DNA of 34,135 bases from Lachnospiraceae bacterium. GTDB taxonomy: Bacteria; Bacillota; Clostridia; Lachnospirales; Lachnospiraceae. Both the position numbers and the translations under genes were made by a program. How positions within the stretch are numbered: the first letter of the stretch is position 1; each line of letters begins with the position of its first letter. The stretch spans positions 1-34,135 of the forward strand of contig JAQXZD010000067.1 of NCBI GenBank assembly GCA_029227035.1, in the 5' to 3' direction. Of the stretch, positions 1 to 34,135 are shown piece by piece. A model generated the notes under the pieces. It made no database searches, was not told the DNA's origin, and was given only the letters and a program-made list of their open reading frames with translations.

Positions 1-70
1 AATGGGGACTCAAAAATACTCTAAAATCATCTTTTTCACTTATTTTAAACAATCTACGATTACAAAGAAG

Positions 71-102
71 AAAAAGGGCTCTAGGGTTTGCGCCCTAGAG
101 CC
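71..102 (-). terminator. Rho-independent terminator, minus strand
   Basis: A perfect 10-bp stem (77-86 with 93-102, arms GGCTCTAGGG and CCCTAGAGCC) is followed on the minus strand by a T-run (complement of 71-75). It is placed to end the transcript of the minus-strand gene that stops at 145. Confidence 0.8.
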
Positions 103-120
103 ACTTTGTCTACAGTCTGG

Positions 121-146
121 AGTGCCCGGATGTCCGGGCACTTTTT
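121..146 (+). terminator. Rho-independent terminator, plus strand
   Basis: A 9-bp perfect stem (121-129 with 134-142, AGTGCCCGG / CCGGGCACT, loop ATGT) runs into five T residues on the plus strand. It would stop transcription arriving from a plus-strand gene left of the window. It lies between the minus-strand gene's stop codon and that gene's own terminator, so the two hairpins serve converging transcripts. Confidence 0.7.
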
Positions 147-441
147 ATAATGTCTTTTTTTCGTGGGACCAGAGTTCCGGATGGTCTTCGTACTGCGTGT
201 TAATCCAGTCTACCACAGCCTGCTTTCCTTCATCGGAGAAGGGCGCGGTAAAATCGATTTTTTCAGCATCATCCGTGAGGTCAAAGATGTACGGTCCCGG
301 CCATACCCAGGCGTGAAAGACAGCTTCGGAGTCTTCGTCCGGCTGTTCTCTTCGGATGAGGAAACGCATGCCGTTCATCCAGCCGGTGTAGCTGGCTTTT
401 TTATAATAGTTCAGATTCAAAACATCATCGAAAGTAATCAT
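145..441 (-). CDS. Small hypothetical protein (98 aa), not recognised
   Basis: A 98-residue, acidic, soluble-looking protein with no signal peptide and no membrane segment. It is rich in aromatics (the WVWPGPYIFD stretch near residue 46 and WINTQYEDHPELW near residue 79), suggesting a compact globular fold. The ATG at 441 is preceded by GGGAGAG (complement of 445-451) at normal spacing, and a TATGAT-like -10 lies at 474-479 on the minus strand. It has its own downstream terminator, so it is probably monocistronic. I do not recognise a family and assign no function. That it is a real gene is supported by the ribosome site, the terminator and the absence of a competing frame. Confidence 0.72.
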   Translation of the reverse strand: MITFDDVLNLNYYKKASYTGWMNGMRFLIRREQPDEDSEAVFHAWVWPGPYIFDLTDDAEKIDFTAPFSDEGKQAVVDWINTQYEDHPELWSHEKKTL

Positions 442-509
442 AAGCTCTCCCTGTTGGCAGTGTTATATCTGTTATCATAGCACAGATTGAGAGATTGTGG
501 AGCAAAATA

Positions 510-538
510 TGGATTTTGTTTTGAAAATCATATATAAT
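510..538 (+). promoter_or_regulatory. Sigma-A-type promoter for the sulfite reductase gene
   Basis: TGGATT (510-515), a 17-nt spacer and a perfect TATAAT (533-538), 36 nt before the ATG at 574. The -35 is imperfect. Confidence 0.5.
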
Positions 539-573
539 AGTTATTTAATTGAATATAAATAGGAGAATAAAAA

Positions 574-2115
574 ATGAAAGAAATCCAATTACAGGAATGG
601 AAACAGGACCTTGCTGAATTTCGTGACATCACCATGAAATTTCATAACGGAGAAATCACCGTGCCGGAATATAAAGGATTTTCCGGCGGTTTTGGAAGCT
701 ATGCACAGCGTGGCGGGAAAAAGCACATGCTCCGTCTTCGTATGGCAGGCGGACGGATTACCAAAGAACGTCTGGATTTTATTGTGAAGGCAATAGAAAA
801 ATACAAGATAGATCTGGTGAAGCTGACCACCTGTCAGTCTGTGCAGTTTCACAATTTGGAAGCAGAAGATTTATGTGAGCTGATGGAGCAGGCATGGGAT
901 GCGGGAATGATTTCGCGGGGCGGCGGAGGCGATTTTCCGCGTAATGTGATGGCATCTCCGTTGTCCGGGGTGCAGGAGAAGGAATGCTTTGATGTGCTCC
1001 CTTATGCGGAAGCAATGGGAAATTATCTGATGAGTTTTATCAAGACTGTCAAGTTGCCGCGGAAGCTGAAAGTGGGTTTTTCCAATTCGTTGGAGAATGT
1101 GACGCATGTAACGTTTCGGGATCTTGGCTTTGTTGCAAAGCCGGAAGGAACCTTTGACGTGTACGCGGCCGGAGGACTGGGAAACAGACCGGCGCTGGGC
1201 GTAAAGGTGGCAGAGGATGTTGCACCGGAGAAAATCTGTTACTGTGCGAAAGCAATGATCAATACCTTTGTGAAGTATGGAAATTATGAAAACAGAGGAC
1301 GTGCCAGAACGCGGTTTATGCAGGAGACACTGGGAACGGAAGGATTTGTGCAGGCATATCGGGAAGAGTTGTCCCGGGTGCTGGAAGAGGAAAAGCTGGA
1401 TATTACGGTAGACAGAATTCAGATTGACAAAACCGGAGCTGTCGGTGAGATTCGGAATTCCAGAGTAAAACCGCAGAGGCAGCAGGGGCTTTACAGCGTG
1501 TTTTATCAACCGATCGGCGGCGTGATAACCCCATCAAAATTTGGCGAACTGCAGGCCGCAATGAAAGATATGCAGGATGTGGAAATCAGACTTACACCGG
1601 AAGAGGGAATGTATATCATCAACTGTAATGCACAGGAGGCGGAGAAGATTCTTGGAATTACAGAGGATGGGGCACAAAACTTATTTGAAAGCTCAGTTGC
1701 GTGTGTTGGCCGCGCCATCTGTCAGGTGGGAGTGGGAGACTCTCAGGAGATGCTGAAAAAATGTGTGGAAGCGGTTCGAAAGGAAGGATTTGCGGATGGC
1801 GTGTTGCCGAAGATGCATTTCAGCGGCTGCCCGTCCTCCTGTTCGGCTCATCAGACAGGAAGTATCGGTTTCAGGGGAGCAATCCGCCAGTCGCCGGAGG
1901 GACCAAAACCTGCATTTGCTGTTTTCGCAGGTGGATGTGCACTGCGGGGACAGGAAGTGATAGCTGAGACAGGCAAGACCATATTGGCGGAGGAGATTCC
2001 GACATTTATTGTAGAACTCGGAAAAATGATAGAAGAAGAAAATTCCGTTTATGAGGACTGGATTAAGGATAATCGGGACAAGCTGGATGAGCTGATTGAA
2101 AAGTATACGGAGTAG
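574..2115 (+). CDS. Nitrite/sulfite reductase, siroheme and [4Fe-4S] type
   Basis: A 513-residue redox enzyme of the nitrite/sulfite reductase family, which carries out six-electron reduction of sulfite to sulfide or nitrite to ammonia on a coupled siroheme/[4Fe-4S] centre. The cluster signature is visible as Cys377-X5-Cys383 and Cys419-X3-Cys423, the latter inside FSGCPSSCSAHQTG. The N-terminal ferredoxin-like half-domain (residues ~25-100, including LVKLTTCQSVQFHNL) and a second half-domain (~310-370) are in the usual order. The ATG at 574 follows AGGAGA at good spacing. No flavoprotein subunit, ferredoxin, sulfate-activation gene or transporter is adjacent, so the electron donor and the preferred substrate cannot be read from context. 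The two downstream genes start close behind and could share the transcript. Confidence 0.88.
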   Translation: MKEIQLQEWKQDLAEFRDITMKFHNGEITVPEYKGFSGGFGSYAQRGGKKHMLRLRMAGGRITKERLDFIVKAIEKYKIDLVKLTTCQSVQFHNLEAEDLCELMEQAWDAGMISRGGGGDFPRNVMASPLSGVQEKECFDVLPYAEAMGNYLMSFIKTVKLPRKLKVGFSNSLENVTHVTFRDLGFVAKPEGTFDVYAAGGLGNRPALGVKVAEDVAPEKICYCAKAMINTFVKYGNYENRGRARTRFMQETLGTEGFVQAYREELSRVLEEEKLDITVDRIQIDKTGAVGEIRNSRVKPQRQQGLYSVFYQPIGGVITPSKFGELQAAMKDMQDVEIRLTPEEGMYIINCNAQEAEKILGITEDGAQNLFESSVACVGRAICQVGVGDSQEMLKKCVEAVRKEGFADGVLPKMHFSGCPSSCSAHQTGSIGFRGAIRQSPEGPKPAFAVFAGGCALRGQEVIAETGKTILAEEIPTFIVELGKMIEEENSVYEDWIKDNRDKLDELIEKYTE

Positions 2116-2119
2116 AATT

Positions 2120-2893
2120 ATGTTTGGCAGAGAGGATAAGCTGGAGAATGTCCGGGCAGCTTTGAATGTATTGGGCTGTGACATGAATCTCTTTCAGAGC
2201 TGGAAAAAGAAATATGAGAAAATGAATAAGCAACAGCAGGCCGTTCGTGAACGTTATGACAATGCCCGCAGTATGACGCAGCGGGCAGAGGCGGACGCAG
2301 GCAGGCTTGAAAATATGCTGCAACAGGCAGAAGCCGTGGACAAAAAAGAGGCGGCCGGGCTGTTGAAGGATATGAAGCAGATGCAGAATCGTTTTGACCA
2401 TGAGTTTTTGATCAGCGGGGAAGACCGGGAATTTCATTCCATTTATGACACTATCCTCCGGCTGGGAGTTAAGGCGATGGCGAATGAAGAGCACAAATTG
2501 ATTTTTCAGAGTGAGGTCGAAAATCTGCTGGCTCTTTTAAAGGAAAATCTGGCAAAAGAAAAGCCGGATATGCAACAGCTCAGCTTTTTTTATCTGACCG
2601 GAACGGACAGAGAGCTGGCACAGCTTCCGCCGGTTGAGAGAACCAGGAGGATTGCCGAGAAATTTGAAGAAGAGTTGCGGGAGCCGATGCACAGGCTGCT
2701 TACGGATGCGGTTGAGCGTGCAGATGAAAAGTGCCGCACGCTGGAAGGCATGGAGGATCGCAGGAGCAGAAAAGTATTGGAAGCGATTCAGATTCTTCGA
2801 CCGGATGAGGCGGGAACTGCGACGGCAGAAATGCGGGCACAAAAGCTTCTGGAGCAGATTTTGCAGGAAGGAAGCGAGGAGAGACTTTATTGA
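2120..2893 (+). CDS. Hypothetical helical protein (257 aa)
   Basis: A charged, almost wholly helical protein with heptad-like stretches at residues ~25-85 ([20 protein letters not shown] onward) and again ~150-220, hence probably a coiled coil. There are no membrane segments and no enzyme motif that I can see. The ATG at 2120 lies 4 nt after the reductase stop. A longer reading from 2096 would overlap the reductase and has no better ribosome site. The gene runs directly into the DUF1653 gene (next start 2914), so the three genes may form one operon. I do not recognise the family; a structural or adaptor role is only a guess. Confidence 0.7.
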
Positions 2894-2913
2894 AGATGCA
2901 GGAGGAACGAGAC

Positions 2914-3456
2914 GTGGAAGAACGCAGACCAAAGACAGGAGAGAAATATCGTCATTTTAAGGGACAGCTCTATCAGGTGATTACAGTGGCGGAGCATTCG
3001 GAGACGGGAGAAGAGCTGGTTATCTATCAGGCTCTTTACGGGGATTTTGGAGTGTATGCAAGACCGCTTGCAATGTTTGTGAGTGAAGTGGATCACGTGA
3101 AATACCCGGATGTGCGTCAGAAATATCGTTTTGAGAAGGTGGAAAAAACGGTTTGCGCGGATGCAAAAGAGCAGAAGCCTGTCAGCGTGCAGGAAGTAAA
3201 AGAGCAGGAACCACATCAGGATACAGAGCCGGGAGTGGAGCCGAAACTGATGGAATTTCTGGAAGCGGACAGTTTCGAGGAAAAGTATAATATTCTGACA
3301 AGCATGCGGGAGATCGTCACCGACGGGATGATTGACACCATGGCGGTTGTCATGGATGTTGTTATTCCCGAGGGTGAGATAGAAGACCGTTATGATGATT
3401 TGAAACGTGTGATTCGCACCAGACAGCAGTACGAGTTCGCCAACCGGCTGCGTTAA
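2914..3456 (+). CDS. DUF1653 domain protein
   Basis: The first ~75 residues match the DUF1653 pattern ([20 protein letters not shown], then [26 protein letters not shown] and a closing [13 protein letters not shown]), a small beta-rich domain of unknown function. After an acidic linker comes a helical C-terminal segment of ~65 residues ([20 protein letters not shown] to the end), so the protein is longer than a bare DUF1653 domain. I choose GTG 2914 because AGGAGG at 2900-2905 sits 8 nt upstream. The frame is also open from TTG 2890 and ATG 2896, but those starts have no ribosome site. Its TAA shares the GTTAAC at 3452-3457 with the stop of the convergent CYTH gene. Confidence 0.82.
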
Positions 3457-3914
3457 CGGGACGGTTGCAGACCATGGCGGCTGAGATAACTGTTGTGGTA
3501 CCTGCCGGAGTCTGTGACATCCTCTCCGAACCAGACAGGGGGAACAAAGGCTTCGGCTTCTTCTACGGAGTCAAATTCCACTTCCACAAGGGTAAGAGGT
3601 GCCAGTTCTCCTTCGAAGACATCCAGTTCTGCGGTCAGGTTTTTGTCAAGGGGAATCAGGTATCGTTTTTTTGAAATCAGGATGCCGTCGATTTTGGGAA
3701 GCAGATGTTCATAGGCTTCCTTTGTGAGAGGGAGATTATATTCTTCCCTTACCATTAATCCTTCTCCTTTGTAAGTCATATAATATTGGTCGTTGGAGCG
3801 GCGGATGCGCACAACGGGATCGGTGCACAGGTAACCCTGTGCAATTTTTTTACATTCATAATTCTGATAATCGGCAGGAAGAGTCCTGAGAAGATATTTT
3901 TTTTCGATTTCCAT
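3453..3914 (-). CDS. CYTH domain protein (triphosphate tunnel phosphohydrolase-like)
   Basis: A 153-residue member of the CYTH / triphosphate tunnel metalloenzyme family, which hydrolyses inorganic triphosphate or organic triphosphates with divalent metal. The N-terminal ExExK motif is present (E2, E4, K6). Further tunnel residues are visible in [17 protein letters not shown] and LTVEVEF-like [20 protein letters not shown], and the ending [13 protein letters not shown] is typical of the bacterial subgroup. The start at 3914 has AGGAGA upstream at good spacing. It is transcribed divergently from the DJ-1 gene and converges on the DUF1653 gene with overlapping stop codons and no terminator between them. 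The exact substrate cannot be read from sequence. Confidence 0.85.
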
Positions 3915-3958
3915 GATGTTCTCCTATTGCATTTTAGTTGGTTGAATAATTCAGGCTA

Positions 3959-3987
3959 AGTATACAATAAATTGCTCGGATCTGCAA
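3959..3987 (-). promoter_or_regulatory. Promoter for the CYTH gene
   Basis: On the minus strand TTGCAG (complement of 3982-3987), a 17-nt spacer and TATACT (complement of 3959-3964). It interleaves with the opposite promoter at 3972-4000, so one polymerase would block the other. Confidence 0.7.
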
Positions 3988-4000
3988 AATGTGTTAAGAT
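3972..4000 (+). promoter_or_regulatory. Promoter for the DJ-1/PfpI gene
   Basis: TTGCTC (3972-3977), a 17-nt spacer and TAAGAT (3995-4000), 36 nt before the ATG at 4037. It overlaps the divergent CYTH promoter. Confidence 0.65.
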
Positions 4001-4036
4001 GTTTATAAACTTGAATGATTCAAAAGGAGGCAGACC

Positions 4037-4585
4037 ATGAGCAAAATCGGAATTTTTATGGCAGACGGCAGTGAGGAGATAGAGGGACTTACGGTTGTGG
4101 ATATAGCACGGCGGGCAGGAATTGAGATTGAGACCATTTCTATTATGGATACAAACAGAGTGACCGGTTCACATGAGATCAGTTTTGAGACAGACACCAC
4201 GAAGGACAAGGCGGATTACGACAGTTATGATGCAATTGTTCTGCCGGGAGGAATGCCGGGAACCATTCGTCTGGGAGAGGATGAGACGGTTAACCGTGTG
4301 ATTTTGGAATTTGCGGAAAAAGGCAAGCTGGTGGCTGCAATCTGTGCGGCGCCGGGAGTACTTGGAAAGGCAGGACTTTTAAAAGGAAAGAATGCAACCT
4401 GTCATCCGGGACATGAGGGGGATCTGATTGGTGCAAATGTGCTGGAAGATATGGTGGTTGAGGATGGCAACATCATCACCAGCAGAGGCATGGGAACTTC
4501 GATTCCGTTCGCCCTGGCAATTGTCCGTTACCTTGCGGATGAAGCAGTGGCAGACAAAGTAAAAAAAGCTTTGGTATATGTATAA
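4037..4585 (+). CDS. DJ-1/PfpI family protein
   Basis: A 182-residue member of the DJ-1/PfpI (class I glutamine amidotransferase-like) superfamily, closest in pattern to the DJ-1/YajL/ThiJ branch. Members act as glyoxalase/deglycase-like enzymes or redox-sensitive chaperones in the cytosol. The nucleophile-elbow cysteine is Cys103 in LVAAICAAPGVLG, the acidic partner region is GSEEIEGLT near residue 15, and the loop YDAIVLPGGMPG is intact. Length is normal for the family. ATG 4037 follows AGGAGG at close to ideal spacing. It is monocistronic, with its own promoter and a strong terminator. A link to oxidative or carbonyl stress is family knowledge, not visible here. Confidence 0.9.
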   Translation: MSKIGIFMADGSEEIEGLTVVDIARRAGIEIETISIMDTNRVTGSHEISFETDTTKDKADYDSYDAIVLPGGMPGTIRLGEDETVNRVILEFAEKGKLVAAICAAPGVLGKAGLLKGKNATCHPGHEGDLIGANVLEDMVVEDGNIITSRGMGTSIPFALAIVRYLADEAVADKVKKALVYV

Positions 4586-4587
4586 TG

Positions 4588-4617
4588 AACGAGGCGGCAT
4601 TTGCCGCCTCGTTTTAT
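4588..4617 (+). terminator. Rho-independent terminator after the DJ-1 gene
   Basis: An 11-bp perfect stem (4588-4598 with 4603-4613, core GAGGCGGC / GCCGCCTC) and a T-rich tail. It lies between the converging DJ-1 and SASP genes and may work in both directions, though the minus-strand tail is weaker. Confidence 0.85.
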
Positions 4618-4827
4618 TTATTTCATCTGCTCTTCCTGCTTCATGATCATCTTCTTGACCATTTCACCACCGATAGAACCGGCCTGCTTAGATGTCAGGT
4701 CACCGTTGTAACCGTCCTTTAAAGGTACTCCAAGCTCGCTTGCCACCTCTTCCTTAAAACGCTTCATAGCGTCCTTTGCTTCCGAAACTGCCATACGGGA
4801 ACCGGATGTGCTGTTACCTGATGTCAT
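4618..4827 (-). CDS. Alpha/beta-type small acid-soluble spore protein
   Basis: A 69-residue SASP. Proteins of this family coat spore DNA in the forespore, protect it from UV and chemicals, and are degraded by the GPR protease at germination. The family pattern is clear: MKRFKEEVASELGVPL (around the GPR cleavage region) followed by NGDLTSKQAGSIGGEMVKKMI. The start is ATG at 4827, with GGAGGTG (complement of 4834-4840) just upstream; the frame is open further 5', but that extension does not resemble a SASP. I could not find a convincing sigma-G promoter. A GC-rich hairpin (4885-4915) lies about 58 nt upstream. Confidence 0.93.
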   Translation of the reverse strand: MTSGNSTSGSRMAVSEAKDAMKRFKEEVASELGVPLKDGYNGDLTSKQAGSIGGEMVKKMIMKQEEQMK

Positions 4828-4884
4828 TTTTTTCACCTCCTGATTTGATACATTTTTGTAGGTGCCGGTACTGATAATAAGAAG

Positions 4885-4915
4885 TGCCGGCATGCACACA
4901 GGCGGCATGCCGGCA
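4885..4915. repeat. GC-rich inverted repeat upstream of the SASP gene
   Basis: A perfect 11-bp inverted repeat, TGCCGGCATGC (4885-4895) and GCATGCCGGCA (4905-4915), loop of 9 nt. Neither side has a real T-tract, so it is a poor terminator. It may be a leader hairpin of the SASP transcript or an insulator between the SASP and beta-glucosidase genes. Confidence 0.55.
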
Positions 4916-4993
4916 GTTGAATTGTCAGCCTGCTGTCTGTTGTGCTTGAGAATATTGTGACCAGAAAAATTGAAAATATAAGATTGTTGGCAT

Positions 4994-5031
4994 GACAATT
5001 ATTGGAAGTGATTTATTTTCCAATAATTGTC
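4994..5031. promoter_or_regulatory. 13-bp inverted repeat, putative operator of the beta-glucosidase gene
   Basis: GACAATTATTGGA (4994-5006) and its exact reverse complement (5019-5031) are separated by 12 nt and end just before the predicted -35 at 5033. The position fits a regulator site. The regulator is not encoded nearby. Confidence 0.5.
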
Positions 5032-5032
5032 T

Positions 5033-5060
5033 TGATTTTGATATAAAAACCATGTATGGT
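5033..5060 (+). promoter_or_regulatory. Promoter for the beta-glucosidase gene
   Basis: TTGATT (5033-5038), a 16-nt spacer and TATGGT (5055-5060), about 50 nt before the chosen ATG and directly after the 13-bp dyad. Confidence 0.5.
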
Positions 5061-5108
5061 ATGACTAAGAGTAACAAAAAAACGCAACAGGAGGAAAAGA
5101 AAGATATT

Positions 5109-6467
5109 ATGGCATTTTCAAAAGACTTTGCATGGGGAACGGCAACCAGTTCCATTCAGATAGAAGGCGCGACAAGAGAGGACGGAAAAGGAGAAAATAT
5201 CTGGGATGTATATTGCAGAGAGCCGGGACGGATTGACGGCGGGCACAACGCAGAGACAGCCTGCGATCATTATCATCGCTTTCGTGAGGACGTAAAGCAT
5301 ATGAAAGAGATGGGACTGAAAGCCTATCGTTTTTCCATTGACTGGTCCAGAGTGCTGCCGGAGGGCAGAGGACGCGTAAATGAAAAAGGAATTCAATTTT
5401 ATAGCGAGCTGATAGATGAGCTTTTGAAGAATGGAATTGAGCCTTATGTGACACTGTATCACTGGGAGCTGCCGTATGAGCTGTATAAGTGCGGAGGATG
5501 GATGAATCCGCAGATTGTTGAGTGGTTCGGCGAATATGCAAAGCTGGTGGCGGAGAGATTCAGTGATCGTGTGAAGTATTTCTTTACAATAAATGAACCG
5601 CAGTGCTGTATCGGATTGGGCTTTTTGCGTGGGGAACATGCACCGGGACTGAAGGCGCCGCTTCGCGATACTTTTGAGATGGCGCACAATGTCATGAAGG
5701 CACATGGGCGTGCGGTACAGATGCTTCGCCAATATGCAAAGCAGCCGTTGACGATTGGGTATGCACCGACCTGCGGTATGATTTATCCAGAAACCAATAA
5801 GAAAGAGGATATCGATGCGGCAAGGCAGGCGATGTTTTCTTTGCAGGAGGATGATGACAACTGGACATGGAACGTTCCGTGGTGGTCGGATCCGGTTATG
5901 CTGGGACATTATCCTGAGGAAGGACTTGTCCGCTACGAAAAATATCTGCCGAAGATTACCGATGAGGACCTAAAACTGATGTCGGAACCGATTGATATTT
6001 ACGGGCAGAATATTTACAACGGACGTTGCGTCCGCATGGGAGAGGACGGAAAACCACAGGAGGTTGCACGTTATAACGGTTTCCCAAGGACGGCTGCAGG
6101 CTGGCCGGTGACGCCGGAATGCCTTTCCTGGGGGCCGAAATTCCTTTACGAGCGGTACCAGAAGCCAATCTATATTACGGAGAACGGGATTTCCTGCACG
6201 GATGTGGTATCATTGGATGGCAAAGTGCATGACAGTAACCGGATTGATTTTCTGGCAAGATATCTGAAAGCTTTAAAGGAAGCTTCGGAGACAGCGGACA
6301 TCCGTGGTTATTTCCAGTGGTCTCTTATGGATAACTTCGAGTGGAACAAAGGTTACGGGGAACGCTTTGGTCTGATATATGTGGATTACCGTACACAGGA
6401 GCGTATCTGGAAGGATTCCGCATACTGGTACAGAGACGTGATACAGAGCAACGGAGAGAATTTATAA
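5109..6467 (+). CDS. Glycoside hydrolase family 1 beta-glucosidase
   Basis: A 452-residue cytosolic GH1 retaining beta-glycosidase, cleaving beta-linked glucosides or related disaccharides. The acid/base Glu163 lies in FFTINEPQCC and the nucleophile Glu358 in YITENGIS. The N-terminal signature FAWGTATSSIQIEG and the closing DNFEWNKGYGERFGLIYVDY are intact. I start at ATG 5109, which gives the canonical GH1 N-terminus; an in-frame ATG at 4992 would add 39 unrelated residues encoded in the operator region. AGGAGG (5089-5094) is 14 nt from this ATG, longer than usual. No PTS or sugar transporter is adjacent, so whether the substrate is phosphorylated is not clear. It has its own promoter, and no terminator is visible. 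Confidence 0.92.
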   Translation: MAFSKDFAWGTATSSIQIEGATREDGKGENIWDVYCREPGRIDGGHNAETACDHYHRFREDVKHMKEMGLKAYRFSIDWSRVLPEGRGRVNEKGIQFYSELIDELLKNGIEPYVTLYHWELPYELYKCGGWMNPQIVEWFGEYAKLVAERFSDRVKYFFTINEPQCCIGLGFLRGEHAPGLKAPLRDTFEMAHNVMKAHGRAVQMLRQYAKQPLTIGYAPTCGMIYPETNKKEDIDAARQAMFSLQEDDDNWTWNVPWWSDPVMLGHYPEEGLVRYEKYLPKITDEDLKLMSEPIDIYGQNIYNGRCVRMGEDGKPQEVARYNGFPRTAAGWPVTPECLSWGPKFLYERYQKPIYITENGISCTDVVSLDGKVHDSNRIDFLARYLKALKEASETADIRGYFQWSLMDNFEWNKGYGERFGLIYVDYRTQERIWKDSAYWYRDVIQSNGENL

Positions 6468-6484
6468 AGAGTATGAAAAAATCT

Positions 6485-6513
6485 TTGCAAATGCGCAGGT
6501 AGTGTGCTATAAT
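6485..6513 (+). promoter_or_regulatory. Strong sigma-A promoter for tig
   Basis: TTGCAA (6485-6490), exactly 17 nt, and a perfect TATAAT (6508-6513). It could drive tig and, by read-through, clpP-clpX-lon. Confidence 0.8.
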
Positions 6514-6583
6514 GCATAAATGACTGTGGCAATAATGCGATTAACTCGTTGAGTTGATATAGATGAAGGAGGAAACAGTTAAG

Positions 6584-7924
6584 ATGAGTGTACAGGTTGA
6601 AAATTTAGAGAAGAATATGGCAAAGCTTACCATTGAGGTATCTGCCGAGGAATTGGACAAGGCGATTGAGTCTGTGTACCAGAGACAGAAAAAGCAGATC
6701 AGCGTGCCGGGATTCCGTAAGGGAAAGGTTCCGAGAGCAATGGTTGAGAAGATGTATGGTGTCGGCATATTCTATGAGGATGCAGCCAATGCACTGATGC
6801 AGGAGAAGTACCCGGAAGCAGTTGACGAGAGCGGAATCGATATTGTATCCCGTCCGACTGTGGACATTGTACAGATAGAGAAAGGCAAGCCTTTTATCTT
6901 TACGGCAGAAGTTGCAGTAAAGCCGGAAGTTACACTGGGCAAGTACATGGGTGTCACCGTTACAAAGATCGATACTACCGTATCTGATGAGGAAGTAGAG
7001 GAGGCACTTAAGACAGAACTGAATAAGAATGCCAGAACAGTTACCGTAACAGACAGACCGGTTGCAGAAGGTGATACAGCCGTAATCGACTTTGAGGGAT
7101 TTGTGGACGGCGTTGCATTTGAAGGCGGTAAAGGAGAGAATCATCCGTTGGAGATCGGTTCCCATACATTTATCGACAACTTTGAGGAGCAGCTTATCGG
7201 AAAGAACTCCGGTGAAGAGGTTGAGGTTAACGTGACTTTCCCTGAGCAGTATCAGGCAGAGGAGCTTGCAGGAAAGCCGGCAGTATTCAAGGTTAAGATT
7301 AATGAGATTAAGACAAAGGAACTTCCGGAGGCAGATGATGAGTTTGCACAGGATGTGTCTGAGTTCGATACTTTGGCAGAGTACAAGGAAGACCTGAAGA
7401 AGAAACTGGAAGAGAGCAAGCAGAACGAGGCAAAGCGTACCAAGGAAGATGAGGCTATCCAGAAGATTATCGATAAGTCCAAGATGGAACTTCCGGAGGC
7501 AATGATTGATACACAGTGCGAGACCATGGTCAATGAGTTCGCACAGAGAATTGCACAGAGCGGTCTGTCCATGGAACAGTATCTGCAGTTCTCAGGACTT
7601 ACCGTGGACGGCTTAAAGGAGCAGGTTCGTCCGGAGGCAATCTCCAGAATCCAGAGCAGTCTTGTTCTTGAGCAGATTGCAAAGGAAGAGAACATTGAAG
7701 TAACAGATGAAGATATCGATGCAGAGATTGAGAAGATGGCTGCAAATTACGGAATGGAAGCAGATAAGCTCAAGGAGTACATGGGAGATGCAGAGAAGGA
7801 ATCCATGAAGCGTGAGCTTGCCATCACAAAGGCAGTAGATCTTGTTATGGATAATGTAAAAGAGAGAGCAAAGGCAAAGAGCAGAAAGAGCAAGGAGACA
7901 GAAGAAGCCGGAACAGAAGAATAA
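6584..7924 (+). CDS. tig: Trigger factor
   Basis: Ribosome-associated chaperone and peptidyl-prolyl isomerase that meets nascent chains at the exit tunnel. The N-terminal domain carries the ribosome-docking loop GFRKGKVPR (residues 43-51). An FKBP-type PPIase domain follows (~155-245, with GDTAVIDFEGFVDGVAFEGG), then the helical C-terminal arms (~260-430) and a Lys/Glu-rich tail. At 446 residues it has normal length. ATG 6584 lies 11 nt after AGGAGG (6567-6572); an earlier in-frame ATG at 6563 precedes this site and is rejected. It heads the tig-clpP-clpX-lon quality-control cluster, an order common in Firmicutes. Confidence 0.96.
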   Translation: MSVQVENLEKNMAKLTIEVSAEELDKAIESVYQRQKKQISVPGFRKGKVPRAMVEKMYGVGIFYEDAANALMQEKYPEAVDESGIDIVSRPTVDIVQIEKGKPFIFTAEVAVKPEVTLGKYMGVTVTKIDTTVSDEEVEEALKTELNKNARTVTVTDRPVAEGDTAVIDFEGFVDGVAFEGGKGENHPLEIGSHTFIDNFEEQLIGKNSGEEVEVNVTFPEQYQAEELAGKPAVFKVKINEIKTKELPEADDEFAQDVSEFDTLAEYKEDLKKKLEESKQNEAKRTKEDEAIQKIIDKSKMELPEAMIDTQCETMVNEFAQRIAQSGLSMEQYLQFSGLTVDGLKEQVRPEAISRIQSSLVLEQIAKEENIEVTDEDIDAEIEKMAANYGMEADKLKEYMGDAEKESMKRELAITKAVDLVMDNVKERAKAKSRKSKETEEAGTEE

Positions 7925-7945
7925 TTCTGTGACTGCTTAGTATAC

Positions 7946-7979
7946 AGACTGGTCCGTAATTTACAGGACCGGTCTTTTA
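7946..7979 (+). terminator. Terminator or attenuator between tig and clpP
   Basis: A 10-bp stem with one G-T pair (7946-7955 with 7966-7975) followed by TTTT. Short T-run, so partial read-through into clpP is likely. Confidence 0.6.
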
Positions 7980-8006
7980 CACTTTTAAAACGGAGGCGAT
8001 TTTTTT

Positions 8007-8588
8007 ATGAGTTTAGTACCTTATGTCATTGAACAGACCAGCAGAGGAGAGAGAAATTACGATATTTATTCCCGTCTGTTAAAGGATAGAATCATTTTTT
8101 TGGGCGAAGAAGTGAATGAGACAACAGCAAGCCTTGTGGTTGCCCAGCTTCTGTTCCTGGAGTCGGAGGATCCGAACAAGGATATCCAGTTGTATATCAA
8201 TTCTCCGGGAGGAGTGGTTACGGCAGGAATGGCAATCTACGATACAATGCAGTATATCAAGTGTGATGTATCCACAATCTGTATCGGTCTTGCAGCAAGT
8301 ATGGGAGCTTTCCTGCTTGCAGGCGGAACCAAGGGAAAGCGTTTTGCACTTCCGAATGCAGAGATTATGATTCATCAGCCATCCGGTGGAGCAAAGGGAC
8401 AGGCAACAGAGATTCAGATTGCGGCAGAGAATATTTTGAAGACCAAGAAGCGTTTGAATGAAATTCTCGCTGCAAATACAGGAAAGCCATATGAGACAAT
8501 CGCTGCCGATACAGAGCGTGACAATTACATGTCAGCCCAGGAAGCAGCAGAGTATGGTTTGATTGATGACGTGATTACAAACCGGTAA
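8007..8588 (+). CDS. clpP: ATP-dependent Clp protease proteolytic subunit
   Basis: The 193-residue serine peptidase that forms the double-heptamer chamber of the Clp protease. The catalytic triad is visible: Ser98 in GLAASMGAF, His123 in IMIHQPSGG and Asp172 in TERDNYMS. The hydrophobic oligomer core and the N-terminal loop that contacts ClpX are of normal length. GGAGG lies about 10 nt before the ATG. clpX follows 83 nt downstream and encodes its unfoldase partner, so the pair forms ClpXP, which degrades ssrA-tagged and regulatory proteins. Confidence 0.97.
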
Positions 8589-8611
8589 GTCTCCGGGTGT
8601 TCAGGCGTGTA

Positions 8612-8639
8612 ATACCTCCGGCTGATAAGCCGGGGGTAT
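8612..8639 (+). terminator. Hairpin between clpP and clpX
   Basis: A 12-bp stem with one G-T pair (8612-8623 with 8628-8639, loop GATA), followed by a weak T-rich run at 8641-8650. Either an inefficient terminator or an mRNA stabilising or processing hairpin that sets the clpP:clpX ratio. Confidence 0.5.
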
Positions 8640-8671
8640 CGTTAATTTTAGTGAAAGATATGGAGTGAGCT

Positions 8672-9955
8672 ATGGCAGGAAAGAATGATGGAAAGATACG
8701 CTGCTCTTTTTGCGGCAAGACACAGGATCAGGTGGGAAGACTGATTTCCGGTCCGAACGGAGCTTTTATCTGTGATGAATGTGTGGATATCTGTGCGGAG
8801 ATTATTGAAGAGGAAAGTTTTAATGATAAGAGCGAACCGGCTCCGAAAGAGGAAATCAACCTTCTGAAGCCGGAGGAACTGAAGGCGTTTCTGGATGAGT
8901 ATGTAATTGGGCAGGAACAGGCAAAGAAGGTACTTTCGGTAGCAGTGTACAATCATTATAAGCGTGTGCTGGCCGGTGGCAATCTGGATGTGGAACTGCA
9001 GAAGAGTAATATTCTGATGCTGGGACCGACCGGTTCCGGAAAGACACTTCTGGCGCAGACACTTGCAAGGGTGATTAATGTGCCGTTTGCAATTGCAGAT
9101 GCGACAACGTTGACAGAAGCCGGTTATGTCGGAGAAGATGTGGAGAATATTCTTCTGAAGCTGATTCAGGCTGCCGATTATGATGTTGAGCGTGCACAGC
9201 ACGGAATTGTCTATATCGATGAGATCGATAAGATTACCAAGAAATCTGAAAACGTGTCCATTACCAGGGATGTTTCGGGTGAAGGTGTGCAGCAGGCGCT
9301 TCTTAAAATCCTGGAAGGAACCGTGGCTTCGGTTCCGCCACAGGGAGGAAGAAAGCATCCGCAGCAGGAACTGATTCCGATTGATACCACCAATATTCTT
9401 TTCATCTGCGGAGGTGCCTTTGACGGTCTGGAGAAAATTGTGGAGGAGCGTATGGATGCGTCTTCCATCGGTTTTAACGCGGAGGTACGTTCAAAGTCCG
9501 ACATCAATGTGGGAGATGCATTTAAGCGTGCCCTGCCGCAGGATTTTGTGAAATTCGGTCTGATACCGGAGTTTATCGGTCGAGTACCGATTACGGTATC
9601 TCTGGATTCTCTTGACAGAGAAGCTTTGATTCGTATCCTGAAGGAGCCGAAGAATTCTCTCGTCAAGCAGTATACAAAATTGTTTGAACTGGACGGTGTG
9701 GGACTTGAATTTGACGAGGATGCCATCGAGACCATTGCGGACAAGGCGCTGGAGCGAAAGACCGGAGCGAGAGGTCTGCGGGCGATTATGGAGACGATTA
9801 TGCTGGATCTCATGTATCGTATTCCGTCCGATGAATCCATCAGCAGATGTGTTATCACGAAGGAATTGGTGGAGAAGAATCTGGAGCTTGGCGAGATAGC
9901 AAAAATCGCTGCCACAGAAAACCCGGATAACGAGAACAAGGAACTTGCGTCGTAA
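8672..9955 (+). CDS. clpX: ATP-dependent Clp protease ATP-binding subunit ClpX
   Basis: A 427-residue AAA+ unfoldase that recognises substrates and threads them into ClpP. The N-terminal zinc-binding domain has Cys11, Cys14, Cys34 and Cys37. Walker A is GPTGSGKT, the pore loop GYVG is in [14 protein letters not shown], Walker B is IVYIDEIDK, and the ClpP-docking IGF tripeptide is in [15 protein letters not shown]. The protein is complete and ends ELAS. The last codons and stop form the left copy of a 14-bp direct repeat that returns 141 bp downstream before lon, so the extreme C-terminus may have been touched by a rearrangement. Confidence 0.97.
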
Positions 9956-10098
9956 AGCTTGGAACAGCTCGAAGCATTTACTGCTGAGAGCGTAAGAACG
10001 TGATTAGGGAGTGCAAAAATCCCATCGTCGAAGACGATTTTCATGGATTTTTGCAGATTAACTGTTCAGGAAGTGAACAGTTAGCTTGCGTCGTAAAG
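9944..10098. repeat. Direct-repeat-flanked palindromic insert between clpX and lon
   Basis: CTTGCGTCGTAAAG occurs at 9944-9957 (across the clpX stop) and again at 10085-10098 (before lon), with weaker similarity continuing rightward. The interval holds two palindromes: 10012-10055 (outer arms TGCAAAAATCC / GGATTTTTGCA, inner ATCGTC-GAA-GACGAT) and 10059-10083 (TAACTGTTC / GAACAGTTA). No gene is seen. The layout suggests a small repeat element or a local duplication. Confidence 0.7.
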
Positions 10099-10115
10099 TT
10101 TGGGAGCAGATACAA

Positions 10116-12434
10116 GTGGAAGAAAATGAATTGATAATACCGGCAGTAGCCCTGCGGGGTATGACTATTTTGCCGGGGATGGTTGCCCATTTTGACATCA
10201 GCAGAGAACCATCCATCCGGGCGGTAGAGACTGCTATGAAAGCGGATAACCGGATTTTTCTGGTGACACAGAAGGATGTGGAGCAGGAGAATCCAGCACC
10301 GGAAGATCTCTACGAGATGGGAATTATTGCACAGATCAGACAGGTAGTCAGACTGCAGAATGATATTGTGCGGGTTCTGATAGAGGGCAACTGTCGGGCA
10401 AAATTGCTGGAATACGACAGGGAAAAGGAATATATAGAGGCAAAAATAGTTTCCTGCGAGGATATCATGGAGAATGATCTGCCGAATGAAGCAGTTGCTG
10501 CGATGATTCGAAGCGTGCAGGAATCCTTTGTGAAATATGCAAGAGTCCGCGGAAAGGTTGGTCAGGATGTGATACGCTGGGTAACCGAGGCCACGGATTT
10601 GTCAAAGTTACTGGATTACATCGGTAATAATCTTTCCATACCGTACACGGAGAAGCAGAAGATTCTGGAAGCCGTTTCACTGACAGACAGGTATGAGGTG
10701 CTGCTATTGCGTCTCATGAAAGAAACGGAGATTCTCGACATCAAGAATGATCTTCAGAAAAAAGTACAGGCGCGTGTGGAAAAGCACCAGAGAGAATATG
10801 TATTACGAGAGCAGCTTGCGTTGATTCGGGAGGAGCTGGGAGAGTCCGGGGATACGGAATCCGATGCTGCGGAGTATGAAAAGCGTCTGGAAGAGCTTCA
10901 GGCGCCGGATGAGATCAAAGCGCGCATCCGAAAGGAAATCAGCCGTTTTCGCGGAATGTCCGGAAGCAATTCGGAGAGCACGGTCAGCCGTGGATATATT
11001 GAGACACTGTTGGAGCTTCCGTGGGAAAAGACCTCGGAGGACAATAAGGATCTGACTCATGCAGCAGAGGTCCTGGACGAGGAACACTACGGACTGGACG
11101 AGGTCAAGGAACGGATTTTGGAGTTCCTTGCGGTTCGGAATCTGACAGGGAAAGGACAGAGCCCGATTCTGTGTCTGGTGGGACCTCCGGGAACCGGAAA
11201 AACAAGTATTGCAAAATCCATTGCACGCGCCTTGAATAAGGAGTATGTGCGCATCTCACTGGGAGGTGTGCGGGACGAGGCGGAGATTCGCGGACACAGG
11301 CGGACTTATGTGGGCGCCATGCCGGGAAGAATTGTGGCAGGACTTCGCAGTGCAGGCGTGAAGAACCCGTTGATTCTGCTGGACGAGATTGACAAGATGA
11401 GCAGCAATTACAAGGGCGATACCGCTTCTGCCATGCTTGAGGTATTGGATGCCGAGCAGAATTATAAATTCCGGGATCATTATGTAGAGCTTCCGGTGGA
11501 TTTATCGGAGGTACTGTTTATTGCCAGTGCCAATTCCCTGCAGGAGGTTCCGGCTCCTCTGCGGGATCGTATGGAGATTATCGAAGTCAGCAGTTATACG
11601 GATAATGAGAAGTTCCATATCGCAAAGGAACATTTATTTGCCAAGCAATTGCAAAAGAACGGACTTAAGCCGGGACAGCTTAAAATTACGGATAAGGCAT
11701 ACCGGAGCATCATCATGTTCTACACAAGAGAAGCCGGGGTGCGTAATCTGGAGAGACGTCTGGGCGAAATCAGCCGGAAGGTCGCGCGCCGGATTTATGA
11801 AGGAAAGCAGGATAAGATACGTATCTCAGGAAGCAATTTGGAAGAGTTCCTCGGAAAACCGAAGTACCGTCAGGACAAGAAAAATAAAAAGAGCGAGATT
11901 GGAATTGTCCGGGGACTTGCATGGACCAGCGCAGGCGGTGTGACACTGGAGATTGAAGTGAACATCATGCCGGGCAAGGGAAAGCTTGAGCTTACCGGAA
12001 AACTTGGTGACGTCATGAAGGAATCCGCCCGAATAGGAATCAGTTATGTCCGTTCTGTTATGGGAGATTATGGAGTGAAGCCGGAGTTCTTTCAGGAGAA
12101 TGATATCCATGTGCATGTGCCGGAGGGCGCAGTGCCGAAAGATGGCCCGTCAGCCGGTATCACGATGGCAACAGCAATGCTTTCGGCAATTACGGGTACC
12201 CCTGTGCGGGCAGATATTGCCATGACCGGAGAGGTTACTCTGCGGGGCAGGGTTCTCCCAATCGGCGGATTGAAGGAGAAGCTTCTGGCGGCAAAAAATG
12301 CCGGAATGAATACAGTTTGTATTCCGAAAGAAAATGAGAAAGATTTGAGCAAAATCTCGGAAGAGATTATCGGAGGAATGGAGATTCTTCCGGTGGAACA
12401 TATGAATCAGGTAATAAAGGCTGCCTTTGTATAG
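10116..12434 (+). CDS. lon: Lon protease (LonA, ATP-dependent serine protease)
   Basis: A 772-residue soluble LonA with an N-terminal substrate-binding domain, a central AAA+ module (Walker A GPPGTGKT at residues 356-363) and a C-terminal protease domain. The catalytic dyad is Ser679 in PKDGPSAG and Lys722 in GLKEKLLAA. It degrades misfolded and some regulatory proteins. There is no ATG near the 5' end. I choose GTG 10116, 9 nt after GGGAG (10102-10106), giving MEENELIIPAVALRGM. A TTG at 10086 is in frame but lies in the direct repeat and has no ribosome site. The stop codon sits in the loop of a 12-bp hairpin. Confidence 0.94.
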   Translation: MEENELIIPAVALRGMTILPGMVAHFDISREPSIRAVETAMKADNRIFLVTQKDVEQENPAPEDLYEMGIIAQIRQVVRLQNDIVRVLIEGNCRAKLLEYDREKEYIEAKIVSCEDIMENDLPNEAVAAMIRSVQESFVKYARVRGKVGQDVIRWVTEATDLSKLLDYIGNNLSIPYTEKQKILEAVSLTDRYEVLLLRLMKETEILDIKNDLQKKVQARVEKHQREYVLREQLALIREELGESGDTESDAAEYEKRLEELQAPDEIKARIRKEISRFRGMSGSNSESTVSRGYIETLLELPWEKTSEDNKDLTHAAEVLDEEHYGLDEVKERILEFLAVRNLTGKGQSPILCLVGPPGTGKTSIAKSIARALNKEYVRISLGGVRDEAEIRGHRRTYVGAMPGRIVAGLRSAGVKNPLILLDEIDKMSSNYKGDTASAMLEVLDAEQNYKFRDHYVELPVDLSEVLFIASANSLQEVPAPLRDRMEIIEVSSYTDNEKFHIAKEHLFAKQLQKNGLKPGQLKITDKAYRSIIMFYTREAGVRNLERRLGEISRKVARRIYEGKQDKIRISGSNLEEFLGKPKYRQDKKNKKSEIGIVRGLAWTSAGGVTLEIEVNIMPGKGKLELTGKLGDVMKESARIGISYVRSVMGDYGVKPEFFQENDIHVHVPEGAVPKDGPSAGITMATAMLSAITGTPVRADIAMTGEVTLRGRVLPIGGLKEKLLAAKNAGMNTVCIPKENEKDLSKISEEIIGGMEILPVEHMNQVIKAAFV

Positions 12435-12449
12435 AAGCAGCCTTTATTT
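12413..12449 (+). terminator. Hairpin overlapping the end of lon
   Basis: A perfect 12-bp stem, AATAAAGGCTGC (12413-12424) with GCAGCCTTTATT (12437-12448), loop 12 nt. The left arm is coding and the lon stop (12432-12434) is in the loop, so a terminating ribosome would cover it. Short T-tail; a leaky terminator between lon and engB. Confidence 0.6.
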
Positions 12450-12466
12450 GCTAAATGGAGGCAGAC

Positions 12467-13201
12467 ATGATCATTAAGAGTGTAAATTTGGAGACCGTAT
12501 GCGGAATTACCAGCAGTATTCCGGACAACATTTTGAACGAGGTGGCTTTTGCCGGAAAATCAAATGTGGGGAAATCGTCGCTCATCAACGCGCTTATGAA
12601 CCGGAAGGCACTGGCAAGAACCTCGGCACAGCCGGGAAAGACGCAGACCATCAATTTTTATAATGTGAACGATGCTGTCTATCTGGTGGATTTGCCGGGA
12701 TACGGTTACGCGAGGGCAAATGTGGAGATTAAGGCAAAGTGGGGACAGATGATTGAAAATTATCTGCATGTCTCCAAGCGCCTTAAAGCGGTATTTCTTT
12801 TGATTGATATTCGGCATGAGCCGTCCGAAAACGATCAGATGATGTATGAGTGGATGGTGCATCAGGGCTTTGCACCGATTATTATTGCCACCAAATCCGA
12901 TAAGTTAAAGCGCGCGCAAATTCCTGTTCATGTGAAGATGATTCGCGAGGTTCTGCAGGCAGAGCCGGATACGATTGTGATTCCGTTTTCTGCGGAGACA
13001 AAAGACGGACGGGAAGAAATCTGGAAGCTGATAGAAGAACTGGCAGAGCTTATTGACACCGAGAAGGATGCGGAAGCGGAAAAGCAAAAGAAGCCGGAAA
13101 GCAGCCGGCCGGATAAGAAACCGCGCTGGAAGGCAAGCGGTCATCCGGTTCCGAAGAAGACGCAGAAAAAGAAAGCAGCGAAAAAGAAGGTAAAGAAATA
13201 G
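12467..13201 (+). CDS. engB: Ribosome biogenesis GTPase YsxC/EngB
   Basis: A 244-residue TrmE-Era-EngA-EngB-Septin-like GTPase needed for late assembly of the large ribosomal subunit. G1 is GKSNVGKSS, G3 is DLPGYGYA, and G4 is TKSDK. It has an unusually long C-terminal tail after residue ~200 that is dominated by Lys (ending KKTQKKKAAKKKVKK), so the protein exceeds the ~195-residue core and probably binds RNA through this tail. ATG 12467 is preferred because GGAGG (12457-12461) lies 5 nt upstream; an in-frame ATG at 12455 overlaps that site. lon-engB adjacency is conserved in Firmicutes. The metal transporter gene begins 1 nt after its stop codon. Confidence 0.94.
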   Translation: MIIKSVNLETVCGITSSIPDNILNEVAFAGKSNVGKSSLINALMNRKALARTSAQPGKTQTINFYNVNDAVYLVDLPGYGYARANVEIKAKWGQMIENYLHVSKRLKAVFLLIDIRHEPSENDQMMYEWMVHQGFAPIIIATKSDKLKRAQIPVHVKMIREVLQAEPDTIVIPFSAETKDGREEIWKLIEELAELIDTEKDAEAEKQKKPESSRPDKKPRWKASGHPVPKKTQKKKAAKKKVKK

Positions 13202-13202
13202 G

Positions 13203-14114
13203 ATGAAGAATAAATATGCATTTGTGGCAGTGATGCTTGCGGCAATTCTGCTGGTGGGGATGGGACTTACGAATATCTATGTCAACAGTCAGAAGGGGGA
13301 TGAAAAAGAGGAGGAACTGGTGATAGTAACCTCTTTTTATCCCATGTACATAGCGGCAGACAATGTGGTGGGAGATGTTTCCGGTGTAAAGCTGGTCAAT
13401 TTAAGCGAGCCGCAGACCGGATGTCTGCATGATTTCCAGTTGACGCCGGAGGACATGAAGCTGCTTGGAACAGCCGATATTTTTCTAATTAACGGCGGCG
13501 GAATCGAATCCTTTATGGAAGAGGTGGCAAAAAGTTATCCGAATTTGAAAATTGTCGAGGCAAGTAAGAACAATGAGCTGCTTTTGGACGGGGACGAGGA
13601 AAATGCGCATGTATGGATGAGCATCCCGGCTTATGAGACACAGATTGAGACCATTGCGGAGGAACTGGGCAGGCTGGACTCGGACAGAAGCGATTATTAT
13701 AAAGAGAATGCGGCACGTTATCTTGAGAAGCTTGCGCCGCTTCGTGAGAGACAGCAGAAAATTGAAGAGGCGGCAGCCGGACAGTCGGTGGTGTTGTTTC
13801 ATGAGGCATATGATTATGTGGCAGAGGATTACGGACTGAAGGTGAGTCATGTGCTGGATCTGGACGAGGAGCGGCAGGTCAGCGCAGGGGAAGTATCGGA
13901 TGTGCTTGCCGCCATTGAGAGGGATCAGGTAAAATACATTTTTGCTGAGGAAACCTATGGGAAAAGCATGGGTGATACGATGGAAAAAGAGTCTGATGTA
14001 AAGGTGGTTTATCTGAATCCTTTAAACCGGGGCGAATACGAGAAAGATAGTTATATTGAAGGAATGAGTAAGAATCTGGACCTGCTGGAGCAGTGCTTTT
14101 TGTCAGGGGAATGA
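13203..14114 (+). CDS. znuA: Metal (zinc-type) ABC transporter substrate-binding protein
   Basis: A 303-residue cluster A-I (ZnuA/AdcA/TroA-like) binding protein that hands metal to the permease. The likely ligand set is His76 (GCLHDFQLTPED), His136 (ENAHVWMS), His200 (VVLFHEAYDY) and a Glu near residue 250 (IFAEETYG), an arrangement favouring zinc, though manganese is possible. The first ~30 residues form one hydrophobic segment without a lipobox Cys, so the protein seems anchored by an uncleaved helix rather than by lipid. No His-rich loop is present. It begins 1 nt after engB and is followed by the ATPase and permease genes. No Zur site or regulator was recognised nearby. Confidence 0.88.
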   Translation: MKNKYAFVAVMLAAILLVGMGLTNIYVNSQKGDEKEEELVIVTSFYPMYIAADNVVGDVSGVKLVNLSEPQTGCLHDFQLTPEDMKLLGTADIFLINGGGIESFMEEVAKSYPNLKIVEASKNNELLLDGDEENAHVWMSIPAYETQIETIAEELGRLDSDRSDYYKENAARYLEKLAPLRERQQKIEEAAAGQSVVLFHEAYDYVAEDYGLKVSHVLDLDEERQVSAGEVSDVLAAIERDQVKYIFAEETYGKSMGDTMEKESDVKVVYLNPLNRGEYEKDSYIEGMSKNLDLLEQCFLSGE

Positions 14115-14127
14115 AGGGAGAAGCAGA

Positions 14128-14901
14128 ATGCGTAAGATTATCAGTCCGTGCGGGCTTCACTGTATCAAAGTAAATCATCTGGGGGTTCGTTTCAATGACC
14201 AGGTGGTGCTGGAGGACATCAACCTGCACATCCATTGCGGTTCGCTGAATGCCGTAATCGGGAAAAACGGAGCGGGCAAATCAACCCTCATCCGGGCAAT
14301 GCTTGGAGACGTGGCACACACAGGAGACATCGAATTCCGTGACACCAAGGACGGCAGGATGCAGAAGCTTAAGATAGGGTATGTCCCGCAGTCGGTCAAT
14401 ATTGAAAAAAATACACCGGTGAGTGTCTACGATCTGCTGGCAAGTTTTGAATCCCGTTATCCGGTTTTTCTGCCGAAAAGCCGTAAGCTGACGGAAAAAA
14501 TCAAGGAGAGTCTTCGGGTGTTTGAAGCCGAGAATCTGATTGACAAGCAGGTGTGTAATCTGTCAGGGGGACAGCTTCAGCGCGTGCTTTTATCCCTTGC
14601 GATTATGGATGAGCCGAATCTTCTGCTTTTGGATGAGCCGGTATCCGGAATTGACCAGAATGGAATGGAATTGTTTTTTAAGACCATGGATTATCTCAAA
14701 AAGCATTATGATCTGGCCATTATTCTGATTTCCCACGATTTGGATTATGTGGCAAAATACGCAGACCATGTGGTGCTTTTGGATAAGACCATCTTAAAGC
14801 AGGGAACCGTAAAGGAAGTGTATGAAAGCCCTGAATTCGAGAAGATTTTCTCCATCGGAAACGAGGAAGCATGGATAAAGGAGGAAGAGGAAAATGATTG
14901 A
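14128..14901 (+). CDS. znuC: Metal ABC transporter ATP-binding protein
   Basis: A 257-residue ABC ATPase powering uptake by the 14894-15709 permease. Walker A GKNGAGKST (residues 45-53), signature LSGGQLQRVLLS, Walker B LLLLDEPVSGID and the switch His in ILISHDLDYV are all present. The N-terminus carries a short Cys/His cluster (SPCGLHC, residues 7-12) ahead of the ABC core, unusual enough to suggest metal sensing, but this is inference. AGGGAGAAGC precedes the ATG. The 3' end overlaps the permease gene by 8 nt, indicating translational coupling. Confidence 0.93.
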   Translation: MRKIISPCGLHCIKVNHLGVRFNDQVVLEDINLHIHCGSLNAVIGKNGAGKSTLIRAMLGDVAHTGDIEFRDTKDGRMQKLKIGYVPQSVNIEKNTPVSVYDLLASFESRYPVFLPKSRKLTEKIKESLRVFEAENLIDKQVCNLSGGQLQRVLLSLAIMDEPNLLLLDEPVSGIDQNGMELFFKTMDYLKKHYDLAIILISHDLDYVAKYADHVVLLDKTILKQGTVKEVYESPEFEKIFSIGNEEAWIKEEEEND

Positions 14902-15709
14902 TTGGACTTCCTGGCTGTCTTATGATTTTATGAAGAGTGCGTTTCTTGCAATCTTAATTATCACACCGCTTTTTGGACTGATGGGAACTATGATTGTAAA
15001 TAAAAAAATGGCATATTTTTCCGATGCGCTGGGCCATTCGGCACTGACGGGCATTGCAGTGGGGGTGGTGTGCGGTATTCCGGACACCAATCTTTCAATG
15101 GTGATTTTTGCGGTGGTATTTGCGCTTTTGCTTAATAAAATCGGAAGCAAAAGTACGGCTTCCACCGATACGATTATCTCTGTATTTTCGTCCTGTTCCG
15201 TGGCAATCGGACTTGCGATCCTCTCCAAGGGCGGCAATTTCAGTAAATATTCCGGAATTCTGGTGGGGGATGTGCTTAGTATCACGAAGCAGGAGATTAT
15301 CTATCTTGTGGTTATCTTTGCCGTTACCATCATCTTCTGGGGAATCTGTTTTAACTGGATGAATGCAATCTGTATCCACAGGGCGCTTGCCGGAAGCAAA
15401 CGCATTCCGGTGCGGCTGATGGATAATATTTTTGCGGTCCTGGTGGCATTGATTGTCATGATGTCTATTAAGTGGGTGGGAATTTTGATTATCAATGCCC
15501 TCTTAATTCTTCCGGCGGCAGCCAGCAGAAACATCTCTGTAAACATGCGGGAATATCATCTGTTTTCCCTGATATTTTCTGTGTTTTCCGGGGTGCTGGG
15601 GCTGATTCTGTCTTATTACACCAATGTGGCAACCGGTCCGATGATTGTTATTATCGCGTCATTGATTTATTTTCTGACTTATTTTTTCGGGAAAAAATGC
15701 AGAGAATAA
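14894..15709 (+). CDS. znuB: Metal ABC transporter permease
   Basis: A 271-residue permease of the ABC-3 (ZnuB/TroC) family with about eight hydrophobic segments from residue ~10 to the end. The family signatures KMAYFSDALGHSALTGIAVG and IKWVGILIINALLILPAAAS are clear. It forms the membrane channel for the divalent metal delivered by the upstream binding protein. The start overlaps the ATPase gene, behind GGAGGAAGAGG. No terminator is evident after it; the ispE promoter begins 20 nt downstream. Confidence 0.92.
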   Translation: MIDWTSWLSYDFMKSAFLAILIITPLFGLMGTMIVNKKMAYFSDALGHSALTGIAVGVVCGIPDTNLSMVIFAVVFALLLNKIGSKSTASTDTIISVFSSCSVAIGLAILSKGGNFSKYSGILVGDVLSITKQEIIYLVVIFAVTIIFWGICFNWMNAICIHRALAGSKRIPVRLMDNIFAVLVALIVMMSIKWVGILIINALLILPAAASRNISVNMREYHLFSLIFSVFSGVLGLILSYYTNVATGPMIVIIASLIYFLTYFFGKKCRE

Positions 15710-15728
15710 AAATGAAAACAGCTATAAT

Positions 15729-15757
15729 TTGACCGATTGTATAAAATGTGATACAAT
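15729..15757 (+). promoter_or_regulatory. Sigma-A promoter for ispE
   Basis: TTGACC (15729-15734), a 17-nt spacer and TACAAT (15752-15757), 31 nt before the ispE ATG. One of the best matches in the window. Confidence 0.8.
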
Positions 15758-15787
15758 CAATGTATACAAAATACAGAGGAAATACAC

Positions 15788-16663
15788 ATGGATGAGATTA
15801 CGTTAAAAGCCCTGGCAAAGATTAATCTGGGGCTGGATGTGGTACGGAAAAGAGAAGACGGTTACCATGAAGTGCGGATGATTATGCAGACCATACATCT
15901 GTACGACCGGCTGAAAATCAAAAAGACGAATACAGGAGGAATCAAGATCCAGACCAATCTGCCGTATTTACCGGTGAATGAAAATAATCTGGTGTACAAG
16001 GCAGGCAGGATGCTGATGGAAGAGTTTGGAATCACGGATGGTGTGCTTGTGGATCTGGAGAAGCGGATTCCCGTAGCGGCGGGCATGGCGGGCGGCAGTA
16101 CGGATGCAGCGGCCATGATGTATGGCATGAACCGGATTTTTGAACTGGGGCTTTCCAATAAGGAGCTTATGGAGAGAGCGGTTCAGATTGGCGCGGATGT
16201 TCCTTACTGCATTATGAGGGGAACCGCCTTGGCGGAGGGAATCGGCGAAAAGCTCACGGCAATGCCGCCCATGGTAAAATGTTTTGTACTGGTGGCAAAG
16301 CCGCCGGTATCCGTTTCCACCAAACTGGTGTATCAGAACCTGAAACTGGATAATCAAACCGTGCACCCGGATATGGATGTGCTGGCGGCGGATATTAAAC
16401 GAAAGGATTATGCTTCCATCTGCGCGCATATGGAAAATCTTCTCGAGACGGTTACGATTCCGCTTTATCCGGCTATTGCGCAGATTAAGGAGCGCATGTG
16501 TGAAAATGGTGCAGATGCAGCTATGATGAGCGGAAGCGGTCCAACCGTTTTTGGTCTTTTCAGGGATGAGGAGAAAGCAAAGGCAGCGCGGGCAGATATG
16601 CGACGAAGCGGTCTTGCCAGACAGGTATATCTTACCACGGTATATAATAACAGAAGGAAATAA
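15788..16663 (+). CDS. ispE: 4-diphosphocytidyl-2-C-methyl-D-erythritol kinase
   Basis: A 291-residue GHMP kinase that phosphorylates CDP-methylerythritol in the MEP (non-mevalonate) isoprenoid pathway. The N-terminal AKINLGLDVVRKREDGYHEV contains the catalytic Lys11. The ATP loop is PVAAGMAGGSTDAAA (residues 95-109), and the catalytic Asp137 lies in IGADVPYCI. The GHMP C-terminal motif MSGSGPTVFGLF is complete. The gene follows a strong promoter and is succeeded 17 nt later by a GntR regulator, probably in the same transcript. Confidence 0.96.
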   Translation: MDEITLKALAKINLGLDVVRKREDGYHEVRMIMQTIHLYDRLKIKKTNTGGIKIQTNLPYLPVNENNLVYKAGRMLMEEFGITDGVLVDLEKRIPVAAGMAGGSTDAAAMMYGMNRIFELGLSNKELMERAVQIGADVPYCIMRGTALAEGIGEKLTAMPPMVKCFVLVAKPPVSVSTKLVYQNLKLDNQTVHPDMDVLAADIKRKDYASICAHMENLLETVTIPLYPAIAQIKERMCENGADAAMMSGSGPTVFGLFRDEEKAKAARADMRRSGLARQVYLTTVYNNRRK

Positions 16664-16679
16664 GAATGGAGATGAAACC

Positions 16680-17354
16680 ATGACAGAGGATTTGACGCTC
16701 AATATGGATGCGTATCTGCCATTGCGTGATGTCGTATTTAATACACTCAGAGAGGCAATATTAAAAGGAGATTTGAAGCCGGGAGAGAGGCTTATGGAGC
16801 TTCAGCTTGCGGCAAAGCTGGGAGTCAGCCGGACACCGATCCGGGAGGCAATCCGTATGCTGGAACAGGAGGGGCTTGCAGTGACCATGCCGCGAAAGGG
16901 CGCGGAGGTTGCCAAGATGACTTTGAAGGATATGGAGGATGTGCTGGAAATCCGGGAGGCTTTGGATGAGCTGGCGGTAAGGATTGCCTGCGAGAAAATT
17001 ACGGATGAACAGCTCAGACGTCTGGCAGATGTCAAGGATGCGTTTGAGACCAGCACGAAAACCGGGGATGTGAAGAAGATTGCGGAGTCGGATGTCAGCT
17101 TCCATGATGTGATCTATGAGGCAACGGACAACCCGAAGCTGGTTACGCTTTTGAACAATCTCAGAGAGCAGATTTATCGTTACCGGGTAGAGTATGTAAA
17201 GGATCCGAAGAATTATCCGGTTTTGATTGCGGAGCATGAGGCAATCATGGAGGGATTGTGGAGGCACGATAAGAAGGCAGCAACCCTTGCCATGCATGAG
17301 CATGTGAAGAATCAGGCAGTTGCGGTGAAAGCCGTGATTCAAAGACAGAATTAG
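16680..17354 (+). CDS. GntR family transcriptional regulator (FadR/FCD type)
   Basis: A 224-residue regulator. A winged helix-turn-helix spans about residues 10-80 (ILKGDLKPGERLMELQLAAK, then LGVSRTPIREAIRMLEQEGL). The FCD ligand-binding domain follows (~88-215), with Asp/His residues in SDVSFHDVIYEATDN and MHEHVKN that typically bind metal and a small carboxylic acid. ATG 16680 follows GGAGAT; the frame is open upstream inside ispE, but that part does not resemble the family. The targets and effector are not evident. It lies between ispE and the germination operon and may be co-transcribed with ispE. Confidence 0.9.
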   Translation: MTEDLTLNMDAYLPLRDVVFNTLREAILKGDLKPGERLMELQLAAKLGVSRTPIREAIRMLEQEGLAVTMPRKGAEVAKMTLKDMEDVLEIREALDELAVRIACEKITDEQLRRLADVKDAFETSTKTGDVKKIAESDVSFHDVIYEATDNPKLVTLLNNLREQIYRYRVEYVKDPKNYPVLIAEHEAIMEGLWRHDKKAATLAMHEHVKNQAVAVKAVIQRQN

Positions 17355-17419
17355 TCCGCGCATAATTATCAACAGAAATGGTAATCCTAGTGGCAGAACA
17401 GAATGGAAAGAGGACTGTC

Positions 17420-18934
17420 ATGAAGGATAACAAAATCAGAATTTCCACAGATTTACAGAAAAATATAGAGGAATACCGGCGCATTTTTGCGGATTGCGCC
17501 GATATTAAAATGAAAAAGATGGCACTCGGCAGCAGTAAAAAGCGCGAGTGCTTTCTTGCGTATATTGAAGTGTCGGTGGATAATATGCTTCTGGAAACCA
17601 CGGCACTTGGCCGGGCGCTGGCTTATCTGGAACAGATACCGGAGGAACAGATCAATGCAGCACTGGACAGGAATGCAATGGGAATCTCGGATGTGACACC
17701 CTATGAATATATGGAGGATGCGGCGGCGGGAATGCTGACCGGCGATGCGGTTCTCTTTGTGGACGGATATGCCAAAGCACTGAAAATTGCGGATAAGGGA
17801 TATCCGGGTATGGGGATACAGGAACCGGATTCGGAGAAAGCAATACGCGGCTCCAAGGAGGGTTTTGCGGATTCCGTTAAGACCAACACGGCATTGATTC
17901 GAAAGAGAGTGCGTTCCTCACGCATGAAGGTGCAGGAATTGCAGGTGGGACTGCGTTCCCACTCCGGTGTCAATCTGATTTTTATGGAGGATTTAATCTA
18001 TCCTTCCGTGCTACAGGAGATAAAAAAAAGAATTGAAGAATATGAGGTAGATGGGGTTCTGGATTCCGGAAGTCTTGAGCAGCTCGCGGAGAAAAAATGG
18101 TATTCTCCTTTTCCGCAGTTTCAGACTACCCAGAGACCGGACCGGGCGGCGCTTGCGGTTTTGGAGGGGAGAGTGGTGCTGCTATTGGATAATTCGCCGG
18201 AGGCATTGATTCTTCCGACGGATTTTAATTCTTTTTTGAAAACAAGTGATGATTATTATAATCGTTTTCCGGCGGCTTCTTTTGGACGGCTCCTGCGATA
18301 CATGGCGGCCTTTTTTGCCCTGACACTGCCCGGGCTGTATCTTGCCGTGACAAATTTTCACACACAGATTTTACCGACACCGCTTCTTCTGTCCTTCTGG
18401 GAAGCAAGAATCGGGGTTCCGTTTCCGGCGGCGCTGGAAGTCATACTGATGGAGCTCTCCTTTGAACTTTTGCGGGAAGCGGGGGTGCGTCTGCCCGGAG
18501 CCATGGGAAATACCATAGGAATCGTGGGAGGACTGATTATCGGGCAGGCAGCGGTGGATGCCAATCTGGTCAGTCCGATTGTGGTGATTGTTGTAGCGTT
18601 TACGGCACTGTGCTCCTTTTCTATTCCCAATGAAGAGTTCGCTTTTTCCTTTCGGATTCTGAAATTTTTCGTCATTGTGATGTCGGCATGGCTGGGCTTC
18701 TTTGGATTTCTGATGGCACTTCTGGTCATACTGATTCATTTGTCCGGACTTAAGAGCTTCGGAATTCCTTATCTGATGCCTTTTGTGGGAGCGGATCTGA
18801 CGGGCTATCATGACGAACGGGATTCTATTGTCAGGGCACCGGCGCAGAGCCTGAACAGGAGACCGGTCTATGCCAGACGCAGGGAGCGGGTGCGCCTGAA
18901 AAAGAAACAGGAGGATAGGAATGTTTTCAGATAA
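17420..18934 (+). CDS. Spore germination receptor A subunit (GerA/GerKA family)
   Basis: A 504-residue GerA-family subunit of an inner-spore-membrane nutrient germinant receptor. A cytosolic N-terminal domain occupies residues 1-~285 (ECFLAYIEVSVDNMLLE, LPTDFNSFLKTSDDYYNRFP). It is followed by several membrane helices (~290-460, including the family motif FWEARIGVPFPAALEVILMEL) and a basic cytosolic tail. I use ATG 17420, with AGAGG upstream; an in-frame ATG at 17378 lacks a ribosome site. The 14-nt overlap with the B-subunit gene shows translational coupling. Expression in the forespore by sigma-G is expected from family knowledge, but I could not identify the promoter. Confidence 0.93.
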   Translation: MKDNKIRISTDLQKNIEEYRRIFADCADIKMKKMALGSSKKRECFLAYIEVSVDNMLLETTALGRALAYLEQIPEEQINAALDRNAMGISDVTPYEYMEDAAAGMLTGDAVLFVDGYAKALKIADKGYPGMGIQEPDSEKAIRGSKEGFADSVKTNTALIRKRVRSSRMKVQELQVGLRSHSGVNLIFMEDLIYPSVLQEIKKRIEEYEVDGVLDSGSLEQLAEKKWYSPFPQFQTTQRPDRAALAVLEGRVVLLLDNSPEALILPTDFNSFLKTSDDYYNRFPAASFGRLLRYMAAFFALTLPGLYLAVTNFHTQILPTPLLLSFWEARIGVPFPAALEVILMELSFELLREAGVRLPGAMGNTIGIVGGLIIGQAAVDANLVSPIVVIVVAFTALCSFSIPNEEFAFSFRILKFFVIVMSAWLGFFGFLMALLVILIHLSGLKSFGIPYLMPFVGADLTGYHDERDSIVRAPAQSLNRRPVYARRRERVRLKKKQEDRNVFR

Positions 18935-20027
18935 TGACAAGATATCCACAAGACAGATATTCCGGTTATTTGTATTTGATTTTATCGGTCAGAGCACACT
19001 GGTGTTGCCGGCAAAACTGGCAGCAGTGTCCGGCAATGACGGATTGTTCAGCATACTGATTGGCGGAGGGCTGGCAAGCCTTTATCTTTTGTATCTTATG
19101 AGGGTTTTGCGTGGAATGGATATGGATTTGCTTTCCTTCATGCGGCAGTCTCTTCCGGTCTGGGTTGAAAAGACGGTCACTTTTTTCCTGATATTCCATT
19201 TTATCTGGATGGCAGGGTACGGAGCCTATATGTTTTCGGATGTCATGCAAAGAAGTCTCATCCGGGGCGAATCCTATACACTGATTCTGGCACTGGTGCT
19301 GGCGGTGGCAGGGTATGCGGTCAGCGGCGGTATTGAGAGCCGGGCACGGATTTATGAGGTTTTGTTTGTGGTGCTGTTTGTATTGTTGTTTGTCATGTTT
19401 CTGGTGGCGGCAAGGGATATGGACATGGACTATCTCAGAGGCTTTTTCAGGGCAAAACCGGCTGCGGTGGCGGGAGGAAGTCTGCCGGTTTTTTTCTGCC
19501 TGTCCCCGATTTTCCTGTTTCTGTTTTTCCCGGCTTATGTGAAAAAGGATAACTGGAAAAAAATGGGCTATGCAGCAGCCGGGGCGCTCTGGTTTGCGGT
19601 TTTTGTCATTGCGGTGCTCTATGTGATATTGGTGGGAACTTTCGGAAGCACGGCGCTTTCCACTATGCGTTATCCGGCGGTTACACTGATGAGCAGTATT
19701 CATCTGAAGGGAAGTTTTTTAAAAAGACTGGATGCGTTTATGATTGGAATCTGGTTTTTTACGCTGTTTGCATTTGTGAGTGTGTTTTTATTCTACGGGA
19801 AGGAACTCTTGCAGAAACCGGGAAAATGTGATGGAAAACCTGCAGGAAAAAAGGCTGGTCTGATATTATGGGGCTTGACGTTTGTGGTGGCGGAATTGTT
19901 CCGGTACGGAGAGTGGAAAGGGTTCTTTATCAATTATCTGTGCTGCGTTGCGGGACCGCTGCTTCTGGTTCTGCCGGCAGCCTTGCTGGTGATTGGAAAA
20001 TGCAGAAAAAACAGGAGGGCGGTATGA
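18921..20027 (+). CDS. Spore germination permease (GerAB/GerKB family)
   Basis: A 368-residue integral membrane protein of the APC superfamily with about ten predicted helices, forming the B subunit of the germinant receptor. In characterised systems this subunit binds the nutrient germinant. The N-terminus ISTRQIFRLFVFDFIGQSTL and the central FPAYVKKDNWKK segment are typical of the family. AGGAGG lies just before ATG 18921. It overlaps the A gene upstream and the C gene downstream (ATGA, 20024-20027), so the three genes form one tightly coupled operon. Confidence 0.92.
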   Translation: MFSDNDKISTRQIFRLFVFDFIGQSTLVLPAKLAAVSGNDGLFSILIGGGLASLYLLYLMRVLRGMDMDLLSFMRQSLPVWVEKTVTFFLIFHFIWMAGYGAYMFSDVMQRSLIRGESYTLILALVLAVAGYAVSGGIESRARIYEVLFVVLFVLLFVMFLVAARDMDMDYLRGFFRAKPAAVAGGSLPVFFCLSPIFLFLFFPAYVKKDNWKKMGYAAAGALWFAVFVIAVLYVILVGTFGSTALSTMRYPAVTLMSSIHLKGSFLKRLDAFMIGIWFFTLFAFVSVFLFYGKELLQKPGKCDGKPAGKKAGLILWGLTFVVAELFRYGEWKGFFINYLCCVAGPLLLVLPAALLVIGKCRKNRRAV

Positions 20028-20662
20028 GAAAAAACTACAGGAAATGGATGGTTCCGGTGATACTGATTTTTGCGTTTTTTATGCAGGGATGCAGTGCACA
20101 GGAGCTGGAAAACCGTTGCTTTCCGATGCTTGCAGCAGTGGATTACAAGGATGGACAGGTGGAGTTTTTCTATGGTTTTCCGGGACTCAGTCAGGCTGAT
20201 AATACGGATATGGAAGAAGCAAAGGTGAACGCGGCAAAGACAACCGGGGACAGTTTTGCGTCCTGTGTCCGGTTGTATGAGGAGGAACTGAGCAGGAAGA
20301 CAGACTGCAATCATCTCAAGGTACTGGTAATTGGAAAAGATCTTTTGGAAAATCAAAAGCAGTATGACGCAATGCTTTCTTATCTGAAAGATACGGAACT
20401 TTATCCCCGCAACACCTATGTATGTGTGACGGAAGATGTGGATGCTTTGCTGGAGTGTGAGGCGGATTTGCCGGAAGATATGGGGACTTATCTGGAGAGT
20501 TATCTGCAGAATCATGAATCCGATCGACAGGTGGAGCTTTTTAATATCGGAAAGCTGATAGATGAAAAGGAGAATCGGATGAAGGCGGTTTCACTTCCAT
20601 ATCTTGAGGTGGAGGATGGCGTGATTCTCTGGGAAAATTGTTACAAATTGAATAAAGAGTAG
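20024..20662 (+). CDS. Short Ger(x)C-type spore germination lipoprotein
   Basis: A 212-residue lipoprotein in the C-subunit position of the receptor operon. The signal peptide ends with FFMQGCSAQE, and Cys23 is the likely lipidation site. The rest matches the N-terminal GerC domain (ELENRCFPMLAAVDYKDGQ, HLKVLVIGKDLLE, YPRNTYVCVTEDVDALLE, MKAVSLPYLEVEDGVILWEN). GerC proteins are usually about 370-400 residues; here the frame stops where the large C-terminal domain would begin. The stop is followed at once by a 290-bp imperfect palindrome. It could be a natural short form or a gene cut by an insertion. AGGAGGG precedes the ATG, which overlaps the B gene by 4 nt. Confidence 0.82.
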   Translation: MRKNYRKWMVPVILIFAFFMQGCSAQELENRCFPMLAAVDYKDGQVEFFYGFPGLSQADNTDMEEAKVNAAKTTGDSFASCVRLYEEELSRKTDCNHLKVLVIGKDLLENQKQYDAMLSYLKDTELYPRNTYVCVTEDVDALLECEADLPEDMGTYLESYLQNHESDRQVELFNIGKLIDEKENRMKAVSLPYLEVEDGVILWENCYKLNKE

Positions 20663-20676
20663 AAAACCGGAAATGC

Positions 20677-20968
20677 TTCTAATATAACGACATGATAGCA
20701 AATTGTATGAAAACAATTATCTTATTAAAATTACATTTTTTCGCAGGAGTGCATTATATTTTGTTCAAGTCAAAAATCGAGTTTGTATCATGAACGATTT
20801 TATATAATTTTCGATAAATATGAAACTTTTACGCTATTATTTCTATTTGATGGAACCATGATACTGTCAATTTTTGTCTTTCACAAAACAAATACACCCC
20901 TGCGAAATATCTAAATAGTATAAAACAATTATTTCCTGTAATTTTGCAATCAGTCAAATATCTAAGAA
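20677..20968. repeat. Long imperfect palindrome (MITE-like) between gerC and spoIIR
   Basis: The two halves of this AT-rich gap are imperfect reverse complements: left arm 20677-20792, right arm 20857-20968, central 64 nt unpaired. Exact blocks include TTTCGCAGG (20739-20747) with CCTGCGAAA (20899-20907) and GTATCATG (20785-20792) with CATGATAC (20857-20864). Similarity continues outward to TTCT / AGAA at the ends. It has no coding capacity. It fills almost the whole 327-bp intergenic space; I recognise no promoter in it. Confidence 0.75.
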
Positions 20969-20989
20969 TAAACAATAAGAGGTGGAAAA

Positions 20990-21598
20990 ATGAAGCATCG
21001 GTTTTTATTATTTGGAATTGCAGTAATCTCTGTCCTGTGTGCGCTGGCATACATACAGACTCCGGAAAAGGATCCGCTTCAGCCGGAGATTGCGGACAAG
21101 ATTCTGCGGTTTCATATCCTTGCAAACAGTGACAGTGATGAAGATCAGGAGATTAAGAAGACAGTGCGGGATGAAGTGGGACGGATGATGGAGAAGAAAC
21201 TGAAAGGTGCAAAAAGTCTTGCGGAGACGGAAGAAATTGTGGAGGAAAATCTGGATGCGATTGTCCATACGGCAGAGAAAACACTGGCAGAAAACGGATA
21301 TACCTATGGGGCAAAAGCAAGGCTGGCAACTGTGGATTTTCCGGTGAAAACATATGGAAATTATACCTTTCCGGCGGGGGAATACGAGGCATTGCAGGTG
21401 ACGCTTGGCGAAGGGGAGGGGCACAACTGGTGGTGCGTGCTTTATCCGAATATGTGCTTTCAGGGAAGTGTCTATGAGGTGATTGGCGAGGAGGCAGACG
21501 AAGCGCTTCGCGAAGTACTGACAAAAGAAGAATATGAGGATGTGTTTGACTCAGAAAATATAGAGGTTCGTTTCAAATTCCTTGAATATTTCCAATAA
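20990..21598 (+). CDS. spoIIR: Stage II sporulation protein R
   Basis: A 202-residue exported signalling protein made in the forespore. It triggers SpoIIGA in the mother-cell membrane to process pro-sigma-E. One N-terminal hydrophobic segment (residues ~5-22) serves for export. The family core is clear: ILRFHILANSDSDEDQEIKK, VRDEV, then FPAGEYEALQVTLGEGEGHN and WWCVLYPNMCF. A GAGGTGG ribosome site precedes ATG 20990. In other clostridia it is under sigma-F; no convincing sigma-F site is visible, and the 5' flank is taken up by the long palindrome ending 22 nt upstream. Confidence 0.95.
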   Translation: MKHRFLLFGIAVISVLCALAYIQTPEKDPLQPEIADKILRFHILANSDSDEDQEIKKTVRDEVGRMMEKKLKGAKSLAETEEIVEENLDAIVHTAEKTLAENGYTYGAKARLATVDFPVKTYGNYTFPAGEYEALQVTLGEGEGHNWWCVLYPNMCFQGSVYEVIGEEADEALREVLTKEEYEDVFDSENIEVRFKFLEYFQ

Positions 21599-21650
21599 AA
21601 AAGGTATCATAGCAATGAAGTAAAGAAGTGGAAGACAAAGGAGAATAATC

Positions 21651-22097
21651 ATGACAAAGGAAGTGCTGCTTTCCATTCAGGGTCTGCAGGTGACAGACGA
21701 CAATCAAAGTGATACCACGGAGGTAATCGCGCCGGGGGAGTACTATTTTCGAAATGGCAGACATTTTCTTCTCTATGATGAGGTGTCTGAGGAAAAACAG
21801 GAAGTTACAAAGAATATTATCAAGGTATCCAATGACTCCATGGAACTGACCAAGCGGGGCATAGTGAATGTACATATGGTTTTTGAAAAAGACAAAAAGA
21901 ATGTGACTTATTATTATACGCCATACGGAAGTCTTTTGGTGGGAATCAATGCTTACCATATTGCGGTGACCGAAGAAGCGGAAAAGCTTGCAGTGGATGT
22001 AAAGTACGCGCTGGAGATTAACAATGAGCATCTGGCGAACTGCCACATTCAGATTCAGGCAACGCCGCGGAGAGATGAGGGTTTTAAACTGGTTTAA
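21651..22097 (+). CDS. DUF1934 family protein (YwiB-like)
   Basis: A 148-residue predicted beta-barrel protein of the DUF1934 (calycin-like) family, whose function is not established. Family features are VLLSIQGLQ at the N-terminus, the central DSMELTKRGIVNVHMVFEKD, and TPYGSLLVGINAYHI followed by VDVKYALEINNEHLANCHIQ. There is no signal peptide. AAGGAGA precedes the ATG at good spacing. It lies 52 nt after spoIIR without an obvious terminator, so it may be co-transcribed, and it ends at a strong bidirectional terminator. Confidence 0.88.
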   Translation: MTKEVLLSIQGLQVTDDNQSDTTEVIAPGEYYFRNGRHFLLYDEVSEEKQEVTKNIIKVSNDSMELTKRGIVNVHMVFEKDKKNVTYYYTPYGSLLVGINAYHIAVTEEAEKLAVDVKYALEINNEHLANCHIQIQATPRRDEGFKLV

Positions 22098-22106
22098 AGG
22101 GAAATC

Positions 22107-22132
22107 AAAAAGCTGCCGGCTGGCAGCTTTTT
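22107..22132. terminator. Bidirectional Rho-independent terminator
   Basis: A perfect 11-bp stem, AAAAAGCTGCC (22107-22117) with GGCAGCTTTTT (22122-22132), loop GGCT. The A and T flanks give a T-tract on both strands, ending the converging DUF1934 and minus-strand genes. Confidence 0.9.
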
Positions 22133-22133
22133 G

Positions 22134-22649
22134 TTATTTCTTCTTCTTTTTTGTTTCCTTTCCGGCTTTGGCTTTTTCAGCTTCAAGCTGGGCGCTGGCT
22201 TCTTTATACTTAGCCTGAATCTTAGCGCGGAATCCTTTCTTTTTGACAGGCGCTTTTTCGATAGGACCGTGAATTCCGCGTACTGCGGTAATATACAGAC
22301 CGCTGACGGTTGCCTTGACTTCCTTCTTGACCGGAATGTCTTCGAAAATCTGCTCGTCAGCAATCAGTGTCATGACTCTCGGGCCAACCTTGGCTTTGAC
22401 AATCGGAAGCTTGGAGCGCCGCATCAGTTTCGGAGTCTGCTCCAATACCTGAGCGGGAAGCCCGGAATCTTTCATGGGCATCTTTTTCTTGTCGATAATC
22501 AGCATGGATACAGTCTGTGCTGCTGCTGCGATTTGTTCGTCCTGTTCGGCTTTTCTCTTCTCTGCCTTCTTGCCGAGGAAGTACAGAGCAATCATGGCGG
22601 CAACTAAGATTACCGCAATGACGATTAATACGATTGCTAATTTACTCAC
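22134..22649 (-). CDS. Single-pass membrane protein with Lys-rich tail, function unknown
   Basis: A 171-residue protein with one N-terminal membrane helix (residues ~4-26, LAIVLIVIAVILVAAMIALYFLG), a short coiled segment, a soluble domain (~45-130, including TPKLMRRSKLPIVKAKVGPR and TLIADEQIFEDIPVKKEV) and a strongly basic tail ending in consecutive Lys residues. The start is GTG at 22649, 8 nt after GGGAGG; the upstream extension in the frame overlaps the promoter. The topology suggests a cytosolic domain tethered to the membrane. I believe similar proteins occur in other Lachnospiraceae, but I know of no function. It has its own promoter and shares a terminator. Confidence 0.82.
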   Translation of the reverse strand: MSKLAIVLIVIAVILVAAMIALYFLGKKAEKRKAEQDEQIAAAAQTVSMLIIDKKKMPMKDSGLPAQVLEQTPKLMRRSKLPIVKAKVGPRVMTLIADEQIFEDIPVKKEVKATVSGLYITAVRGIHGPIEKAPVKKKGFRAKIQAKYKEASAQLEAEKAKAGKETKKKKK

Positions 22650-22680
22650 GTTGAGTTCCTCCCTGTTTGTGCTGAGGTAT

Positions 22681-22709
22681 ATTGTAACAAAATTTGTTTT
22701 AAAAATCAA
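22681..22709 (-). promoter_or_regulatory. Promoter for the minus-strand membrane protein gene
   Basis: On the minus strand TTGATT (complement of 22704-22709), a 17-nt spacer and TACAAT (complement of 22681-22686), 31 nt before the GTG. Confidence 0.7.
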
Positions 22710-22726
22710 TGCGTATATAATAGCGT

Positions 22727-22755
22727 TTGTATTTTAGGGCAAAATATGATATGTT
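22727..22755 (+). promoter_or_regulatory. Promoter for the trigger-factor-like lipoprotein gene
   Basis: TTGTAT (22727-22732), a 17-nt spacer and TATGTT (22750-22755), back-to-back with the minus-strand promoter at 22681-22709. Confidence 0.5.
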
Positions 22756-22805
22756 AAGGAAGCTGGGTTCCTTAAAATAAGAACCTGCAGGAAAGGAATT
22801 ATCAT

Positions 22806-24002
22806 ATGAAAAGAAAAGTAATTGCATTGTTATTGTGCATGACAAGCGTACTGGCTTTTGCCGGATGCGGAAACGGAAAGACAGAAGATACACAGGCGAC
22901 GGAGATTGCCAAGGAAGAATATAACGGACCGAGCAGCTCCGAGATAGACATTGACCTGAAGAAGCAGGTGTCAAAGCTCTGCGATTATAAGGGAATTGAG
23001 GTAACCATCGCAGGGGACTATGAGGTGACGGATGAGAAGGTGGAAAACAATATCATGTCCATTCTTCCATATTACGGAATTACCGGAGTGGAGGTCAAGG
23101 ACAGGGATACCGTGCAGGAAGGCGATTATGTCAAGATTGACTATACGGGCTATGCGGATGGCGAGGCTTTTGAGGGAGGCTCCGCAGAGGATGTTATGTT
23201 TGATGTCAGCAATAATTTTGATGTGACCAGTCAGAGTAACTATATTGATGGTTTTGCAGACGGACTTATGGGCGCCAAAGTGGGAGAGGAAGCAAGTTCC
23301 GATGTTACTTTTCCGGAGAATTACCAGTCCACGGAGCTTGCCGGAAAACCTGCAACCTTTAAGTTCAAAATCAAAGGAATTTATAAGCCGGTTACCATGG
23401 ACAATCTGACAGACGATATGGTAAAGGAAGCGTTCACGCAGGAGAAGCTTACCACAAAGGATGAGCTCATTGATTATGTGAAGGATTATCTGAAGCAGCA
23501 GTGTGAGTCCGCTCGTTTGCAGGATACCAACAGTGCCGTAAAGGATTATGTAAAGGAACACAGTGAAGTGGAAGTGCCGGAGGATTATCTTCAGGCAAGA
23601 CTGGCAGAGTACGAAGCGAATTTTATTCAGGACTATTGTTCGGATTCCCAGACTCTGGAGCAGTATGCCGCTACCAACGGAACCACGGTGGAAGAGATGC
23701 GCACCACATGGAAAAGTGCGCTGGAAGAACAGATTATCTATGAATTTTTGTTTGGCAGAATTGCAGACCTGGAGGACATTCAGGTGGACGAAGAGGATTA
23801 CGGCAATTTTCTTGACTATCTGGTAAGCGCAAAGGGTGACGGTGCGACGGAAGCGGACGTGTACCAGTATTATGGTAACGGAAATGAAGAGGACGGAGAG
23901 AAGGTACTTCGCCAGTTATACCGTGTAAATAAGGCAGTTACCTTTGTCTCAGAGAATGCAAAGGTGACAGAGAAAAAGGCAGAGGCACAGACAGAACAGT
24001 AA
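22806..24002 (+). CDS. Trigger-factor-like FKBP-type PPIase lipoprotein
   Basis: A 398-residue exported lipoprotein. The signal peptide ends in LAFAGC, with Cys21 as the lipid anchor. An FKBP-type PPIase domain lies at about 95-190 (GDYVKIDYTGYADGEAFEGG, then TELAGKPATFKFKIKGI), followed by a helical region resembling the trigger factor C-terminal arms (~195-390). The ribosome-docking N-terminal domain of trigger factor is missing and is replaced by a short linker. It therefore looks like a trigger-factor derivative working outside the membrane as a foldase for secreted proteins. AGGAAAGGAA precedes the ATG. asnS follows 20 nt downstream, possibly in the same transcript. Confidence 0.9.
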   Translation: MKRKVIALLLCMTSVLAFAGCGNGKTEDTQATEIAKEEYNGPSSSEIDIDLKKQVSKLCDYKGIEVTIAGDYEVTDEKVENNIMSILPYYGITGVEVKDRDTVQEGDYVKIDYTGYADGEAFEGGSAEDVMFDVSNNFDVTSQSNYIDGFADGLMGAKVGEEASSDVTFPENYQSTELAGKPATFKFKIKGIYKPVTMDNLTDDMVKEAFTQEKLTTKDELIDYVKDYLKQQCESARLQDTNSAVKDYVKEHSEVEVPEDYLQARLAEYEANFIQDYCSDSQTLEQYAATNGTTVEEMRTTWKSALEEQIIYEFLFGRIADLEDIQVDEEDYGNFLDYLVSAKGDGATEADVYQYYGNGNEEDGEKVLRQLYRVNKAVTFVSENAKVTEKKAEAQTEQ

Positions 24003-24022
24003 GTTGAAGATGGAGGTGCAGG

Positions 24023-25414
24023 ATGGAGCTTGTCAATATCAGGGATATTTTTCGTCATACTGTAAAATATGAAAACCAGGAGATTAAAATCGGCGGCTGG
24101 GTGAGAAGCAACCGGAATTCCAAGAGCTTTGGTTTTATCGTGGTGAATGACGGAACTTTTTTTGAGCCGATTCAGGTGGTCTATGCAGACGGACTCAGCA
24201 ATTATGAGGAAATCTGTAAGATTAATGTGGGTGCGGCAATTATTGTAAGAGGACAGTTGATTCCGACACCGGAAGCCAAGCAGCCGTTTGAAATTCAGGC
24301 GGTAGAGATTCAGATAGAAGGAGCTTCCACACCGGATTATCCGCTTCAGAAAAAGCGTCATACCTTCGAATACCTGCGCACCATCTCGCATCTTCGTCCG
24401 AGGACGAATACTTTTGAGGCGGTTTTCCGTGTGCGTTCTCTTTGTGCCTATGCGATTCATAAATTTTTTCAGGAGAGAGATTTTGTGTATGTGCATACAC
24501 CGCTGATTACCGGAAGTGACTGTGAGGGAGCAGGGGAGATGTTTCAGGTTACCACACTGGATCTGGACTGCCCTCCGCGAAAAGAAGACCAGACGGTGGA
24601 TTACAGTAAGGATTTTTTCGGAAAACCTACAAATCTTACCGTATCCGGACAGTTGAACGGAGAAGCCTATGCCATGGCGTTTAAGAATATCTATACCTTC
24701 GGTCCGACCTTCCGGGCGGAAAATTCCAATACGACGAGACATGCTGCGGAGTTCTGGATGATTGAGCCGGAGATTGCCTTTGCGGATCTGGAAGATGATA
24801 TGATGCTTGCGGAGAGCATGCTTAAGTATATTATCCGCTATGTGCTGGAGAATGCGCCGGAGGAGATGGCTTTCTTTAACAGTTTTGTGGACAAGGAGCT
24901 TCTGAATCGTCTGGAAAATGTGGTCAGTAATGATTTCGCCCGCGTCACCTACACGGAGGCAATCAATATCTTAAAGAAACACAATCATAAATTTGAGTAT
25001 CCGGTATCCTGGGGCTGTGACCTGCAGACGGAGCATGAGCGTTATCTGACGGAGCATGTGTTCAAGAGACCGGTGTTTGTCACCGATTATCCGAAGGAAA
25101 TCAAGGCCTTTTATATGAAACTGAACGAGGACGGCAAAACGGTGGCAGCAGTGGATTGTCTGGTTCCGGGACTCGGAGAGAGTATCGGAGGAAGCCAGAG
25201 GGAGGATGACTACGAAAAGCTTCTTGCCAGAATTCAGGAGATGGGATTAAAGGAAGAGGATTATAAGTTTTATCTGGATTTGCGCAAATATGGTTCGACC
25301 AGACATGCGGGCTTTGGGCTGGGATTTGAGCGCTGCGTTATGTATCTGACGGGAATGGCGAATATCAGGGATGTGATTCCGTTTCCACGGACGGTGAACA
25401 ACTGCGAGTTATAA
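24023..25414 (+). CDS. asnS: Asparaginyl-tRNA synthetase
   Basis: A 463-residue class IIb synthetase that charges tRNA-Asn. The N-terminal OB-fold anticodon-binding domain spans about residues 15-105 ([20 protein letters not shown]). The catalytic core has motif 2 [20 protein letters not shown] and motif 3 [15 protein letters not shown]. Length is normal. GGAGGTG precedes the ATG. It follows the foldase lipoprotein gene and precedes a small membrane protein gene and the SCIFF locus. Confidence 0.97.
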
Positions 25415-25480
25415 AAATGAATAATCCGGATGTTCTCACATAGAATAGAAATGCAGAATGAATCGTGTGGGAGGCCGGAT

Positions 25481-25858
25481 GTGGAGCAGGAAGGATTGGA
25501 GAGTCAGGCGGATATCGGAAAGAAAAAGCGGACCGGATGGGTGTTTGCCGGAATCTTTTTGGCGGTATGTCTGCTGACAGGGCTGTTTCTTGTCCTGTGG
25601 GCGTGGATTTCTTATCACATGCGTTTTTCCGCAGAAGTCATCAGGGCGGGACTTATGGCAGGATACATTCTTCCGTGCTTTATCGGAGGAAAACTGTTTG
25701 GCAGGCTGCATTGTAAGAAGGCGGCGCTTCTGGGAGCAGGACTTGGAGGACTCTTTTTTTTGCTGGTTCTTCTTCTGGCGGCAGAAACCTCCGTTCATTG
25801 GCCGATTCTGTTGTTGTGCGTGGGAAGCGGAGCCTTGGGCGGAATTCGCAGAAGATAA
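25481..25858 (+). CDS. TIGR04086-type small membrane protein
   Basis: A 125-residue protein with four hydrophobic segments: GWVFAGIFLAVCLLTGLFLV, then VIRAGLMAGYILPCFIGGKL, LLGAGLGGLFFLLVLLL and PILLLCVGSGALGG. The pattern fits the TIGR04086 (YrzE-like) family of unknown function, often found next to SCIFF genes in clostridia. GTG 25481 is chosen for the GGGAGG (25469-25474) 6 nt upstream; in-frame ATGs at 25430 and 25451 lack such a site. Position right before the SCIFF promoter makes a link to that peptide system possible, but direct evidence is lacking. Confidence 0.75.
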   Translation: MEQEGLESQADIGKKKRTGWVFAGIFLAVCLLTGLFLVLWAWISYHMRFSAEVIRAGLMAGYILPCFIGGKLFGRLHCKKAALLGAGLGGLFFLLVLLLAAETSVHWPILLLCVGSGALGGIRRR

Positions 25859-25867
25859 AAAAACTCT

Positions 25868-25895
25868 TTGCATATCTCTCATGCTGTGCTATAAT
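25868..25895 (+). promoter_or_regulatory. Strong promoter for the SCIFF operon
   Basis: TTGCAT (25868-25873), a 16-nt spacer and a perfect TATAAT (25890-25895), 53 nt before the SCIFF ATG. It begins 9 nt after the TIGR04086 stop. Confidence 0.75.
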
Positions 25896-25948
25896 AGCAA
25901 AGATAGACAGGTTATTACCTGAATAAAGAAGAAAAAGGAGAGATTCTG

Positions 25949-26092
25949 ATGAAACATGTAAAGACCTTAAATACAAGAAAGTTACAGAACACTGTTAAGA
26001 AGGGTGGATGCGGCGAGTGCCAGACATCCTGTCAGTCTGCATGCAAGACTTCCTGCACAGTTGGAAACCAGACTTGCGAGCAGTATCGTTAG
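25949..26092 (+). CDS. scfA: SCIFF peptide precursor (six-cysteine ranthipeptide)
   Basis: A 47-residue ribosomal peptide precursor, too short for most gene calls. It has the SCIFF layout: a leader with MKHVKTLNTRK, then six cysteines (21, 24, 28, 32, 36, 43) in the core from GGCGECQTSC to GNQTCEQYR. The maturase encoded next door installs thioether bridges; in the characterised SCIFF peptide the crosslink joins Cys32 and Thr37, and both residues are present here at the same positions. AAGGAGAG precedes the ATG at ideal spacing. A strong promoter lies upstream and a hairpin downstream, so precursor should be made in excess over the enzyme. The biological role of SCIFF is not settled. Confidence 0.95.
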   Translation: MKHVKTLNTRKLQNTVKKGGCGECQTSCQSACKTSCTVGNQTCEQYR

Positions 26093-26112
26093 TTTTTTGA
26101 TGAGAATACGTT

Positions 26113-26156
26113 CCCGGACATAGTATAGGTACAGAATGTCCGGGGGCGGCTTTTTT
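26113..26156 (+). terminator. Attenuator/terminator between SCIFF precursor and maturase
   Basis: A 9-bp stem CCCGGACAT (26113-26121) with ATGTCCGGG (26136-26144), loop 14 nt, then GGCGGC and six T residues. The spacer before the T-run should make it leaky, letting some transcription reach the maturase. Confidence 0.65.
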
Positions 26157-26182
26157 ATGTGGTGAAAGAGAGGAATATTGTA

Positions 26183-27538
26183 GTGGTTCATCAGTATAAG
26201 AACAACGGCTATGATATTGTTTTGGATGTCAATTCCGGCGCAATTCATGTGGTAGATGACGTGACCTATGATGTGATTGCGTTGTTTGAGGAACATACGG
26301 AGGACGAAATCCGTGAGGCACTGAAAGATACATATCCACAGACAGAGATTGAAGAGGCACTGGAGGAAGTAAAGCAGCTTCGGGATCAGGGCGAGCTTTT
26401 TACGGAAGATATATACGAAGAGCGGATTATGGACTTTAAGAAGCGCCCGACCGTTGTTAAGGCGCTTTGTCTTCATATTGCCCATGACTGTAATCTTGCC
26501 TGCAGATACTGTTTTGCAGAGGAGGGCGAGTATCACGGAAGAAGGGCACTGATGTCTTATGAGACAGGAAAGCAGGCGCTTGACTTTCTGATTGCCAATT
26601 CCGGCAGTCGTCGCAATCTTGAGGTGGATTTTTTCGGAGGCGAGCCGCTTCTTAATTTTGATGTGGTAAAGCAACTGGTGGCTTACGGACGGGAGCAGGA
26701 AAAGCTCCATGACAAGCATTTTCGTTTTACGCTTACAACAAACGGAGTGCTTCTGGATGACGATATCATGGAATTTGCCAACAAAGAGATGGATAATGTC
26801 GTGTTGAGCATTGACGGACGTAAGGAAGTGCATGACCGAATGCGTCCATTTAGAAAAGGAGCAGGCAGCTATGATCTGATTGTTCCGAAGTTCCAGAAGT
26901 TCGCGGAAAGCCGGCATCAGGGCAAATATTATGTGCGCGGTACATTTACACATTTTAATACGGATTTTTCCAAGGACGTACTTCATCTGGCGGATCTGGG
27001 ATTTAAGCAGATCTCTGTGGAGCCGGTTGTGGCACAGCCGGAGGATGAGTATGCCTTGACCGAAGAGGATCTTCCGGTACTTTTTGAAGAATACGATAAG
27101 CTTGCGGCAGAGATGGTTCGCAGAAAAAAAGAAGGAAAAGATTTCAATTTCTTCCATTTTATGATTGATCTGGAGGGCGGTCCTTGTGTCTATAAGAGAT
27201 TGTCGGGCTGTGGTTCCGGAACGGAATATCTTGCGGTGACACCGTGGGGAGACCTGTATCCATGTCATCAGTTCGTAGGAAATGAAGACTTTTTAATGGG
27301 AAACGTCCGGGACGGTGTAACCAATACAGAGCTTCGCGATGAGTTCAAATGCTGCAATGTCTATGCAAAAGAAAAGTGCCGTAACTGTTTTGCGCGTTTC
27401 TATTGCAGTGGTGGATGTGCCGCAAACTCGTACAATTTTCACGGAAGCATTACAGATGCTTATGATCTGGGCTGTGAGCTTCAGAAGAAACGTATCGAGT
27501 GTGCGATTATGATAAAAGCCGCTGAAGCGGAAATTTAA
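26183..27538 (+). CDS. scfB: SCIFF radical SAM/SPASM maturase
   Basis: A 451-residue radical SAM peptide-modifying enzyme that forms Cys-to-Thr thioether links in SCIFF. The N-terminal region (VHQYKNNGYDIVLDVNSGAI) is the leader-binding PqqD-like domain. The SAM-cluster motif is Cys103-X3-Cys107-X2-Cys110 in DCNLACRYCFAEEG. The C-terminal SPASM region carries the auxiliary-cluster cysteines (GCGSGTEYLAV, LYPCHQF, FKCCNVYAKEKCRNCFARFY and CSGGCAANS). I choose GTG 26183, 9 nt after GAGAGG (26168-26173), because it gives the family N-terminus; the frame is open from GTG 26159. secDF follows 18 nt later, the usual neighbourhood. Confidence 0.95.
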   Translation: MVHQYKNNGYDIVLDVNSGAIHVVDDVTYDVIALFEEHTEDEIREALKDTYPQTEIEEALEEVKQLRDQGELFTEDIYEERIMDFKKRPTVVKALCLHIAHDCNLACRYCFAEEGEYHGRRALMSYETGKQALDFLIANSGSRRNLEVDFFGGEPLLNFDVVKQLVAYGREQEKLHDKHFRFTLTTNGVLLDDDIMEFANKEMDNVVLSIDGRKEVHDRMRPFRKGAGSYDLIVPKFQKFAESRHQGKYYVRGTFTHFNTDFSKDVLHLADLGFKQISVEPVVAQPEDEYALTEEDLPVLFEEYDKLAAEMVRRKKEGKDFNFFHFMIDLEGGPCVYKRLSGCGSGTEYLAVTPWGDLYPCHQFVGNEDFLMGNVRDGVTNTELRDEFKCCNVYAKEKCRNCFARFYCSGGCAANSYNFHGSITDAYDLGCELQKKRIECAIMIKAAEAEI

Positions 27539-27556
27539 AAGAGGAAGGAAACAGAG

Positions 27557-29839
27557 ATGAAAAAAAGTAAGGGCGTCGTTATTATCGCTGTCATCCTGGC
27601 CTGCTTGATTGGTCTGGGATATTTTACGACAACGATTATGTCAGCGACAAGCACAAGTCAGGCAGATACTGACAACAAGAAAGAGTCCGAGGGTATCAAA
27701 CTGGGACTGGATCTTTCCGGTGGTGTGTCCATTACCTATCAGATTGTGGACAAGAACCCATCCAAGAAAGATATCGAGGATACTGTGGCAAAGCTGGAAG
27801 AGCGTGCAGAAAGCTACAGTACCGAGTATGCAGTGTATCCGGTAGGAGATGACCGTATTACGGTTGAAATTCCGGGTGTCTATGATGCAAACGCGGTGTT
27901 GGAGGATTTAGGAAGTCCGGGATCTTTGTATTTTATTGTACAAAAAGGTGCGGACGGAAACGATAACTATACTTACAACAGTTCTACCGGAGAGTATGAA
28001 CTGGCAAAGAGTATTGATGAGCTGATTGCGGATGGTTCCGTAATTCTGGATGGAAATGACGTTAAGTCGGCAACGGCAGGTTATTCCCAGAGAAGTTCCA
28101 CCAGTGCCAAGGAGCCGGTTGTAGATCTGGTGCTTAAGTCTGACGGAGCAGAGATTTTCGGAGAAGCTTCCACAAATGCTTACCAGAATCAGCAATCCAT
28201 CGGTATTTACTATGATGATCATTTCATCAGTGTACCAAACGTAGAGTCTCCGATTACAGACGGTAACTGTCAGATTACAGGACAGAAGGATTATGAGGAA
28301 GCAGAACAGCTTGCAACCTTTATCCGTGTCGGTGCCATCAATCTGGAGTTAAAAGAGATGGAGTCCAGTGTTGTGGGTGCACAGCTTGGCGGTAAGGCTC
28401 TTACTTCCAGTGTTAAGGCAGCAATCATCGGTCTGATTATCGTAATGCTTTATATGATTATCTGCTATGGTCTGTCCGGTGTGGTTGCATCTGTGGGACT
28501 TGGCATTTATACAACAATCGTTGTATCCCTGATTTATCTCTTTGAGATTACATTGACACTTCCGGGTATTGCCGGTGTTATTCTCGGTATCGGTATGGCG
28601 GTGGATGCAAACGTTATTATCATCTCCCGTATCCGTGAAGAGATTGCAAACGGAAAGTCCGTTCTGACGGCAATTAAGGAAGGATATCAAAAGGCATTGT
28701 CTGCAATTTTGGATGGTAACATTACAACCCTTATTGCAGCGCTTGTACTGATGTGGCTTGGTTCGGGAACCGTTAAGGGATTTGCTTATACCCTGATGAT
28801 TTCCATCGTGGTATCACTGTTTACAGCCCTTGTGGTATCCAGATTGTTAAATCTTGCACTGTATGCAGTGGGATGCCGGAACGAGAAGCTGTACGGCCGT
28901 GCAAAAGAGCGCAAGACCATCGACTTTATGAAGCACAGATGGAAATGGTTCATAGTTTCCATCGCAGTTATCGTTGCAGGAGTTGTGGGAATGATTGCGT
29001 ACAGCGCATCCGGTAATAATGCATTGAATTACAGCCTTGAGTTTGTAGGAGGAACTTCCATCTCGGCTGACTTCGGTAAGGATTATACCGTGGAGCAGGT
29101 AGAGGATACCATTGTTCCGGAAGTGGCAAATGTCATTAACGATAAGGCAATCCAGGCAAGTACCGTATCCGGAAGCAATGTTGTTACCATCAAGACAAAG
29201 ACTCTGACTCTGGAAGAACGTGAGGCAGTGAACCAGATGCTTGTGGACAAATTCGGAGTGGACGAGTCCACCATTGAAAGTCAGAGTATCGGTTCCACCA
29301 TCAGCGGCGAGATGAGACAGAATGCAATCCTTGCAGTGGTTGTTTCCTGCATTTTCATGCTGTTCTACATCTGGTTCCGTTTCAAGGATATCCGTTTTGC
29401 TGGAAGTGCGATTATCGCATTGGTACATGATGTGCTGGTGATGCTGACTGCATATGCGCTCATCCGTATCTCTGTCGGTAGCACCTTTATCGCATGTATG
29501 CTTACGATTGTCGGATATTCCATCAACGATACGATTGTCATTTTCGACCGTATCCGTGAGAATATGCACAGTGTCAGAAAGCAGACGCCGGAGACGCTGG
29601 CAGAGGTTGCCAACCGTTCCCTGACACAGACCTTGTCCAGATCCATCAATACGTCAGTAACAACCATCGTAATGGTACTGCTCCTGTTTATCTTTGGAGT
29701 ATCCTCCATTCGTGAGTTTGCATTGCCGCTTATGGTTGGTCTGATCAGCGGTACTTATTCTTCCATCTTTATCGCAGCAAGTCTGTGGTATACGATGAAG
29801 CTTCATCTTGGAAAAGGAAAGCTGATTAAGAAAAAATAA
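27557..29839 (+). CDS. secDF: Protein translocase subunit SecDF (fused)
   Basis: A 760-residue fusion of SecD and SecF, the proton-driven accessory of the Sec channel that pulls secreted proteins out of the membrane. The SecD half starts with a membrane helix and the GIKLGLDLSGGVSITYQIV signature, followed by the extracytoplasmic domain (~60-270) and membrane helices with GIAGVILGIGMAVDANVIII. The SecF half begins near residue 455, with YSLEFVGGTSISADFG and TIVGYSINDTIVIFDRIREN. It is one uninterrupted frame. GAGGAAGG precedes the ATG. The stop overlaps the next start (TAATG). Its link with SCIFF is positional. Confidence 0.96.
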   Translation: MKKSKGVVIIAVILACLIGLGYFTTTIMSATSTSQADTDNKKESEGIKLGLDLSGGVSITYQIVDKNPSKKDIEDTVAKLEERAESYSTEYAVYPVGDDRITVEIPGVYDANAVLEDLGSPGSLYFIVQKGADGNDNYTYNSSTGEYELAKSIDELIADGSVILDGNDVKSATAGYSQRSSTSAKEPVVDLVLKSDGAEIFGEASTNAYQNQQSIGIYYDDHFISVPNVESPITDGNCQITGQKDYEEAEQLATFIRVGAINLELKEMESSVVGAQLGGKALTSSVKAAIIGLIIVMLYMIICYGLSGVVASVGLGIYTTIVVSLIYLFEITLTLPGIAGVILGIGMAVDANVIIISRIREEIANGKSVLTAIKEGYQKALSAILDGNITTLIAALVLMWLGSGTVKGFAYTLMISIVVSLFTALVVSRLLNLALYAVGCRNEKLYGRAKERKTIDFMKHRWKWFIVSIAVIVAGVVGMIAYSASGNNALNYSLEFVGGTSISADFGKDYTVEQVEDTIVPEVANVINDKAIQASTVSGSNVVTIKTKTLTLEEREAVNQMLVDKFGVDESTIESQSIGSTISGEMRQNAILAVVVSCIFMLFYIWFRFKDIRFAGSAIIALVHDVLVMLTAYALIRISVGSTFIACMLTIVGYSINDTIVIFDRIRENMHSVRKQTPETLAEVANRSLTQTLSRSINTSVTTIVMVLLLFIFGVSSIREFALPLMVGLISGTYSSIFIAASLWYTMKLHLGKGKLIKKK

Positions 29840-30135
29840 TGGGTAACTTATACAGGAGTTGTGAGGTATCACAACTCCTGATTGTATATATCACAGTAAT
29901 AAATCTTATCGGATTTATTATGATGGGCGTGGATAAGAAAAAGGCAATCCGGCATAAATGGCGTATTCCGGAGAAGATGTTTTTTCTGGTAAGTCTTCTG
30001 GGAGGAAGCATCGGAACCTGGGCAGGGATGTATGTGTTTCGGCATAAGACCAGACATTGGTATTTTGTGGTGGGAATGCCGGTAATTCTGGGAGTACAGA
30101 TTGCAGTCTGCGTGGGACTGCGATATTTTGCCTGA
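29839..30135 (+). CDS. DUF1294 family small membrane protein
   Basis: A 98-residue protein with three hydrophobic segments. It matches DUF1294: INLIGFIMMGVDKKKAIRHK, WRIPEKMFFLVSLLGGSIGT, then WAGMYVFRHKTRHWYFVVGM and a last helix. The function is unknown. The ATG shares one base with the secDF stop (TAATG), so it is translated by coupling and belongs to the secDF operon. No terminator is visible before the proS promoter. Confidence 0.88.
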   Translation: MGNLYRSCEVSQLLIVYITVINLIGFIMMGVDKKKAIRHKWRIPEKMFFLVSLLGGSIGTWAGMYVFRHKTRHWYFVVGMPVILGVQIAVCVGLRYFA

Positions 30136-30141
30136 AAACAC

Positions 30142-30170
30142 TGGACAAGACAGAAAATAGAGAGTATACT
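30142..30170 (+). promoter_or_regulatory. Promoter for the proS T-box transcript
   Basis: TGGACA (30142-30147), a 17-nt spacer and TATACT (30165-30170). Transcription would begin near 30177, just ahead of T-box stem I. Confidence 0.65.
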
Positions 30171-30179
30171 TTTTGATAA

Positions 30180-30450
30180 GTGCGTAGAACAGAAACAGTA
30201 AATATTACAGAGCTTACAGAGAGAAGTCGGCAGGTGCGAGACTTTAGCTGTCTGGATATTGAACCGGTCTGGGAGCAGCAGAGAGGAAAACTGGGACAAT
30301 CGAGGATTGGAACGGAAATCTCTGCCGGAAGTCACCGTTATCAGAGACAGGCAGGCACAGCTTGCGCAGAGAGCAGATGGATATCTGAAATTAGGTGGTA
30401 ACGCGGATTTAATTCGTCCTAAGTATCGTTAGATGCTTAGGATTTTTTAT
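30180..30450 (+). promoter_or_regulatory. Proline-specific T-box leader upstream of proS
   Basis: A tRNA-sensing leader of about 270 nt. Stem I features are seen (GAGAGAAGTCGGCAGGTGCG near 30220), and a specifier region GAA-CCG gives CCG (30264-30266), a proline codon. The T-box sequence GGTGGTAACGCGG (30394-30406) carries the TGGT that pairs with the ACCA end of uncharged tRNA. The competing terminator is TCCTAAG (30417-30423) with CTTAGGA (30436-30442) and six T residues. Uncharged tRNA-Pro should favour antitermination and raise ProRS expression. Exact helix borders need covariance modelling. Confidence 0.9.
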
Positions 30451-30466
30451 TTAGGAGGAAAGAAAG

Positions 30467-32191
30467 ATGAAGCTTAAGAATTTAGTGGGACAGAGATTTA
30501 AGGAGAGACCGGCGGATTGTGTGATTGACAGTCATGCGCTCATGGTGCGCGGCGGTTACATGAAGTATGTGGGAAACGGAATTTATTCGGAGTATCCGAT
30601 TCTTCGCAGAATTACTTCCAAGATTGAGAATATTATCCGGGAAGAAATGAATGCCATTGACGGGCAGGAAGTTCTGTTTCCGGTTGTGATGCCGGCAGAC
30701 ATCTGGCAGGAATCCGGACGTTATGAAAGTATTGGAAGCGAGCTGGTGCGTTTTGAGGATCGTAACCATTCAAAGATGGTACTGGGAATGACGCATGAGG
30801 AGGCAGCGGTTCAGCTTGTGCGGGAATATGCACAGTCTTACCAGCAGTATCCGTTTATGATTTACCAGTTCCAGAGAAAGTTCCGTGACGAGGCAAGACC
30901 GAGAGCAGGAATGATTCGTGTAAGAGAGTTTACCATGAAGGATGCCTATTCATTCCACACCTCACAGGAAGATTTGGAGCAGTATTATCAGAAGTGTTAT
31001 GATGCCTACAACCGCATTTTTAAGCGGGTGGGAATCCCGGAGGTGGTAACGGTTGCTTCGGATTCGGGTATGATGGGAGGAAGCATTTCCCATGAATATA
31101 TGCTGCTTACAGAGGTGGGAGAGGATTCCATCGTACTGTGTAAAAACTGTGATTACCGTGCTAACATGGAGGCGGCAGAGAATATCGTAAACAATGAGCC
31201 GGACGGTGAAAAGCAGGAGCTTTCGTGCATTGAAACACCAAACTGTAAGACCATCGAAGAAGTATGCACTTTCCTGCACAGTGATGTGAAAAAGTCCTGC
31301 AAGGCTGTGGTATATCAGAAAAATGCGGATGATACCTATGTGGTTGCCTTTGTCAGAGGAGATTATGAAGTCAATGAGACAAAACTGACCAATCTGGTGG
31401 GAGAGGCACTGCATCCGGCAGAAATTATGGAAGATTCGCCGTTGGTTGCCGGATATATCGGACCGTATGCAATTTCCGATCAGGTGACTTTCTACTGCGA
31501 CAGCTCTTTAAAGGGCGTGGATAATCTGGTTGCCGGAGCAAACAAGGAAGGCTATCACTATACCGGACTGAATCTGGAAAGAGATCTGGGCGAGGTTACT
31601 TATGTGGATATCGCAAAGGCGAAGGAGGGAGGAATCTGTCCTTGCTGCGGAAAGCCAAAGCTCACCATCAAGAGAGGAATCGAGGTCGGAAACATTTTCC
31701 AGCTTGGAACCAAGTATACCGAGAGCATGAACATGCAGTATGTGGATAAGGAAGGCGAATCCCACTATCCGATTATGGGTTGCTACGGTATTGGCGTCGG
31801 ACGTCTGGCAGCATCCATCTGCGAGGAAAAGCATGATGAGTACGGCCCGATCTGGCCGATTTCCATTGCACCGTATGAAGTGCATCTGTGCTGTATCCGC
31901 CCGGATGATGAGGAGACTAGAAATGTTGCGGATCAGTTCTATGAGGAGCTGACCAAAAGTGGAGTCGAAGTCATCTATGATGACAGAGAGGGCGTTCGTG
32001 CAGGTCAGATGTTTGCGGATGCGGATCTGTTGGGAGTACCGATTCGCGTGGTGGTAAGCCCGCGTAACTTAAAGGAAAATATGATTGAGATATCCACAAG
32101 AGATAAAGCCGTTAAGGAAATGGTGGCAAAAGAGGAAAGTCTTGCGTATATCTTAGCACTCAGAGAAAAATTGTATTCCGATATGCAGTAG
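30467..32191 (+). CDS. proS: Prolyl-tRNA synthetase
   Basis: A 574-residue class II synthetase of the bacterial ProRS type. Motif 2 is in QRKFRDEARPRAGMIRVREF. An inserted editing (INS) domain, which clears Ala-tRNA-Pro, occupies about residues 225-380, and motif 3 is in MGCYGIGVGRLAASICEE. The C-terminal anticodon-binding domain follows (EVHLCCIRPDDEETRN onward). AGGAGG precedes ATG 30467. The T-box immediately upstream names proline as the cognate amino acid. glyA follows with its own promoter. Confidence 0.97.
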   Translation: MKLKNLVGQRFKERPADCVIDSHALMVRGGYMKYVGNGIYSEYPILRRITSKIENIIREEMNAIDGQEVLFPVVMPADIWQESGRYESIGSELVRFEDRNHSKMVLGMTHEEAAVQLVREYAQSYQQYPFMIYQFQRKFRDEARPRAGMIRVREFTMKDAYSFHTSQEDLEQYYQKCYDAYNRIFKRVGIPEVVTVASDSGMMGGSISHEYMLLTEVGEDSIVLCKNCDYRANMEAAENIVNNEPDGEKQELSCIETPNCKTIEEVCTFLHSDVKKSCKAVVYQKNADDTYVVAFVRGDYEVNETKLTNLVGEALHPAEIMEDSPLVAGYIGPYAISDQVTFYCDSSLKGVDNLVAGANKEGYHYTGLNLERDLGEVTYVDIAKAKEGGICPCCGKPKLTIKRGIEVGNIFQLGTKYTESMNMQYVDKEGESHYPIMGCYGIGVGRLAASICEEKHDEYGPIWPISIAPYEVHLCCIRPDDEETRNVADQFYEELTKSGVEVIYDDREGVRAGQMFADADLLGVPIRVVVSPRNLKENMIEISTRDKAVKEMVAKEESLAYILALREKLYSDMQ

Positions 32192-32203
32192 AGCGGGAAA
32201 ACA

Positions 32204-32232
32204 TTGCAAACCCGTGGGGAATCGGGTATAAT
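32204..32232 (+). promoter_or_regulatory. Sigma-A promoter for glyA
   Basis: TTGCAA (32204-32209), a 17-nt spacer and a perfect TATAAT (32227-32232), 50 nt before the glyA ATG. Confidence 0.8.
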
Positions 32233-32282
32233 CGTTGGTAACAGGCAGAAGATGCCAAGATTGAGAATATAAGGAGAATCAT

Positions 32283-33521
32283 ATGTACACACTTGAAGAC
32301 ATTCAGGCAGTAGATCCTGAGATTGCTTCCGCGATTACAGCGGAATTTGACAGACAAAACAGCCACATTGAACTGATTGCTTCTGAGAACTGGGTAAGCC
32401 CGGCGGTAATGTCAGCCATGGGCAGCGTTCTCACCAACAAGTACGCCGAAGGATATCCGGGAAAGCGTTATTACGGCGGATGTGAATGTGTGGATGTTGT
32501 GGAAGACCTTGCGAGAGAACGTGCGAAGAAGCTGTTTGGCTGCGAATATGTAAATGTTCAGCCACATTCCGGAGCACAGGCAAACATGGCGGTACAGTTT
32601 GCAATCCTGAAGCCGGGGGACACCATCATGGGTATGAACCTGGATCACGGCGGACATCTGACACACGGTTCACCGGTTAACTTTTCCGGTTCTTACTTTC
32701 ATGTTGTCCCTTACGGCGTAAATGATGAGGGATTTATTGACTATGATAAGGTATTGGAGATCGCAAAGGAATGCAAGCCGAAGATGATTATTGCCGGTGC
32801 TTCTGCTTATGCGAGAACCATTGATTTTAAGAAGTTCCGTGAGATTGCAGACGAAGTCGGAGCAGTTCTTATGGTGGATATGGCACATATCGCAGGATTG
32901 GTTGCCGCAGCACTTCATCCAAGTCCGATTCCGTATGCACATGTGGTTACTACCACAACCCATAAGACACTTCGCGGACCGAGAGGCGGAATGATTCTGT
33001 GCAGCAATGAAGTGAACGAAAAGTATAACTTCAATAAGGCAATCTTCCCGGGAATTCAGGGAGGACCTCTGATGCATGTGATTGCAGCCAAGGCTGTGTG
33101 CTTTGAAGAGGCGCTGAAGCCGGAATTCAAAGAGTACCAGACACAGGTTGTAAAGAATGCACAGGCACTCTGCAAGGGACTGCAGGCCCGTGATATCAAG
33201 ATTGTGTCCGACGGAACGGACAATCATCTGATGCTGGTGGACCTGACACCTTATGAGCTGACCGGAAAAGTGGTAGAGAAGCTGCTTGACAGTGCACATA
33301 TCACTGCCAATAAGAATACAATTCCAAACGATCCGCAGAAGCCGTTCGTTACAAGCGGAATTCGTCTGGGTACTCCGGCAGCAACCTCCAGAGGATTGAA
33401 GGAGGATGATTTTGATCAGGTGGCAGAGGCAATCGCAATGATTATCAAGAAGGGCGAGCCGGCAGTAGAAGATGCCAAGGCAATTATCCGGACATTGACG
33501 GACAAGTATCCGTTACGTTAA
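32283..33521 (+). CDS. glyA: Serine hydroxymethyltransferase
   Basis: A 412-residue PLP enzyme interconverting serine and glycine with transfer of a one-carbon unit to tetrahydrofolate. The PLP Schiff-base lysine is Lys228 in [16 protein letters not shown]. Substrate-site features [30 protein letters not shown] and [10 protein letters not shown] are intact. Length is typical. AAGGAGAA precedes the ATG. serS follows only 28 nt later without a terminator, linking serine use in one-carbon metabolism with serine charging. Confidence 0.97.
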
Positions 33522-33549
33522 AAGTGTTCGGAGGAATCGAGGGTGTGAC

Positions 33550-34135
33550 ATGATAGATTTAAAGTTTTTACGGGAGAACCCGGATATTGTAAAAGAGAAC
33601 ATTAAGAAAAAATTTCAGGACAAAAAGCTTCCGCTGGTGGATGAAGTTATCGAGCTGGACGCAAAAGCCCGTGCAGCCCAGGCAGAGGCGGATGAGCTTC
33701 GGGCAAGCAGAAACAAGCTTTCCAAGCAGATCGGTGCCCTGATGGGACAGGGCAAGAAGGATGAAGCAGAGGCAGTAAAGGCAGAGGTTGCCGCCAATGC
33801 TTCGCGTCTTGCAGAGCTTGAAGCCCAGGAGAAGGAACTCTCCGAGAAGGTTACAAGCATTATGATGACCATTCCGAACATCATAGATCCGTCCGTTCCG
33901 ATCGGACCGGATGACAGTTGTAACGTTGAGATTGAGAAATTCGGAGAGCCGGTGGTTCCGGACTTTGAGATTCCGTATCATACAGACATTATGGAGCGGT
34001 TTGACGGAATTGATCTGGATGCGGCAGGACGCGTGGCAGGTAACGGTTTCTATTATCTGATGGGAGATATTGCAAGAATTCATTCGGCAGTTATTTCTTA
34101 TGCAAGAGATTTCATGATCAACCGGGGCTTTACGT
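33550..34135 (+). CDS. serS: Seryl-tRNA synthetase, 5' part (cut by window end)
   Basis: The first 195 codons of a seryl-tRNA synthetase, running off the right edge of the window. The start MIDLKFLRENPDIVKENIKK is the family N-terminus. It is followed by the long antiparallel coiled coil (~30-100) that grips the tRNA-Ser variable arm (ADELRASRNKLSKQIG). The PNIIDPSVPIGPDD stretch then leads into the catalytic core (LDAAGRVAGNGFYYLMGDIA). The catalytic motifs 2 and 3 lie outside the window. GAGGGTG sits close to the ATG, and a better GGAGG (33530-33534) lies 15 nt away. Confidence 0.95.
   Translation, partial: MIDLKFLRENPDIVKENIKKKFQDKKLPLVDEVIELDAKARAAQAEADELRASRNKLSKQIGALMGQGKKDEAEAVKAEVAANASRLAELEAQEKELSEKVTSIMMTIPNIIDPSVPIGPDDSCNVEIEKFGEPVVPDFEIPYHTDIMERFDGIDLDAAGRVAGNGFYYLMGDIARIHSAVISYARDFMINRGFT

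Follow-up and report, generated by a model that had tools for sequence, protein, structure and literature searches.

How a small modified peptide and the enzyme that modifies it might come to be made in unequal amounts from adjacent genes, and whether the genes on either side of them take part in the export or sensing of the peptide, are the questions raised by the locus described here. The locus lies in a window of 34,135 nucleotides, the whole stretch of DNA analysed, from a gut bacterium of the Lachnospiraceae whose assembly is 85.6% complete. It is a standard SCIFF ranthipeptide system consisting of the genes scfA and scfB, correctly recognised as such in an earlier sequence-only reading and ordinary in its family membership. 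Both the SCIFF family and the RiPP strategy of placing a terminator behind the precursor gene are already known. The system matters because, by profile search, 209 of the 243 genomes surveyed in the class, presumably Clostridia, carry this peptide. Useful additions made by the comparison reported here are a recurring terminator layout, evidence concerning residue Thr34 and a negative result for the neighbouring gene TIGR04086.

The SCIFF gene pair and its closest known systems

The precursor gene scfA (25949-26092, forward strand) encodes 47 amino acids and scores above the curated cut-offs of both SCIFF precursor profiles, TIGR03973 (87.2 bits, cut-off 50) and PF13165 (88.6 bits, cut-off 27). 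Its translation contains the six cysteines already pointed out in the sequence-only reading, at positions 21, 24, 28, 32, 36 and 43, along with Thr34 and Thr37. The adjacent maturase gene, scfB (26183-27538, forward strand), follows scfA and encodes a radical SAM/SPASM protein of 451 amino acids, again as that reading held, which matches the SCIFF maturase model TIGR03974 at 822.5 bits (cut-off 425). The scfB frame is open from a GTG at 26159, and its start is most likely the GTG at 26183, because a GAGAGG sequence, the likely ribosome-binding site (26168-26173, forward strand, read from sequence), lies nine bases upstream and position 1 of TIGR03974 falls on the second codon. Additional features of the translation include a CNLACRYC stretch that matches the radical SAM CX3CX2C motif, a match to PF04055 (59.3 bits) and a SPASM domain that passes narrowly (PF13186, 21.7 bits against a cut-off of 21.5). 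The score against the exception model not_ScfB (NF040492), 611.2 bits, is below the cut-off of 855, which leaves the protein within ScfB. Its closest public relatives are maturases of Agathobacter and other Lachnospiraceae, with at most 92% identity in a comparison from which records of the window's own genome were possibly left out.

The closest known SCIFF systems are CteA-CteB (thermocellin) of Clostridium thermocellum and Tte1186a. CteB belongs to the same maturase family as the ScfB of the window, which matches a chain of PDB entry 5wgg, which we take to be CteB, at 639.6 bits over 448 residues. Three residues named for CteA in reviews, Cys32, Thr34 and Thr37, are all present in the window precursor (PMC8326336, PMC8172795). 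A further likeness is offered by freyrasin (PapA/PapB), a ranthipeptide produced by a related radical SAM/SPASM enzyme. PapA is described as having six cross-links between Cys and Asp residues spaced as Cys-X3-Asp (PMC8172795); the window precursor, unlike PapA, contains no Asp, and its maturase scores 288.9 bits against the PapB model, under the cut-off of 340. No mention of SCIFF was located in the body of PMC6284299, and in PMC8748961 it occurs in the reference list only.

Two sets of loci were compared. The class set comprises 176 loci, namely the window and 175 fetched loci out of the 209 SCIFF-positive genomes (33 are without a fetched locus); the first 120 were hand-picked from the score-ordered SCIFF list, and the 55 positives with the lowest scores came in afterwards. 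The nearest set comprises 81 loci, the window and the 80 closest public loci, mostly Lachnospiraceae by title. ScfB was detected at E <= 1e-90 in 208 of the 243 genomes, and a hand count from the genome lists gives 206 with both SCIFF and ScfB, three with SCIFF only (G082, G196 and G153, with ScfB fragmented in G153) and two with ScfB only (G182 and G232). Within the class set, scfB directly adjoins scfA at 149 of the 176 loci, part of the remainder being contig ends, and the gap between the two genes is shorter than 30 nt in 7 of the 149.

Two unusual cases were also noticed. In two genomes of one genus (L083 in G082 and L222 in G196), SCIFF has an intact Cys pattern and is without a ScfB match at 1e-90, which may reflect an assembly gap, contamination or a true orphan. 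In two others (L231:6995-7264 in G003 and L234:6825-7091 in G100), two complete SCIFF units, each with leader and core, are arranged in tandem within one frame of approximately 90 amino acids, and a full-length ScfB match is located just downstream in both.

Precursor variation and the position of the thioether

The sequence-only reading placed Thr37 of the precursor at the known thioether position. The residue is indeed there, and the assignment represents one side of a published disagreement: a Cys32-Thr37 link comes from in vitro work and a Cys32-Thr34 link from heterologous expression, a discrepancy that the reviews leave open (PMC8326336, PMC8172795). Natural variation at residue 37 provides a direct handle on this disagreement. 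Among the 176 class precursors, gathered by a profile search that may miss more divergent ones, 175 retain Cys32, all 176 have Thr34 and 143 have Thr37; residue 37 of the other 33 is Gly in 31, Ala in one and Ser in one. Because Thr34 is invariant whereas Thr37 is replaced in 33 precursors, the comparison favours Thr34, rather than Thr37, as the acceptor of the Cys32 thioether, although the acceptor could differ between lineages. The argument rests on few events, as the Thr37 label corresponds to two changes on a FastTree phylogeny of 147 maturases, in which 29 of 30 non-Thr37 rows fall within one well supported clade. This clade sits beside the family of the window, and in the nearest set every one of the 81 precursors has Thr37. 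Since six family codes (f11, f18, f28, f30, f56 and f59) hold both residue-37 types, the distribution suggests that the gene pair has been transferred or replaced. A maturase from a Gly37 locus may reach scores equal to those of the rest (787.6 bits in G085).

Residues 28-36 of the core are invariant in the 176 class loci save for one Cys32Ser. The exceptional precursor (L201 in G195, oriented 6998-7147) has an extra Cys near its C-terminus and adjoins a strong ScfB match (762 bits).

At the nucleotide level, codons vary freely, with 164 distinct 30-nt cores in the 176 loci. Because the core residues are invariant while the codons vary, the peptide itself appears to be under selection, and a constraint on the core RNA instead of the peptide is not supported. 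The invariant core also argues for one conserved target instead of a strain-specific bacteriocin. The wide spread of SCIFF in Clostridia has been taken to speak against antimicrobial activity (PMC8326336), and disruption in C. beijerinckii is reported to lower sporulation genes and raise agr (Chen 2020, summarised in PMC8102284).

Promoter, terminator and proposed read-through

A sigma-70-like site, TTTGCA-17-TATAAT with a TG before the -10 element (25867-25895, forward strand), precedes scfA and is its candidate promoter. The sequence-only reading called this promoter strong. Its elements are present, but the site is not beyond chance in the window alone, where sites of this kind number 4 on both strands compared with 3.0 +- 1.9 in shuffles; it is the comparison between genomes that makes it credible. 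At a score of at least 10 within 150 nt upstream, a threshold that detects sigma-70-type sites only, a promoter-like site is found before scfA in 119 of 175 class loci (5.55 in shuffles) and in 50 of 80 nearest loci. Such sites are not enriched before scfB (3 of 149 class loci versus 2.15 in shuffles) or inside the scfA-scfB gap of the nearest loci (1 of 80 versus 0.6 in shuffles), and a sigma-70-type promoter belonging to scfB itself thus finds no support.

Between the two genes of the window lies a terminator-like signal (26109-26156, forward strand). Folding yields a G+C-rich stem of 13 bp (26109-26148; -22 kcal/mol) that includes two G-U pairs and is followed, after the two bases GC, by a run of six T residues (26151-26156), the makeup of an intrinsic terminator. 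The hairpin proposed in the sequence-only reading is real, with a stability z of -4.4 that none of 200 shuffles equalled; a simple terminator scan that allowed only loops of 3-8 missed it. The displaced T-run described in the same reading proved wrong, as the two G-U pairs lengthen the stem to 26148 and close the gap, which rules out displacement as a cause of leakiness. In form the hairpin resembles an ordinary intrinsic terminator, from which no leakiness can be read. Its predicted strength could mean that read-through is small or depends on antitermination.

The same layout recurs across the class. Of the 142 gaps between scfA and scfB that measure 30 nt or more, 120 contain a hairpin followed by a T-run, compared with 27.2 in shuffles and 37 on the antisense strand. 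The excess persists when the hairpin is required to reach -10 kcal/mol (108 gaps; 7.45 in shuffles, 28 antisense) or -14 kcal/mol (80 gaps; 1.4 in shuffles, 18 antisense), and 22 of the 142 gaps have no terminator by the criterion used. Where scfB is not next to scfA (27 loci, some of them contig ends), the 200 bases after scfA contain the signal in 25 (7.6 in shuffles, 12 antisense). Gaps of at least 30 nt in the nearest loci contain it in 55 of 80 (11.6 in shuffles, 33 antisense). Antisense counts exceed those of shuffles, most of all in the nearest loci, as is expected of two-way terminators. Control gaps in the first 121 loci seldom contain the signal (tgt-yajC, 1 of 32; TIGR04086-scfA, 1 of 40; scfB-secDF, 2 of 16). 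It was detected in 19 of 37 yajC-TIGR04086 gaps and is therefore not unique to scfA; the cluster often has two internal stops. While the order of promoter, scfA, terminator and scfB recurs, the hairpin sequences are unrelated across the class.

Because promoter-like sites are enriched before scfA and not before scfB, scfB is most simply transcribed by read-through from the scfA promoter. It is likely, taking the model as a whole, that the extended -10 promoter would give rise to a short scfA mRNA (an estimated 250 nt or so) ending at the intrinsic terminator, that scfB would be made from transcripts reading through this terminator, leaving the precursor in excess over the enzyme, and that ScfB would cross-link Cys32 through a thioether, with Thr34 a likelier acceptor than Thr37. 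Peptide excess by way of a leaky terminator was also the proposal of the sequence-only reading; the comparison of layouts (120 of 142 gaps) supports such an excess as a general design and makes it a testable one, whereas partial read-through is something we infer from the missing recognisable scfB promoter. In RiPP operons, precursor genes are reported often to precede imperfect terminators that lower the expression of downstream genes, and one is predicted after btmD of the bottromycin operon (PMC7113386). Unlike the bottromycin-type case, the SCIFF layout recurs class-wide and in the nearest loci has the housekeeping gene secDF behind it.

In the window, secDF (27557-29839, forward strand; TIGR01129 and TIGR00966 both above cut-off) begins 18 bases after scfB. 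It is located downstream of scfB in 76 of the 81 nearest loci, with a median gap of approximately 20 bases, and in none of these 76 does a promoter-like site (score of at least 10) occur in the 150 bases before it. Because of this short gap and the lack of a promoter-like site, secDF in the nearest relatives may depend on the same read-through as scfB, in which case it would probably be carried on the same transcript.

That scfB and secDF are instead served by a promoter missed by the consensus, either one used by another sigma factor or one inside scfA or scfB, with the hairpin acting as a full terminator of scfA, is unlikely. Such an arrangement would suit the predicted strength of the window hairpin, the terminator-like signals that follow scfA in 25 of the 27 loci lacking an adjacent scfB and the promoter-like sites before secDF, seen at 35 of the 60 loci in the initial class-level set. 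Against it, sigma-70-type sites are not enriched before scfB relative to shuffles, the nearest loci have none in the 150 bases before secDF, and only 26 bases separate the T-run of the window hairpin from the GTG at 26183.

Within the nearest set, one recurring hairpin form occupies 48 of the 81 gaps (49 pattern matches, of which L314 was dropped by eye before alignment). In the alignment of the 48, five of nine stem pairs have changed on both sides, three are invariant and 95% of cells are paired, the pair changes being counts among related sequences and not independent events. The window hairpin differs from this form in sequence, while several near relatives, among them L243-L247 and L249 (not L248), carry it. 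A dispersed repeat is not supported as its source: the strict pattern (GRCCG...CGGYC then TTTG) occurs 35 times in the 81 gaps and twice outside, and a loose pattern occurs 50 times in 10.8 kb of gap sequence versus 269 times in 1.9 Mb outside, on two strands. When a model of the form was searched against whole genomes, 10 of the 11 other SCIFF genomes of the same genus had a match just after scfA, which in 9 of the 10 was the best in the genome. Exceptions include G244, where the match after scfA is partial and antisense, G254, where an antisense match is stronger, G253, where the match after scfA is not the best and the sense match is weak (E 0.038), and G243, where SCIFF and the matches are on different contigs. 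The form matches both strands in many loci and has the appearance of an orthologous, slowly drifting two-way terminator that can be replaced.

This conservation of structure bears on a further alternative, that the main role of the hairpin is to protect a processed scfA mRNA at its 3ʹ end, with unequal levels arising by cleavage of a longer transcript. A stable hairpin could fill both roles; nevertheless, processing needs no T-run, and T-runs stand behind the hairpins in 120 of 142 gaps, making this account more doubtful still than that of a missed promoter. Returning to termination with read-through, we give equally little credence to an extension in which the Lachnospiraceae SCIFF terminator is a shared control point, where read-through would set the levels of both maturase and SecDF, possibly with feedback from the peptide or from Fe-S/SAM status, and the conserved, locus-specific hairpin would act as the switch.

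Neighbouring genes

Gene order in this part of the window is a trigger-factor-like gene, asnS, TIGR04086, scfA, scfB, secDF, a DUF1294 gene and proS. Neighbours in other loci were identified by means of profiles made from clusters in the first 121 loci, and six labels were checked with NCBIfam; the cluster labels SecD/SecF, RecJ, RelA, SpoIID, RuvA and decarboxylase are provisional names, taken in part from record titles. The TIGR04086/DUF3792 membrane protein (25430-25858, forward strand) scores 37.8 bits against TIGR04086 (cut-off 30) and 41.5 bits against PF12670. The sequence-only reading was right to place this gene just upstream of the SCIFF pair and secDF just downstream, but its suggestion that TIGR04086 is a partner of SCIFF gained no support from the neighbourhood comparison.

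In the class set, TIGR04086 lies no more than 5 kb from scfA at 77 of the 176 loci and is the gene directly upstream at 69, as in the window. It is directly upstream in at least 24 of the 81 nearest loci, a lower bound, as the home-built TIGR04086 profile scores the protein of the window at only 21.4 bits. The gene is nonetheless no commoner with SCIFF than without: by hand count from the genome lists, 159 of the 209 SCIFF genomes carry it, as do 26 of the 34 that lack a SCIFF match (24 of 32 when G182 and G232, in which ScfB is present, are left out). The control B. subtilis has TIGR04086 and lacks SCIFF. Moreover, of 20 TIGR04086 loci drawn from the 26 SCIFF-free genomes that carry the gene, 9 have it adjoining yajC. 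The 143 Thr37 class loci have YajC within 5 kb in 93 cases, SecDF in 87 and TIGR04086 in 77, and the 33 non-Thr37 loci have none of the three within that distance. Equal frequency with and without SCIFF and adjacency to yajC speak against TIGR04086 as a specific SCIFF partner, and a dedicated exporter or sensor role for it is highly improbable despite its frequent position directly upstream. Its place next to YajC in SCIFF-free genomes agrees with a later insertion of scfAB into an older yajC-secDF cluster. secDF is still a candidate partner: it follows scfB in 76 of the 81 nearest loci, but is near scfA in none of the 33 non-Thr37 loci. In the window's own genome, yajC is on another contig. 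A literature search found no paper on TIGR04086.

Among other neighbours, a decarboxylase-like gene takes the place of yajC/secDF beside SCIFF in 24 of the 33 non-Thr37 loci compared with 3 of the 143 Thr37 loci (examples are L040, L116 and L136). Elsewhere in the window, a T-box leader precedes proS (30176-30424; RF00230, 132 bits) and was the sole match in an Rfam search of the window at the gathering threshold. The trigger-factor-like protein encoded at 22806-24002 contains FKBP_C and Trigger_C domains and scores 178.8 bits against the tig model, just below the cut-off of 180.2; its N-terminus appears lipoprotein-like by eye.
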